A program made the translations under genes and the position numbers. This document shows, piece by piece, positions 1-64,000 of a stretch of DNA of 64,000 nucleotides. Position 1 is the stretch's first letter, and each line of letters opens with the position of its first letter. This DNA is from Tessaracoccus aquimaris (GTDB lineage Bacteria; Actinomycetota; Actinomycetes; Propionibacteriales; Propionibacteriaceae): the NCBI RefSeq assembly GCF_001997345.1, contig NZ_CP019606.1:620001-684000 (forward strand), read 5' to 3'. The notes under the pieces were generated by a model that saw only the letters and a list, made by a program, of their open reading frames with translations, was not told the origin of the DNA and made no database searches.

Positions 1-839
1 TGCTCGTCGTCGTGCTCGGCCAGGCCGTTGTCATCATCACGCGCAACGTCGACCTGTCCGTCGGCTCGGTCCTGGGCCTCACCGCGTACTTCGTCGGGAC
101 GCTGTTCGTCGCGTTCCCCACCATCCCCGTCCCGCTGATGTTCCTGATCGGTTGCGCCTTCGGCGCAGCGCTCGGCTTCCTCAACGGCGCCCTCGTGGCG
201 TTCGGGAGGGTGCCCGCCATGGTGATCACGCTCGGCACGCTCTACGCGTTCCGCGGCATCAACGTCTGGTGGACCGGATCCAACCGGATCAACGCCTCCG
301 ACCTGCCGAGCGGGTTCCTGAGGCTCGGCACCCAGCAGGTCCTCGGCATCCCCGTCCTGACGATCATCGCGCTCGTCGCGCTGGCGATCGTTGCCTGGTA
401 CATGCACAACACCCGCGGCGGGCGCGAGTTCTACGCCATCGGCTCCGACCCGGCGGCCGCCGAACTGTACGGCCTGGACAAGACCAAGCGGGTGCTCGCC
501 GCCTTCGTCTTCTCCGGCATGATGGCGGGCCTCGCTGGCGTCCTGTTCGCCGCCCGCTACGGCACCATCAACTCGCAGGCGGGCGACGGCTTCGAACTCG
601 AGGCGGTCGGCGCGGCCGTGATCGGCGGCGTCGCGATCACCGGAGGCACAGGCACCGTGATCGGCGCGGCCCTGGGCGCCTTCCTGCTCGTCACCATCAA
701 CCGGGCGCTCCCCGTGCTCGGCATCCCCGACTTCTGGCAGCGGGCCGTCGTCGGCGCCCTCATCCTCGGAGCGATCGTGCTCGACCGGGTGCTGGCCAAG
801 CGCGAACACCGCCGCCTGATCGAGAAGCGAGACCGATGA
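1..839 (+). CDS. Sugar ABC transporter permease (RbsC/RhaP type), 5' end missing
   Basis: Inner-membrane permease subunit of a carbohydrate importer. The reading frame is open from the window edge (codons from base 3), so the N-terminus lies outside. The visible part has successive hydrophobic helices, the family-typical NVDLSVGSVLGL segment near its start and the GFELEAVGAAVIGG loop that contacts the ATPase. Its stop overlaps the start of the next permease (ATGA at 836-839), so the two are translationally coupled. A rhamnose substrate is inferred from the mutarotase gene at 3035. An upstream ATPase gene is expected but not visible. Confidence 0.9.
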   Translation, partial: LVVVLGQAVVIITRNVDLSVGSVLGLTAYFVGTLFVAFPTIPVPLMFLIGCAFGAALGFLNGALVAFGRVPAMVITLGTLYAFRGINVWWTGSNRINASDLPSGFLRLGTQQVLGIPVLTIIALVALAIVAWYMHNTRGGREFYAIGSDPAAAELYGLDKTKRVLAAFVFSGMMAGLAGVLFAARYGTINSQAGDGFELEAVGAAVIGGVAITGGTGTVIGAALGAFLLVTINRALPVLGIPDFWQRAVVGALILGAIVLDRVLAKREHRRLIEKRDR

Positions 840-1879
840 TGAGCCTGGAACGCACCTACCAGGACTACGGCCACCCGCTGTGGCGCCGCTGGCTGGTCAA
901 CCGCGAGTCGGCGATCATCGTGCTGCTGATCGCGGTGCTTGCCTACGCGTCGATCGCGGTGCCGAAGTTCGCTACCCCCGCGACGTTGACCTACCTGCTG
1001 CTCGACGTGGCCACCATCCTGATGATCGCGCTCGCCATGACGCCCATCATGATCACCGGCGACATCGACCTGTCGGTCGGCTCGATGGTCGGGCTGAGCT
1101 CCGTGGTGTTCGGCGTCCTCTTCCAGGCGGGCTGGTCGATCCCCGTCGCGATCATCGCCGCCCTCGCGGTCGGGGCGTTGGGCGGCGCGCTCAACGGCCT
1201 GCTCGTGACCAGGATCGGGCTGCCAGCGCTCGCCGTCACCATCGGCACCATGGCGCTGTTCCGCGGCATCGCCGTCGGCCTGCTCGGCACCACCGCCGTG
1301 ACCAAGTTCCCGAAGGAATGGACGTCGCTGGCGAAGGCCAAGATCCCCGGCACCCCGATCCCCATGGTGATGATCCTGTTCGTGGTGCTGCTGATCGCCT
1401 TCGCGCTGATGCTGCACTTCAGCTCGTTCGGTCGCGGCGTCTACGCCATCGGACGCAGCAAGGACGCCGCCGCCTTCTACGGCGTCAACGTCGCCCGCAC
1501 CCGGCTGATCCTGTTCATCATCAGCGGCGTCATCGCCGCCCTCGGCGGGATCTACTACACGCTGCGCTACGGCTCCGCCCGCGGCGACAACGCGACGGGC
1601 CTCGAACTCCAGGTCATCGCGGCCGTGGTGCTCGGCGGGGTCTCCGTCTTCGGCGGCAGGGGCGCCCTGCACGGCGTCATCGCGGGCGTCCTGCTGATCG
1701 GTGCGCTCTCCAGCGCGCTGCGGCTTGCCAACGTCACCGCAGACGTCATCAACATCATCACCGGCGTGCTGCTGGTGGTCTCCGTCGTCGCGAGCTCCCT
1801 CATCGACTGGGTGCAGGCGCGCCGAACCAAACGACTCAACAGAACCTCATCCACTCCCCAGCCGGCGACCGTCGGCTGA
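836..1879 (+). CDS. Sugar ABC transporter permease, second subunit
   Basis: Second membrane subunit, 347 residues, of the same importer. It carries DIDLSVGSMVGLSS near residue 80 and GLELQVIAAVVLGG in the ATPase-contact loop, both typical of the RbsC-like (BPD_transp_2) family. Two distinct permease genes in a row followed by a binding protein is the arrangement of rhizobial rhamnose importers (RhaP/RhaQ/RhaS). The ATG at 836 overlaps the previous stop; a second ATG at 839 is possible. The C-terminal tail is polar and probably cytoplasmic. Confidence 0.9.
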   Translation: MMSLERTYQDYGHPLWRRWLVNRESAIIVLLIAVLAYASIAVPKFATPATLTYLLLDVATILMIALAMTPIMITGDIDLSVGSMVGLSSVVFGVLFQAGWSIPVAIIAALAVGALGGALNGLLVTRIGLPALAVTIGTMALFRGIAVGLLGTTAVTKFPKEWTSLAKAKIPGTPIPMVMILFVVLLIAFALMLHFSSFGRGVYAIGRSKDAAAFYGVNVARTRLILFIISGVIAALGGIYYTLRYGSARGDNATGLELQVIAAVVLGGVSVFGGRGALHGVIAGVLLIGALSSALRLANVTADVINIITGVLLVVSVVASSLIDWVQARRTKRLNRTSSTPQPATVG

Positions 1880-1904
1880 TCACTCCAACACAAGGGAAGA
1901 ATCA

Positions 1905-2963
1905 ATGAAGCTCATGTCCCTCAGCGGCAAGCTCATCGCGGCAGCCGCCGCGATCAGCCTCGGCCTCACCGCCTGCGGCGGAACCACCCCGGCCAACCCC
2001 ACCGACTCTCCCGCGGCCACCGGCGGCGGTGGCGGAGGCGAGGCCTCGGGCGACCTGTCGATCACGTTCCTGCCCAAGAACCTCGGCAACCCCTACTTCG
2101 ACACCTCGAGCAAGGGCGGCAAGGCCGCCGTCGAGGAGTTCAAGGGCACCTTCGCCGAGGTCGGCCCCGCGTCGGCGACCCCTGACGCTCAGGTCAGCTA
2201 CATCAACACCCTGACCCAGCAGCAGGTCGGCGCCATCGTCGTGTCCGCCAACGACCCGCAGGCCATCTGCGACGCCCTCAACGAGGCGCGCGACGCCGGC
2301 ACCAAGGTCGTCACCTTCGACTCTGACACCAACCCCGAGTGCCGCGACCTGTTCGTCAGCCAGGCCGACGCCGCGGGCATCGCCAAGGTGCAGGTCGACA
2401 TGATCGCCGAGCAGATCGGCGACGCGGGCGAGATCGCCATCCTCTCGGCGTCGGCCAACGCGACCAACCAGAACGCCTGGATCGACCTCATGAAGAAGGA
2501 CCTGGCCGACAACCACCCGAACATCAAGATGGTTGAGGTCGTCTACGGAGACGACGACGACCAGACCTCGTTCGACAAGACCGCCGCCCTGATCCAGACC
2601 TACCCGGAGCTCAAGGGCATCGTGTCGCCGACCACCGTCGGCATCGCGGCCGCCGCCCGTTACCTGTCGACCTCTTCTGCGAAGGGCAAGGTCGCCATCA
2701 CCGGCCTCGGCACCCCCAACCAGATGCGCGAGTACGTCAAGGACGGCACCGTCAAGGAGTTCGCGCTGTGGAACCCCGAGGACCTCGGCTACCTGAGCGC
2801 CTTCGCAGCCAAGAACCTGATCGACGGCACCATCAAGGGCGCTGAGGGCGACTCGTTCGAGGCGGGCAAGCTCGGCAAGTTCACGGTCGGCGCCGACAGC
2901 GTCGTCCTGCTTGGCGACCCGTACCGCTTCAACGCTGACAACATCGACGACTTCGACTTCTGA
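1905..2963 (+). CDS. rhaS: Sugar-binding lipoprotein of ABC importer (rhamnose type)
   Basis: Periplasmic-binding-protein-like receptor of 352 residues, anchored outside the membrane. A signal peptide ends in a lipobox (GLTAC, Cys about residue 21), followed by a Gly/Ser/Pro-rich linker and a type 1 sugar-binding fold (LPKNLGNPYFDTSSKGG, later VSANDPQAICDAL). A strong purine tract (AAGGGAAGAA) precedes the ATG at 1905, 25 bases after the permease gene. Rhamnose specificity rests on resemblance to RhaS-type receptors and on the mutarotase gene immediately downstream; the substrate is not proven. Confidence 0.85.
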   Translation: MKLMSLSGKLIAAAAAISLGLTACGGTTPANPTDSPAATGGGGGGEASGDLSITFLPKNLGNPYFDTSSKGGKAAVEEFKGTFAEVGPASATPDAQVSYINTLTQQQVGAIVVSANDPQAICDALNEARDAGTKVVTFDSDTNPECRDLFVSQADAAGIAKVQVDMIAEQIGDAGEIAILSASANATNQNAWIDLMKKDLADNHPNIKMVEVVYGDDDDQTSFDKTAALIQTYPELKGIVSPTTVGIAAAARYLSTSSAKGKVAITGLGTPNQMREYVKDGTVKEFALWNPEDLGYLSAFAAKNLIDGTIKGAEGDSFEAGKLGKFTVGADSVVLLGDPYRFNADNIDDFDF

Positions 2964-3034
2964 TCGGATCGCATCGGATCGACGGGGAGGGTGGCGCTGC
3001 CGCCCTCCCCGTCCCGCATGGAGGGAAGGGCATC

Positions 3035-3385
3035 ATCAACCGTTACTGCTTCATCGGGAGGGTCGCCCCCGAGAACCTCGACGCGTACCGCACGGCGCAC
3101 GCCGCCGTGTGGCCGGAACTGCTGCGGGCGCTCAAGGACGCGGGCTGGAACAACTACTCGCTGCACCTGGCCGACGACGGGCTACTGATCGGCTACGTCG
3201 AGTCGGACGACCTGGACGCCGCCCAGGCGAGGGTCGCAGCCACCGAGGTCAACCGGAGGTGGCAGGCCGAGATGGCCGCCCTGTTCGGCATCGAGGGGGC
3301 GCCGGACGAGTCGTGGACGTTCATGCCCGAGGTGTTCCACCTCGAGACCCAACTCGCTGCCGCGGGGGAGGGCCTCACCAGTTGA
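3035..3385 (+). CDS. rhaM: L-rhamnose mutarotase, apparent ATC start
   Basis: Interconverts alpha and beta anomers of L-rhamnose before catabolism; about 116 residues, close to the family's usual 104. Family hallmarks are RYCFIGRVAPENLDAYR at the N-terminus, AVWPELL, GWNNYSLHL and the C-terminal MPEVFHLE. There is no ATG, GTG or TTG in frame where the family starts. The first codons are ATC ATC AAC CGT, preceded by an excellent GGAGGGAAGGG (3020-3030), so ATC at 3035 (or 3032) is the likely initiator. The first ATG in frame, at 3107, would delete the conserved N-terminus. Last gene of the importer operon. Confidence 0.85.
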   Translation: MNRYCFIGRVAPENLDAYRTAHAAVWPELLRALKDAGWNNYSLHLADDGLLIGYVESDDLDAAQARVAATEVNRRWQAEMAALFGIEGAPDESWTFMPEVFHLETQLAAAGEGLTS

Positions 3386-4064
3386 GGTAGCGGGTCCGCG
3401 ACAGCAGGAAACCGTGCCCCGTCACGGTGTTCCAGCACGTCAGGCCCGACTCGCTGACGGTGCACGCCCGGTCGTCGATGAGCGTGACCTGGCCGTACTG
3501 CAGCGTCGCCGAGGTGCTCATCCACATCGGCGCGTCGCCGTGGCAGTAGACCTCGGCGGCGTCGCCAAGCGTGTAGCCGTCGCAACGGGTGTAGCCGTCC
3601 TTTATCTCGTCGGCCATCACCGTCTCCATGGCGGTGCAGGTCAGTTGGCCTTCCCACAGGTCGCAGCCCGCGTTGCCCGAGGGCGTCTTGAAGGCCTCCC
3701 CGGGGAACGGGACCGTCGCGCCGGTCACCGGGAGGCAGGCCGACGGGTCGACGCCGTCGGGCAGCGCGATGCCGTTGGGGCAGCCCGACTGCGGCTGCTC
3801 CTGCGGGGGCTTCGTTGCCGGCTGTTCCTGGACAGGGGTGGCCGCCGGCTGCGAGGTCGGGGACTCCGGGGCGACCTGCGTCGCCTGCTGGGTCGGCCCG
3901 GCGATCGGCTCTTCCTGCGCGGACGGCTCGGCCTCCGGTGAGGGGGCCTGCGATGCAGGCAACCCGGTGAGCCCACCAGTCTTGACGGGGCTGGCCGCTG
4001 ACCCGCAGCCCGCCAGGACGAGCACCGCGGCGAGCAATGCCGCAGACATCCACCGTGTTCTCAT
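3375..4064 (-). CDS. Secreted lipoprotein with Cys-rich C-terminal domain
   Basis: A 229-residue protein with a signal peptide and lipobox (LVLAGC), then a long Pro/Gln/Ala/Glu-rich linker (about residues 30-95), then a compact C-terminal domain containing several cysteines (FKTPSGNAGCDL, LTCTAMET, GLTCWNTVTGHGF). This layout resembles a small domain common at the end of actinobacterial surface lipoproteins (DUF6636-like, from memory). Function unknown. The start was set at MRTRWM, ten codons into a longer frame, because the signal peptide begins there. Its 3' end overlaps the convergent rhaM by 11 bases. Confidence 0.65.
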   Translation of the reverse strand: MRTRWMSAALLAAVLVLAGCGSAASPVKTGGLTGLPASQAPSPEAEPSAQEEPIAGPTQQATQVAPESPTSQPAATPVQEQPATKPPQEQPQSGCPNGIALPDGVDPSACLPVTGATVPFPGEAFKTPSGNAGCDLWEGQLTCTAMETVMADEIKDGYTRCDGYTLGDAAEVYCHGDAPMWMSTSATLQYGQVTLIDDRACTVSESGLTCWNTVTGHGFLLSRTRYLNW

Positions 4065-4201
4065 AGCGCCCCCATCCAGGTCTTTGTGCACACCCTAACG
4101 GCGGGCAGCGTCATAACCGGGCCCCCGCAAGCCGTTGGATCGGCGGTGCTTTGAGTGGCTGCCACCCCTGAATGTGGCGACCGCTCGGCTAATCTCGTGG
4201 T

Positions 4202-5596
4202 GTGCACGAGCCGACCGAACTAGTCGCGCCGACTCAGGAGGGGACGCCACGCGAGGCCCTCCCCGTCGACGCAGGCGCCGAGCCGCCCGTCTACCGCACC
4301 GTCCCGAAGGCCGCGATCCCGCCGACCAGACGTCGGGTCAGCGACGTGTTCGACGCGGTGTTCATCCTCATCGCGCTCGTCTGCGTCGGGTGGCTCTCCG
4401 TCCGGCTTCTGATCGCCAGCTTCCAGCTCAGCTGGGTCAGCTTCGTGCCGATCCTCGGGTTCTACGCGGTGGTGGCCTACCTGCTGCTGCCGCGGCTGCA
4501 CCAGGTCTTCACGAACCTCTACGTCCCGGACTACTTCATTGGCAGGACCCGCACCGGCGACGGGCTGCTCGGCGACCCCGTCAACCTCGCCTTCGACGGC
4601 ACCGAGGCGGACCTGCACGCCGCCATGCGAGCCGCGGGGTGGAGCCTTGCCGACGAGATCACGATCGCCTCGTCCTTCAAGATGATCGCCTCCACCGTCT
4701 TCCGACGCACCTACAAGGAGGCGCCGGTCTCCGACCTGATGCTCTTCAGGCGAAGGCAGGATTTCGCCTACCAGCAGGAGGTGGGCGGGGACGCGTCGAA
4801 GCGTCACCACGTGCGCTTCTGGAAGGTGCCGGACGGCTGGCTGCTGCCCGGCGGCGTCCAGGTCGGGTGGGTGGCCGCCGGAACCTACGACCGTCGCGTC
4901 GGGTTGTCGCTGTTCACCGGCCAGGTGACGCACAAGATCGACCCGGACACCGATGCGGAGCGCGACTACATTGTCGACACCGTGCGCTACGCCGACCCTG
5001 CGGTGGGGCTGCACATCATCGACGGCTTCTCGATCGCCTATCACAGCCGAAACGGTGGGGGCGACTCGATCCGCACCGACGGCAACCTGCCGATCGTCGA
5101 CGCGAACGGCGCCGCGCAACGCTCACCGGGCCCGTTGCCCGTGCCGGTCTCGGACGCCGCCGCGATCACGAAGCACCACATCCCGCCCGCAGGGCTGCTG
5201 TTCGCGGGGCTTCTCGTGCTGCTCCGCTCCGTCCAGACGGTGCTGCTGCTTCCGCTTGTCGTCCGGATCGTCCGTGCGGAGATGGGGGAGACCTGGATGG
5301 TGATCGTGGCATGCGCCACCTTCGTCTCCTTTCCGCTGCTGTACCTGACGCTCTGGCTGCTCACGCTGGCGCGCAGACGCTGGGCGAGGACCCTGTTCAT
5401 GGTCACCCTGAGCTTGGACGCCGTCTCGTCGTTGCTGGAGACGGTGCCGCACGGCGCGATGCGGATCGTGATGCTCGCAGGCGTCGCGCTGTCGGTGATG
5501 ACGCTGCTGATGGTGAGTGGGTCAGCGGCGCGCGCCTGGGTCGACGAGCGCAAGAAGCCGGGCGTCGGTGCCGTCAACGCCGACGTGAGCTCCTGA
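4202..5596 (+). CDS. Membrane protein with LssY C-terminal-type domain
   Basis: 464 residues, GTG start. Two hydrophobic helices follow a polar N-terminus (about residues 50-100), then a soluble region with motifs of the LssY_C family (NLAFDGTEADLHAAMRAAGW, then SDLMLFRRRQDFAYQQ and KRHHVRFWK), then a C-terminal membrane region with about four more helices. LssY_C domains are linked by sequence to phosphatase-like membrane proteins, but the biochemical role is unproven. No obvious operon partner. The stretch 5597-5683 after it holds nothing recognisable. Confidence 0.65.
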   Translation: MHEPTELVAPTQEGTPREALPVDAGAEPPVYRTVPKAAIPPTRRRVSDVFDAVFILIALVCVGWLSVRLLIASFQLSWVSFVPILGFYAVVAYLLLPRLHQVFTNLYVPDYFIGRTRTGDGLLGDPVNLAFDGTEADLHAAMRAAGWSLADEITIASSFKMIASTVFRRTYKEAPVSDLMLFRRRQDFAYQQEVGGDASKRHHVRFWKVPDGWLLPGGVQVGWVAAGTYDRRVGLSLFTGQVTHKIDPDTDAERDYIVDTVRYADPAVGLHIIDGFSIAYHSRNGGGDSIRTDGNLPIVDANGAAQRSPGPLPVPVSDAAAITKHHIPPAGLLFAGLLVLLRSVQTVLLLPLVVRIVRAEMGETWMVIVACATFVSFPLLYLTLWLLTLARRRWARTLFMVTLSLDAVSSLLETVPHGAMRIVMLAGVALSVMTLLMVSGSAARAWVDERKKPGVGAVNADVSS

Positions 5597-5683
5597 AAGC
5601 GCCGGACACCTGCTCATCGCCGGCTCGGCCCTGTGGCCATTCACGCTGCGAGGCTCGGGAAGAGGCCCAGACGACGATGCAAG

Positions 5684-5713
5684 AAGCCCCGCCTGACCTT
5701 GTCAGACGGGGCT
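5684..5713 (-). terminator. Intrinsic terminator of tRNA-Leu
   Basis: Read on the minus strand, an AGCCCCG..CTGAC stem pairs across a short AAG loop with GTCAG..CGGGGCT and is followed by TTCTT. It lies seven bases past the 3' end of the tRNA, as expected for a single-gene transcript. Confidence 0.75.
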
Positions 5714-5720
5714 GTTCCGT

Positions 5721-5807
5721 TGTGTCCGAGAGAAGACTTGAACTTCCACGCCCTATACGGGCACTAGCACCTCAAGCTAGCGCGTCTACCTATTCCGCCA
5801 CCCGGAC
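5721..5807 (-). tRNA. tRNA-Leu (anticodon GAG)
   Basis: An 87-base class II tRNA on the minus strand. The acceptor stem is GTCCGGG with CTCGGAC, discriminator A; the anticodon loop is TTGAGGT (anticodon at 5771-5773); there is a long variable arm and the T-loop GTTCAAGTC. The anticodon GAG reads CTC and CTT codons. CCA is not encoded. Confidence 0.95.
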
Positions 5808-5945
5808 GAGTGGACTCCCCTGGGGGAGTGCGACACGCAACTTTAGCAGGCATCCAGGTGGGGAACGCAAATCGGCCAGCCGTCGATCGCCCCGCGGCGG
5901 CGTCCTCCCCGTTTAGGCTGGGTGCACCGACGTCAGGAGGACCCC

Positions 5946-6332
5946 ATGACCCGCGCAACGTTCGAGATCGAGATCACCCCCAACGAGACCCCGCTGCTGC
6001 CCGGGGTGGGGCGCTTCGACTTCCAGAAGGTCTGGGAGGGCGACATGCAGGGCAGGAGCGTCGGGCTGATGCTGTCGGCAGGCGACCCGGCCTCGGGAAC
6101 CGCAGGCTACGTCTGCATGGAGGTCTTCGAGGGCACGGTCGACGGGAAGTTAGGCACCCTCGCCTTCCAGCAACTCGGGACCATGGACGGCGGCAACCAG
6201 GGCCTCCGCTACATCATCGTCCCCGGCTCGGGCACCGGCGAACTCGAGGGCGCGATCGGCGTGCTGAACCTCACCGTCGACGAGGGAACGGGCGAGCATT
6301 CGATCCTGCTTGAGATGTCCTCAGACCACTGA
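5946..6332 (+). CDS. DUF3224 family protein
   Basis: 128-residue soluble protein. It shows the features of the DUF3224 beta-barrel family: a TFEIEITPNE start, GTAGYVCMEVFEGTVDGK in the middle, GTMDGG, and VPGSGTGELEGAIG near the end. Function unknown; the family resembles small calycin-like barrels. The ATG at 5946 was chosen because AGGAGGACCCC immediately precedes it and the family begins there. The 3' end overlaps the convergent aldo/keto reductase gene by 12 bases. Confidence 0.75.
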   Translation: MTRATFEIEITPNETPLLPGVGRFDFQKVWEGDMQGRSVGLMLSAGDPASGTAGYVCMEVFEGTVDGKLGTLAFQQLGTMDGGNQGLRYIIVPGSGTGELEGAIGVLNLTVDEGTGEHSILLEMSSDH

Positions 6333-7298
6333 GGCGGCGCGCAGCGCGTTCGGCCCGCCCGAGATGTCGTCGAGGGCGGAGACGATCGGCGCGACCAGTT
6401 CCTTGCCCTCGGTGCCCAACAGTTCGACCAACTGGTCGACGTTCCGCGGCCCCACCAGCGCGGAGGCGACCTGCGGCGCGTCGCGCGCCCACAGCAGCGC
6501 CACCTGCGGGGCGGTGAGGCCGAGGCCCTGCGCGGCGTGCGCGACGGCGTCGACGATGGCCTGCGAGCGGGGCTGCAGGTAGGGCTCCAGGAACCAGCCG
6601 AAGTGCTCTGACGCGGCCCGCGAGTCGCGAGGCAGCCTGCCGCCCTGGTACTTGCCCGTGAGCGCGCCCCTGCCGAGGCTCGACCACGCCAGCAGGCCCA
6701 GGCCGTGGAACGCCGCGGCCCCGACCACCTCGACCTCCGCGCGGCGGGCGAGCAGCGAGTACTCGACCTGGATGCTCGAGAGGGGAGTGCGCGCCCGGTC
6801 GGCCTCCTGCCAGGTGGCCGCCGTCGCCGTCTGCCAGCCGACGAAGTTCGACACGCCTACGTAGCGGGCCATCCCCCGGGCGACCGCGGTGTCGAGCGCC
6901 GACAGCGTCTCCTCGATCGGGGCCGACCCCCAGGCGTGCACCTGCCACAGGTCGACGTGGTCGGTCTTCAGGCGCCTCAGCGACGCCTCCAGATCATCCA
7001 GCAGCGCGCCCCGCGAGGTGTCGATGACGCGGCGCGAGTCGCGCACCACGAAGCCGGCCTTGGTGGCGATCGCCAGTGACTCCCTCGGCAGGCCCGCCGC
7101 GAGCGCCTTGCCGATCATCCGCTCCGCGACTCCCGCCCCGTAAGCAGGGGAGGTGTCGACGAGGTTGCCCCCCGCAGAGACGAACTCGTGCAGCAGGTCG
7201 CGGGCGGCGGGCCACTCGACGTCGCGGCCCCACGAGATCGTGCCGAGCCCGAGGCGAGAGACCTGCAGACCGGAGGATCCGAGCGGTCGAAGCAGCAT
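6321..7298 (-). CDS. Aldo/keto reductase
   Basis: NADPH-dependent oxidoreductase of 325 residues with a TIM-barrel fold. The catalytic tetrad is recognisable: Asp and Tyr in NLVDTSPAYGAG, Lys in AIATKAGF, His in LWQVHAWG. The ending KELVAPIVSALDDISGG is typical. The start MLLRPLGSSGLQVSRLG aligns with family N-termini, so the ten upstream in-frame codons were left out. It follows uppP on the same strand by 13 bases and is probably co-transcribed with it. The substrate cannot be read from the sequence. Confidence 0.88.
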   Translation of the reverse strand: MLLRPLGSSGLQVSRLGLGTISWGRDVEWPAARDLLHEFVSAGGNLVDTSPAYGAGVAERMIGKALAAGLPRESLAIATKAGFVVRDSRRVIDTSRGALLDDLEASLRRLKTDHVDLWQVHAWGSAPIEETLSALDTAVARGMARYVGVSNFVGWQTATAATWQEADRARTPLSSIQVEYSLLARRAEVEVVGAAAFHGLGLLAWSSLGRGALTGKYQGGRLPRDSRAASEHFGWFLEPYLQPRSQAIVDAVAHAAQGLGLTAPQVALLWARDAPQVASALVGPRNVDQLVELLGTEGKELVAPIVSALDDISGGPNALRAASVV

Positions 7299-7311
7299 GA
7301 AAGAGGGGCTC

Positions 7312-8136
7312 CTATGCGACGAGGACACCCGCCAGGATCAGCGCGGCGACGATGGCCGCGATCACCAGACGGTAGACGACGAAGATCGTGAAGTTGTGGG
7401 TGGAGATGTAGCGCAGCAGCCAGGCGATCACCGCGTAGCCGACGATGAACGCCAGCACGGTCGCCACGATGGTCGGCCCCCACGCCGTCGACGGGTCGCC
7501 GCCGATGTCCTTCAACTTGTACAGGCCCGAGCCGAAAACGGCCGGGATCGCGAGCAGGAACGCGTAGCGCGTTGCCGCCTCTCGGGTGTAGCCGAGGAAC
7601 AGGCCGCCAGAGATGGTGGCTCCGGAGCGCGAGACGCCGGGGATCAGGGCCGCGGCCTGGAAGAGGCCGAACAGGACGCCGTCACGCCAGGACAGGTCCT
7701 TCAGTTCGCGGGTGTTGCGCGCCCCGTAGCGGTCGGCCAGCGCGAGCACGATCGCCACGCCCGCGAGCATCGCCACGGTGATCCACAGGTTGCGCAGGGT
7801 CGAGTCGATCGCGTCCTGGAAGAGCAACCCGAGCAGCACGATCGGGATGGAGCCGATGATCACGAGCCACCCCATCCGAGCGTCGGGGTCACCCTTCTCG
7901 ACCTTTCCGGTGAAGGACCCGAACCAGTGCGTGATGATGCGCCAGATGTCCTTGCGGAAGTACACAAGCACCGCCGTCTCGGTGCCCAACTGGGTGACGG
8001 CAGTGAACGCGGCACCCGGGTCCTTCCCCTCGAAGAAGAGTTGCCCGACGATCGAGACGTGCGCGCTGGATGAGATCGGGAGGAACTCCGTCAGCCCCTG
8101 AACGATGCCGAGCACGATGGCCTGCAGCCAGTCCAT
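7312..8136 (-). CDS. uppP: Undecaprenyl-diphosphatase
   Basis: Integral membrane phosphatase that recycles undecaprenyl pyrophosphate to the monophosphate carrier for peptidoglycan synthesis; loss or overproduction alters bacitracin susceptibility in other bacteria. 274 residues, normal length, with both signatures: QGLTEFLPISSSAH (residues 13-26, with Glu17) and GVSRSGATISGG (about residue 170). Several hydrophobic helices follow. It lies next to the histidine phosphatase/mshC block, as in mycobacteria. Confidence 0.96.
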   Translation of the reverse strand: MDWLQAIVLGIVQGLTEFLPISSSAHVSIVGQLFFEGKDPGAAFTAVTQLGTETAVLVYFRKDIWRIITHWFGSFTGKVEKGDPDARMGWLVIIGSIPIVLLGLLFQDAIDSTLRNLWITVAMLAGVAIVLALADRYGARNTRELKDLSWRDGVLFGLFQAAALIPGVSRSGATISGGLFLGYTREAATRYAFLLAIPAVFGSGLYKLKDIGGDPSTAWGPTIVATVLAFIVGYAVIAWLLRYISTHNFTIFVVYRLVIAAIVAALILAGVLVA

Positions 8137-8213
8137 GTGGGTATTCCTCTCGATTGGCGAAACCAGCGCAACTGTACTCCGGGCTCCGGTGGGGTCGGGT
8201 TAGGCTTGCCGCC

Positions 8214-8870
8214 ATGACGAAGGTGGTCCTGATTCGCCACGGGCGCTCCACTGCCAACGCCGACGGGGTGCTCGCGGGCCGCGCGCCCGGCGTCGCGCTC
8301 GATGAGGTCGGCCGCGCCCAGGCGGAGGCCCTCGCCGCGATCTTCGCGGGCGTTCCCGTCGCCGCCGCCTTCACGTCCCCGGTGCAACGCTGCCGCGAGA
8401 CGGCCGAACTCGCGGGCTTCCCCGATGCCACGGTCGTGGACGGCCTCAGCGAATGCGACTACGGGACGTGGACGGGCGCCAAGTTGGAGGCGCTGCGCGA
8501 CGAGGACGTGTGGGGAGACATCCAGGTCGCCCCCTCGCGCGTCACCTTCCCCGACGGTGAGTCGATGCTGGAGATGTTCGCGAGGACCACCGCGGCAGTG
8601 CGGGACCTGGCAGGCAGGCACGCCGAGCACGACACCGTCGTGGTGTTCTCGCACGGCGACCCCATCAAGGCCATTCTCGCCGACGCGTTCGGCATGCGGC
8701 TGGACGACTTCCAGCGCCTGCACGTCGGCCCGGCAGGCGTCAGCATCATCGAGTACCACGGCGACCGTCCCCTGGTGGTCTGCGTCAACGCCGGGGGAGA
8801 CCTCACGAAGTTGCTGAGCGCCCACAACGCGCCAGCGGTGGGCGGCGGCGACGTCGCGAAACCCGCGTAG
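8214..8870 (+). CDS. Histidine phosphatase family protein (MSMEG_4193 type)
   Basis: 218 residues with the phosphoglycerate-mutase-like catalytic motif LIRHGRSTAN at residues 6-15 (phospho-accepting His8) and the second active-site His in VVVFSHGDPIKA. The order histidine phosphatase, DUF3090 protein, SCO1664-type protein, mshC is conserved in actinobacteria and identifies this as the MSMEG_4193 subtype. The substrate is unknown; a link to mycothiol or inositol phosphate metabolism is only suggested by mshC. Divergent from uppP across 77 bases, which should hold both promoters. Confidence 0.85.
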   Translation: MTKVVLIRHGRSTANADGVLAGRAPGVALDEVGRAQAEALAAIFAGVPVAAAFTSPVQRCRETAELAGFPDATVVDGLSECDYGTWTGAKLEALRDEDVWGDIQVAPSRVTFPDGESMLEMFARTTAAVRDLAGRHAEHDTVVVFSHGDPIKAILADAFGMRLDDFQRLHVGPAGVSIIEYHGDRPLVVCVNAGGDLTKLLSAHNAPAVGGGDVAKPA

Positions 8871-8880
8871 GCTTCGAGCC

Positions 8881-9402
8881 ATGATGCTGGAGTTTGATCG
8901 ACCGGACCGGTGCGTCGTCGGCACCGTCGGCCAGCCGGGCAACCGCCTGTTCCTCATCCAGGTCGCCCAGGGCGGCAAGCTCGCCGCGGTCGCGGTGGAG
9001 AAGCAGCAGGCCCAACTGCTCGGAGTGCGCGTCGGGGAGGTCCTCGACCAACTCGCCGACCTCGGCCACGACGTGCCGCCGGAGCAGCCGCCCGCCGACA
9101 TGGGGCCCCTCGACGCGCCCGTCTCGGTCGACTTCCGCGCGGCCGCCATCGGGATGGCCTGGGACGCGGAGACGCAGCGCCTCGTCCTCGAACTGTTCTC
9201 CGTCGAGTCCGACGACGACTCGGGCGAGAACTCGCTGCTGCAGGTGCGCCTCACCCCGGCCATGGCCCGCGAGTTCTCCGGAAGGGCCGCCCTGATCGTC
9301 GCCTCCGGTCGGCCGGCCTGCCCGGCCTGCGGACAGCCCCTCGACCCGGGAGGCCACATCTGCCCCCGGTCCAACGGCTACCGGGGCGACCTGTTCACAT
9401 GA
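8881..9402 (+). CDS. DUF3090 family protein with C-terminal zinc-ribbon-like knot
   Basis: 173 residues. The N-terminal body contains FDRPDRCVVGTVGQPGNRLF, and the C-terminus has CPACGQPLDPGGHICPR, a four-ligand Cys/His pattern fitting a zinc knot. Family members are restricted to actinobacteria and related lineages as far as known. It starts ten bases after the phosphatase gene and its stop overlaps the next start (ATGA), so it is part of a tight operon. Function unknown. Confidence 0.85.
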   Translation: MMLEFDRPDRCVVGTVGQPGNRLFLIQVAQGGKLAAVAVEKQQAQLLGVRVGEVLDQLADLGHDVPPEQPPADMGPLDAPVSVDFRAAAIGMAWDAETQRLVLELFSVESDDDSGENSLLQVRLTPAMAREFSGRAALIVASGRPACPACGQPLDPGGHICPRSNGYRGDLFT

Positions 9403-10136
9403 CCGGCCCCGTCGGCGACCTGAGCCTCGTCGGCCGCCTGGTGGACGCCTCCAACGGCACCTTCCTCGGCGTCGACGACGACCACAACGCGTGGGTCTAC
9501 AAGCCTGTCGCCGGGGAGGCGCCCTTGTGGGACTTCCCGGCGGGCACCCTGAGCCGACGCGAGGTCGCGGCCTACGAGCTGTCCAGGCACCTCGGCCTCG
9601 GCCTGGTCCCGCTGACGGTGTGGGTCGACGGGCCGCTCGGCGAGGGCTCCGCGCAGGCGTGGGTCGAGGGTGAGGCCACTGACCTGATCGACCTGATCGA
9701 GCCGGAGGCCGTCACCGAGCAGTGGTTGCCGATCCTGGCAGCCACCACCGAGGACGACCGGCCAGTTGTCCTTGCGCACCGCGACGACCCGAGGCTGCGT
9801 GAGGTGGCGCTGTTCGACGCGCTGCTCAACAATTCCGACCGCAAGGCGAGCCATCTGATCGCTGATGGCGAACAGCTTCGCGGGGTCGACCACGGCGTCA
9901 GCATGCACGTCGACGACAAGCTCCGCACCGTCCTGTGGGGCTGGGCGGGGGACCCGCTCACGCCCGAAGAGGCCAGTCGCGCCGCGGTGGTCGCCTCCTT
10001 GGAGGCCCCGCTCGCACCCGGGTTGACCGACGAGGAATGGGAGGCTCTGAGGGGCAGAGCCAGCGCGATCCTGGCCTCTGGATGCCTGCCGGAGCCGTCT
10101 GGCAGGTGGCCCGGAATCCCGTGGCCGCCGTTGTAG
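9399..10136 (+). CDS. SCO1664 family protein (kinase-like fold)
   Basis: 245 residues. Motifs include GTFLGVDDDHNAWVYKPVAGEAPLWDFP near the N-terminus (a Lys in a beta-strand as in protein and lipid kinases), ALFDALLNNSDRKASHLI (catalytic-loop-like Asn-Asp-Lys), and GVDHGVSMH (metal-binding Asp-like). These features resemble distant phosphatidylinositol-kinase-like proteins, the fold usually assigned to SCO1664. Substrate unknown. Translationally coupled to the DUF3090 gene; mshC follows after 16 bases. Confidence 0.82.
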   Translation: MTGPVGDLSLVGRLVDASNGTFLGVDDDHNAWVYKPVAGEAPLWDFPAGTLSRREVAAYELSRHLGLGLVPLTVWVDGPLGEGSAQAWVEGEATDLIDLIEPEAVTEQWLPILAATTEDDRPVVLAHRDDPRLREVALFDALLNNSDRKASHLIADGEQLRGVDHGVSMHVDDKLRTVLWGWAGDPLTPEEASRAAVVASLEAPLAPGLTDEEWEALRGRASAILASGCLPEPSGRWPGIPWPPL

Positions 10137-10152
10137 GCGCTAAATTGGCCGC

Positions 10153-11400
10153 ATGTATGCGTGGGCCCCAGTCGCCGTTCCGACCCTGAAGCCATCCCCG
10201 AGCGGCAAGCGGCTCAGCGTCTTCGACAGTCGCACCCTCGGCCAGTTGGAGGTCGGCCCCGCCGACGGCGGCGAGGCGCGGATGTATGTGTGTGGCATCA
10301 CGCCATACGACGCGACCCACCTCGGCCACGCCAACACGTATGTCACCTTCGACCTGATCAACCGCGTCTGGCGCGACCTCGGCGCCAAGGTCAACTACAC
10401 CCAGAACGTCACAGATGTCGACGATCCGCTCCTCGAACGCGCCGCGCAGACCGGGCAGGAATGGGAGGAACTCGCCGAGGACCAGACCGAACTGTTCCGC
10501 AGCGACATGCAGGACCTGCGCGTCATCCCGCCGGAGCACTATGTGGGCGCCGTCGAGTCCATCGCACTCGTGGTGTCCCTGATCGAGTCGATGCTGCCGA
10601 CCGGGCTCGTCTACCAGTTGGACGACCCCGAGCACCCGGACTGGTACTTCAACACGGTCGCCGCACCAGGGTTCGGCGAGATCAGCCACCTGGACGAGGC
10701 CGAGATGATCGCGAAGTTCCGCGACAACGGGGGAGACCCCGACCGGCCGGGAAAGCGTCACCCGCTCGATTGCCTTGTGTGGCGCTACGCGCGCCCGGAT
10801 GAGCCGAGTTGGACGTCGTCGCTGGGCGCTGGCCGCCCCGGCTGGCACATCGAGTGCACCGCCATCGCGCTGAAGTTCCTCGGGCGCGACTTCGACATCC
10901 AGGGCGGCGGCTCCGACCTGATCTTCCCGCACCACGAGATGTGCGCGGCGGAGGCGATCGTCGCCTCGGGCGCCCCCCTCGCGAGGGCCTACGTGCACTC
11001 CGGCCTCGTCGGCCTGGACGGCGAGAAGATGAGCAAGTCAAAGGGCAACCTCGAACTGGTCAGCAGGCTGCGCCATGGCGGCGCCGACCCGATGGCCATC
11101 CGGCTCGCGCTGCTGGACCACCACTACCGCGAGAACTGGGAGTGGACTCCCGATCAGTTGGAGGCGGCCACCCGGAGGCTCGCGCTGTGGCGCTCGGTCC
11201 TCGACCTGCCTGGCGCGGTGCCCGCCGCCGAGACGATCGAGGCGATGCGGGCCGCGCTGCGCGGCGATCTCGACACCCCGACAGCGCTCGCCGCGGTGGA
11301 CACCTGGGTCGCGGCCTCGCAGGCGATCGACCAGGACGATCCCGCAGCGATCGTCGAGATGACCACCGCCGTCGACGCGCTGCTGGGCATCGCGCTGTAA
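10153..11400 (+). CDS. mshC: Cysteine--1-D-myo-inosityl 2-amino-2-deoxy-glucopyranoside ligase
   Basis: Joins cysteine to GlcN-inositol using ATP, the third step of mycothiol synthesis. 415 residues, homologous to cysteinyl-tRNA synthetase: HLGH (HIGH-type) at residues 56-59 after the zinc-ligand Cys47 in [19 protein letters not shown] with a further zinc Cys, FPHHE, and KMSKSKGN at residues 292-299. It is assigned to MshC rather than CysS from the long N-terminal lead, the [16 protein letters not shown] context, the short C-terminus and the operon. Confidence 0.95.
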
Positions 11401-11417
11401 CGGGTAGGCTGCCGACC

Positions 11418-11681
11418 GTGAAAACGTTCGACGAACTCTTCGAGCAGCTGTCCGAGACCAAAGAGACCCGCCCTGAGGGGTCGGGCACCATCGCGCGCCT
11501 CGACGCCGGCGTCCATTCGATCGGCAAGAAGGTCGTCGAGGAGGCCGCCGAGGTGTGGATGGCCGCCGAGTACGAGACGAAGGAGCAGGCGGCCGAGGAG
11601 ATCAGCCAACTGCTGTACCACGCTCAGGTCATGATGCTCGCGCTCGACCTGAAGCTCGAAGACGTCTACCGCTACCTCTGA
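11418..11681 (+). CDS. hisE: Phosphoribosyl-ATP pyrophosphatase
   Basis: Second enzyme of histidine biosynthesis, hydrolysing phosphoribosyl-ATP to phosphoribosyl-AMP. 87 residues, standard length, with the MazG-like metal-binding signature [14 protein letters not shown] and the second helix [17 protein letters not shown] start at 11418. It is followed by hisG after 16 bases; the hisE-hisG pairing is typical for actinobacteria. Confidence 0.95.
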
Positions 11682-11697
11682 GAGAAACTGGCCCATC

Positions 11698-12561
11698 GTG
11701 ACCTCTGAACGCCTGCTTCGCATCGCCGTCCCCAACAAGGGCGCCCTCGCCGAACCCGCCGCCGCCATGCTGCGCGCAGCCGGCTACCGGCAGCGCACGG
11801 ACGCCAAGGACCTGACCCTCATCGACGCCGACCACACCGTCGAGTTCTACTACCTGCGCCCCCGCGACATCGCGGTCTACATCGGCCGCGGCCACCTCGA
11901 CCTCGGCATCACCGGCCGCGACATGCTGCTCGACTCGGAGGCCGACGCCACCGAGATCATGCAGCTCGGTTTCGGCGGTTCCCGGTTCCGGTTCGCCGCC
12001 CGCGGCGGGGCCGTCATGTCGGTCGCCGACCTGCAGGGCAAGCGGATCGCCACGTCCTACCCCGGGCTGCTGCAGACCTACCTCGCGGACCAGGGCATCG
12101 ACGCCGAACTCGTCAAGCTGGACGGTGCCGTCGAGTCGGCCATCCGGCTCGGCGTCGCCGACGTGGTCGCCGACGTCGTCGATACGGGCACCACTCTTCG
12201 CCGCGCGGGCCTCGAGCTATTCGGCGACGCTATCTGCACCTCCGAGGCGGTCCTCATCCAGCGCAACGGCGGCGGCGACCTGCCCCCGCAGGCCGAGGCG
12301 CTGCGCACCCGCCTGAACTCTGTGCTCGTCGCCCAGAACTACCTGATGCTCGACTACAACGTCGAGCAGGCCAACCTCGAGATGACCATCGGGCTCGCAC
12401 CCGGCGTTGAGGGCCCGACGGTGTCGAACCTCGCAAAGCAGGGCTGGTGCGCCGTCCGGGTGCTCGTGCCCCGCAAGGGCGTTCACCTGCTGATGGATGA
12501 GCTGTACGAGGCGGGTGCCCGCGGCATCCTGCTGACGGAGTTGGCGGCGTGCAGGCTGTGA
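11698..12561 (+). CDS. hisG: ATP phosphoribosyltransferase, long form
   Basis: First, feedback-regulated step of histidine biosynthesis (ATP plus PRPP). 287 residues: the catalytic domain carries RIAVPNKGALAEPAA near the N-terminus and GVADVVADVVDTGTTLRRAGL (PRPP-loop region), and the last third (LNSVLVAQNYLMLDYNV to WCAVRVLVPRKGVHLLMDEL) is the ACT-like histidine-sensing domain of the long form, so no HisZ partner is needed. GTG start at 11698. Confidence 0.96.
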   Translation: MTSERLLRIAVPNKGALAEPAAAMLRAAGYRQRTDAKDLTLIDADHTVEFYYLRPRDIAVYIGRGHLDLGITGRDMLLDSEADATEIMQLGFGGSRFRFAARGGAVMSVADLQGKRIATSYPGLLQTYLADQGIDAELVKLDGAVESAIRLGVADVVADVVDTGTTLRRAGLELFGDAICTSEAVLIQRNGGGDLPPQAEALRTRLNSVLVAQNYLMLDYNVEQANLEMTIGLAPGVEGPTVSNLAKQGWCAVRVLVPRKGVHLLMDELYEAGARGILLTELAACRL

Positions 12562-13088
12562 CCGAGGAACAGAGCGCCCCGACCCCGTCCGAGGTGCCAG
12601 AGCGTTTGGCCTACACCAGCCCGCCCGCCCTGATGACGGCCGTGGTGCTGTCGATCGTGCTGCTGTCCTTCTCGATGTTCGGCTGGTGGGCGCTCGGCAA
12701 GGAGATCCGCAACCAGGTGACGTGGCTGCAGGCCGCGACGCTGCTGTTCTTCGTGTTCGTGATGATCGGCGTGATGCTCTCGGTCGGCTACTCGCGGCTT
12801 TGGGCGAACGAGCAGGGCATCACGGTGCGCAACGGGCCGATCCTGCGCAAGTACCCGATCGACAAGATTGCGGGCGTGCGGCTGCGCAAGGGCGACCCGT
12901 GGAGCTCCCTGCTGCTGAAGGGCGAGGGCGAACTCAAGCGCAAGCCGGTGCTCGCCATCCAGTCACTTGAGGGTGAAGCGGGGGAGCGCAAGCTGATCGA
13001 ACTGCGCCGCTGGCTGGTCGAGCACGGCGCCACCTCGCGCGACGTCGTGATCCGCGAGGAGGACGAGCCGCCGCTCGACGAGGACTGA
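12549..13088 (+). CDS. PH-domain membrane protein
   Basis: 179 residues: a short polar N-terminus, two hydrophobic helices (about residues 25-50 and 58-82), then a beta-rich segment (RLWANEQGITVRNGPILRKYPIDKIAGVRL) typical of bacterial PH-like domains. Mycobacterial hisG is followed by a similar gene. Start is either GTG 12549, overlapping hisG by 13 bases, or GTG 12558, whose GTGA overlaps the hisG stop; neither is decided by a Shine-Dalgarno site. Function unknown. Confidence 0.75.
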   Translation: MQAVTEEQSAPTPSEVPERLAYTSPPALMTAVVLSIVLLSFSMFGWWALGKEIRNQVTWLQAATLLFFVFVMIGVMLSVGYSRLWANEQGITVRNGPILRKYPIDKIAGVRLRKGDPWSSLLLKGEGELKRKPVLAIQSLEGEAGERKLIELRRWLVEHGATSRDVVIREEDEPPLDED

Positions 13089-13106
13089 TCCCCGTCACTT
13101 TCGGTG

Positions 13107-13137
13107 ACCGCCCCCGCGACTTTCCTGCGGGGGCGGT
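13107..13137 (+). terminator. Intrinsic terminator after the mshC-his operon
   Basis: Perfect 11-bp stem ACCGCCCCCGC / GCGGGGGCGGT with a nine-base loop, followed by TTTCTG. It lies 19 bases after the PH-domain gene and closes the operon that starts at 8214. Confidence 0.8.
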
Positions 13138-13180
13138 TTCTGCGTGATTAGGCTTCCTTCACAGGAGACGGGAGTCGCAC

Positions 13181-13639
13181 ATGTCGGATCTGCTCAGGCT
13201 GCTGGCCATCGGCTCGGCGCTGATGGCGTTGGTCGTCGGCATCGCGCCGTCCTGGCAGTTGGCGTCCTCGGGCAATGCCGAGGGAACGATCATGTTCTGG
13301 AACGAGATCTCGTGGGCCACCGCGTTCGCGCACGGGATCCTCGGGCCCTTCATCGTGTGGGCGCTCGCGATCGTGGCGACCGTCGGGTTGGCGATGAACA
13401 TGGCGCGGGAGGCCCAGATGCTGTGGCCCGCCGTCGTGCTGCTTGTTTCGCTGTTCGCGCTGCCGATCGGCCTTGACTATGACAGCAGCTACCCGGAGTT
13501 CGTGGCCTGGTTCGGCTTCGGGCTGGTCGCGTTCGCCGGCCTCGCGTCGCTCGGGGGTTACGTGACCTGGGCGCGCGAGCGCGGGCGACCGCAGGGCGTC
13601 GGTGGCGCAGGTGGTCGATCCGGCGCCGAGGTCACATGA
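13181..13639 (+). CDS. Four-helix membrane protein, unknown function
   Basis: 152 residues with about four hydrophobic helices (LLRLLAIGSALMALVVGIA, FIVWALAIVATVGLAM, LWPAVVLLVSLFALPIG, FGFGLVAFAGLASLGGYV) and a short Arg/Gly-rich C-terminal tail. An ACAGGAGACGGGAG tract precedes the ATG. No family recognised. It converges on, and overlaps by 8 bases, the minus-strand membrane gene at 13632. Confidence 0.6.
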   Translation: MSDLLRLLAIGSALMALVVGIAPSWQLASSGNAEGTIMFWNEISWATAFAHGILGPFIVWALAIVATVGLAMNMAREAQMLWPAVVLLVSLFALPIGLDYDSSYPEFVAWFGFGLVAFAGLASLGGYVTWARERGRPQGVGGAGGRSGAEVT

Positions 13640-14147
13640 TGCCGCGCTTGCGCAGCAGCGCCTCGATCTCGGCGTCCTCCGCGTCGAGGCCCTTCTGCTG
13701 AGGCTGGGCCTTGCCCGCCGGCTTGGCCTGCGCGGTGGCCGCGGGAGAGGCTGGCGCGGCAGGAGCGGACTTGCCTGCGGCGATCGAGGGCTTCGGGGCG
13801 GCGTCACCCTTGGTCGGCACCGCCTTGGGCTGCTCCGGCTGGGCGACGCGCTTCTGGCCCTTCGGCAGGAACGTGCCGATCACGAACAGCACCAGGCCGC
13901 CGATCGCGAGGCCGAGGCCCCACGCCGTCAGGTTGGTGAAAGGGGTGCGCTGGAACCAGTCGACCAGGCTTCGGATGCCGTTGATCGTCAGGTCGGTGAC
14001 GCCCGTGAGGTACAGCCCGACGGGGATCGCGCCGAGCCCGATGCCCATCACCAGGGCGCGGACGCTGCGGTGGCGCGCCATCAGACCCGCCGCGATCGCG
14101 ACGATGACGATGGAGAGGCCGACGGTGATGATCAGCGAGATTGGCAT
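13632..14147 (-). CDS. Membrane protein with Ala/Pro/Lys-rich tail
   Basis: 171 residues: three hydrophobic segments in the first 100 residues, then an Ala/Pro/Lys-rich, presumably disordered cytoplasmic tail, and a conserved-looking end GLDAEDAEIEALLRKRGIM that recalls short C-terminal helices of small actinobacterial membrane proteins. No family or function recognised. Lies divergent from the SseB-like gene (57 bases between starts). Confidence 0.6.
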   Translation of the reverse strand: MPISLIITVGLSIVIVAIAAGLMARHRSVRALVMGIGLGAIPVGLYLTGVTDLTINGIRSLVDWFQRTPFTNLTAWGLGLAIGGLVLFVIGTFLPKGQKRVAQPEQPKAVPTKGDAAPKPSIAAGKSAPAAPASPAATAQAKPAGKAQPQQKGLDAEDAEIEALLRKRGIM

Positions 14148-14204
14148 GCGCCCAAGTCTGTCACATGCAGGTGGCTGGCCCCATGGGCGCTAGTGTCGTG
14201 ACCC

Positions 14205-14747
14205 ATGAATGAGCTGCGTTCGCTTGCCCAGCCCAACTCGCGGTTCGCGGGGGACGACGGGTCGCCCGACCCGCTGACCCGAGAGGCCCTCGGCAGGGTG
14301 CGCGACCACAAGAGCTACATCCGCGCGATCGTCGCGCTGTGCACCAGCAGGCTGCTGATGCCGATCGTCGCGAGCGGCGACGAGTCGATGGACGGGCCCG
14401 ACCCGGACAGGCACGCGGAGATGGCCGCCGTCACGCTGACCGACGACACAGGCAGCTACCTGCTCGCCTTCACGGGCATCGACTCGATGCAGCAGTGGAA
14501 CGCCGACGCGCGCCCCGTGCCGTGCCTGCTCGACGAACTGTGCGCAACCGTCGAGGCGGCCGGCGCCGAGCAGTTGCTGCTCGACGTCGCGGGCCCCGTC
14601 CCGTTCGTCATCTCCGGGGATGCGCTGCGGCTGCTCGCCGACGGCAACGCCCTCGTCGAGTTCGAGGGCGAAGACTTCGCCTGGGTGAAGTACGCCGACG
14701 CCGAGCCAGAAGCCGACGCCGCGCCGGAGCCGGAAGCCGAGGCCTGA
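14205..14747 (+). CDS. SseB-like protein
   Basis: 180 residues, soluble, acidic (Glu/Ala/Pro-rich tail). The core MAAVTLTDDTGSYLLAFTGIDSMQQWN followed by ARPVPCLLDELCATVEAAGAEQLLLDVAGP fits the SseB N-terminal-domain family. An SseB-family gene just upstream of infC is common in actinobacteria. The role of the chromosomal family is unknown; the name derives from enterobacterial secretion proteins but gives no functional guidance here. Confidence 0.75.
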   Translation: MNELRSLAQPNSRFAGDDGSPDPLTREALGRVRDHKSYIRAIVALCTSRLLMPIVASGDESMDGPDPDRHAEMAAVTLTDDTGSYLLAFTGIDSMQQWNADARPVPCLLDELCATVEAAGAEQLLLDVAGPVPFVISGDALRLLADGNALVEFEGEDFAWVKYADAEPEADAAPEPEAEA

Positions 14748-14770
14748 TCCGGGCGCGGTGCGGTCCTGAA

Positions 14771-14852
14771 CTTGAGCATGTTTGGTAACTCGTTTGCCGA
14801 CACGCCGCGAAAACACGGCGTGTCGCGCAACGAGCAACCGAACATGCTCAAG
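14771..14852. repeat. Long imperfect palindrome (37-bp arms)
   Basis: Two 37-base arms in inverted orientation around an eight-base A-rich centre. Outer 12 bases of each arm (CTTGAGCATGTT / AACATGCTCAAG) and inner 10 (CGACACGCCG / CGGCGTGTCG) are perfect; the middle has about six mismatches. It lies between the SseB-like gene and infC, 23 bases after the former's stop. Length and structure suit either a terminator-like hairpin or a miniature palindromic repeat element; there is no strong T tract. Confidence 0.8.
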
Positions 14853-15034
14853 GAACCACCCCGGGCCAGCCAACCAAGCCGGTTTGGACATCGAAGTCCC
14901 AGCCCGTAGACTGACGTGCGTTCATCGGCGGCTTCGGCCGCCCAGCAAGCGGAGCTCACCCTCCCACCCGAGCAGCCACCGGCAGCCGGGTCACCGAACG
15001 GGCACGATCCGTCGTGCGCCGCTTCAGGTGCCAG

Positions 15035-15060
15035 GGCCTCCGCATGCGCGGGGGCCTTTC
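15035..15060 (+). promoter_or_regulatory. Terminator-like hairpin in infC leader (candidate attenuator)
   Basis: A nine-bp stem GGCCTCCGC / GCGGGGGCC (one G-T pair) with an ATGC loop, followed directly by TTTC, 38 bases before the infC start codon. Such a hairpin inside the leader of the infC-rpmI-rplT operon fits transcription attenuation by ribosomal protein L20 or a related sensor, known in other phyla. An anti-terminator partner was not worked out, so the regulatory role is an inference. Confidence 0.45.
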
Positions 15061-15097
15061 GTCGTTGGACACGAGAAACTCACACACTGGAGGACCC

Positions 15098-15784
15098 ATC
15101 AGCACTGAACCGCGGATCAATGATCGCATCCGAGTACCCGAAGTCCGGCTCGTCGGCCCCAACGGCGAGCAGGTCGGCATCGTGCGCGTCGAGGACGCAT
15201 TGCGTCTTGCGGCGGAGAACGATCTGGATCTAGTCGAAGTCGCGCCGATGGCACGCCCGCCGGTCGCGAAGCTGATGGACTACGGCAAGTTCAAGTTCGA
15301 GGCCGCTCAGAAGGAGCGCGACGCCCGACGTAACCAGTCGAACGTCAGCACCAAGGAGATGAAGCTCCGTCTCAAGATCGACAACCACGATTACGAGACC
15401 AAGAAGGGCCACGTCGTCCGCTTCCTCAAGGGCGGCGACAAGGTCAAGATCACCATCATGTTCCGCGGACGTGAGCAGTCCCGTCCCGAGCTCGGCATGG
15501 ACCTGCTGCGCAGGCTCGCCGAGGACGTGGCGGAGTTCGGCTTCGTCGAGTCGTCCCCCAAGCAGGACGGCCGCAACATGCTCATGGTGCTCGGCCCGAC
15601 CAAGAAGAAGACCGAGGCCCGCGTGGACCAGGCCGCCGACCGCGACCGCCGCATGGCGCAGCGCAAGTCGAACGCCGAACTGGACAGGGCCGCAGAGGCC
15701 GAGCTCCGGGCAGCCCACTCGGACGACACACCCAAGAAGAAGCGCGGTCCTGCAGACAACATGGACCCCGACATCGATCTCTGA
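15098..15784 (+). CDS. infC: Translation initiation factor IF-3 (ATC start)
   Basis: Binds the 30S subunit and rejects non-canonical initiation. 228 residues: the N-domain begins [22 protein letters not shown], the linker carries [21 protein letters not shown], the C-domain has [15 protein letters not shown] motifs ([19 protein letters not shown]) and a charged C-terminal extension of about 40 residues. The start is ATC at 15098, six to ten bases after TGGAGGA (15088-15094); no ATG/GTG/TTG fits. An ATG at 15014 is in frame but would add 28 residues absent from the family. Rare starts in infC are known to mediate autoregulation. Confidence 0.95.
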
Positions 15785-15822
15785 CGAGATCGAGCCGAAT
15801 AAGTAAGAAAGCGAGCCAAACA

Positions 15823-16029
15823 ATGCCGAAGATGAAGTCGCACTCCGGCGCGAAGAAGCGGTTCAAGACCACCGGAACGGGCAAGCTCCTGCGCCGCAAG
15901 GCCAACCTGGGCCACCTGAACGAGCACAAGTCGTCGCGGCGCATCCGTAGCCTGCAGGGCGACGAGGCCGTGGCCCCCGCCGACGCCAAGAAGATGCGCA
16001 AGCTCCTTGGCAAGCACAAGGGCCGCTGA
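15823..16029 (+). CDS. rpmI: 50S ribosomal protein L35
   Basis: 68-residue basic ribosomal protein beginning [20 protein letters not shown], the classical L35 N-terminus, and ending [13 protein letters not shown]. Position between infC and rplT is universal. It begins 38 bases after infC; a GAAAG tract at 15808-15812 is only a weak Shine-Dalgarno match, about ten bases upstream of the start. Confidence 0.98.
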
Positions 16030-16091
16030 GCCCTCACCACCCGTCCCACATCCATCCGTCGGAGAACCGACACACCCACTAGGAGTTATCC

Positions 16092-16460
16092 ATGGCACGC
16101 GTGAAGCGTTCTGTGAATGCGAAGAAGAAGCGTCGCGAAGTACTTGAGCTCGCCTCCGGTTACCGCGGCCAGCGTTCGCGTCTGTACCGCAAGGCGAAGG
16201 AGCAGATGCTCCACTCCGCCACCTACAGCTACCGCGACCGTCGCGCCAAGAAGGGCGACTTCCGCAGCCTCTGGATCCAGCGCATCAACGCCGCTGTCCG
16301 CGCCGAGGGCATGACCTACAACCGTTTCATCAACGGTCTGAAGAACGCAGGCGTCGAGGTGGATCGCAAGATCCTGGCCGAGCTGGCCGTCAACGACGTT
16401 GCCACGTTCAACGCTCTGGTCGCCGTCGCCAAGGACAACCAGCCCGCTGCTGCCGCCTGA
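16092..16460 (+). CDS. rplT: 50S ribosomal protein L20
   Basis: 122 residues starting [29 protein letters not shown] and containing [23 protein letters not shown], diagnostic for L20. An early 23S-binding assembly protein and, in other bacteria, the autogenous repressor of this operon. The Shine-Dalgarno AGGAG lies at 16081-16085, seven bases before the ATG. Confidence 0.98.
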
Positions 16461-16471
16461 AGGGCGCGACA

Positions 16472-17272
16472 GTGACTCACGAACCGAACGCCGCCCTTGG
16501 CCTCAACGCCTCGGTGCTGCGTTCGGTTCGTCGTCTGACGCAGCGCCGTGGCCGTGATCTCACGGGCAAGTTCCTCGCAGAGGGCCGCCAGGCGGTCCGC
16601 GAGGCGCTCGCCACCGACGACCTCGTCGAGGAAGTCATCGTGATCGACGCCGACCGGCACGCCGACCTCCTCGAAGGGGTCGACGTCCCGATCTGGCAGG
16701 CCACGGAGCATCAGATGCGCCAGCTCAGCGACACGGTGACGCCGCAGGGGATCATCGCGGTCTGCAGGCAGTTGCGCTACGACTGGGACGCACTCGACGG
16801 CGCCCGGCTCGTGGTGATCTGCGCGCAGGTCCGCGACCCCGGAAACGCGGGCACCGTGATCCGCTGCGCCGACGCGTTCGGCGCCGATGCGGTGATCCTC
16901 ACCGCCGGCAGCGTCGAGATCTACAACCCCAAGACGGTGCGCTCAACCGTCGGAAGCCTGTTCCACATGCCCATCCTGACCGGGATCCCGCTCTCCGAGG
17001 CGGTCGACCGGGTCAAGGCGATGGGCATGAAGGTGCTCGCGGCCGACGGCGTCGGCGCACCCCTCGACCTGCTCGCGGCGGACGGCGGCCTCGCTGGCCC
17101 CGTCGCCTGGATCATGGGCAACGAGGCGTGGGGACTTCCCGACGAGGACGCCCAACTGGCCGACCAGATCGTGGCCGTCCCGATGTGGGGAAAGGCGGAG
17201 AGCCTCAATCTCTCCAGCGCCGCGGCGGTGTGCCTCTACGCCACCGCCTCGGCCCAACGACGACAACGGTGA
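16472..17272 (+). CDS. TrmH/SpoU-family RNA 2'-O-methyltransferase
   Basis: 266 residues. An N-terminal substrate-binding domain (RGRDLTGKFLAEGRQAVREAL) is followed by the SPOUT knot: VRDPGNAGTVIRCADAFGAD (motif 1), IMGNEAWGLPDE (motif 2) and VAVPMWGKAESLNLSSAAAVCLY (motif 3), the S-adenosylmethionine trefoil knot. Mycobacteria carry a tsnR-like gene in the same place, between rplT and pheS. It probably methylates 23S rRNA; the exact nucleotide is not deducible. GTG start, 11 bases after rplT. Confidence 0.9.
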   Translation: MTHEPNAALGLNASVLRSVRRLTQRRGRDLTGKFLAEGRQAVREALATDDLVEEVIVIDADRHADLLEGVDVPIWQATEHQMRQLSDTVTPQGIIAVCRQLRYDWDALDGARLVVICAQVRDPGNAGTVIRCADAFGADAVILTAGSVEIYNPKTVRSTVGSLFHMPILTGIPLSEAVDRVKAMGMKVLAADGVGAPLDLLAADGGLAGPVAWIMGNEAWGLPDEDAQLADQIVAVPMWGKAESLNLSSAAAVCLYATASAQRRQR

Positions 17273-17286
17273 AGAGGGAGGGTCCC

Positions 17287-18396
17287 ATGTCAGGGCCTAA
17301 CGACAACTTCGATCCCAAGCAGGTCGCCGCGCTCGATCCGGCGCAGATCGACGGCTTCGTGACGGAGGCGCTCTCCGCGATCGAGGCCTCCTCGACGACC
17401 GCGGAACTGAAGCAGGCGCGCCACGACCATGCGGGAGAGGTCTCCCCGCTCGCGCTCGCCAACCGCGAGATCGGCGCGCTGCCCCCGCATGCGCGCAAGG
17501 AGGCCGGCCAGCGCGTCGGACAGGCGCGCGGCAGGCTGAACCAGGCGTTCGCCGCCCGCCAGGAGGCCCTCTCGGTCGCCGAGGAGGAGGCCACCCTGGT
17601 CGCGGAGCGCGTCGACATGACCCTGCCGGTCGACCTCGGCCCCCGCGGAGCACTGCACCCCGTCACCAACCTGATCGACGAGATGATCGACGTGTTCGTC
17701 GCGATGGGCTGGGAGGTCGCAGACGGCCCGCAGGTGGAGTCGGAGTGGCACAACTTCGACGCCCTCAACCTCGCCCCCGACCACCCCGCCCGCGCCCTGC
17801 AGGACACCCTGTGGATCGACCCGCCGTCGGCGGGCAAACTGCTGCGCACCCAGACGTCGCCGGTGCAGATCCGCGCGATGCTTGAGCGCGGCGTCCCGCT
17901 GTACATCATCAGCCCCGGCAAGGTTTTCCGCGCCGACGAGTACGACGCGACCCACCTTCCCGTCTTCCACCAACTCGAGGGCCTCGTCGTCGACAAGGGC
18001 ATCTCGATGGCCGACCTGCGCGGCACGCTCGACCACCTCGCGCAGGCCATGTTCGGCGACGTCCGCACCCGGATGCGCCCGCACTACTTCCCGTTCACGG
18101 AGCCGTCGGCCGAGGTCGACCTGCAGTGCTTCGTGTGCCACGGCGAGTCCGTCGGCAATCCCGAGCGTCCCTGCCGCACCTGCCGCTCCGAGGGCTGGAT
18201 CGAGTGGGGCGGCTGCGGCGTCGTCAACCCGCGTGTGCTCGCCGCCTGCGGCGTCGACCCCGAGGTGTACTCGGGCTTCGCGTTCGGCATGGGCGTCGAC
18301 CGCACCGTGATGTTCCGCACCGGAGCGCCCGACCTTCGCGACTTCGTCGAGGGCGACATCCGCTTCAGCCGTTCGATCCTTGGAGGTGCCCGATGA
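17287..18396 (+). CDS. pheS: Phenylalanyl-tRNA synthetase alpha subunit
   Basis: 369 residues, the catalytic subunit of the alpha2-beta2 enzyme charging tRNA-Phe. N-terminal coiled coil (about residues 15-90), then class II motifs: GDV/VFRADEYDATHLPVFHQLEG (motif 2) and FAFGMGVDRTVMF (motif 3). The ATG at 17287 follows GAGGGTCCC. Its stop overlaps the pheT start (ATGA). Confidence 0.97.
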   Translation: MSGPNDNFDPKQVAALDPAQIDGFVTEALSAIEASSTTAELKQARHDHAGEVSPLALANREIGALPPHARKEAGQRVGQARGRLNQAFAARQEALSVAEEEATLVAERVDMTLPVDLGPRGALHPVTNLIDEMIDVFVAMGWEVADGPQVESEWHNFDALNLAPDHPARALQDTLWIDPPSAGKLLRTQTSPVQIRAMLERGVPLYIISPGKVFRADEYDATHLPVFHQLEGLVVDKGISMADLRGTLDHLAQAMFGDVRTRMRPHYFPFTEPSAEVDLQCFVCHGESVGNPERPCRTCRSEGWIEWGGCGVVNPRVLAACGVDPEVYSGFAFGMGVDRTVMFRTGAPDLRDFVEGDIRFSRSILGGAR

Positions 18397-20885
18397 AGGC
18401 CCCGATCTCGTGGCTGCGTGACCTCGTCACGCTGCCCGCAGACACCGACACCGCGCGGCTCGCCGACCAGTTCACCAAGGTCGGCCTGACCGTCGAGCAC
18501 ATCGAGCAGACCGGCTCGCCCGTCACCGGGCCCCTCGTGGTCGGCCGGGTGCTCAGCCTCGTCGAGGAGCCGCAGAAGAACGGCAAGACGATCCGCTACT
18601 GCCGCGTCGATGTCGGAGCGGAACTCAACGACGACGCGACGGACGAGTTCCCCGCGAGCCGCGGCATCGTCTGCGGCGCCGACAACTTCGCCGTCGGCGA
18701 CCTCGTCGTCGTGGCGCTGCCCGGCTCGGTGCTGCCCGGCGACTTCTCCATCGCGGCCCGCAAGACCTACGGCCACGTCTCCGACGGCATGATCTGCGCC
18801 GAGGACGAACTGGGCCTCGGCGAGGACCATAGCGGCATCATGGTGCTCGCCTCGGACACGGCGGATCCCGGCACCGACGCGATCGACCTGCTGTGGAGCG
18901 CCGACGAGGTGCTCGACATCGACGTGACCCCCGACCTGAGCTACTGCCTGTCGCTGCGAGGGCTGGCCCGCGAGGCGGCCATCGCGAACGGCGTGAGCTA
19001 CGAGGACCGCTACCGGGCGCACCTGCCCGAGCCGGTCGACGGCGGCCACCCGGTCGTCCTCGACTCCGACCGCTGCTCCGCCTTCGTCGCGCTGACGATC
19101 CAGGGCATCGACCCGACCGCCGCGTCACCGTCGTGGATGGTCGACCGGCTGCGCGCCTCCGGCGTCCGCTCGATCTCGCTGCCCGTCGACGTCACCAACT
19201 ACGTGATGCTCGAGTCCGGTCAGCCGCTGCACGCCTACGACGCCGCCAAGCTGTCCGGCCCGATCGTCGTCCGGCTCGCCCGGGATGGCGAGAAGTTGCG
19301 CACGCTCGACGGCCAGGACCGCGACCTCGACGCCGACGACCTGCTCATCACCGACGACTCCGGCCCCATCGGGCTGGCGGGCGTGATGGGCGGCGAGACG
19401 ACCGAGGTCTCCGACGCGACCACCGCCATCGTGCTGGAGGCGGCCAGCTTCGCGCCCGCATCCGTGTCGCGCACCTTCCGCCGCCACGGCCTGCCTTCTG
19501 AGGCGTCCAAGCGCTTCGAGCGCGGCGTCGACCCGCAGCTCGGCTACGCGGCAGCTAAGCGCGCCGCGAAGCTGCTGATCGCCAGCGGCGGGGGAGAGGT
19601 GACCGCCGAGACGGTCGTCGGCTCCGCGCCCGCGACCAGGCACATCTCGCTGCGCTCCGGCCTCGTGTCGGCCGTGCTCGGCACCAAGGTCGAACAGGAC
19701 GAGATCACCCGGCTGCTGCGCGCCGCCGCGATCCCGGTGACCGTGCTCGGTGACTCGCTGACGGTGGACGCGCCGAGCTGGCGCGGCGACCTTGTCGACC
19801 CGTACGACGTCGTCGAGGAGATCGGCCGCCACATCGGCTACGACCGGATCGGTCTGCGGCTGCCGGTCCCGCCGGTGACCCGTGGACTCGACCCGCTGAT
19901 CCGCAACCGGAGGGCCGCGCTGCGCGCCGTCGCAGCGCTCGGCTTCACCGAGGTGCTGTCGCTGCCGTTCGCCGCCACCGATGAGCTCGACCAGTTGGGC
20001 GTCCCGGAGACCGACCCGCGCCGCTCGCTCGTGAGGCTCGCCAACCCGCTGTCGGAGACCCACGCGTACCTGCGCACCTCGCTGCTGCCCGGGCTGTTCG
20101 CCGCGGTCGCCAGGAACACGAGCCGCAGCATGGGCGACCTCGCGCTGTTCGAGCAGGGACGGGTCTACTTCGACCGTGGCGACGCCGTCGCGCCCCGCCC
20201 GAGCGTCGCGCACCGTCCGAGCGAGGACGACCTTGCCGCGATCGAGGCTGCGCTGCCCGGCCAGCCGGAGACCATCGCCGCCGTCGTGACGGGCAACTGG
20301 CGTCCCGCGGGCTGGTGGGGTCCTGCCGTGCCAGCCGACTGGACGCACGTCGTCGCGTTCGCTGAGCGCGCCGCTGCCGCGGTGGGGGCTCGCCTGGACC
20401 GTCGCAACGCCTCGGTCGCGCCGTGGCATCCCGGCCGCGGCGCCGAGCTGTCCCTCGGCGGGGTCGTGCTCGGCCACGCCGGCGAACTGCACCCGGCCGT
20501 CGTCAAGGCGTTCCGGCTCCCCGAGCACGCGTGCGCCGTCGAGCTGAACCTGGAACTGGTCCTGAAGCTCGCCACGGACGGTGGCCGGATCGGCACCCTC
20601 TCGGCGTTCCCGCTCGCGAAGGAGGACGTCGCGCTGATCGTCGACGCCGACGTCGCCGCCTCGGACGTGCAGGCGGCGCTCACCGAGGGCGCGGGCGACC
20701 TGCTGGAGTCGATCTCGCTGTTCGACGTCTACACGGGCGACCAAGCGGGCGAGGGCAAGAAATCGCTTGCGTTTGCGCTGCGTTTCCGTGGCGACACGAC
20801 GCTCACCGACGCCGACGCGGCCGCTGCCCGCCAGAACGCGGTAGCTGTCGCTGTCGAGCGCTTCGGGGCGGTCCAGCGCGCCTGA
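18393..20885 (+). CDS. pheT: Phenylalanyl-tRNA synthetase beta subunit
   Basis: 830 residues, full length. Order: N-terminal MKAPISWLRDLVTLP, EMAP/OB-fold tRNA-binding segment (VVGRVLSLVEEPQKNGKTIRYCRVDVG, about residues 47-80), B3/4 editing domain, B5 domain (about residues 400-480), catalytic-like core, and the C-terminal anticodon-binding domain (SAFPLAKEDVALIVDADV to FRGDTTLTDADAAAARQNAV). Translationally coupled to pheS and followed by a strong terminator at 20903. Confidence 0.97.
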   Translation: MKAPISWLRDLVTLPADTDTARLADQFTKVGLTVEHIEQTGSPVTGPLVVGRVLSLVEEPQKNGKTIRYCRVDVGAELNDDATDEFPASRGIVCGADNFAVGDLVVVALPGSVLPGDFSIAARKTYGHVSDGMICAEDELGLGEDHSGIMVLASDTADPGTDAIDLLWSADEVLDIDVTPDLSYCLSLRGLAREAAIANGVSYEDRYRAHLPEPVDGGHPVVLDSDRCSAFVALTIQGIDPTAASPSWMVDRLRASGVRSISLPVDVTNYVMLESGQPLHAYDAAKLSGPIVVRLARDGEKLRTLDGQDRDLDADDLLITDDSGPIGLAGVMGGETTEVSDATTAIVLEAASFAPASVSRTFRRHGLPSEASKRFERGVDPQLGYAAAKRAAKLLIASGGGEVTAETVVGSAPATRHISLRSGLVSAVLGTKVEQDEITRLLRAAAIPVTVLGDSLTVDAPSWRGDLVDPYDVVEEIGRHIGYDRIGLRLPVPPVTRGLDPLIRNRRAALRAVAALGFTEVLSLPFAATDELDQLGVPETDPRRSLVRLANPLSETHAYLRTSLLPGLFAAVARNTSRSMGDLALFEQGRVYFDRGDAVAPRPSVAHRPSEDDLAAIEAALPGQPETIAAVVTGNWRPAGWWGPAVPADWTHVVAFAERAAAAVGARLDRRNASVAPWHPGRGAELSLGGVVLGHAGELHPAVVKAFRLPEHACAVELNLELVLKLATDGGRIGTLSAFPLAKEDVALIVDADVAASDVQAALTEGAGDLLESISLFDVYTGDQAGEGKKSLAFALRFRGDTTLTDADAAAARQNAVAVAVERFGAVQRA

Positions 20886-20902
20886 GATTGCCGACGAAAA
20901 CG

Positions 20903-20934
20903 ACGGACGCCCGACCAGCAGGTCGGGCGTCCGT
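20903..20934 (+). terminator. Strong intrinsic terminator after pheT
   Basis: Perfect 14-bp stem ACGGACGCCCGACC / GGTCGGGCGTCCGT with loop AGCA, 18 bases after pheT. The tail (TGCGTTT) is only moderately T-rich. Its right arm and tail form the start of the left boundary repeat at 20925-20958. Confidence 0.85.
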
Positions 20935-20958
20935 TGCGTTTCGGCGGATCGTTCGTCA
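20925..20958 (+). repeat. Left boundary direct repeat of the GIY-YIG island
   Basis: 34 bases that recur as a 35-base copy at 22392-22426 in the same orientation, differing by two substitutions and one inserted T. The core shared part starts TTGCGTTTCGG and ends GGATCGTTCGTCA. The left copy begins inside the pheT terminator. Confidence 0.8.
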
Positions 20959-21524
20959 AGCTTGTCGAGACGTCCGAGACCTCGCGCGGTCCGGGTCTGG
21001 GGACCCATCGACGGGCTCGTGGGTCGTTCGTCGAGCTTGTCGAGACGTCCGAGACCACAGGTGGTCCGTGTGACGAGGTCTTGAGGCGTCCGGGGCGGCT
21101 CAGTGACGGGTTTGGAGGGGGCCGGCTGGTGTTCGTTGGTGGTTGCTGGGTTGTGGGTTCGGACCCCTCGACGGGCTCGGAAGCCGTTCGTCGAGCTTGT
21201 CGAGACGTCCGAGTGGTGGTGCGGCGTGGTGGTGTCGGACCCCTCGACGGGCTCGCGGGCCGTTCGTCGAGCTTGTCGAGACGTCCGAGACCACAGGTGG
21301 TCCGTGTGACGAGGTCTTGAGGCGTCGGGGACGGCTCAGTGACGGGTTTGGAGGGGGTCGGCTGGTGTTCGTTGGTGGTTGCTGGGTTGTGGGTTCGGAC
21401 CCCTCGACGGGCTCGGAAGCCGTTCGTCGAGCTTGTCGAGACGTCCGAGTGGTGGTGCGGCGTGGTGGTGTCGGACCCTTCGACGGGCTCGGGGATCGTT
21501 CGTCGAGCTTGTCGAGACGTCCGA
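20951..21524 (+). repeat. Six forward copies of a palindrome-related intergenic repeat
   Basis: The core GTTCGTCGAGCTTGTCGAGA followed by CGTCCGA occurs at 20951 (one base different), 21026, 21186, 21262, 21422 and 21498. Five of the six are preceded by CGACGGGCTCG, which pairs with CGAGCTTGTCG using two G-U pairs. In copies 3-5 the pairing extends to the 13-bp stem CTCGACGGGCTCG / CGAGCTTGTCGAG around a 12-base loop. Similar sequences are abundant between genes of many actinobacteria (from memory, not checked). No credible protein is encoded here. Confidence 0.85.
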
Positions 21525-21536
21525 AACCACACGCGA
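21065..21536 (+). repeat. Tandem duplication of a 236-bp unit
   Basis: Bases 21065-21300 and 21301-21536 are two head-to-tail copies, both starting TCCGTGTGACGAGGTCTTGA, with only a few differences until the last 15 or so bases, where copy two diverges. Each unit holds two of the palindromic repeat cores. High similarity implies a recent duplication or ongoing gene-conversion. Confidence 0.85.
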
Positions 21537-21611
21537 TCCGGTGTGCGACGGCCTTGTCCCCAGCGAAATGGATCCGTGAGAAGTCGGCTGGCCGATGGCG
21601 AAGCATTGGGC

Positions 21612-21893
21612 ATGGCATGGATCTACATCTTGAGGTGTGCCGACGGCTTCTACTACGTCGGCAGCGCCAGGAATCTTGAGGCCCGAATGGACGCCCACAT
21701 GGCGGGTAAGGGAGCGAAGTTCACCCGCAGACGGCTGCCGGTGGAGCTCGTCTACGCCCAGGAGTGCGACAACATCGGTGAGGCTTGGTCGCTTGAACGT
21801 AAGGTGCACGGCTGGAGTCACGCCAAGAAGGAGGCCCTCGTCAACGGGGATTTCCACCTGCTACCTGGTCTGGCGCGGGGGAGGCGACGGTAG
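21612..21893 (+). CDS. Small GIY-YIG domain nuclease (UPF0213-like)
   Basis: 93 residues, essentially one GIY-YIG domain: WIYILRCADGFYYVGSARN (the GIY...YIG pair appears as IYI...YVG, residues 3-17), the catalytic Arg in NLEARMDAH, and the metal-ligand Glu in WSLERKVHGWSHAKKEAL. Single-domain members of this family (YhbQ/UPF0213 type) are common but poorly understood. ATG at 21612; a weak purine tract precedes it. It is enclosed by repeats: forward cores end 88 bases upstream and the inverted tandem array starts 22 bases downstream, an arrangement that suggests a link between nuclease and repeats. Confidence 0.88.
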   Translation: MAWIYILRCADGFYYVGSARNLEARMDAHMAGKGAKFTRRRLPVELVYAQECDNIGEAWSLERKVHGWSHAKKEALVNGDFHLLPGLARGRRR

Positions 21894-21914
21894 CGGGGCG
21901 TTGGGCAAGCGGCG

Positions 21915-22390
21915 GTGGCGCTGTGGTTGCGGACGTCTCGACAAGCTCGACGAACGGGGGGCGCGCCCCAGCGAACGGCAACCGAGGGATGGGAGGCCTC
22001 AGTGGCGCTGTGGTTGCGGACGTCTCGACAAGCTCGACGAACGGGGGGCGCGCCCCAGCGAACGGCAACCGAGGGATGGGAGGCCTCCGTGGCGCTGTGG
22101 TTGCGGACGTCTCGACAAGCTCGATGAACGGTGGTCGCGCCCCAGCGAACGGTAGCCGAGCGGTGGTAAGCCTCAGTGGCGCTGTGGTTGCGGACGTCTC
22201 GACAAGCTCGATGAACGGTGGTCGCGCGCCAGCGAAACGGCAACCGAGCGGTGGTAAGCCTCAGTGGCGCTGTGGTTGCGGACGTCTCGACAAGCTCGAC
22301 GAACGGTGGTCGCGCCCAGCGAATGCGGCCGAGCGGTGGGAAGCCTCAGTGGCGCTGTGGTTGCGGACGTCTCGACAAGCTCGACGAACG
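21915..22390 (-). repeat. Tandem array of six ~87-bp units with inverted repeat cores
   Basis: Units start with GTGGCGCTGTGGTTGCGGAC at 21915, 22002, 22089, 22176, 22264 and 22349 (periods 87, 87, 87, 88, 85). Each contains TCTCGACAAGCTCGACGAAC, the reverse complement of the core left of the GIY-YIG gene, two of them with one T for C change. The second half of the unit (GCGCCCCAGCGAACGG..., then GAGCGGTGG) is more variable. The last unit is cut off after the core. No ORF here shows protein-like features. Confidence 0.88.
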
Positions 22391-22391
22391 G

Positions 22392-22426
22392 GGGCGTCTG
22401 TTTGCGTTTCGGGGGATCGTTCGTCA
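22392..22426 (+). repeat. Right boundary direct repeat of the GIY-YIG island
   Basis: 35-base partner of the copy at 20925-20958. Its last three bases are the stop codon of the minus-strand rhomboid-like gene, so the repeat abuts a coding end. Confidence 0.8.
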
Positions 22427-23245
22427 GCGGCGACGCTGGCGCAGCTTCTCCAACTCCGCCCGCTCCTGCTTCGTCAACGAGTGGATGCCGCTTGCGTTGA
22501 TCTTGTCGAGCAACTGGTCGATGCGCTCCTCGTCTGAGGCGCGGCGGTCGGCGTGGCGCTGCTGCGTCCGGGTCGACTGGTGCGTGCGGGGGCGGTGCTG
22601 GGTCCGGCTCGTGGTCTTCTTGCGCCTACCACCGGGGATCCAGGAGTACTGGCCGAGGAGGCCGACGCTGCGGGCCGCCATCGCGACCAGCACGAGCGAG
22701 AGCAGCAGGCCGAGCAGGTTGCCCCAGGCGCGGAAGGCCAGCATCGGCAGCACCTGCAGGGCCAGCATGACCAGCCCGAAGACCCACGCTGGGATGTTGA
22801 AGAAGAAGCGACGGGTCGGCCACTCGGCGATCCACAACAGCAGCAGGCAGAACTCCACCATCTGCAATCCGGCGATGACCGAGCCTGGCACGACGATCCC
22901 GACCAGCGTGGTCGTCAGCGTGAGCGAGCCCCAGATCCCCAGGAACAGCAGCGCCATCTGGCTGCGGCCGATCTGCGCCTCGAGGTCGCGGCCGAACAGC
23001 CACAGCAGCGCGAGGTTCAGGACGCTCCACAGGCTGATGGTGTCGGCGAGAGGCCACGTGAACAGCCGCCACACCTCGCCGCCGAGCATCTGCTGCGGCG
23101 CGTAGACCAGCCACTGCGGCAGCGAGGGGACGAACACCCAGGCGAGCATGCCGACGGCGCCGAGGAGGGCCACGGCGATCGTCGTGGTGACATCGAGGCG
23201 CCCGATCTTGAACCAGGGCTCGCTCTGCTGCTGATAGGAACTCAC
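22424..23245 (-). CDS. Rhomboid-like membrane protein, catalytic residues apparently absent
   Basis: 273 residues, GTG start (VSSYQQQSEPWFKIG). About six hydrophobic helices; LGGEVWRLFTWPLADTI matches the L1-loop WR motif of rhomboid proteases. Where active members have GxSG before helix 4, this one has VPGSVIAGLQM, and the helix-6 His position reads AWGNLLGLLL. It therefore looks like a pseudo-protease. The C-terminal charged tail ends in DEERIDQLLDKINASGIHSL plus TKQERAELEKLR, a motif frequent after bacterial rhomboid domains. Lies 94 bases downstream of the DUF2867-like gene. Confidence 0.75.
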   Translation of the reverse strand: MSSYQQQSEPWFKIGRLDVTTTIAVALLGAVGMLAWVFVPSLPQWLVYAPQQMLGGEVWRLFTWPLADTISLWSVLNLALLWLFGRDLEAQIGRSQMALLFLGIWGSLTLTTTLVGIVVPGSVIAGLQMVEFCLLLLWIAEWPTRRFFFNIPAWVFGLVMLALQVLPMLAFRAWGNLLGLLLSLVLVAMAARSVGLLGQYSWIPGGRRKKTTSRTQHRPRTHQSTRTQQRHADRRASDEERIDQLLDKINASGIHSLTKQERAELEKLRQRRR

Positions 23246-23339
23246 ACCCCAAGCGTGCCAGACGAGCGAAGCCCCCGCCGCCGAGCGTTCCGCCAACCGG
23301 CCCGAGGCGCGCCATTGCCTGCATCGTCGGCGCCGCCGC

Positions 23340-23948
23340 TCAGCCCTGCGCGGTCCCGTCGGCGTCTCCTTCGTCACCCACATCGGCGCGATCCTCCCAA
23401 GCCCGTGCCCACTCCCGCAGCATCGCGGGCCACACGATGAACCGTCGAAACGGCCGGATGAACGCCATGTAGATGCGACCGAGCCGGCCGTTGGGCTTGG
23501 TGTAGACCGCCAACTCGAGGCCGTAGCCGTCGCCGGTCGGCACCCAACCGCAGTGCATGACCCCGTGGACGGTCGCGTTGGCCGTCTCCGCCGCCATCTC
23601 GGTCGGCAGCACGTACACCGGCCGCAACAGGCCGGACGAGGGGTCCGGCGCCGCCCGCAGTTCCGGCGACACCCGCTCCCTCAGGGACGCGACCCGGCCG
23701 TCGAGCCCGGATCCTGACCTGTCCCAGCCGAACCACTTGCCGAGCTTCCAGCGTGCCGCGAAGAGGAACCGGACGACCGCGGTGCTGTGTTCCCCGCGGC
23801 GCTTCAGGAGGGCCAGGAATCGTGCCATGTCGGTAGGGCTGGAGCCGGGTGCGGGCACCAGCCAGACGTCCTCCAGCGTGAAGTCGTCGGCAATGCCGTG
23901 CACGAGCCACGGCCTCTGAAGATGCTCTGACGCAGGACGTTGGTACAT
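23340..23948 (-). CDS. DUF2867 family protein
   Basis: 202 residues. Motifs of the family: a short lead ending HGIADDFTLEDVWLVPAPG, then a large middle domain with RWKLGKWFGWD and MHCGWV, and an Arg/Trp-rich end (KPNGRLGRIYMAFIRPFRRFIVWP). Function unknown; related domains sit behind NAD(P)-binding sugar epimerase-like proteins. It is divergent from the TetR gene at 24013 with 64 bases between, so it is the probable target of that repressor. Confidence 0.75.
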   Translation of the reverse strand: MYQRPASEHLQRPWLVHGIADDFTLEDVWLVPAPGSSPTDMARFLALLKRRGEHSTAVVRFLFAARWKLGKWFGWDRSGSGLDGRVASLRERVSPELRAAPDPSSGLLRPVYVLPTEMAAETANATVHGVMHCGWVPTGDGYGLELAVYTKPNGRLGRIYMAFIRPFRRFIVWPAMLREWARAWEDRADVGDEGDADGTAQG

Positions 23949-23961
23949 GACGCCTCCCAAA

Positions 23962-23977
23962 TATTCGCTTGCGTATA
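23962..23977. promoter_or_regulatory. Candidate TetR-type operator
   Basis: TATTCGCTTGCGTATA, an inverted repeat with 6 of 7 half-site matches around TT. It is centred between the divergent starts at 23948 and 24013. Assignment to the adjacent TetR regulator is an inference from position. Confidence 0.45.
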
Positions 23978-24012
23978 GTTGGAACCTAGCATGACGGTGG
24001 GAGGATCGGTAC

Positions 24013-24555
24013 ATGGCCAACGTGAAGCTGACCAGGCACGACTGGATCGACGCGGCGCTCGCCCTGCTGACGGACGAGGGCATCGACGCGGTCCGGGTCG
24101 AGCCGCTGGCGCGCAGGCTCGGCGTCACCAAGGGCAGCTTCTACGGCTATTTCACGGGTCTGGAGGTCTTCCTCGTGGAGGTCATCCGCGTCTGGGAGAT
24201 CGACGTCACCGAGGGGATCCTCGCCCAGGTCGCCAAGGACGGAGACCCCAGGAAGCGGATGCGGCAGTTGGCCGTAGCCCTTGTCTCGCATCCCAACCGC
24301 ACCGTGCACACGGAACTGGCCGTCCGTGAGTGGGCCCGCAAGGCCCCGGAGGTTGATGAGTGCGTGCGCCGGGTGCAGGCGATCCAGTGGGACCTGCTGA
24401 TGCAGATCTTCTCTGAGTTCTGCGACGAGCGTGAGGCCACCTACCGCAGCGTCGTGGCGATGTCGGCGCGCCTCGCGACGCCGATGCTTGAGGGTGGTCC
24501 CGACGGCGATCCGGCCGGGCGGATCGAGTTCGTCGTGCAGCAACTGATCCGCTGA
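24013..24555 (+). CDS. TetR/AcrR-family transcriptional regulator
   Basis: 180 residues. N-terminal helix-turn-helix: DWIDAALALLTDEGIDAVRVEPLARRLGVTKGSFYGYF split across residues 9-46, the diagnostic TetR signature. The C-terminal ligand/dimer domain is unclassified. The divergent DUF2867 gene and the palindrome at 23962 suggest local autoregulation. Inducer unknown. Confidence 0.92.
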   Translation: MANVKLTRHDWIDAALALLTDEGIDAVRVEPLARRLGVTKGSFYGYFTGLEVFLVEVIRVWEIDVTEGILAQVAKDGDPRKRMRQLAVALVSHPNRTVHTELAVREWARKAPEVDECVRRVQAIQWDLLMQIFSEFCDEREATYRSVVAMSARLATPMLEGGPDGDPAGRIEFVVQQLIR

Positions 24556-24597
24556 GTCGTCGGCCGAACCGGTCGCGCGCACCGTTAGGCTGCCTCC

Positions 24598-25532
24598 ATG
24601 CCACGGGTGATCCATACGGGCCAGGCGCTCGTCGACGCGACAGCGCAGGTCGGCTCCCTCCCGCTGCGCGGCCAGAACGTGATGGCCGACGGGTGGGGCC
24701 AGGCCGCGGGGGGAGCGGTCAACATCCTCGTCGCGGCCGCCCGCTCGGACGCCGACTGCGTGCACGCTGGGGCCATCGGCACCGGCCCCAACGGCGACCT
24801 TGTCCGCGACGCGCTCGAGGCCGAGTCGATTGCCTACAGCGCGCCCGCAGTCCCCGACGCCGACACCGCGCTGTGCGTCGTGCTCGTCGAGCCGAGCGCC
24901 GAGCGCACCTTCATCACCATGCAGGGAGCCGAGCGGCGGCTGAGCGTCGAGGCCCTGCAGAGCTCGGATCCACGGCCGGGCGACCTGGTGTGCGTCACGG
25001 GCTACACGCTCGCGGTCGACTCGACCCGCCTTCCCCTCCAGGAATGGCTGAAGGGCCTCCCGAGGGCGTGCACGTCGTGCTCGACCCAGGCGCAGCCTTC
25101 GCCGACCTCCCCGACGACGTGCGCGACGCGATGCTCGACCGCACCACGGTGTGGACCTCCAACCAGGAGGAGGCGGAGGCGCTCTGCCGCACCAAGACCG
25201 GTGGCCCGTCGACCATGGCCGAGGCGGCCAAGCGGATCGCCCGGTTGCTTCCCTCCGGCGCCGTTGCGATCGTGCGCGACGGGCCCGCGGGCTGCGCCGT
25301 CTGCGTCGACGGCGTCGTCACCGAGGTGCCCGGCTTCCCGCAGAAGCCGGTCGACACCAACGGCGCGGGCGACGCCCACACCGGCGTGCTGTGCGCAGAG
25401 ATCGCCCGCGGCGCCGACTGGGTCACCGCCTGCCGCAGGGCCAACATCGCCGGGGCCATCAAGGTCACCAGGCGCGGGCCGGCGACCGCCTCGACGAGGG
25501 CCGAGATCGACGCGTTCGAGGCGCGGGCCTGA
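24598..25532 (+). CDS. PfkB-family sugar kinase, single-base frameshift
   Basis: Phosphotransferase of the ribokinase fold, about 311 residues if corrected. The first part (MPRVIHTGQALVDATAQVG, AAGGAVNILVAAAR) runs to about 25060; homology then continues in the -1 frame (VHVVLDPGAAFADLP, WTSNQEEAEAL, then KPVDTNGAGDAHTGVLCAEI with the catalytic Asp). The break falls in CTCCCGAGG at 25057-25065, where one extra C restores the frame. Total length is one base short of a codon multiple. Probably a sequence error, though a real mutation cannot be excluded. Confidence 0.85.
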
Positions 25533-25553
25533 CGGCGGTGCCACACTGGCGCC

Positions 25554-26105
25554 ATGACCGCTGAACCCTGGCTGATCGTCATCGACGCACAACGCATCTT
25601 CGCCGACCCCGAAAGCGACTGGGGTTCACCCATGTGGCCGGGCACCGTCGAGTCGATCCGACGCCTCTTGCCCAGCTTCGAGGGTCGCACCATCCTGACC
25701 CGCTGGGTGCCGCCCGCCGCTGACGAGCGGGCCGGGTCGTGGGCCGACTACATGGCCGCCTGGCCGTTTGCCGACCGGCCGGCCGACGACCCGTACTTCG
25801 ACCTCGTCGACGAACTCGCCGGCCTCGACGCGCCGGTGGTGGACGCGCCGACGTTCGGGAAGTGGGAGAGGCTACGCGACTTGGTGGGGGAGGCCCCGAG
25901 CCTCGTGGTCACCGGCGTCTCGACCGACTGCTGCGTGATCTCGACGGTGTTGCCCGCGGCCGACGCCGGGGCACGCGTCACGGTCGTCACCAACGGCTGC
26001 GCCGGATCGAGTCCCGAGAACCAGGCGGCGGCGCTGACAGTGCTCGGACTGTATCCCCCGCAGGTGGAACTGCGCACCGTCGACGACGTGCTCGCGGATG
26101 AATGA
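25554..26105 (+). CDS. Cysteine hydrolase (isochorismatase-like)
   Basis: 183 residues with the isochorismatase/nicotinamidase triad: Asp11 in IVIDAQRIF, Lys in TFGKWERL, and Cys in GVSTDCCVIST with the cis-peptide-like region before it. Candidate activities are hydrolysis of an amide or a vinyl ether; nicotinamidase metal-ligand His motifs are not evident. Starts 21 bases after the PfkB kinase and may share its transcript. Confidence 0.85.
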   Translation: MTAEPWLIVIDAQRIFADPESDWGSPMWPGTVESIRRLLPSFEGRTILTRWVPPAADERAGSWADYMAAWPFADRPADDPYFDLVDELAGLDAPVVDAPTFGKWERLRDLVGEAPSLVVTGVSTDCCVISTVLPAADAGARVTVVTNGCAGSSPENQAAALTVLGLYPPQVELRTVDDVLADE

Positions 26106-26216
26106 TGGCCGGACCGCGGAACGCCTCTCGGCGCGTGGCCGCTCATAGCGGCAAATAGTGGAGCCCGGGGTTACCACGGCCCGACCGCTGACGATTCTAG
26201 CGGCTGACCCAAGAGA

Positions 26217-26834
26217 TCAGTGCAAAGCGCCGTCGCGCCACAGCGCGGCGGCTTTGGTCAGCTCGGCCGAGACGGCCTCGTAGCCCTCCCAGCGGCGGCG
26301 CTCGTCTGCGACCCGCTCGGTCAGCCCACCCTCGGAGACCAGTTCCGCGGATCCGACGGCCATCACCCGCGCGAACGCGGCCGCGCGCTCCAGTGCGATG
26401 GCGAAGTCGCCAGTGAAGGCGCCCCGCAGGATCCGGGTCGACAGGACCACGACCTCCTCAGGGGAGGGGGCGCTGCCCGACCCGGCGATCGCCTGCCCGA
26501 CCGTATCGACCTCGACGCCCCTCTTGAAGCGGTAGCCGGCCGCCGACGGCGCCTCGCGTACCGCATGGCGCAGCAGATACAGCCGCCACAGTGCGCCGGG
26601 AAGCGAATCGGCGGGGGCCTCCGCCCACATCTCGGCCAGGTCCTCGATGCCCGCCCCGTCCGCGAAGGCGATCACGCGATCCACCACCGCGGCGTCAGGC
26701 GCGCGACGTACCCGATGCAGCAGCGCCGCAGCGGTGTCGTGCGCCAACTCGCCCAGCTCGGCGGGGTCGCCCCCGCCCCCCATCATCTCGATGACGTCGC
26801 CGGGGCGCTTGACTGGCTTGTGGAAGTTCGTCAC
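26217..26834 (-). CDS. Conserved-looking helical protein, unknown function
   Basis: 205 residues, soluble and mostly alpha-helical (Ala/Glu/Arg-rich), starting MTNFHKPVKRPGDVIEMMGGGG. I recall similar proteins in other actinobacteria but no named family. It contains neither signal peptide nor helix-turn-helix. It is divergent from the GNAT gene at 26870 with 35 bases between. The 111 bases between the hydrolase and this gene hold nothing clear. Confidence 0.6.
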   Translation of the reverse strand: MTNFHKPVKRPGDVIEMMGGGGDPAELGELAHDTAAALLHRVRRAPDAAVVDRVIAFADGAGIEDLAEMWAEAPADSLPGALWRLYLLRHAVREAPSAAGYRFKRGVEVDTVGQAIAGSGSAPSPEEVVVLSTRILRGAFTGDFAIALERAAAFARVMAVGSAELVSEGGLTERVADERRRWEGYEAVSAELTKAAALWRDGALH

Positions 26835-26869
26835 GGGCCGATCCTACGTCGCGCCGCTACGCTGGGCCC

Positions 26870-27948
26870 GTGTTGATCTCCCGCGAAGAGCCTCCCGCCG
26901 ACGAGGGCGGGTCAGGCTACGCGCTGTACGAGTTCGACGCCCGGGAGTGGGACGCGGTCCTGGAGGACCTCTTCGGCACCAGCCTGCTCGGCCAGTCGGC
27001 CCGTCGCCGCTGGGCCGAGGGCCTCGACCCGTCCATCACCGTGCACCGCTTCGTGTCGGCGCGCGAGGACGGCGAACTCGTCGGCGTGGCGCTGCTCGAA
27101 CTGCCCCAGCGCGACAACACCCACCTCGCCTTCGTGTCGATCGTCGTGCCCGCTGCCCACCGCGGGCACGGGATCGGGGCGGCGCTGTTCGACGACGCGG
27201 CCGCGCTCGCCGCCTCCGAAGGCAGAGACAACCTCGAGATCTGGACCTGGGACACCCTTGTCGAGCCCGGCCCCGGCACCATCTCCGCGCGACAGGGCGA
27301 CGGGGCCATCGACGCCGCTGCTCCGGGCGCCAGGTTCCTGCTCAAGCGAGGCTTCCAGCTCGTCCAGGTCGACACCATGTCCGGCTGGGACCTGCCCCCA
27401 CAGGCGGGCCTTGAGGCGGCCGCGGCGGAGGCCCGTGCGGCGACGCCCGAGGGGTACCGCCTCGTCCAGTGGCACGGCGACACCCCGGAACGCTGGGTCG
27501 GCGACGCGGCGCTGCTGCAGGTGGCGATGAGCACGGACGCGCCAATCGGCGGCTCGGACCTGCGTGCCGAGGTCATCGACGCCGACCGGATCAGGGCCAT
27601 CGACCGGGGCCGACGCGCGGGCGGCCTCGACCAACTCGTCACGTCCGTCGAGCACGACGGAACCCTGGTCGGCATCACGCGCCTCGTCCGCGACACGGCC
27701 CGCCCACAGGTCGGCGACCAGTGGGACACGCTCGTGCTCGGGCACATCGGGGCAACGGGCTCGGCTGGCTCATGAAGACCGCCAATCACGCCGCGATCCG
27801 CGGCGCCTGGCCGGAGGTGGCGACGCTGGTGACGGGCAACGCGTCGGAGAACCGGTGGATGCTCGCCATCAACCGCAGGCTCGGCTACCGCCCGATCGCC
27901 GCGTCCGGTTGGTTCGAGCGACGCGCGGGTGGCGATGGCGCTCAGTAG
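26870..27948 (+). CDS. Two-domain GNAT acetyltransferase, single-base frameshift
   Basis: About 359 residues when corrected. The N-terminal GNAT domain has the acetyl-CoA loop VPAAHRGHGIGAALFDDAA; the second half resembles a degenerate GNAT domain ending NHAAIRGAWPEVATLV, then GNASENRWMLAINRRLGY, a pattern common in actinobacterial tandem GNATs. The frame breaks at about 27750 in CATCGGGGCAACG, where one extra G gives HIGGNGLGWLMK. GTG start at 26870. The substrate is unknown. Confidence 0.82.
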
Positions 27949-28495
27949 GCGGGCGATCGTCGAGGCGGGGCTCGGCATCCTGGACGCGTACGGCCTCGGC
28001 GACCTCAGCATGCGCCGGGTCGCCGACGTGCTCGGCGTGCAGGCGGGGGCGCTGTACTACCACGTGCCCAACAAGCAGTCGCTGCTCGCGGCGCTCGGCG
28101 ACGAGATCCTCTCCGAGGTGTCCGACCCGCGGCCAGACGAGCCGGTCGCGGACTGGCTGGTCGAGTGGGCAGCGACGCTGCGCAAGGTGCTGCTCGCGAG
28201 GCGCGACGCCGCGGAACTGGTCGCCTCGTCGCTCGCGCTCGGCCTCGGCGCCGTCGACCCGGCCGCGTCGGGTCGGGAGAGGCTGACGATGGAAGGCGTC
28301 GAGCAGCCGGAGGCGACCATGGCGGCGCTGCTGCACTTCGTGCTCGGCCACGTCGTCGAGGAGCAGACGCGCGCCCAGATGCACTCGCTCGGCGTCCTCG
28401 CCGACTTCGACGCGGCCGGCTCGGAGGCCAGCTTCGGCTGGGGACTCGGCCTGATTGTGCGCGGTGTGAAACAAACCGTTCCCACAACGCCTTGA
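27935..28495 (+). CDS. TetR-family regulator with tetracycline-repressor-type C-domain
   Basis: 186 residues. Helix-turn-helix MRRVADVLGVQAGALYYHVPNK (split at residues 23-45) fits the TetR subgroup whose recognition helix ends ALYYHV/ALYWHV. The C-domain (ALLHFVLGHVVEEQTRAQ) is the TetR_C type. Start ATG 27935 overlaps the GNAT gene by 14 bases; GTG 27929 is an alternative. Target unknown. Confidence 0.9.
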   Translation: MALSRRAIVEAGLGILDAYGLGDLSMRRVADVLGVQAGALYYHVPNKQSLLAALGDEILSEVSDPRPDEPVADWLVEWAATLRKVLLARRDAAELVASSLALGLGAVDPAASGRERLTMEGVEQPEATMAALLHFVLGHVVEEQTRAQMHSLGVLADFDAAGSEASFGWGLGLIVRGVKQTVPTTP

Positions 28496-28514
28496 TGAGA
28501 GTTAGGCTGACACC

Positions 28515-28856
28515 ATGCATCGGCAAAGTCGTCGGTTCGCTGCGGTAGTGGCCGCAGTGGTGTTGCTCGCTCTCACTGGCTGTGGAACGCGCCAGGTGAC
28601 GCCGTCCACCTACGCCGGCTCCCCCGATTCCCCGGATGTGGTGCTGCTCGTCGAGGCGTCCGACGACGCCAAGATCGCCGAGGCCCGCGTGACACAGGAG
28701 GACGACCAGCAGGTCGTCGTTGAGGTCCGCATCGACGGCTCCGACGCCAGCAAGGACGCCACCATCGAGGTGCTCGAGGCCGAGGTGCGACTCGACAAGC
28801 CGCTCGGCGGCCGCCAGGTCGTCGATCAGGAGGGCCGGGCGATCCCCGAGTCGTAG
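28515..28856 (+). CDS. Small secreted lipoprotein, unknown function
   Basis: 113 residues: Arg-rich start, hydrophobic core, lipobox LTGC (Cys near residue 23), then a small beta-rich domain (VVLLVEASDDAKIAEARV...). No family recognised. Starts 19 bases after the TetR gene; ends six bases from the convergent membrane gene at 28862. Confidence 0.6.
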   Translation: MHRQSRRFAAVVAAVVLLALTGCGTRQVTPSTYAGSPDSPDVVLLVEASDDAKIAEARVTQEDDQQVVVEVRIDGSDASKDATIEVLEAEVRLDKPLGGRQVVDQEGRAIPES

Positions 28857-32046
<3,190 letters not shown>

Positions 32047-32050
<4 letters not shown>

Positions 32051-32946
32051 GCCCCAGGACCGTGACGCAGCGCCACCCCGAGCTGCTGGCAAAGGCCAAC
32101 ACGCTGATCGAGGCCCTTCCGTGGCTCGCGGAGTACGCGGGCGAGACCGTCGTGATCAAGTACGGCGGCAACGCCATGACCGACGACGCGCTCAAGCGGG
32201 CGTTCGCCGAGGACGTGGTGTTCCTGCGCAGGGTCGGGCTCAAGCCGGTCGTGGTGCACGGCGGCGGCCCGCAGATCTCGTCGATGCTCGACAAGTTGCA
32301 CATCGACTCCGAGTTCCGCGGCGGCCTGCGGGTCACCACGCCTGAGGCGATGGATGTGGTGCGGATGGTGCTCGTCGGCCAGGTCGGCAGGGAGCTGGTC
32401 AACCTGATCAACCAGCACGGGCCTTTCGCCGTCGGGATGTCCGGCGAGGACGGCGGGCTGTTCACCGCGCGGAAGCGGGGCCTTGTCGTTGACGACGAGG
32501 AGGTGGACCTCGGGCTCGTCGGCGACGTCAAGAAGGTCGACCCCAGCTCGCTGAACGACCTGATCGCGGCGGGTCGGATCCCGGTCGTCGCGACGGTCGC
32601 CCCCGACGCCAACGGCCAGGTCCACAACGTCAACGGCGACACGGCGGCAGCCGCGCTCGCCGTCGCGCTCAAGGCTAAGCGCCTCGTGATGCTCACCAAC
32701 GTGGCAGGCGTCTACGCCGACTACCCCGACGAGGACTCGATCATCACGCAGATCAACACCGACGAGGTGCGTGGCCTGCTGCCGAGCCTCGACTCGGGGA
32801 TGATCCCCAAGATGGAGGCCTGCCTGCGCGCCGTCGAGGGCGGCGTCGCGTCGGCGACCGTGATCGACGGCCGCGTCCCGCACTGCCTGCTGCTCGAGAT
32901 CTTCACGGACGAGGGCGTCGGCACCATGGTCACCAACGAGGAGTAG
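32047..32946 (+). CDS. argB: Acetylglutamate kinase
   Basis: Phosphorylates N-acetylglutamate, often the arginine-inhibited step. 299 residues of the amino-acid-kinase fold: [10 protein letters not shown] (Lys and Gly-rich loop), [37 protein letters not shown] and the C-terminal [21 protein letters not shown] end. The N-terminal helix seen in arginine-sensitive forms is present. Tightly coupled to argJ and argD. Confidence 0.97.
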
Positions 32947-32949
32947 GGC

Positions 32950-34113
32950 ATGAGCCAGGCCGATCTGCAGGGCCGCTACGCGGCGGTCATGATGAACGCG
33001 TTCGGCGCCCCGAAGCGGGTCTTCGCCCGCGGCGAGGGCGTCCACCTGTGGGACGAGGACGGAAACCGCTACACCGACCTGCTCTCGGGGCTCGCCGTGA
33101 CGGCGCTCGGGCACGCGCATCCCGGCGTCACGGCCGCCATCGCAGGGCAGTTGGGATCGCTCGGTCACGTCTCGAACTTCTTCGCGAGCGAACCCCAGGT
33201 GCGGCTCGCCGAGCGGTTGGCGGCGCTCACCGGAGACCCCGGCGCGCGCGTCTTCTTCACCAACTCGGGCACCGAGGCCAATGAGGCAGCCTTCAAGCTG
33301 ACCCGTCTGACGGGCCGCACCAAGGTGATCGCCATGGAGGGCTCCTTCCACGGTCGCACCATGGGGGCCCTTGCCCTGACGGCCAACCCCAAGTACCGCG
33401 AGCCATTCGAGCCGCTCCCCGGCGAGGTCGTCTTCGTGCCATTCGGCGACGAGGCGGCGCTCAGCGAGGCGGCCGACGACCGGACCGCGGCCATCCTCAT
33501 CGAGACCGTGCAGGGCGAGAACGGCGTCGTGCCGGTGCCTGACGGCTTCCTGAAGGCCGCCCGTGGGATCGCCGACGGCGTCGGCGCGCTGCTGTGGATC
33601 GACGAGGTGCAGACGGGCCTCGGCCGCTGCGGCGAGTTCCTCGCACACACGGCCGACGGCGTCGCGGCCGACCTGATCACGCTGGCCAAGGGGCTCGGCA
33701 ACGGGTTCCCCGTCGGGGCGTGCATCGCCACCGGCAGGGCGGCCGACCTGCTGCAGCCCGGCCAGCACGGCACCACCTTCGGAGGCAATCCGGTCGCGGC
33801 GGCCGCAGGCAACGCGGTGCTCGACGCCCTCGAGGCGGGCGCGCTGGACAACGCGCGCGAGGTCGGCGCCTGGCTCGCCGCGGCGATCGAGGGTCTCGGC
33901 CACCCGCTGATCGAGTCCGTCCGGGGCGGGGCATGCTGCTGGGCGTCGTGCTGACCTCCGACATCGCGCCGCAGGTCGCCGACGCCGCGCTCGACGCGGG
34001 CTGGGTCATCAACGCGCCCCGTCCCGGGGTGCTGCGGCTGGCCCCTCCGCTGATCGCCACCCCGGACGACCTGCAGGGTTTCGTCGACGCCCTGCCCGGA
34101 CTGCTCGAAGGCC

Positions 34114-34121
<8 letters not shown>
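32950..34121 (+). CDS. argD: Acetylornithine aminotransferase, single-base frameshift
   Basis: PLP enzyme, about 390 residues when corrected. FTNSGTEANEAAFK, SFHGRTMGALALT, and the Lys motif LITLAKGLGNGFPVGA (Schiff-base Lys) are intact. The frame fails at about 33930: GTCCGGGGCGGGGCATG needs one more C to read VRGRGMLLGVVLTSD, after which the rest follows in the -1 frame to 34121. The 3' part overlaps argR by eight bases. Because arginine genes around it are intact, a sequence error is the likelier cause. Confidence 0.9.
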
Positions 34122-36017
<1,896 letters not shown>

Positions 36018-36059
36018 GCCGACGGGCCTTATCGCCGGGCGATCAGTATGCTGTGGCGC

Positions 36060-37313
36060 GTGAATGCACTGCTTGATGACCTTCAATGGCGTGGGCTGAT
36101 CGCCCACTCGACCGACCTGGACGCCCTCGGCGCGCACCTGGACGAGGGTTCCGTCAAGTTCTATGTGGGCTTCGACCCGACCGCCCAGAGCGTGCACACC
36201 GGCAACCTCGTCCAGATCCTGCTCGCCAAGCGACTCCAGGATGCGGGCCATCAACCGTTCCTGCTGGTGGGTGGCGCGACCGGCCTGATCGGCGACCCGA
36301 AGGAGTCGGGCGAGCGGGTCATGAACTCCAAGGAACTGGTGCACGAGTGGGTCGACAAGATCCGCTCCCAGGTGAGCCGCTTCGTCTCCTTCGAGGGGGA
36401 CAACGCCGCGACCATGGTGAACAACTACGACTGGACCGCCGAGATGTCGGTGCTCGACTTCCTGCGCGACGTCGGCAAGCACTTCCCGGTGAACCGGATG
36501 CTCGCCCGTGACGTGGTCGCGCGTCGCCTGGAGGCGGGCATCTCCTACACCGAGTTCTCCTACGTGCTGCTGCAGTCGATGGACTACCGCGAGCTGAACC
36601 GCAGGTACGGCATCACGATGCAGACCGGCGGCTCCGACCAGTGGGGCAACATCGCCGCTGGCGTCGAACTGCTGCGCCGCAGCGACCAGGTGCGGGTGCA
36701 CGCGATGGCGACGCCGCTGCTCACGAAGGCCGACGGCACCAAGTTCGGCAAGACCGAGGCAGGCACCGTCTGGCTCGACCCGAGCCTCACCTCGCCCTAC
36801 GCGATGTACCAGTTCTTCCTGAACGCGGAGGACGCGAAGGTCGTCGACTACCTCAAGGTGTTCTCGTTCCGCAGCCGCGAGGAGATCGAGGCGCTGGAGC
36901 GGGCGACGCTCGAGGCCCCGTTCAAGCGCGAGGCGCAGCGGGCGCTCGCCGACGACGTCACCGACATCGTGCACGGTCGCGCCGAGCGCGACGCGGCGGT
37001 CGCGGCCTCCGGGGCCATCTTCGGACGCGGCGAGTTGGGCGAGCTCAGCGAGGCGACCCTCGCCTCGGTGCTGAGTGAGGTCGGCGGCTCACAGGTCGAC
37101 TCCGACGCGACCGTCGTCGACGCGCTCGTTGCGGCCGGCGTTGTGGAATCAAAGGGGGCGGCGCGCCGCGCCATCGCCGAGGGCGGCGCCTACCTCAACA
37201 ACGAGCGCATCGAGGACGCCGACCTGGTGCTGGCCCCTGAGGCCCTGCTGCACGGCAGGTACGCGGTCCTTCGCAGGGGTCGCAAGACGGTCGGCATCGC
37301 CGAGCGCATCTGA
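36060..37313 (+). CDS. tyrS: Tyrosyl-tRNA synthetase
   Basis: 417 residues, class I. VGFDPTAQSVHTGNLVQI holds the HIGH-like site (HTGN), KFGKTEAG at residues 228-235 is the KMSKS-like loop, and a C-terminal S4 domain (KGAARRAIAEGGAYLNNERI) ends the protein. The family's MNALLDDL-type beginning matches GTG 36060; an ATG at 36048 would add four residues. Downstream, capA converges. Confidence 0.96.
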   Translation: MNALLDDLQWRGLIAHSTDLDALGAHLDEGSVKFYVGFDPTAQSVHTGNLVQILLAKRLQDAGHQPFLLVGGATGLIGDPKESGERVMNSKELVHEWVDKIRSQVSRFVSFEGDNAATMVNNYDWTAEMSVLDFLRDVGKHFPVNRMLARDVVARRLEAGISYTEFSYVLLQSMDYRELNRRYGITMQTGGSDQWGNIAAGVELLRRSDQVRVHAMATPLLTKADGTKFGKTEAGTVWLDPSLTSPYAMYQFFLNAEDAKVVDYLKVFSFRSREEIEALERATLEAPFKREAQRALADDVTDIVHGRAERDAAVAASGAIFGRGELGELSEATLASVLSEVGGSQVDSDATVVDALVAAGVVESKGAARRAIAEGGAYLNNERIEDADLVLAPEALLHGRYAVLRRGRKTVGIAERI

Positions 37314-37316
37314 GGA

Positions 37317-38534
37317 TCAGCCCCGCTCGGTCAGCCCCTCCACGTGGAGGGCGTTGACGCGGGCACGGGTACGGGCCGCCGACTCCAGCATCGCGTTGGA
37401 GCCGGCGGCCCCCTTCTTCAGTTCGTCGGGGATCAGCAGCACGCGCGCGGGCCGGCCGCCGCTGCGCTTGGTGATCATCGTGGGGGCGAACTCGGCCTCG
37501 GTCGCAGCGAAGCGGCCGTCGCCCTGCTGCGTGAAGCGGACCTGCGCCACATAGCCGTCATAGGTGTACGGCTGCCCTGGTCCGCTCGCTGCGATCAGGT
37601 TCCCCATCCCGTAGAAGACCCACTTCCCGTTGACCCGGTCGACCGGTTGCACGACATGGGCGTGCTGGCCGAAGACGAGGTCGACGTCGGGGGAGGCGGT
37701 GACCGCGGTGGCGAAGTCGGTCTGCTGCTTGCTGAGAGTGGGGGAGTACTCCTCGCCCGCGTGCATGTGTACTGCGACGATGTCGGCGCCGGCCTCACGT
37801 GCCTGGCGCGCCATCGCGAGGGTCGCGTCGGCGTCCAGGAGGTTGACGGCCCACTCGCGTCCCTTGGGCCGGGCGATGCCGTTGAGCCCGAAGGTCTGGC
37901 TGATCACCGCGATCCGGACCCCGCCCTTGGTGGTGAAGATCACCGGGGTGCGCGACTCGGCCTCGGTCGCGAAGCTGCCGCTCGTCATGATCGCGTTCGC
38001 GCGGTGCACCGCGAGCGTACGCACTAGGCCGTCCCAACCGGCGTCCATGGTGTGGTTGGAGGCTGTGGTGCACAGATCCCATCCGGTCGCCGCGATGCCC
38101 GCCGCGGCCTCCTGAGGCACGGCGAACGTGGGGTAGTTCGCGTATGGGCCGCCCGGGGGCGCGAACGGCACCTCCGAATGGCACACCGCCAGGTCCGCCG
38201 CGCTGACATACTCGCGCAGGCTCGCGAGCTGGGGCGCGAAGTCCATCCTGCCGCCCCCGTCCGCCTTCGCCTGCTGCCACAGTGTGTTGTGCCAGAGAAG
38301 GTCGCCGCTGATGTTGATGGTGGCGGTCCGGGCGGCCGGCGCCTCGGTCGTCCCGTCAGGTCCGTCCGCACCGCCCGGTGAACCCGCAGCCGGTGCGGAC
38401 GCTGACGGGGACGGCGGCCACGGTGGGAGCGCCGGAGCCGTCCCTCCCGGTGGGGAGAGGTCCGGTGCACAGGAGGCGGTGACGGCCACCGCAACGACGG
38501 CCGCGAGCGCACGCGACACAGACCAGAACTTCAC
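37317..38534 (-). CDS. CapA-family lipoprotein (metallophosphatase-like)
   Basis: 405 residues; GTG start, signal peptide with lipobox (VTASC), Pro/Ala/Ser-rich linker, then the PGA_cap/CapA domain: NISGDLLWHN (metal-ligand Asp), CHSEVPFAP, TTASNHTMDAGW, VAVHMHAGEEYSP and FGQHAHVVQPV. Such domains occur in capsule poly-gamma-glutamate proteins, but the fold is a metallo-hydrolase and its substrate here is unknown. An IS1380 element ends 13 bases upstream of the start codon, with an in-frame stop (TAG) in the target duplication, so its native promoter has been moved about 1.7 kb away. Confidence 0.85.
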   Translation of the reverse strand: MKFWSVSRALAAVVAVAVTASCAPDLSPPGGTAPALPPWPPSPSASAPAAGSPGGADGPDGTTEAPAARTATINISGDLLWHNTLWQQAKADGGGRMDFAPQLASLREYVSAADLAVCHSEVPFAPPGGPYANYPTFAVPQEAAAGIAATGWDLCTTASNHTMDAGWDGLVRTLAVHRANAIMTSGSFATEAESRTPVIFTTKGGVRIAVISQTFGLNGIARPKGREWAVNLLDADATLAMARQAREAGADIVAVHMHAGEEYSPTLSKQQTDFATAVTASPDVDLVFGQHAHVVQPVDRVNGKWVFYGMGNLIAASGPGQPYTYDGYVAQVRFTQQGDGRFAATEAEFAPTMITKRSGGRPARVLLIPDELKKGAAGSNAMLESAARTRARVNALHVEGLTERG

Positions 38535-38547
38535 AACACAACACTAG

Positions 38548-40254
38548 CCTCGAGATTTCACGGGGGTGTGGTCTCGACCGGCGGAATGAATGGCGAAAGG
38601 TGCTCCTGGCCTGGGATGATACGAGGTGTTGAGACCCGTAGCCATCCGCTGGAAGGAGCACCTTTCAGGTGTCCCACCCTACCTTGTTCTTCTACCCCCG
38701 TCCGCGGGTGGACGTCGCCGAGGTTCCGGCCCTCGCGCATGCGGGCGCTGTGCTGCTGACCGACACGATTCACGCCACTGGCCTCGCTGCTTCGCTGCGT
38801 GAGGCGCTGGATTCGTGGACGAAACCGCTGGCAGAGCATCACAGCTCGAAGGTCCTGCTGGATCTCGCACTCACTCTCGCGATCGGCGGCGAGCACGCTT
38901 CGGATGCTGATCTGCTGCGGTGCGAACCGGACCTGTTCGGTGACGTCGCCTCGGCCCCCACGATCTCCCGCATGCTCACCACGCTGGCTGAGGACGCGCC
39001 CGCCGTGATCGAGGCGATCTCGAATGCCCGTCGCGCCGCGCGGGAACGGGCCTGGGCCTTGGCCGGGGAGCACTCCCCCGCCGCGGGGGCCAGTGCGAAG
39101 AGCCCGCTGGTCATCGACCTCGACGCCACCCTGATCAACGTCCACAGCGAGAAGGAGCAGGCCGCACCGACGTTCAAACGCGGCTTCGGCTATCACCCGC
39201 TGTGCGCGTTCCTCGACCACGGCAGCGAAGGGACTGGGGAACCGCTGGCGATCCATCTCCGCCCCGGCAACGCCGGCTCGAACACCGCGGCTGATCACAT
39301 CACCGTCACCAAGGCCGCGCTCGCGCAGCTCCCACCAGCCCTGCTGGCCCGGAGCAGGCGGGGGTCGAAGAAGATTCTGATCCGCACCGACGGAGCCGGC
39401 GGCACCAAGGACTTCGTCAAGTGGCTGACCAGGCGGCGGCTGGCCTACTCCGTCGGGTTCACTCTCCCCGCGCACACTCCTGACCTGCTGGAACATATCG
39501 ATGAGGCGCAGGCGTGGACTCCGGCCTATGACACCGATACCGACGGGATCCGCGAGGGGGCGTGGGTGGCGGAGCTGACCGGACTGCTGGACCTGTCCGG
39601 GTGGCCTGCCGGGATGCGGGTGATCGTGCGGAAGGAACGCCCCCACCCCGGAGCGCAACTACGGATCACCGATCACGAAGGAATGCGCATCACCGCGTTC
39701 GCCACCAACACCCCGCGCGGCCAGCTACCCGTCCTCGAGCTGCGTCACCGCCGCCGCGCACGATGCGAAGACCGGATCCGCAACGCCAAGGACCTGGGCT
39801 TGATGAAGTTCCCGCTGCAGGGCTTCGCGCAGAACCAGATCTGGTGCCAGATCATCCAGCTCGCCTCCGAGCTCGTCGCCTGGATGCAGACCATAGCTCT
39901 GACCGGCCATGACGCGAGGAAGTGGGAACCCAAACGGCTCCGCGCACGCTTGTTCGAGATCCCCGCGACTCTCGTGCGCCGCTGCCGGCACAAGGTCCTC
40001 CATCTCGCCGAACACGCCCCCGAAGCCCGAACCGTCCTAACCGGCATGAACCGGCTCCGCACCGCCGTCGCACAGACCTGACCAGGCGGCTCCACCCGCC
40101 CCACCGACCAGCAGAATCCTCCTCTCGGGAGTGGAACCCGACCGCCCGCAACGGACACTGCGACGATCTGTCACACCCACATGCCAGAATCAGCAGCTGA
40201 ACACCGGCAACGACGCCGAACGCCCCCGCTCACCAACCCGATGAAACATCGAGG
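38548..40254 (+). mobile_element. IS1380-family insertion sequence, complete
   Basis: 1,707 bp bounded by imperfect terminal inverted repeats: CCTCGAGATTTCACGGGGG on the left and its near complement ending in CATCGAGG on the right. A four-base target duplication CTAG lies at 38544-38547 and 40255-40258. One transposase gene fills the centre; about 170 bases of non-coding sequence follow it. Ends and reading frame are intact, so the element may be active. Confidence 0.9.
38669..40081 (+). CDS. IS1380-family transposase
   Basis: 470 residues, DDE type. First acidic residue in LVIDLDATLINVHSEKEQA, second in KILIRTDGAGGTKDF, and Glu in the RARCEDRIRNAKDLGL segment near residue 370, matching the order in the IS1380 family. 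GTG start 38669 with GGAAGGAG 11 bases upstream. Uninterrupted, so probably functional. Codon use is similarly GC-rich to that of the host genes. Confidence 0.92.
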   Translation: MSHPTLFFYPRPRVDVAEVPALAHAGAVLLTDTIHATGLAASLREALDSWTKPLAEHHSSKVLLDLALTLAIGGEHASDADLLRCEPDLFGDVASAPTISRMLTTLAEDAPAVIEAISNARRAARERAWALAGEHSPAAGASAKSPLVIDLDATLINVHSEKEQAAPTFKRGFGYHPLCAFLDHGSEGTGEPLAIHLRPGNAGSNTAADHITVTKAALAQLPPALLARSRRGSKKILIRTDGAGGTKDFVKWLTRRRLAYSVGFTLPAHTPDLLEHIDEAQAWTPAYDTDTDGIREGAWVAELTGLLDLSGWPAGMRVIVRKERPHPGAQLRITDHEGMRITAFATNTPRGQLPVLELRHRRRARCEDRIRNAKDLGLMKFPLQGFAQNQIWCQIIQLASELVAWMQTIALTGHDARKWEPKRLRARLFEIPATLVRRCRHKVLHLAEHAPEARTVLTGMNRLRTAVAQT

Positions 40255-40344
40255 CTAGGCGGCACCCCGACTAGGCCCGACAGCGGGGCGGTCAGGTCCC
40301 AAATCCGCGCTGACAAGGGTAGGCGCGAGCACGGCAGCCTCGAT

Positions 40345-40373
40345 TTGCGGGGGTCCTGAGGGCTGTGTATAGT
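40345..40373 (+). promoter_or_regulatory. rRNA promoter P1 (TTGCGG-17-TATAGT)
   Basis: A -35 box TTGCGG at 40345-40350, 17-base spacer, and -10 box TATAGT at 40368-40373, about 745 bases before the 16S. It is the first of four candidate promoters and lies 90 bases beyond the right IS end. AT-rich sequence and close consensus match the housekeeping sigma factor. Confidence 0.6.
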
Positions 40374-40602
40374 TTCTCAAGCTCCCTCGGTGAACCGGAC
40401 GGAAACGGCCGGACCAGGAGCCACCACCCCATCTCAATGTCGCGGGCGAGTGTGCGTTCGAAACGAACCCGCTCAAGGTCCGGGCTACGAGCATGGCCTC
40501 AGCAGGGCCGATTTGATCGGCAGGCAGGGGAACGGTAGTGTTAGCCAGGCTGCTTCGGCAGTCACCAACAACTCAACAGCGGTCGGCCTCGAACCAGACG
40601 GT

Positions 40603-40631
40603 TTGACAAGCCGAGATCGACAAAGTAAAGT
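40603..40631 (+). promoter_or_regulatory. rRNA promoter P2 (TTGACA-17-TAAAGT)
   Basis: Consensus -35 TTGACA at 40603-40608 and -10 TAAAGT at 40626-40631, spacer exactly 17. The same layout and downstream TTGG recur in the next two promoters. Confidence 0.75.
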
Positions 40632-40727
40632 TGGTCAGGTTGCGCCAAGCAACGGACCAACAGTAAAACACCTAGTCAACTAGGGTTTCACTACTACTTC
40701 GGAGCATCTCAGCCACGTCGAAGCGAT

Positions 40728-40756
40728 TTGACAGGCCGAACGCCAGCAAGTAAAGT
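40728..40756 (+). promoter_or_regulatory. rRNA promoter P3 (TTGACA-17-TAAAGT)
   Basis: TTGACA at 40728-40733 and TAAAGT at 40751-40756 with a 17-base spacer; almost a copy of the one at 40603, suggesting promoter duplication. Confidence 0.75.
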
Positions 40757-40816
40757 TGGACGAGTCGCCTAGCGACTTAAACACAACTCAACTGAGCTAG
40801 CGAGAATCAAGCAAGT

Positions 40817-40845
40817 TTGACAAGCGAGATTCAAGCAAGTAAAGT
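40817..40845 (+). promoter_or_regulatory. rRNA promoter P4 (TTGACA-17-TAAAGT)
   Basis: TTGACA at 40817-40822 and TAAAGT at 40840-40845, again with 17 bases between. The leader from here to the 16S is about 270 bases. Confidence 0.75.
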
Positions 40846-40913
40846 TGATCGAGTTGCCCCAAGCGGAAAACGAGCGAAAAACAGCTCGATGGAAGCGCGG
40901 GACGCACCCGAAA

Positions 40914-40934
40914 CTTGAGAACTCAACAGCGTGC
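40914..40934 (+). promoter_or_regulatory. rrn leader antitermination-type box
   Basis: CTTGAGAACTCAACAGCGTG, a sequence conserved in actinobacterial rRNA leaders; a near copy lies in the 16S-23S spacer at 42924. Interpreted as a nut-like/box element for antitermination or processing. The rest of 40935-41116 is leader with a small hairpin (GGTCTCTTCGGAGACC). Confidence 0.55.
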
Positions 40935-41116
40935 TTAAAGTCAATGCCAAATAAAATGCACATTGCAAGGCTTGCCTTGCAGTTGCGAACCCGTCTACAT
41001 GATGCAAATCATGTAACGGATTCCTTTGAAAATATTGATAGATCCAGCAATGGAACTCTGTCAGTATCAAACTAAGTTGATGGTTAAGCGGTCTCTTCGG
41101 AGACCGTGCCAATAAT

Positions 41117-42960
<1,844 letters not shown>

Positions 42961-42962
42961 AT

Positions 42963-46056
<3,094 letters not shown>

Positions 46057-46083
46057 CTACAAAGATGCTACGCGTCCACTGTG
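46057..46083 (+). other. Right strand of 23S processing stalk
   Basis: CTACAAAGATGCTACGCGTC and following bases are complementary to 42935-42960 with one or two bulges, forming the long stem normally cut by RNase III. The next 68 bases before the 5S hold nothing clear. Confidence 0.75.
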
Positions 46084-46151
46084 AGGTTCCCGAGATACGG
46101 TCGGGAGCACGATATAACTGAATGTCTGTGCCCTGACGCTATCTCAATAGT

Positions 46152-46270
46152 GTTTCGGTGGCCATAGCGAGAGGGAAACACCCGGTCCCATCCCGAACCC
46201 GGAAGTTAAGCCTCTCAGCGCCGATGGTACTGCAGCGGGGACGCTGTGGGAGACTAGGACGCCGCCGGAC
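46152..46270 (+). rRNA. rrf: 5S ribosomal RNA
   Basis: About 118 bases with the conserved segments CCCGGTCCCATCCCGAACCC and GGAAGTTAAGCCTCTCAGCG and closing complementary ends (GTTTCGGTGG / CCGCCGGAC). Last gene of the operon, followed at once by a terminator. Confidence 0.94.
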
Positions 46271-46277
46271 TTCTTAC

Positions 46278-46308
46278 AAAAACCCCCGACTTATGTCGGG
46301 GGGTTTTT
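46278..46308 (+). terminator. Intrinsic terminator of the rRNA operon
   Basis: AAAAACCCCCGAC / GTCGGGGGGTTTTT around TTAT; eight bases after the 5S. A classic stem with T tract. Confidence 0.9.
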
Positions 46309-46400
46309 GCATTTCCAGGACCTTTTGAGTCGGCTTGACCGACCGCCCGTCCCAGCTAGTGAGTTAGGTGATCCGCTGCCGGTTTGGGATGATAGGGAGC

Positions 46401-48677
46401 ATGTCTGAGCAGAACGATTCCTCCCAGGGCCGGCCCTCGTCGAGCGGCGGCCGCGGCGACGACCGGCCGCCCTACAACCGGGATCGACGCGACGACGACC
46501 GTCGCGGCCCACGCCGCGATGACGACCGTAAGCCGTTCAACCGGGATCGTCGTGATGACGATCGTCGCGGCCCACGCCGTGATGACGATCGGAAGCCGTT
46601 CAACCGTGACGACCGCGGCCCGCGCCGGGACGATGACCGTAAGCCGTTCAACCGGGACCGTCGAGACGATGACCGTCGCGGTCCTCGTCGCGATGACGAC
46701 CGTAGGCCGTTCAACCGTGACGACCGTGGACCGCGCCGGGATGACGACAGGAAGCCGTTCAATCGCGACGACCGTGGCCCCCGTCGGGACGATGACAGGA
46801 AGCCGTTCAACCGCGACGACCGTGGCCCCCGCCGCGACGATGACCGTAAGCCGTTCAACAGGGACCGTCGAGACGACGATCGCCGCGGCCCACGCAGCGA
46901 CGACAGCCGCAGGCCCTACAACCGTGACGACCGCGGCCCCCGCCGCGACGACGACCGTAAGCCGTTCAACAGGGACCGTCGAGACGATGACCGTCGCGGT
47001 CCTCGTCGCGATGACGACCGCAGGCCCTACAACCGTGACGACCGCGGCCCCCGCCGCGACGACGACAGGAAGCCGTTCAACAGGGACCGTCGAGACGACG
47101 ATCGCCGCGGCCCACGCAGCGACGACAACCGCAGGCCCTACAACCGTGACGACCGCGGCCCCCGCCGCGACGACGACCGCAGGCCGTTCAACCGTGACGA
47201 CCGCGGCCCCCGCCGCGACGATGACCGTAAGCCGTTCAATCGCGACCGTCGAGACGATGACCGTCGCGGTCCTCGTCGCGATGACGACCGCAAGCCGTAT
47301 GGCCGCGATGACCGTGGACCGCGCCGGGACGATGACCGCAGGCCGTTCAACCGTGACGACCGCGGCCCGCGCCGTGATGACGACCGTAGGCCGTTCAACC
47401 GTGACGACCGCGGCCCGCGCCGGGACGATGACCGCAGGCCGTTCAACCGTGACGACCGCGGCCCGCGCCGTGACGATGACCGTAGGCCGTTCAACCGTGA
47501 CGACGACCGACGCGGCTGGCGTGGCGAGGGCGAGGAGCGGGAACGTCGCTTCCACCCGGGCACCGAGGCACGCGCCGACGAGCCTGACACCCCGCAGGAC
47601 TATGTGGAGAACGAACTGCCGTTCGGTGTGCGTGCCGAGCTGAAGAGCCTCCCCAAGGACCTGGCGGACATCGTCGGCGCCCACATCTGGGCGGCCGGCC
47701 ACCTGATCGACGAGGACCCGGATCTCGCGTTCCGCCACGCGGAGGCCGCGCGCCGCCGCGCGGGTCGCCTGCCCATCGTGCGGGAGGCGGCCGCAGAGAC
47801 CGCGTACGCGGCGGGGGAGTACGCCATCGCGCTGCGCGAGTTCCGCGCCATCCGCCGGATGAACGGCGGCGACGACCTGCTGCCGGTGATCGCCGACTGC
47901 GAGCGCGCGCTCGGGCGGCATCGTGACGCGCTTGCCGTGCTTGCGGAACTCGATCCCGCGACCCGCAACATCGAGCTGCGGATCGAGTGCCTCCTTGTTG
48001 AGGCAGGGATCCGCGACGACCTTGGCCAGCGTGCCGAGGCTCTGCGTCTGCTGAAGGCGGCCATCGGACGCAAGATCGGGGCGCCCGGCGCGCAGGCGCG
48101 ACTGCGCTACGCGTACGCCGACCTGCTCGAGCGGCAGGGCGACGCGCAGGGCGCACGTGAGTGGTTCACCTCCGCGGCCGCCCTCGACCAGCATGCCGAC
48201 CTTGACGTCGCCGACCGGCTCGCGTCTATCGACGGCGTCGTGCTTCCCGACTTCGCCGACGACGAGGACGAGGACGACGACCTCGACGAGGACGACTCTG
48301 ACGAGGACCTTGACGAGGACGACTCCGATGAGGACCTTGACGAGGACGACTCCGATGAGGACCTTGACGAGGACGACTCCGATGAGGACCTTGACGAGGA
48401 CGACTCCGATGAGGACCTTGACGAGGACGATTCCGATGAGGACCTTGACGAGGACGATTCCGATGAGGACCTTGACGAGGACGATTCCGATGAGGACCTC
48501 GACGAGGACGATTCCGATGAGGACCTCGACGAGGACGATTCCGATGAGGACCTCGACCAGGACGACCCCGACGAAGAGGACCTGGAAGGGGAGGACGAGG
48601 CGACCCCGGCGGCCGAGGACGAGGCTGCCGACGATAGCCTGGAGCCGACCGACGACGAGGGGGACGAGCGGGAATGA
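46401..48677 (+). CDS. TPR-like protein with long charged repeat tails
   Basis: 758 residues. Residues about 25-370 consist of about 19 copies of a 15-residue unit RGPRRDDDRKPFNRD, some with an inserted RRDDD block: alternating Arg and Asp, certainly disordered. Residues about 390-615 form a helical, TPR-like domain (ELPFGVRAELKSLPKDLAD, AGEYAIALREFRAIRRMNGG, ALAVLAELDPATRNIELR). The tail is strongly acidic, with ten 9-residue DSDEDLDED-type repeats. Mycobacteria also have a TPR-type gene before the HAD phosphatase, so the central domain is conserved while the tails vary. Its function is unknown; the Arg/Asp repeats resemble RNA-binding or condensate-forming tails. ATG 46401; coupled to the next gene (ATGA). 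Confidence 0.8.
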   Translation: MSEQNDSSQGRPSSSGGRGDDRPPYNRDRRDDDRRGPRRDDDRKPFNRDRRDDDRRGPRRDDDRKPFNRDDRGPRRDDDRKPFNRDRRDDDRRGPRRDDDRRPFNRDDRGPRRDDDRKPFNRDDRGPRRDDDRKPFNRDDRGPRRDDDRKPFNRDRRDDDRRGPRSDDSRRPYNRDDRGPRRDDDRKPFNRDRRDDDRRGPRRDDDRRPYNRDDRGPRRDDDRKPFNRDRRDDDRRGPRSDDNRRPYNRDDRGPRRDDDRRPFNRDDRGPRRDDDRKPFNRDRRDDDRRGPRRDDDRKPYGRDDRGPRRDDDRRPFNRDDRGPRRDDDRRPFNRDDRGPRRDDDRRPFNRDDRGPRRDDDRRPFNRDDDRRGWRGEGEERERRFHPGTEARADEPDTPQDYVENELPFGVRAELKSLPKDLADIVGAHIWAAGHLIDEDPDLAFRHAEAARRRAGRLPIVREAAAETAYAAGEYAIALREFRAIRRMNGGDDLLPVIADCERALGRHRDALAVLAELDPATRNIELRIECLLVEAGIRDDLGQRAEALRLLKAAIGRKIGAPGAQARLRYAYADLLERQGDAQGAREWFTSAAALDQHADLDVADRLASIDGVVLPDFADDEDEDDDLDEDDSDEDLDEDDSDEDLDEDDSDEDLDEDDSDEDLDEDDSDEDLDEDDSDEDLDEDDSDEDLDEDDSDEDLDEDDSDEDLDEDDSDEDLDQDDPDEEDLEGEDEATPAAEDEAADDSLEPTDDEGDERE
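46480..47515 (+). repeat. 45/60-bp coding repeats (Arg/Asp units)
   Basis: About 19 repeats coding RGPRRDDDR(K/R)PFNRD. Many are identical over 30 or more bases, so the array is prone to copy-number change and assembly error. Confidence 0.85.
48268..48560 (+). repeat. 27-bp coding tandem repeats (acidic)
   Basis: Ten copies of a 27-base unit coding D-E-D-D-S-D-E-D-L. Copies 2-5 are nearly identical and 6-10 share a TTCC variant, showing block-wise expansion. Confidence 0.85.
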
Positions 48678-49663
48678 AGGCTCTGGCACAGGACTACGAC
48701 GCTGCCCTGTTCGACCTCGACGGGGTGATCTACCTCGGCCCGTTCGCCATCGACGGCGTCCCTGAGGCGCTGGAGGAGTTGCGATCGCGCGGCAACCGGG
48801 TCGGCTTCGTCACCAACAATGCGGCCAGGACGCCGGCCACCGTCGCCGAGCACCTCGTCGAACTCGGCATCGAGGCGGACACCGATGACGTGGTGAACTC
48901 GACGATGGCCACGCTCCGGATGCTCGGCGACGACCTGGAGCCGGGCACCCGCATCCTTGCGGTCGGCACCGACGCGCTCCGGGAGCAGTTGCGAGGCGCG
49001 GGCTTCACGGTCGTCAACTCCCTCGACGACGACCCGGCCGCCGTGGTGCAGGGTTACAGCCCCACCATCGAGTTCCCCAAGCTGGAGGAGGCCGCCCTGG
49101 CCGTCCAGCGCGGCGCCGCCTGGTACGCGACCAACCCCGACATGACCCGGCCCTCCGACAGGGGCCTTGTGCCCGGGCTCGGAGCGCAGCTCGCCGTGGT
49201 GCGTGCCTGCGTCACGGTCGACCCGCAGATCGCGGGTAAGCCGTACCGGCCGCTGCTCGACGAGACGGTCCTCAGGCTCGAGGCCGACCATCCCATCTTC
49301 GTCGGCGACCGCACCGACACCGACATCCTCGGCGCCAACAACGTCGGCATGGACTCGCTGTTCGTCTTCACCGGCGCCCACGGCAAGCACGACCTCGCCG
49401 CCGCGCCGCCCGAGTACCGGCCGACCTACATCGGCTACGACGCCAGCGCACTGCTCGAGCCGCCCCGCGTGGCCGAGTTCCACGGCCAGCGGTTCGTCTG
49501 CGGCTACCAGGAGGTCGACCTCACCGACGACGCCGCCTACCTCTCCACCCGTCCCGTCACGCGCGACGAGCAACTCGACGCGTTGTGGGCGGGCCTGCAG
49601 GCTGCGTGGCGTTTCGACCTGAACATCGACGCGGTGCTCAACTCGATCGACACCCTGAGATGA
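48674..49663 (+). CDS. HAD-superfamily (IIA) phosphatase
   Basis: 329 residues. ALFDLDGVIYLG holds the nucleophile Asp, GFVTNNAART the Thr motif, GKPYRPLL the Lys, and FVGDRTDTDILGANN the metal-binding acidic pair; this order is that of NagD/4-nitrophenylphosphatase-like subclass IIA proteins. The preceding gene overlaps by four bases and tlyA follows after a small gene, an arrangement conserved in actinobacteria. Substrate unknown. Confidence 0.9.
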   Translation: MKALAQDYDAALFDLDGVIYLGPFAIDGVPEALEELRSRGNRVGFVTNNAARTPATVAEHLVELGIEADTDDVVNSTMATLRMLGDDLEPGTRILAVGTDALREQLRGAGFTVVNSLDDDPAAVVQGYSPTIEFPKLEEAALAVQRGAAWYATNPDMTRPSDRGLVPGLGAQLAVVRACVTVDPQIAGKPYRPLLDETVLRLEADHPIFVGDRTDTDILGANNVGMDSLFVFTGAHGKHDLAAAPPEYRPTYIGYDASALLEPPRVAEFHGQRFVCGYQEVDLTDDAAYLSTRPVTRDEQLDALWAGLQAAWRFDLNIDAVLNSIDTLR

Positions 49664-49869
49664 GCCTCCCGACGCCCCGCAGCGCCGCCCCCGCCGACCA
49701 GCGCCGTCAGGAACTGGTCGCGGAGGCCTTGGAGGCGCTGGAGGGCGTCGAGGAGCTTCCCCTCGAGGAGCAGACCGCCCGGCTCACCGAGGCCCAGTCG
49801 GTGCTGGCAGGCGTCCTCAGCAACGACCCCCTGACGATCCAGCGAGGCCTCCCAGGCGTCACCACGTGA
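49660..49869 (+). CDS. Small acidic protein between HAD phosphatase and tlyA
   Basis: 69 residues (ELVAEALEALEGVEELPLEE; helical, Glu/Leu-rich). A short gene in the same position is common in actinobacteria (Rv1693 in Mycobacterium). ATG overlaps the HAD stop, and its stop overlaps the tlyA GTG. Function unknown. Confidence 0.75.
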   Translation: MSLPTPRSAAPADQRRQELVAEALEALEGVEELPLEEQTARLTEAQSVLAGVLSNDPLTIQRGLPGVTT

Positions 49870-50582
49870 GACTCGATCTCGCGCTCGTGATGCGCGGCAT
49901 CGCGCGCTCCCGAGGGCAGGCGGCGGGCCTGATCGGCGACGGCAAGGTCCAGGTCGACGGCGTCCCCGCGACCAAGGCGTCCCAACCCGTCTCTGACGAC
50001 CAGGAACTGACCGCAGACGTCGACCCCTGGGTCTCGCGCGCCGCCCACAAACTGCTCGGCGCCCTCGACGCCACCGGCATCGACGTCCGCGGCCGGGCGC
50101 TCGACGCCGGCGCCTCCACCGGTGGCTTCACGCAGGTCTGCCTCGCGCGCGGCGCCGACCTCGTCTACGCCGTCGACGTCGGCCACGACCAACTCGCCCC
50201 CGAGGTCCGGGCCGACCCGCGCGTGCGCGTCGCGGAGGGGCTGAACCTGCGCGACCTGACCCTCGACGACGTGGACGGCCAGCCCGTCGACCTGATCGTC
50301 GGCGACGTGTCGTTCATCTCGCTGACGCTGCTTCTCGAGCCGCTGCTCGGCGTCCTCGCCGAGGGCGGAACGGCGTTGCTGCTCGTCAAGCCGCAGTTCG
50401 AGGTCGGGCGGGGCAGGCTCGGCGCGGGCGGGGTGGTGCGCGACGCGACGCTTCGCCGCCGCGCCGTCGACGCCGTCGTCGCGAAGGCCAACGACCTGGG
50501 CTGGGTGGAAAGGTGGCGCGGCGAGTCGCCGCTGCCCGGCTCGGCTGGCAACGTTGAGTTCTTTGTCCGGCTGACTCGGTAG
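49866..50582 (+). CDS. tlyA: TlyA-family rRNA 2'-O-methyltransferase
   Basis: 238 residues: N-terminal S4-like domain (MRLDLALVMRGIARSRGQAA) and an FtsJ-like fold (ALDAGASTGGFTQVCLARGA for SAM binding, DLIVGDVSFISLT, LLVKPQFEVGRG). Family members methylate 16S/23S rRNA and confer capreomycin susceptibility; some are also called haemolysins. GTG start overlapping the previous stop. Confidence 0.93.
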   Translation: MRLDLALVMRGIARSRGQAAGLIGDGKVQVDGVPATKASQPVSDDQELTADVDPWVSRAAHKLLGALDATGIDVRGRALDAGASTGGFTQVCLARGADLVYAVDVGHDQLAPEVRADPRVRVAEGLNLRDLTLDDVDGQPVDLIVGDVSFISLTLLLEPLLGVLAEGGTALLLVKPQFEVGRGRLGAGGVVRDATLRRRAVDAVVAKANDLGWVERWRGESPLPGSAGNVEFFVRLTR

Positions 50583-50591
50583 TCTGGGGCC

Positions 50592-51488
50592 GTGAAGCAG
50601 CGAACCGTCGCCGTGCTCGTGCACCCAGAGCGCGAGGAGGCAATCGTCAAGGCCGTCCAGTTCATGGAGGCCCTCCACGCCATGGGGTTCGGCTTCCTCG
50701 TCTTCGAGAGCGACCTCGAGCGACTGGCCGAACGCGTGCCAGAGGCGCACATCACCGACCTCGACCACCGCCCAGCAGAACTGGCGGTCGTCTTCGGCGG
50801 CGACGGCACCATCCTGCGCGCCGCCGAATGGTCCCTGCCCCTCGGGGTGCCGCTGCTCGGCGTCAACCTCGGCCATGTCGGCTTCCTCGCCGAGATGGAA
50901 CCGTCCGACCTTGAGGAACTGCCCTCCGTCGTCGCCGAGCGCCGCTACGACGTCGAGGAACGCACCACCTTGAAGGTCGAGGTACGCGACGCCGAGGGGA
51001 CGCTGACCTGGGCCTCACCCGCCGTCAACGAGGTGTCGCTGGAGAAGCTCGCCCGGGAGCGGATGCTCACCGTGCTTGTCAGCGTCGACGACCGGCCGCT
51101 CTCACGGTGGGGGTGTGACGGCGTGCTCGTGTCCACCCCGACCGGCTCGACCGCCTACGGCTTCTCGGCGGGCGGGCCCGTCATCTGGCCCGACGTCCAG
51201 GCGATGCTCGTGGTCCCGCTGGCCGCACACGCGCTGTTCAACCGGCCGATGGTGCTCAGCCCCACCTCCAAGGTGACCCTCGACATCCCGGACGACGCGG
51301 GAACCCAGGGCATCTTGTGGTGCGACGGGCGGCGAAGCCACGAACTGACCCTCGGGGAACGCGTCACGATCGTGTCCAACTCCCAGAAGGTGCGCATCGC
51401 GCGGCTCGGCGAGCAGCCGTTCACCACCCGACTCGTGAAGAAGTTCGCGCTGCCCGTCAACGGCTGGCGCGAGAAGCGGGACCAGTAG
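50592..51488 (+). CDS. nadK: NAD kinase
   Basis: Phosphorylates NAD to NADP. 298 residues with VVFGGDGTILRAAEW (GGDGT) and LLGVNLGHVGFLAEM, plus VSTPTGSTAYGFSAGGP, all diagnostic. GTG start 50592; ends one base into the recN start. Confidence 0.96.
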   Translation: MKQRTVAVLVHPEREEAIVKAVQFMEALHAMGFGFLVFESDLERLAERVPEAHITDLDHRPAELAVVFGGDGTILRAAEWSLPLGVPLLGVNLGHVGFLAEMEPSDLEELPSVVAERRYDVEERTTLKVEVRDAEGTLTWASPAVNEVSLEKLARERMLTVLVSVDDRPLSRWGCDGVLVSTPTGSTAYGFSAGGPVIWPDVQAMLVVPLAAHALFNRPMVLSPTSKVTLDIPDDAGTQGILWCDGRRSHELTLGERVTIVSNSQKVRIARLGEQPFTTRLVKKFALPVNGWREKRDQ

Positions 51489-53163
51489 TGCTCACCACCC
51501 TGCGGCTCACCGCCTTCGGCGTGGTCGACGGGGCCGAGCTGGAACTCGGGCCCGGCCTGACGGCGCTCACCGGTGAGACCGGAGCGGGCAAGACCATGAT
51601 CGTGTCCGGGCTCGGCCATCTGCTAGGCGCCCGCGCCGACGCGGGCATCGTGCGGCGCGGCGCTGACAAGGCCGTCGTCGAGGGCCGCTGGGCCGTCGAC
51701 GACCGGGTCGCCGGGCGCGTCGGCGACGCGGGAGGAGACGTCGAGGACGGCGAACTGATCACCCTGCGCCAGGTCGGCGCCAACGGCCGCTCACGGGCGG
51801 TCGTCGGGGAGCGGGCGTGCCCGTCTCGACGCTCGGCGAGCTGCTCAGCGACATCGCCACCATCCACGGCCAATCGGGCCAGATGCGGCTCTCCACCCCA
51901 GAGCGGCAGCGCGAACTCCTCGACGCCCGCGCCCGGCCCGCCGAACTGCCGCGCTACCTCGAGAACTTCGCCGAACGGCGCGCCGCGGCCGCCGAGCTGG
52001 CCCGGCTCGAGTCAGAGGCGATGGCACGGGCCCGCGAGGCCGACATGCTGCGCTTCGGCCTCGACGAGATCGCCGCCGTCGCGCCCCAGCCGGGCGAGGA
52101 CGACGCGCTGGGGGCCGAGCAGGCCAAGCTGATGGACCTCGACGAGCTGCGCCGCCTCGCAGGTGGGGCCCACGAGGCCCTGAGCGGCAGCGAGACCGAC
52201 TACGACGCGCCGAGCGTCGTCTCCCTTGTCGGCACCGCCCGCAAGCTGCTGGGCGAACTCGCCGACCGCGACGAGGCGGCACGGGAGCTCTCCTCCCGCG
52301 CCACCGAGCTCGGGATGCTCGCCACCGACCTCGCCGCCGACGTCGCGGGGTACGTCGACGACCTGATCGCCGACCCGCTGCGCCTCGAGGCCGTCGGGGA
52401 ACGCCGCCAGCAACTGGCAGGGCTGACCCGCAAGTACGGGGCGAGCATCGACGAGGTGCTCTCCTGGTCCGAGTCCTCCGCCGCGCGGCTCGCCGACCTC
52501 GACGGCAGCGACGAGCGGATCGGGGTGCTGCGCCACCGGACCGCCGAACTCGACGACCTGCTCGCGGCCGACGCCGCCGCCATCTCCGCGGCGAGGCACC
52601 GGGCCGCCGACGAGCTTGGCACCGCCGTGAAGGTCGAACTGGCCGCCCTTGCCATGCCGCACGCCGAGCTGCGCTTCGACGTCAGCGACGCGCCCATCGG
52701 CCCGCACGGCGCCGACCGGATCGAACTGCTGTTCTCCGCCAACCCCGGCTCCGACCCCGCCCCGCTGGGCAAGGTCGCCTCGGGAGGCGAACTGTCCCGA
52801 GTCCGGCTCGCCCTCGAGGTGATCCTGGCCGAGGGCGAACGCGGCCACACCTTCGTCTTCGACGAGGTCGACGCGGGCGTCGGAGGCGCAGTCGGCCTCG
52901 AGATCGGACGGCGGCTGCAGCGGCTCGCCGCCACCAGCCAGGTCATCGTCGTCACGCACCTGGCGCAGGTCGCCGCCTTCGCCGACGCCCACTTCGTCGT
53001 CGCCAAGGCAAGCGACGGCCAGGTCACGACCTCCGGGGTGCGCCGCCTCCGCGACGACGAACGCGAGGTCGAACTGGCCAGGATGATGGGCGGCACCGCC
53101 TCCTCGGAGGCGGGCGTCAGGCACGCCGCCGAACTGCTCGCCGGCTCGCGTCGACGAAAGTGA
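51488..53163 (+). CDS. recN: DNA repair protein RecN, single-base frameshift
   Basis: SMC-like ATPase for double-strand-break repair, about 558 residues if corrected. Walker A LTGETGAGKTMIVSG at residues 27-41; the signature GGELSRVRLALEVI and Walker B TFVFDEVDAGVGG lie near the C-terminus, with coiled-coil between. The frame breaks at about 51808: GTCGTCGGGGAGCGGGCGTG needs one extra G to read VVGGAGVPVSTLGELLSD. The gene lies one base short of a codon multiple. GTG start overlapping nadK. Confidence 0.92.
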
Positions 53164-53216
53164 CCGCGCCACGGCTGTAACACGATGGCAATTTTGCGGG
53201 CGTAGGCTGAAGGTCC

Positions 53217-54856
53217 GTGGATAACTCGAAGGTCACCAAGCACATCTTCGTCACGGGAGGCGTCGTCTCCTCCCTCGGAAAAGGCCTCACGGCCTCCAGC
53301 CTCGGAAACCTGCTCGTGGCGCGCGGACTGCGCGTCACCATGCAGAAACTCGACCCGTACCTCAACGTCGATCCGGGCACCATGAACCCCTTCCAGCACG
53401 GCGAGGTCTTCGTCACCGAGGACGGGGCGGAGACCGATCTCGACATCGGCCACTACGAACGCTTCCTCGACGTCGACCTGAGCCGCGACGCCAACGTCAC
53501 CACCGGCCAGGTCTACTCGACGGTCATCGCCAAGGAACGGCGCGGCGACTTCCTGGGCGACACCGTCCAGGTCATCCCGCACATCACCGGCGAGATCCGC
53601 GACCGGATGCTCGCCCTCGACAAGGACGTCGACATCGTGATCCACGAGATCGGCGGCACGGTCGGAGACATCGAGTCGCTGCCCTTCCTGGAGGCCGCCC
53701 GCCAGGTCCGACACGAGATCGGCCGCGAACACGTCTTCTTCCTGCACGTGTCGCTGGTGCCATACATCAAGCCGTCCGGCGAGATGAAGACCAAGCCGAC
53801 GCAGCACTCGGTCGCGGCGCTGCGTCAGGTCGGCATCCAGCCCGACGCCATCGTGTGTCGCGCCGAACGGGAGGTCAGCGCCTCCCTGAAGCGCAAGATC
53901 GCCATGATGTGTGACGTCGACACCGAGGCGGTCGTCTCCTGCGCCGACGCGCCGAGCATCTACGCCATCCCGAAGGTGCTGCACGCCGAGGGCTCGACGC
54001 GTACGTGGTGCGCCGCCTCGGGGTGCCGTTCCGCGACGTCAACTGGGCCAGTTGGGACGACCTGCTCGACCGCGTCGACTACCCGCGCCACCAGGTCACC
54101 GTCGCCCTCGTCGGTAAGTACATCGACCTGCCGGATGCCTACCTTTCGGTCTCCGAGGCGCTGCGGGCAGGCGGCTTCGCCAACCACGCCCGCGTCACCT
54201 TGACGTGGGTTCGCTCCGATGACTGCGCCACGCCCGAGGGCGCGGAACGCCACCTGGGCGGGGTGGACGCCATCTGCGTGCCCGGCGGGTTCGGCATCCG
54301 AGGCGTCGAGGGCAAGTTGGGGGCGCTGCGCTACGCCCGCGAGCACGGCATCCCCACCCTCGGCCTGTGCCTCGGGCTGCAGACCATGGTGATCGAGGCC
54401 GCCAGGAACCTCGCTGGCATCGCTGACGCCGCCTCCACCGAGTTCGACCCCGACACCGCCTCCCCGGTGATCGCGACCATGGCGGAGCAGGTCGACATCG
54501 TCGACGGCGGGGGAGACCTCGGCGGCTCGATGCGGCTCGGCTCGTATGAGGCGCGGCTGGTGCCGGGCTCGCAGGTCGCGCTGGCCTACGGCGCCACCGA
54601 GGTGACCGAGCGTCACCGGCACCGTTACGAGGTCAACAACTCCTACCGTGAGGCCCTTGAGGCCGCGGGCCTAGTGATCTCGGGGACCTCTCCTGACGGG
54701 AGCCTCGTCGAGTTCGTCGAACTGCCAGCCGAGACGCACCCCTACTACGTGGCGACCCAGGCCCATCCGGAGCTGAAGTCCCGCCCGACGCGCCCCCACC
54801 CCCTATTCTCGTCACTGATCGCGGCCGCACTGGCCCGCGCGGGAAGGGAGAACTAA
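53217..54856 (+). CDS. pyrG: CTP synthase, single-base frameshift
   Basis: Amination of UTP to CTP; 546 residues when corrected. Synthase domain: [51 protein letters not shown]. Glutaminase domain: GGFGIRG and TLGLCLGLQ with the nucleophile Cys, and HPE near the C-terminus. The frame breaks at about 53994: GAGGGCTCGACGCGTAC should read GAG GGC CTC GAC GCG TAC, so one C is missing. The enzyme is essential in most bacteria, so a sequence error is likely. GTG start 53217. Confidence 0.93.
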
Positions 54857-55483
54857 GTGTTGCGCGCAGACACCCCGATGAGCTGGCCCGTCCTGGACCG
54901 CGAGGTGCTTGCCGAGGGACACGTCTCGACCTTCGTCAACGAGACCATCGAGACCCCCGACGGGCAGCAGATCAAGCGCCAGTACCTCACCCACCCCGGC
55001 GCCGTCGCGGTGGTCGCCTGGCGTGAGGACACCGACGACATCGCGGTGCTTCGCCAGTACCGACACCCCGTTCGCGCCGAACTGGTCGAGATCCCCGCCG
55101 GGCTGCTCGACCTCGACGGCGAGGCCTATGTCGTCGGCGCGCAGCGCGAACTCGCGGAGGAGGTGGCGCTTGCGGCGGAGCGGTGGGACACGCTCGTCGA
55201 CATCTGCACCACGCCGGGCGCCTGCGCCGAGACCCTGAGGGTGTTCCTCGCCCGCGGCATCTCCGAGACCAGCAGGCCGGAGGGCTTCGTGCTGGAGGGG
55301 GAGGAGGCCGCCATGACCTGGGCGTGGGAGCCGCGCGCCGACCTCATCGACGCCGTCCTCCGCGGGGACACGTCCTCTCCGACGCTGGTGGCGGGCGTCC
55401 TCGCCCTCGAGACCGCCCGCCTGGCCGGACGGCTCGACGACCTGCGCCCCGCCGACGCGCCGTGGCTGCTGCGCGAGCGGTGA
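54857..55483 (+). CDS. Nudix hydrolase (ADP-ribose pyrophosphatase-like)
   Basis: 208 residues. The Nudix box reads GLLDLDGEAYVVGAQRELAEE, with the REL-EE core intact; the usual Gly after it is Ala. The LRQYRHPVRAELVEIPAG lead is characteristic of ADP-ribose pyrophosphatases. GTG start right after the pyrG stop; the GTGA overlap with xerD indicates coupling. The pyrG-nudix-xerD order is conserved in Mycobacterium. Confidence 0.9.
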   Translation: MLRADTPMSWPVLDREVLAEGHVSTFVNETIETPDGQQIKRQYLTHPGAVAVVAWREDTDDIAVLRQYRHPVRAELVEIPAGLLDLDGEAYVVGAQRELAEEVALAAERWDTLVDICTTPGACAETLRVFLARGISETSRPEGFVLEGEEAAMTWAWEPRADLIDAVLRGDTSSPTLVAGVLALETARLAGRLDDLRPADAPWLLRER

Positions 55484-56397
55484 CCTCGCCGCTCGCCGCG
55501 GCCGTCACCGACTACCTCAACCACGTCCGGGCCGAGCGGGGCCTCGCGGCCAACACCGTCGCCGCCTACCGGCGCGACCTGGGCCGCTACGTGGAGTTTC
55601 TCGCCGGACGGGGGATCACCAGCGTCGCCGACGTGACAGCGGTGGAGATCACCGAGTTCGTCCGCTCGCTCAGCGCCGAACAGGCGGCGTCATCGGTGGC
55701 GCGCCACGTCGTCAGCGTCCGGAACCTGCACGCCTTCGCCCACGAGGAGGGGCTCAGCCCGGCCAACCCCGCCGCGGACGTGTCGCCGCCGCGGATCGCG
55801 CAGCGGCTGCCCAAGGCGCTGAGCATCGACGAGGTCACGCGGATCCTGGAGGCCCCCGACCGCACGGAGGTCACCGGGCTGCGCGACGCCACCCTGCTCG
55901 AACTGCTCTATGGCACGGGCGCGCGCGTCTCGGAGATTGTCGGCCTTGACGTCGACGAGGTGACCGCCGCCATCGCCGACCCCGACGCTGGGCTCAGACT
56001 GCTCGGCAAGGGAGGCAAGGAACGCATCGTTCCGCTCGGCAGTTACGCCGCGGCTGCCGTGGGGGACTACCTGGTGCGCGCCCGGCCGACCCTCGCGCAA
56101 GCGGCGGCCAGGCACGATCCGGCGCTGCTGCTGAACCAGCGGGGCAGGCGGCTGTCGCGCCAGTCGGCGTGGGCCGTGATGCAGGCCGCCGCCAAGCGCG
56201 CGCGGGTCGACGCGGACGTGTCCCCGCACTCGCTGCGGCACTCGTTCGCAACCCACCTGCTCGACGGCGGTGCCGACCTGCGCGTCGTGCAGGAACTGCT
56301 CGGCCACTCGTCGGTGGCGACCACCCAGATCTACACGCTCGTCACGATCGAGCACCTGCGCGAGGTGCACGCCGCCGCCCATCCGCGCGCCAGGTGA
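55480..56397 (+). CDS. xerD: Tyrosine recombinase XerD
   Basis: 305 residues; resolves chromosome dimers at dif with XerC. N-terminal SAM-like domain (LNHVRAERGLAANTVAAYRR), catalytic Arg in YGTGARVSEIVGLD, HSLRHSFATHLLDGGADLR (His-x-x-Arg), LLGHSS and the nucleophile Tyr in TTQIYTLV. Position after pyrG/nudix and before parA supports XerD rather than XerC. GTG start. Confidence 0.93.
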   Translation: MTSPLAAAVTDYLNHVRAERGLAANTVAAYRRDLGRYVEFLAGRGITSVADVTAVEITEFVRSLSAEQAASSVARHVVSVRNLHAFAHEEGLSPANPAADVSPPRIAQRLPKALSIDEVTRILEAPDRTEVTGLRDATLLELLYGTGARVSEIVGLDVDEVTAAIADPDAGLRLLGKGGKERIVPLGSYAAAAVGDYLVRARPTLAQAAARHDPALLLNQRGRRLSRQSAWAVMQAAAKRARVDADVSPHSLRHSFATHLLDGGADLRVVQELLGHSSVATTQIYTLVTIEHLREVHAAAHPRAR

Positions 56398-56412
56398 CGC
56401 GGGCGATCACCG

Positions 56413-57678
56413 TCAGAACGTGGCGAGGTTCTCCGCAGACTCGTCCCACCGCAGCATCCGGCCGAGCCTGCGCACCGCCTCGTCGGAGCCATCCAACACG
56501 CCGGCCTCAGCCGCCTGCGCGGCCGTGTGGTCGTTGTGCCACAGCAGGGCGAGCGTGTCGACGCCCAACGTGACCTCCGGCTCGGCGTCCGTTGCCTCGG
56601 CACTTCCGAGGCCGCCGGAAGCGGTCAACCGCCAGGTGCCGTCCACGTAGCCCATCCGGTCGACGACGCGAAGCACGATCTCGCCGTCGCCGTCGAAGGC
56701 CCTCCCGTCGACCGCGGCGGGCAGATCGAAGATCCGCAGCCACACCCAGTCGCTGATCCCCGTCACCTTCAACGCCCGCTCGTCGGCAAGCGAGAGGGGC
56801 AGGTGATCCGAGGGGCTCGACAGGTCGTAGGTGAGCGTCTCGATCAGGTCCATCTCGGCGAGCGCTCGCCACAGGGCCCGCTCGACGGGGGCGTCGGGGG
56901 CGCACACCTTGAACACGGTCGCCTGGGGAGCCTCGTCCCAGCCCTTGAACCGGAACACGGCGAAACCGTCCGGCACGCCGTCGGCATCGAAGTGCACGAC
57001 GGCCCGCAGATTCTTCGACGGGCCGGCCTCGTCCGAGTCCCAGGCGCCCGTGTCGACCAGGAAGTGCGCGTGGGTGTGTCCGACGGCGCCGCGATGGCGC
57101 TCCTGGTGTGCCGTGGTGATCCGCTCCCAGTGGTCGGCCAGGAACGACGGCTCGACGAACTCGATCGCCCCGTCCGCGACCTCGACCCCGTCGCGGTACG
57201 CGAAGCGGCGCGTGTCGATGCGCAACTGCTGGCCGCGGGTCGCCGGCGCGAAACCGAACCGTCCGTAGATCGTCGCCTCGCTCGCCGTCAGCACCGCCAC
57301 CGCCATGCCCTGCTCGCGTGCCGCGTCGAGTTGGCGGCGCATCATCTCCTTCAACAGGCCGCGCCTGCGGTGGCTCGGCAGCACCCCGATGGTGTTGACG
57401 ATCAGCGCGGGACGCAGCCCGCGGCCCTGGTTGATGGTGGTCGGCGTGACGTTGAACCCCGCCACCGGTTGCCGACCGTCGAGGCCGGGTCCCTCCGTGG
57501 TGACCATGCCGAGCACCGCGCCGTCCTCACGGCGATGCTTGCGGAACGTTCCGACACCCTCCGGGGTCGCGCGGCCGTCGAGGAAGACGGTGCGGAAGAT
57601 GTTGACGTAGGCCGCCCAGATCGGATCGTCGTCGGCCGTGTCGAGGGCAAGTACGTCGTAACGGTAGGGAGACTGCAT
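56413..57678 (-). CDS. Eis-like N-acetyltransferase
   Basis: 421 residues with the two-GNAT plus sterol-carrier-like C-terminal design of Eis: acetyl-CoA motif IGVLPSHRRRGLLKEMMRRQ, SEATIYGRFGFAPAT, and a C-terminal end (DEAVRRLGRMLRWDESAENL). Mycobacterial Eis acetylates aminoglycosides and peptides; the substrate here is unknown. ATG 57678 was chosen; GTG 57687 is possible. Confidence 0.85.
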   Translation of the reverse strand: MQSPYRYDVLALDTADDDPIWAAYVNIFRTVFLDGRATPEGVGTFRKHRREDGAVLGMVTTEGPGLDGRQPVAGFNVTPTTINQGRGLRPALIVNTIGVLPSHRRRGLLKEMMRRQLDAAREQGMAVAVLTASEATIYGRFGFAPATRGQQLRIDTRRFAYRDGVEVADGAIEFVEPSFLADHWERITTAHQERHRGAVGHTHAHFLVDTGAWDSDEAGPSKNLRAVVHFDADGVPDGFAVFRFKGWDEAPQATVFKVCAPDAPVERALWRALAEMDLIETLTYDLSSPSDHLPLSLADERALKVTGISDWVWLRIFDLPAAVDGRAFDGDGEIVLRVVDRMGYVDGTWRLTASGGLGSAEATDAEPEVTLGVDTLALLWHNDHTAAQAAEAGVLDGSDEAVRRLGRMLRWDESAENLATF

Positions 57679-57797
57679 GCCGCCCACGCTACATGGAGGG
57701 CAGGCGCGCCGGTTGACCGATCGCCGCCGGAACCCCCTTGGGTCGTTCCGGCTTCGGCATACTAGGGTGGTTGCACATCCAGAGGAGGGAAGAGGAC

Positions 57798-58727
57798 GTG
57801 GCAGAAGAAGGGCTGTTCGCTCGGCCGCAGTACGCCGTGCCGGACGCGCCAGCGTCGTCCACGCTCGTCGACACAGGGGAACTCGGCCCGACGGGTCGCC
57901 CCCTGCCGAAGTTTCCGGGCGTGGTGCCCCCCACCCCGGGGCGCGCGCACCACGCCACCATCATCTCGATGTGCAACCAGAAGGGCGGGGTCGGCAAGAC
58001 CACCACGACCATCAACCTGGGTGCTGCGCTCGCGGAACTCGGCTTCAAGGTGCTGCTCGTCGACTTCGACCCGCAGGGCTCCCTCTCGGTCGGCCTCGGC
58101 GTGAACCCGCACACCCTCGAGACCAGCATCTACAACCTGCTGCTCTCGCGCGACCACACCGCCGACGACGTCATCCGGACCACCAGCGTGGATGGCCTCG
58201 ACATCCTGCCGAGCAACATCGACCTGTCGGCCGCCGAGGTGCAACTGGTCAGCGAGGTGGCGCGCGAACAGACGCTGATCCGCGTCCTCAAGCCGCTGCG
58301 CCCCTCGTACGACTACATCCTCATCGACTGCGCGCCCAGCCTTGGCCTGCTCACCATCAACGCGCTCACCGCAAGCGACTACGTCGTGATGCCGCTCGAG
58401 TGCGAGTTCTTCGCCCTGCGCGGCATCGCGCTGCTCACCGACACCATCTCCAAGGTGCAGGACCGGCTCAATCCCGACCTCGAGGTGCTCGGCATCCTCG
58501 GCACCATGTACGACGCAAGGACGCTGCACAGCCGCGAGGTCCTGGAGCGCGTCGTGCAGGCCTTCGGAGACGACGTCTTCCACACCGTGATCCGGCGCAC
58601 CATCAAGTTCCCCGAGACGACGGTGGCGGGCGAGCCGATCACCACCTACGCCTCGGCCTCGCCAGGCGCGGACGCGTACCGCCAACTTGCCCGCGAGGTG
58701 CTGCTGAGGACGACCGACGGTGGCTAA
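57798..58727 (+). CDS. ParA-family ATPase (scpAB-linked)
   Basis: 309 residues. Walker A deviant motif NQKGGVGKTTTTINLGAAL at residues 60-78, VLLVDFDPQGSLS, and YILIDCAPSLGLLTINALTA (Walker B region). The 50-residue N-terminus is disordered. The adjacent small protein and scpAB suggest a chromosome organisation role. GTG start after AGGAGGGAAGAGG. Confidence 0.9.
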   Translation: MAEEGLFARPQYAVPDAPASSTLVDTGELGPTGRPLPKFPGVVPPTPGRAHHATIISMCNQKGGVGKTTTTINLGAALAELGFKVLLVDFDPQGSLSVGLGVNPHTLETSIYNLLLSRDHTADDVIRTTSVDGLDILPSNIDLSAAEVQLVSEVAREQTLIRVLKPLRPSYDYILIDCAPSLGLLTINALTASDYVVMPLECEFFALRGIALLTDTISKVQDRLNPDLEVLGILGTMYDARTLHSREVLERVVQAFGDDVFHTVIRRTIKFPETTVAGEPITTYASASPGADAYRQLAREVLLRTTDGG

Positions 58728-59055
58728 GCGCGCCTCGCTTCCCGGGGCCTCCGAACTGTTCCGGCCCACCAAGCGCGTCCCGACGCCGGAGCCCCCGGCC
58801 GCGACGCCCGAGCCGGCCGCCGTCGACGCGCAGCCGGGCGCGTCGGGTCGGATCAGGCACGATCACAAGATCACCGTCTACTTCTCCGAGGACGAACTGC
58901 TCGCGCTCGAGGACGCCAACCTCGACCTGCGCCGCGCCCACGGGATCAGGGTCGACCGCGGCCGGATCGTGCGGATCGCCGTCGCAGAGGCCCTCGCCGA
59001 CCTGGCAGAGCGCGGCGCCGAGTCGCGGCTGGTGAACGAACTCCGGCAGCAGTGA
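58720..59055 (+). CDS. Small RHH-like partner of the ParA ATPase
   Basis: 111 residues: Pro/Ala-rich N-terminus followed by KITVYFSEDELLALEDANLD, then RRAHGIRVDRGRIVRIAVAE, which fits a ribbon-helix-helix dimer DNA-binding domain. GTG start overlaps parA by eight bases, and the stop overlaps scpA. Possibly the DNA-binding partner of the ParA-like ATPase, in place of a classical ParB; this role is an inference. Confidence 0.75.
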   Translation: MAKRASLPGASELFRPTKRVPTPEPPAATPEPAAVDAQPGASGRIRHDHKITVYFSEDELLALEDANLDLRRAHGIRVDRGRIVRIAVAEALADLAERGAESRLVNELRQQ

Positions 59056-59888
59056 GCCGGACGAAGGCGGCCCCGAAGGAGCCACGCGACTCCGTGGCGG
59101 GCTTCGAGGTGCGCCTCGCCAACTTCGAGGGCCCATTCGACCTCCTCCTCAACCTGATCTCCCGCCGCGAACTCGACATCACCGAGGTCGCGCTGAGCCA
59201 GGTCACCGACGAGTTCATCTCCTACGTCAAGACGGGCGGCGAGCTGTGGGACCTGGAGAAGACCAGCTCGTTCCTGCTCGTCGCCGCGACCCTGCTCGAC
59301 CTCAAGGCCGCGCGGCTGCTCCCCGGCGGAGAGGTCACCGACCCCGAGGACATCGCGGCGCTTGAGGCCCGCGACCTGCTGTTCGCCCGGCTGCTGCAGT
59401 ACCGCGCGTTCAAGCGGCTGGCCGAATGGATCTCCAGCACCATGATCGCGGCCGAGACGACCCACTGGCGCCCGGGCGGGCTCGAGGAACAGTTCCGCGA
59501 CGTGCTGCCGGAGGTCGAACTGAACCTCGGCCCCGAGGACCTGGCGCGGCTCGCGGCCTCCGCCATGACGCCCCGCCCCGCGCCCATCGTCGAACTGTCC
59601 CACCTGCACGGCAGCACCGTCAGCCTCAGCGCAGAGGTCGCCCACATCGCGCAGCGACTCCGCACCGACGGCGCGGCCACCTTCCGCTCCATCGTGGCGG
59701 GCTGCGACACCCTGACCACCGTCGTCCGGTTCCTCGCGGTCCTCGAACTGTTCCGCGCCCAGCAGGTGGCCCTCGAACAGTTGGCGCCGCTGTCGGAGCT
59801 GACCGTTCGCTGGACGGCGGGCGACGACGAGGCCGTGCAGGTCACCGACGACTACGGACCGCAACCCGAACTGCAGGAGGACCCATGA
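59052..59888 (+). CDS. scpA: Segregation and condensation protein A (kleisin)
   Basis: 278 residues. FEVRLANFEGPFDLLLNLI is the family hallmark, continuing with ISRRELDITEVALSQVTDEF. Bridges the SMC heads in the SMC-ScpAB complex. The stop overlaps the scpB start (ATGA). Confidence 0.95.
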   Translation: MSRTKAAPKEPRDSVAGFEVRLANFEGPFDLLLNLISRRELDITEVALSQVTDEFISYVKTGGELWDLEKTSSFLLVAATLLDLKAARLLPGGEVTDPEDIAALEARDLLFARLLQYRAFKRLAEWISSTMIAAETTHWRPGGLEEQFRDVLPEVELNLGPEDLARLAASAMTPRPAPIVELSHLHGSTVSLSAEVAHIAQRLRTDGAATFRSIVAGCDTLTTVVRFLAVLELFRAQQVALEQLAPLSELTVRWTAGDDEAVQVTDDYGPQPELQEDP

Positions 59889-60475
59889 CGATCGGCCCGG
59901 CGCTCGAGGCGATGCTCCTGATGGCGACCGAACCCACCGCGGCAGACGAGTTGGCGGCGGCTCTCGACGTGCCCACGGCAACCGTCGAGGAGGAACTGGC
60001 CAGGATCGCCGACTTCTACGACGGCCACGGGCGCGGGGTGCGGCTGCGCGCCGTCGCCGGAGGCTGGCGGTTCGCGACCGACCCCGCAGTGTCCGACGTC
60101 ATCGAGGCGTGGCTCGTCTCCGACCAGCGCTCCCGGCTGAGCCAGGCGGCGCTGGAGACCCTCTCGGTGATCGCCTACCTGCAGCCCGTCTCGCGCGGCC
60201 GGGTCGCATCGGTGCGCGGCGTCAACGTCGACGGCGTCGTCAAGACGCTGCTGGTGCGCGGCCTCATCCGGGAGGACGGCGAGGACGCCGTCACCGGGGC
60301 CATGACCTTCTCCACCACACCACTGTTCCTGCAGAAACTCGGCGTGAACTCGCTGAAGGAACTGCCCGACTTGGCGCCACTGCTGCCCGACGCCGTAGCC
60401 TTGGAGGCTGAACTGGGGCAGCTCGCGGCCGCCGAGCCCGCCGACGCCCCGGCAGAGGAGGACACCCATGAGTGA
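59885..60475 (+). CDS. scpB: Segregation and condensation protein B
   Basis: 196 residues, winged-helix pairs: ALEAMLLMATEPTAADELAAAL and SQAALETLSVIAYLQPVSRG, then GVNVDGVVKTLLVRGLIRE, the ScpB core. The C-terminus is an acidic tail. Its stop overlaps the rluB start by eight bases. Confidence 0.95.
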   Translation: MTIGPALEAMLLMATEPTAADELAAALDVPTATVEEELARIADFYDGHGRGVRLRAVAGGWRFATDPAVSDVIEAWLVSDQRSRLSQAALETLSVIAYLQPVSRGRVASVRGVNVDGVVKTLLVRGLIREDGEDAVTGAMTFSTTPLFLQKLGVNSLKELPDLAPLLPDAVALEAELGQLAAAEPADAPAEEDTHE

Positions 60476-61205
60476 AGAGGCTGAAGGCATCCGGCTGCAG
60501 AAGGTGCTGGCGTCCGCCGGCATCGCGTCGCGCCGCGCCAGCGAGATCCTGATCGACGAGGGGCGCGTCGAGGTCAACGGCAAGGTCGTCACCGAGCAGG
60601 GCAAGCGCGTCAACCCGGAGACGGACCACATCCGCGTCGACGGGTCGAGGATCCCGCCGCCGCGCCGCCACATGTACCTGGTGCTGAACAAGCCGCGCGG
60701 CGTCGTGTCGACCATGGACGACCCGGAAGGCCGCTCGACGCTGACCGACTACCTGCCCCGCACCAAGGAGCGGCTGTTCCACGTCGGACGCCTCGACACC
60801 GAGACCGAGGGGCTCATCGTCCTGACCAACGACGGCGAGTTCGCGCACCGGCTCGCGCACCCCAGCTACGAGGTGCCAAAGACGTACCACGTGCAGGCCG
60901 CTGGCGTGATGGACAACCGCACCATCAAGCGCCTCGAGAAGGGCGTCACGCTGGAGGACGGCCCCGTCAAGCCCGACAAGGTCAAGCTGATCTCCAGGAG
61001 CCAGAACAAGACGCTGCTCGAGATCACGCTTCACGAGGGACGCAACCGCATCGTGCGGCGCATGATGGACGCCGTCGGGCATCCGGTCGACCGGCTGGCC
61101 CGCACCAGGATCGGCCCGATCCGGCTCGGCGTGCTTCCGGTGGGGGAGACCCGCGAGCTGACCCGAGAGGAACTGGGCGCGCTGCTCGATCTGATCCGGA
61201 TGTGA
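60468..61205 (+). CDS. rluB: Pseudouridine synthase (RluB/RsuA family)
   Basis: 245 residues: N-terminal S4 domain (RLQKVLASAGIASRRASEIL), catalytic motif FHVGRLDTETEGLIVLTNDG containing the nucleophilic Asp, and the C-terminal LHEGRNRIVRRMMDAVGHPV. Probably acts on 23S rRNA. Coupled to scpB, an order common in actinobacteria. Confidence 0.93.
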   Translation: MSEEAEGIRLQKVLASAGIASRRASEILIDEGRVEVNGKVVTEQGKRVNPETDHIRVDGSRIPPPRRHMYLVLNKPRGVVSTMDDPEGRSTLTDYLPRTKERLFHVGRLDTETEGLIVLTNDGEFAHRLAHPSYEVPKTYHVQAAGVMDNRTIKRLEKGVTLEDGPVKPDKVKLISRSQNKTLLEITLHEGRNRIVRRMMDAVGHPVDRLARTRIGPIRLGVLPVGETRELTREELGALLDLIRM

Positions 61206-61238
61206 GGGCCTTGCCACGCTCGGCTACCATTTTCTTTC

Positions 61239-62228
61239 GTGACCTCATCCTCGAAAATGCTTCGCCGCCTCATGGTCGGAGCCGCCACCGCGGCCCTGAT
61301 CACCCTCAGCGCCTGCAGCACGCCCAGCGGTGAGGGCTCGCCCTCGGCCGACCCATCGGGCAGCGCATCCCCGACCGCGACGGCGAGCCCTTCGGCGACG
61401 GTCAGCCCCGCCGCCGACCTGAGCGCCATCGAGGTCACCGACGCCACCCCGCCGGTGGTGACGGTGAAGGCCCCGTGGGCGATCGCGGAGACGCAGAGCA
61501 AGGTTCTCAAGCCGAGCACCGACGCGCAGAAGATCGGCGAGCAGTCGGCGGTCTCCGTCAACTACGTCGGCGTCAACGCCACCACCGGGGAGGTCTTCGA
61601 GTCCTCCTTCGAGTCCGGCGAGCCCGTCACCCTCACCATGGACCGCGTCGTCGCGGGCTTCCGGAAGGGCCTCGTCGGGCAGGCCGTCGGTTCACGCGTC
61701 CTGATCGGCATCCCCAGCGCCGACGGCTACCCGCAGGGCAACCAGAGCGGCACCATCAAGGCGGGCGACTCGCTCATCTTCGTCGTCGACATCCTCTCCT
61801 CGAAGGACCCCGAGACGGTCACCCCCGCCGCTGGCCTTCCGACGGTCACCATGACCGACGACAAGCCGGAGATCACGATCCCCGCCGACGTGCCCGCCCC
61901 GACCGAACTGAAGATCCAGCCGCTCATCAAGGGCGTCGGCGACCCGATCACCGCGGAGTCGACCGTCCAGGTGATGTACCGCAGTTGGACCTACGCCGAC
62001 GGCAAGCTGTTCCAGGACGCCTGGACGCCGCAGGCGGGCATGATGAGTTCGCTCATCAAGGGCTGGCAGCAGGGGCTCGTCGGCCAGACGGTCGGCTCCC
62101 GGGTGCTGCTTGTCGTGCCGCCCGCGCTCGCGTACCCGGACGGACAGCCGTCAGCCACGCCGGCGCTGGCCGCGAACCAGACGCTGGTCTACGTCGTCGA
62201 GATCGTGGACGCCGTCGCCGGCTCCTGA
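61239..62228 (+). CDS. FKBP-type peptidyl-prolyl isomerase lipoprotein, two domains
   Basis: 329 residues. Signal peptide with lipobox TLSAC, Ser/Ala/Pro linker, then two consecutive FKBP-like domains: VSVNYVGVNATTGEVFESSFE...GFRKGLVGQAVGSRVLIGIP and MYRSWTYADGKLF...GWQQGLVGQTVGSRVLLVVPP. Secreted folding factor. GTG start. Its end overlaps the convergent gluQ by 40 bases. Confidence 0.88.
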   Translation: MTSSSKMLRRLMVGAATAALITLSACSTPSGEGSPSADPSGSASPTATASPSATVSPAADLSAIEVTDATPPVVTVKAPWAIAETQSKVLKPSTDAQKIGEQSAVSVNYVGVNATTGEVFESSFESGEPVTLTMDRVVAGFRKGLVGQAVGSRVLIGIPSADGYPQGNQSGTIKAGDSLIFVVDILSSKDPETVTPAAGLPTVTMTDDKPEITIPADVPAPTELKIQPLIKGVGDPITAESTVQVMYRSWTYADGKLFQDAWTPQAGMMSSLIKGWQQGLVGQTVGSRVLLVVPPALAYPDGQPSATPALAANQTLVYVVEIVDAVAGS

Positions 62229-63105
62229 GCCAGGGCGGCACCGTCGAACCTGACACCCGAGAAGAAGCGCTGATCGCCAGGCATGGCGGCCAGCGCTTCT
62301 TCCGTGCTGCGGCACGGGCCGAGCCCGAGCGAGTCGCTGAGCGCCGCCAGGACGTCGGCCGGGTACCCACCAAGGTCGCGCATCGTGACGGCGCCGTCGC
62401 GCTTGGCGAGCCGCTCGCCCCGGGCGTTGGTGACGAGCCCGATGTGCGCGTAGGTCGCGGGGACGCCGCCGAGGCGGCTCGTCAACCACGCCTGCCGGGG
62501 GGCGGAGCTCAGCAGGTCGGCCCCGCGGGTGATGTGCGTGACCCCCGCGTCGACGTCGTCGACCACGGCCGCGAGGTTGTAGGCGAACTGGCCGTCTCCG
62601 CGCACCAGGACGAAGTCGTCCACCACACCCGTCACCTCGCCCGCGTGCTCGTCGAGGACCGTGAAGCGTGCTCCGCGCGCGTCGACCCGGATGGCGGGGG
62701 CCCGCTCCGCGCGCCGCGCGTCGCGCTGCGCGTCCGTGAGGTCCCGGCAGGTGCCCGCGTAGGCGCGGTAGCCGTCGTGCGGCGCCGAGGCGGCCTCTGC
62801 GATCTCGCGGCGGGTGCAGAAGCACTCGTAGGTCGGAAGCGACGCCACGGCGTCGCGGTAGGCGTCGAGGCGCTCGCTCTGCCGCACCGGGGCGCCGTCC
62901 CAGAGCAGGCCGAGGGCCCGCAGGTCGGCCAGTTGTCGCGCCTCGACGCCGTCGGCGGCCCGCACCCGGTCCATGTCGAGGTCCTCGACGCGCATCAGCC
63001 ACCGCCCCCGGCCCGCCTCGTCAGCAGCCACCCGGCCAGCGCGGTGCGCAGGTTGCCGAGGTGCAGGTCCGAGGTCGGGCTCGGAGCGTACCGGTCGACG
63101 TGCAT
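62189..63105 (-). CDS. gluQ: Glutamyl-Q tRNA(Asp) synthetase, single-base frameshift
   Basis: Glutamylates queuosine in tRNA-Asp; resembles GluRS without the anticodon domain. Start MHVDRYAPSPTSDLHLGNLRTA has the HIGH-like site (HLGN), and RLAKRDGAVTMRDL is the KMSKS-like loop. The frame breaks at about 63003-63009, where a run of G (read on the minus strand GCCGGGGGCGG) needs one extra G to give RAGGRWLMRVEDLD. Length is one base short of a codon multiple. The ~305-residue size agrees with GluQRS. Confidence 0.88.
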
Positions 63106-63204
63106 GGCACCATCTTGCCCGCTGGGGAGTGCCTGCCATGTGGGGTTGGCGGACACCGCGCGCCCGGACGGGGCCGCGGCGGCGGATCTTGTAGCCTGAC
63201 TGCC

Positions 63205-64000
63205 ATGACGCAGAGGAAGTCGGAGCGGTTGGTCAACCTGCTCATCGCCCTGCTCAGCACCCGTCGCTTCCTGACGAAGCAGGAGCTGCGCCACATCGTC
63301 GAGGGCTACCGCGACTCGAACGAGGTTGCCTTCGAGCGCCAGTTCGAGCGCGACAAGGAGGAGCTGCGCGGCTTGGGCATCGCCGTCGAGACCGGCTCGA
63401 ACGACGCCTTCTTCGACGACGAGGAGGGCTACCGGATCAATAGGGCCGACTTCGAGCTTCCCGAGATCGCGTTCACCGCCGCCGAGTTGTCGGCGCTCGC
63501 GCTTGCGGGCCAGGTGTGGCAGGACAGCGTCGCGGCCGACCACACCGCACAGGCCTTCGAGGCGCTCCAGGCAGGGGGCGCCGCCCCGGACCCATCGCTG
63601 GTGCCGACGGTGCGGCCGCAGGTCAGCGTCGCCGAGCCCGACTTCGACGCCCTCTACGACGCCGTGCTGCGGCGCGTGCAGGTCACCTTCGGCTATGGCG
63701 GCGCATCCCGCAGCCTGCAGCCGTGGCGGATGCTGCAGCGGCGCGGCCGCTGGTACGTCTTCGGCTTCGACACCGACAGGCAGTCCGACCGATTCTTCAA
63801 GCTGTCCAGGTTCACCTCGCCCGCCGTGCAGCAGGGCAGGGCAGGGGCCTTCGAGGTGCCGCCGGAGGCGCAGACGCTCGCCGCCCGGCTTGAGCCCGTC
63901 AACGACGCGGTGGCGGTGGTGGCGCTGCGCGACGGGATCGCACACACCTTCGGCGACGCCGAGCCGCAGGCCTGGGACACCGAGCTTCCCGCGGGCTTCA
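63205..64000 (+). CDS. pafB: WYL-domain regulator, PafB-like, 3' end missing
   Basis: 265 residues visible. N-terminal winged helix (RLVNLLIALLSTRRFLTKQELR), middle domain (FERDKEELRGLGIAVETG), then WYL-domain segment (SLQPWRMLQRRGRWYVFGFD, with the W-Y pair, then FKLSRF). This is the layout of PafB, half of the PafBC activator of the DNA-damage response in actinobacteria; pafC should follow beyond the window. Assignment to PafB rather than PafC rests on this leading position. Ends open at the window edge. Confidence 0.82.
   Translation, partial: MTQRKSERLVNLLIALLSTRRFLTKQELRHIVEGYRDSNEVAFERQFERDKEELRGLGIAVETGSNDAFFDDEEGYRINRADFELPEIAFTAAELSALALAGQVWQDSVAADHTAQAFEALQAGGAAPDPSLVPTVRPQVSVAEPDFDALYDAVLRRVQVTFGYGGASRSLQPWRMLQRRGRWYVFGFDTDRQSDRFFKLSRFTSPAVQQGRAGAFEVPPEAQTLAARLEPVNDAVAVVALRDGIAHTFGDAEPQAWDTELPAGF

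Follow-up and report, generated by a model that had tools for sequence, protein, structure and literature searches.

Why does the gene for a very small nuclease lie between two opposed arrays of one short repeat, and does the nuclease recognise and spread that repeat? The question is raised by a block at positions 20925–22426 of the window, a 64-kb stretch of Tessaracoccus aquimaris (GCF_001997345.1, NZ_CP019606.1) whose source genome, G000, is one contig of 3.93 Mb. By Pfam assignment the block sits between two converging genes: pheT, for the phenylalanyl-tRNA synthetase beta chain (18126–20885, forward strand), in which the start of the listed open reading frame is probably too early, and a gene for a rhomboid-family protein with a DUF6576 tail (22424–23383, reverse strand). 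Within the block, as the sequence-only reading of this DNA had it, gene A (21612–21893, forward strand) encodes a 93-residue GIY-YIG protein (PF01541, E 3.1e-16). Its conserved motifs are intact. Alignment A1 of GIY-YIG proteins shows Y5, Y15 and H29 to be invariant and G17, R25 and E62 nearly so. Which conserved positions are catalytic is assigned from general knowledge of the GIY-YIG fold, and those of gene A would be compatible with an active nuclease.

Upstream of gene A are six forward copies of a hairpin repeat, here called type A (20951–21517, forward strand), preceded by inverted, degenerate relatives (GGACCCCTCGACGGGCTCGG); downstream are six inverted copies in 87-bp tandem units (21936–22389, reverse strand). 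The upstream copies form a 236-bp tandem unit whose two copies are 97% alike, and the downstream tandem array runs from 21915 to 22391 with 93% matches. The earlier count of six forward and six inverted copies was confirmed: allowing up to three mismatches, the 20-mer GTTCGTCGAGCTTGTCGAGA has 12 matches in the window (nine exact, three with one mismatch), every one within 20951–22389, six on the forward strand upstream of gene A and six on the reverse strand downstream, and none in 100 dinucleotide shuffles. The block is bracketed by direct repeats read by eye, a left copy of 34 bp (20925–20958, forward strand) that runs on from a terminator-like inverted repeat behind pheT and a right copy of 35 bp (22392–22426, forward strand) whose last bases belong to the rhomboid stop codon; computation finds a 25-bp ungapped part at 96%. 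Elsewhere in the window (46368–48677), an open reading frame of 769 residues has two repeats, a long N-terminal one of the RRDDDRKPFNRD type and an acidic C-terminal one (DLDEDDSDE) in units of 27 bp. We consider it rather probable that the block makes up a REPtron-like unit: a small site-specific GIY-YIG nuclease together with inward-facing arrays of its cognate hairpin repeat, which it would recognise.

The repeat is dispersed far beyond the block. With as many as two mismatches allowed, G000 contains 147 copies of type A, 84 of them forward and 63 reverse, and the reversed pattern, used as a control, does not occur there. The element, CGTTCGTCGAGCYTGTCGAGACGTCCGA, is a sharply bounded 28-bp core (109 copies from 20 regions), with nearly all positions at 1.8–2 bits, four at 1.0–1.2 and the surroundings mostly at 0.1–0.5. 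We read its fold as stem CGTC, GAG, loop CYTGT, CGA and stem GACG, where GA opposite AG would form two G.A mismatches. In the energy model a single element folds no better than shuffled DNA (z 0.35), and an inverted pair folds well (z -2.28). A search for known RNA families returned a single match, far under the gathering score. Type A occupies at least 25 clusters in G000; among those listed, inward-facing arrays are found at the gene A locus alone. G000 has 409 sites of the central string GAGCYTGTCGA, some 130 of them type A. At the L047 cluster (2200–2850), other GAGCYTGTCGA sites, of the CCCTGAGC..GTCGAAGGG kind, oppose type A as inverted pairs; a further region with this string was noted at G000:C1:192193–317556. 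The PF01541 search of G000 found no third small GIY-YIG gene for the CCCTGAGC..GTCGAAGGG repeats.

That search found five places in G000: gene A, one further small gene (gene B, locus L001) and three in long frames of 387–673 residues. Gene B is flanked by a different repeat, type B (GGTTGAGCCATGTCGGGCGCGGAGCGG..TCGAAACC), whose string GGTTGAGCCATGTCG has 40 copies in G000 at up to one mismatch, five of them at gene B, and 0–2 copies in each of the 38 other genomes of the genus. The type A string GTCGAGCYTGTCGAGAC has 130 copies in G000, one in G095 and none in the 37 other genus genomes. Both repeat families are nearly private to G000 among the 39 genus genomes. The pairs are also kept apart within the genome: the 14 kb surrounding gene B lack type A (up to three mismatches allowed), and the window, which holds gene A, lacks type B (up to one mismatch). 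This cognate pairing already strains the notion that repeat clusters are simply hot spots of insertion or exchange in which a nuclease gene happens to land, and we regard such passive neighbourhood as improbable. The type B copies show a strong strand bias, 34 reverse and six forward, with five of the forward copies at gene B. Another genome, G126, also has two GIY-YIG genes, each with different repeats. PHROGs gave no match for the nuclease genes, and PADLOC gave none for gene A and weak matches for gene B (E 0.001–0.003). Some genes of this kind are seemingly split into two frames (L157/L160 in G088, and G120:C1:442025–442302); those of G088 adjoin CCCTGAG..CGAAGGG repeats, and such split genes are perhaps decaying units.

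The link between nuclease and repeat, which the sequence-only reading had put forward from one locus, is supported well beyond it by flanking repeats, hairpin design, the protein tree and co-occurrence across genomes. For the flanks, the best 80 of 577 loci from a contig scan were taken, picked for likeness to the query, and the two G000 genes were added to give 82 loci. Added up over the loci, repeats within 1 kb of the gene cover 17853 bases and the control medians 2007.5, an 8.9-fold excess, part of which may be non-specific because the controls are mostly coding and the flanks partly intergenic. Ranked among its own control windows, the gene neighbourhood stood at or below 0.1 in 60 of 76 loci and at or below 0.05 in 39 of the 76, four loci with fewer than ten control windows having been dropped. 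Repeat families found de novo adjoin the gene in 80 of the 82 loci, many with only two to four copies and some possibly by chance; in L092 and L129 the same search found no family adjoining the gene. Of the genus genes, 11 from ten genomes were read with wider flanks, and all 11 have a repeat family of at least three copies, facing inward in most, L245 being the exception. Around the related genes at large the orientation is opposite in 33 loci, the same in 13 and undecided in 34, and the inward orientation is a tendency only. A C-terminal tail with a peptide of a sort encoded by such repeats, judged by a list of peptides of our own choosing, is present in 15 of 212 homologues among the matches listed.

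These loci also bear on whether another enzyme, a RAYT (HUH tyrosine transposase) or some other transposase elsewhere in the genome, moves the repeats. RAYTs are proposed as movers of REPs in other bacteria (PMC3116915, PMC8266576). The gene beside the repeats is, locus after locus, a GIY-YIG gene, in loci that were themselves found by that gene, and we judge a mover of this other kind most improbable here.

The repeats beside these genes have a common design. Every trinucleotide pair that encloses a loop of 3–24 and lies within a 4-bp stem was counted in the 82 loci. GAG..CGA ranked first: 70 of the 82 have it twice or more, and it is enriched 5.0-fold versus far flanks. The runner-up by number of loci reached 43 of 82 at 1.2-fold, and ACC..GGT, at 2.9-fold in 29 loci, was the sole other pair above 2-fold among the 25 listed. 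Across the 80 named loci, two or more GAG..CGA hairpins are present in 43 of 51 from Actinomycetota, 17 of 19 from Pseudomonadota, 3 of 4 from Bacteroidota, 1 of 2 from Chloroflexota, the one each from Cyanobacteriota and Fibrobacterota, and both unplaced loci; the remaining 12 have fewer than two. L148, L224 and L226 showed none in the locus test, and other repeats are present there. Of 7188 deduplicated GAG..CGA pairs close to the gene, 191 show full complementarity of the four flanking stem bases, versus 55 ± 7 (maximum 76) when partners were shuffled 500 times, and the complementary hairpins comprise 54 different stems. The hairpins of these 70 loci, mostly from Actinomycetota and Pseudomonadota, follow one design, stem-GAG-loop-CGA-stem′, in which stems vary and complementarity is kept; GA facing AG would, as we read it, again make a tandem G.A mismatch. 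Two or more such hairpins accompany 20 of 26 strong-hit loci and none of six weak-hit GIY loci; the other GIY domains, almost all of which lie in long frames, have them in three of 25 cases. This control left out the gene fragments L157, L159 and L160, which also adjoin hairpins, and a few of its loci near contig ends have misplaced gene limits. The weak-hit loci, which lack these hairpins, count further against passive neighbours.

The type of repeat follows the protein tree. A dominant hairpin of at least two copies was found in 84 of 111 loci, the other 27 being dropped, and the loop class mapped on the tree requires 12 changes versus a mean of 22.9 and a minimum of 17 in 300 shuffles. Stem and loop taken together, with states seen once dropped, require 36 changes over 74 rows versus a mean of 51.6 and a minimum of 45. 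The proportion of protein pairs that have a stem in common rises from 5% at 40–50% identity to 78% (9 pairs) at 80–90%. Common ancestry of close loci adds to this signal. A repeat that tracks the tree of its nuclease is not what a gene landing by chance in repeat clusters would give.

Across genomes, a strong gene hit (E < 1e-20) is found in 15 of the 117 genomes of the host's family, and in 20 at 1e-8. GAGCYTGTCGA reaches at least 100 copies in 19 of the 117, 11 of which have the gene, and TGGTTGAGNAG, a pattern picked after the repeats of G050 and G080 had been read, does so only in these two, where the gene adjoins that repeat. With both patterns the counts for gene with expansion, gene alone, expansion alone and neither are 13/2/8/94 (Fisher p 3e-10), and with GAGCYTGTCGA alone 11/4/8/94 (p 9e-8), p values that treat related genomes as independent although they are not. 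The cut-offs were chosen after the counts were known; the counts show a gap between 60 and 104. Gene and repeat expansion thus co-occur, imperfectly. Equal abundance of the repeat in genomes without the gene had been named beforehand as an outcome that would count against the link; part of that outcome is seen, since eight of the 102 family genomes without a strong hit hold at least 100 GAGCYTGTCGA copies. On rechecking these eight, G040 has a small gene (A1, E 8.9e-13) and G073 a 129-residue frame at a contig edge; otherwise GIY-YIG domains occur solely in open frames of at least 292 residues. For six of the eight the sample includes gene-bearing members of the same genus, which makes it plausible that the gene was lost while the repeats survived. 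With eight of the 19 expanded genomes lacking a strong hit, repeats evidently persist, or arise, without the gene.

Such genomes suit another explanation, that of a resident recognition system, in which the nuclease cuts single-stranded DNA at the repeats and so shapes uptake or recombination, as is reported for Ssn of Neisseria, the repeats being spread by other means or kept by selection and the nuclease not being their transposase. Cognate pairing and the signal on the tree require recognition only, and so fit this account too. The genome-private expansion of each repeat beside its own gene looks instead like a mobile replicator, and the gene is patchy, being present in 17 of 39 genus genomes. 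We hold the resident system to be unlikely, though it deserves serious weight.

The site without the block tells further against residence. The rhomboid gene (E ≤ 1e-20) is present in 20 of the 39 genus genomes, G000 among them. For six relatives the fetched stretch reaches the end of pheT, and the gap between pheT and the rhomboid gene does not contain the block; in the other 13 neither pheT nor the nuclease gene was seen within the fetched stretch. Five of the six have a gap of about 55–75 bp with a terminator-like inverted repeat, as read by eye. In G118, a close relative (L199, 960–1490), the gap is filled by about 540 bp of a different repeat, of the TCGAGTATCGGCCAGTGGTCGA type, with no nuclease gene, which is what passive neighbours would predict; the gap is possibly a hot spot of insertion. 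G121 and G125 have the nuclease at other places in the genome.

In G000 the left flank by itself, continued to the rhomboid stop codon, would amount to a full site, and the 35 bp on the right repeat it. We read the block as an insertion with target duplication; unequal exchange is possible. The longest exact match between the flanks is 13 bp, where 600 controls gave a median of 7, a 95% point of 11 and a maximum of 70. Of 20 further clusters in G000, 18 had a longest flank match of 6–11 bp, and two had matches of 18 and 23 bp, in repeat-like sequence. Target-site duplication as a general mark of insertion was rejected, none having been found outside the repeat units at those 20 clusters, and ordinary clusters of this kind are in keeping with a resident system. 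At the L047 cluster, compared with G118, G123, G095 and G125, G000 carries kilobases of other sequence, and the comparison yielded no readable junction. At the left junction of the block GTTCGTCA passes into AGCTTGTCGAGACG, and this one site suggests that a cut lies near GAG. The sequence-only reading holds in part: the nuclease–repeat link and the sites without the block support it, and self-propagation would be a further step, which the flanking duplication, weak at 13 bp against 11 and absent at the 20 clusters, does not establish.

Returning to the REPtron-like reading, we infer that the nuclease spreads its repeat. Judging from the GIY-YIG fold, it might nick its own hairpin in single-stranded DNA, on the lagging strand or during recombination or uptake. 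Speculatively, the repeat could then be copied to, or joined at, other places as the nicked hairpin undergoes repair or strand transfer, and each new nuclease specificity would found a new private repeat population.

The analogy drawn earlier with RAYT/REP systems working through a different nuclease fits. As in REPtrons and REPINs, a single nuclease gene has short palindromic repeats on both sides, and these are scattered through the genome, often as inverted pairs; the enzyme between the arrays is here a GIY-YIG protein rather than a HUH tyrosine transposase, and the GTAG head of REPs is absent from the element. CGTC-tagged REPs (PMC3733652) are short palindromic repeats in several phyla, mostly alpha-Proteobacteria, with 8–9 bp stems and A/T at the first positions, and reportedly have no dedicated transposase. 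Their tag is described as lying outside the stem, whereas CGTC here is the 4-bp stem itself (CGTC/GACG), with G.A mismatches in a 28-bp core. GIY-YIG homing endonucleases have the catalytic domain in common with gene A, which is only 93 residues long and lies between convergent genes instead of in an intron, intein or interrupted gene, and relatives without the block keep both neighbour genes. The NCBIfam model for group I intron endonucleases was rejected at 25.2 bits, far below its cut-off of 56.05. The structures matched by sequence, PDB 1zg2 (E 1e-21) and 1ywl (E 4e-17), are UPF0213 proteins whose entries call them hypothetical. To our knowledge no repeat association has been described for UPF0213.

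Closest to the present case is Ssn. A 2025 study in Nature Communications is said to have described Ssn of N. meningitidis as a GIY-YIG nuclease that cuts single-stranded DNA at a repeat, reportedly with many homologues of other specificities and matching sequences. The sequence-only reading knew of no published description; if Ssn is as reported, the pairing of a GIY-YIG nuclease and its own repeat is in general terms already in print, and the present idea is not wholly new. The likeness, in features reported for Ssn, lies in a small GIY-YIG protein with a short repeat in many genomic copies. Gene A is a small stand-alone domain with the Y, YxG, R, H and E columns conserved, and the many-copy cognate repeats of its genome number 147 for type A and 40 for type B. 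Differing from Ssn here are the short GAG/CGA hairpins with possible tandem G.A pairs, the variable stems, the inward arrays around the gene, the presence of two pairs that are independent of each other within a genome, and relatives that do not have the block; cleavage by the present protein is a prediction. No Neisseria-named protein appears among the homologue matches listed (two listings of 120 each). In open-licence PMC papers the repeat strings are absent and GIY-YIG does not occur together with "repetitive extragenic palindromic"; the link between a GIY-YIG nuclease and repeats is undescribed in the titles and abstract beginnings among the matches listed. Beyond Ssn as reported, the present additions would be a hairpin code that spans phyla, two orthogonal pairs within a single genome, arrays flanking the gene and the absence of the block from relatives.

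More tentatively, and with less confidence than for the block itself, we suggest that GIY-YIG REPtrons may be widespread replicators, in which a nuclease of about 100 residues would found and multiply its own GAG/CGA (tandem G.A) hairpins in several phyla, with stem specificities evolving along with the protein and paralogues running independent repeat populations. In the present case a very small nuclease is linked, one pair at a time, to its repeat through a readable code of variable stem and fixed GAG/CGA. Two specificities in one genome serve as mutual controls, and the question of who spreads the repeats becomes directly testable. The loci also offer many natural candidates for sequence-specific single-strand nucleases. 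If the suggestion of widespread GIY-YIG REPtrons is true, they could supply the enzyme that many orphan palindromic repeats have so far lacked.
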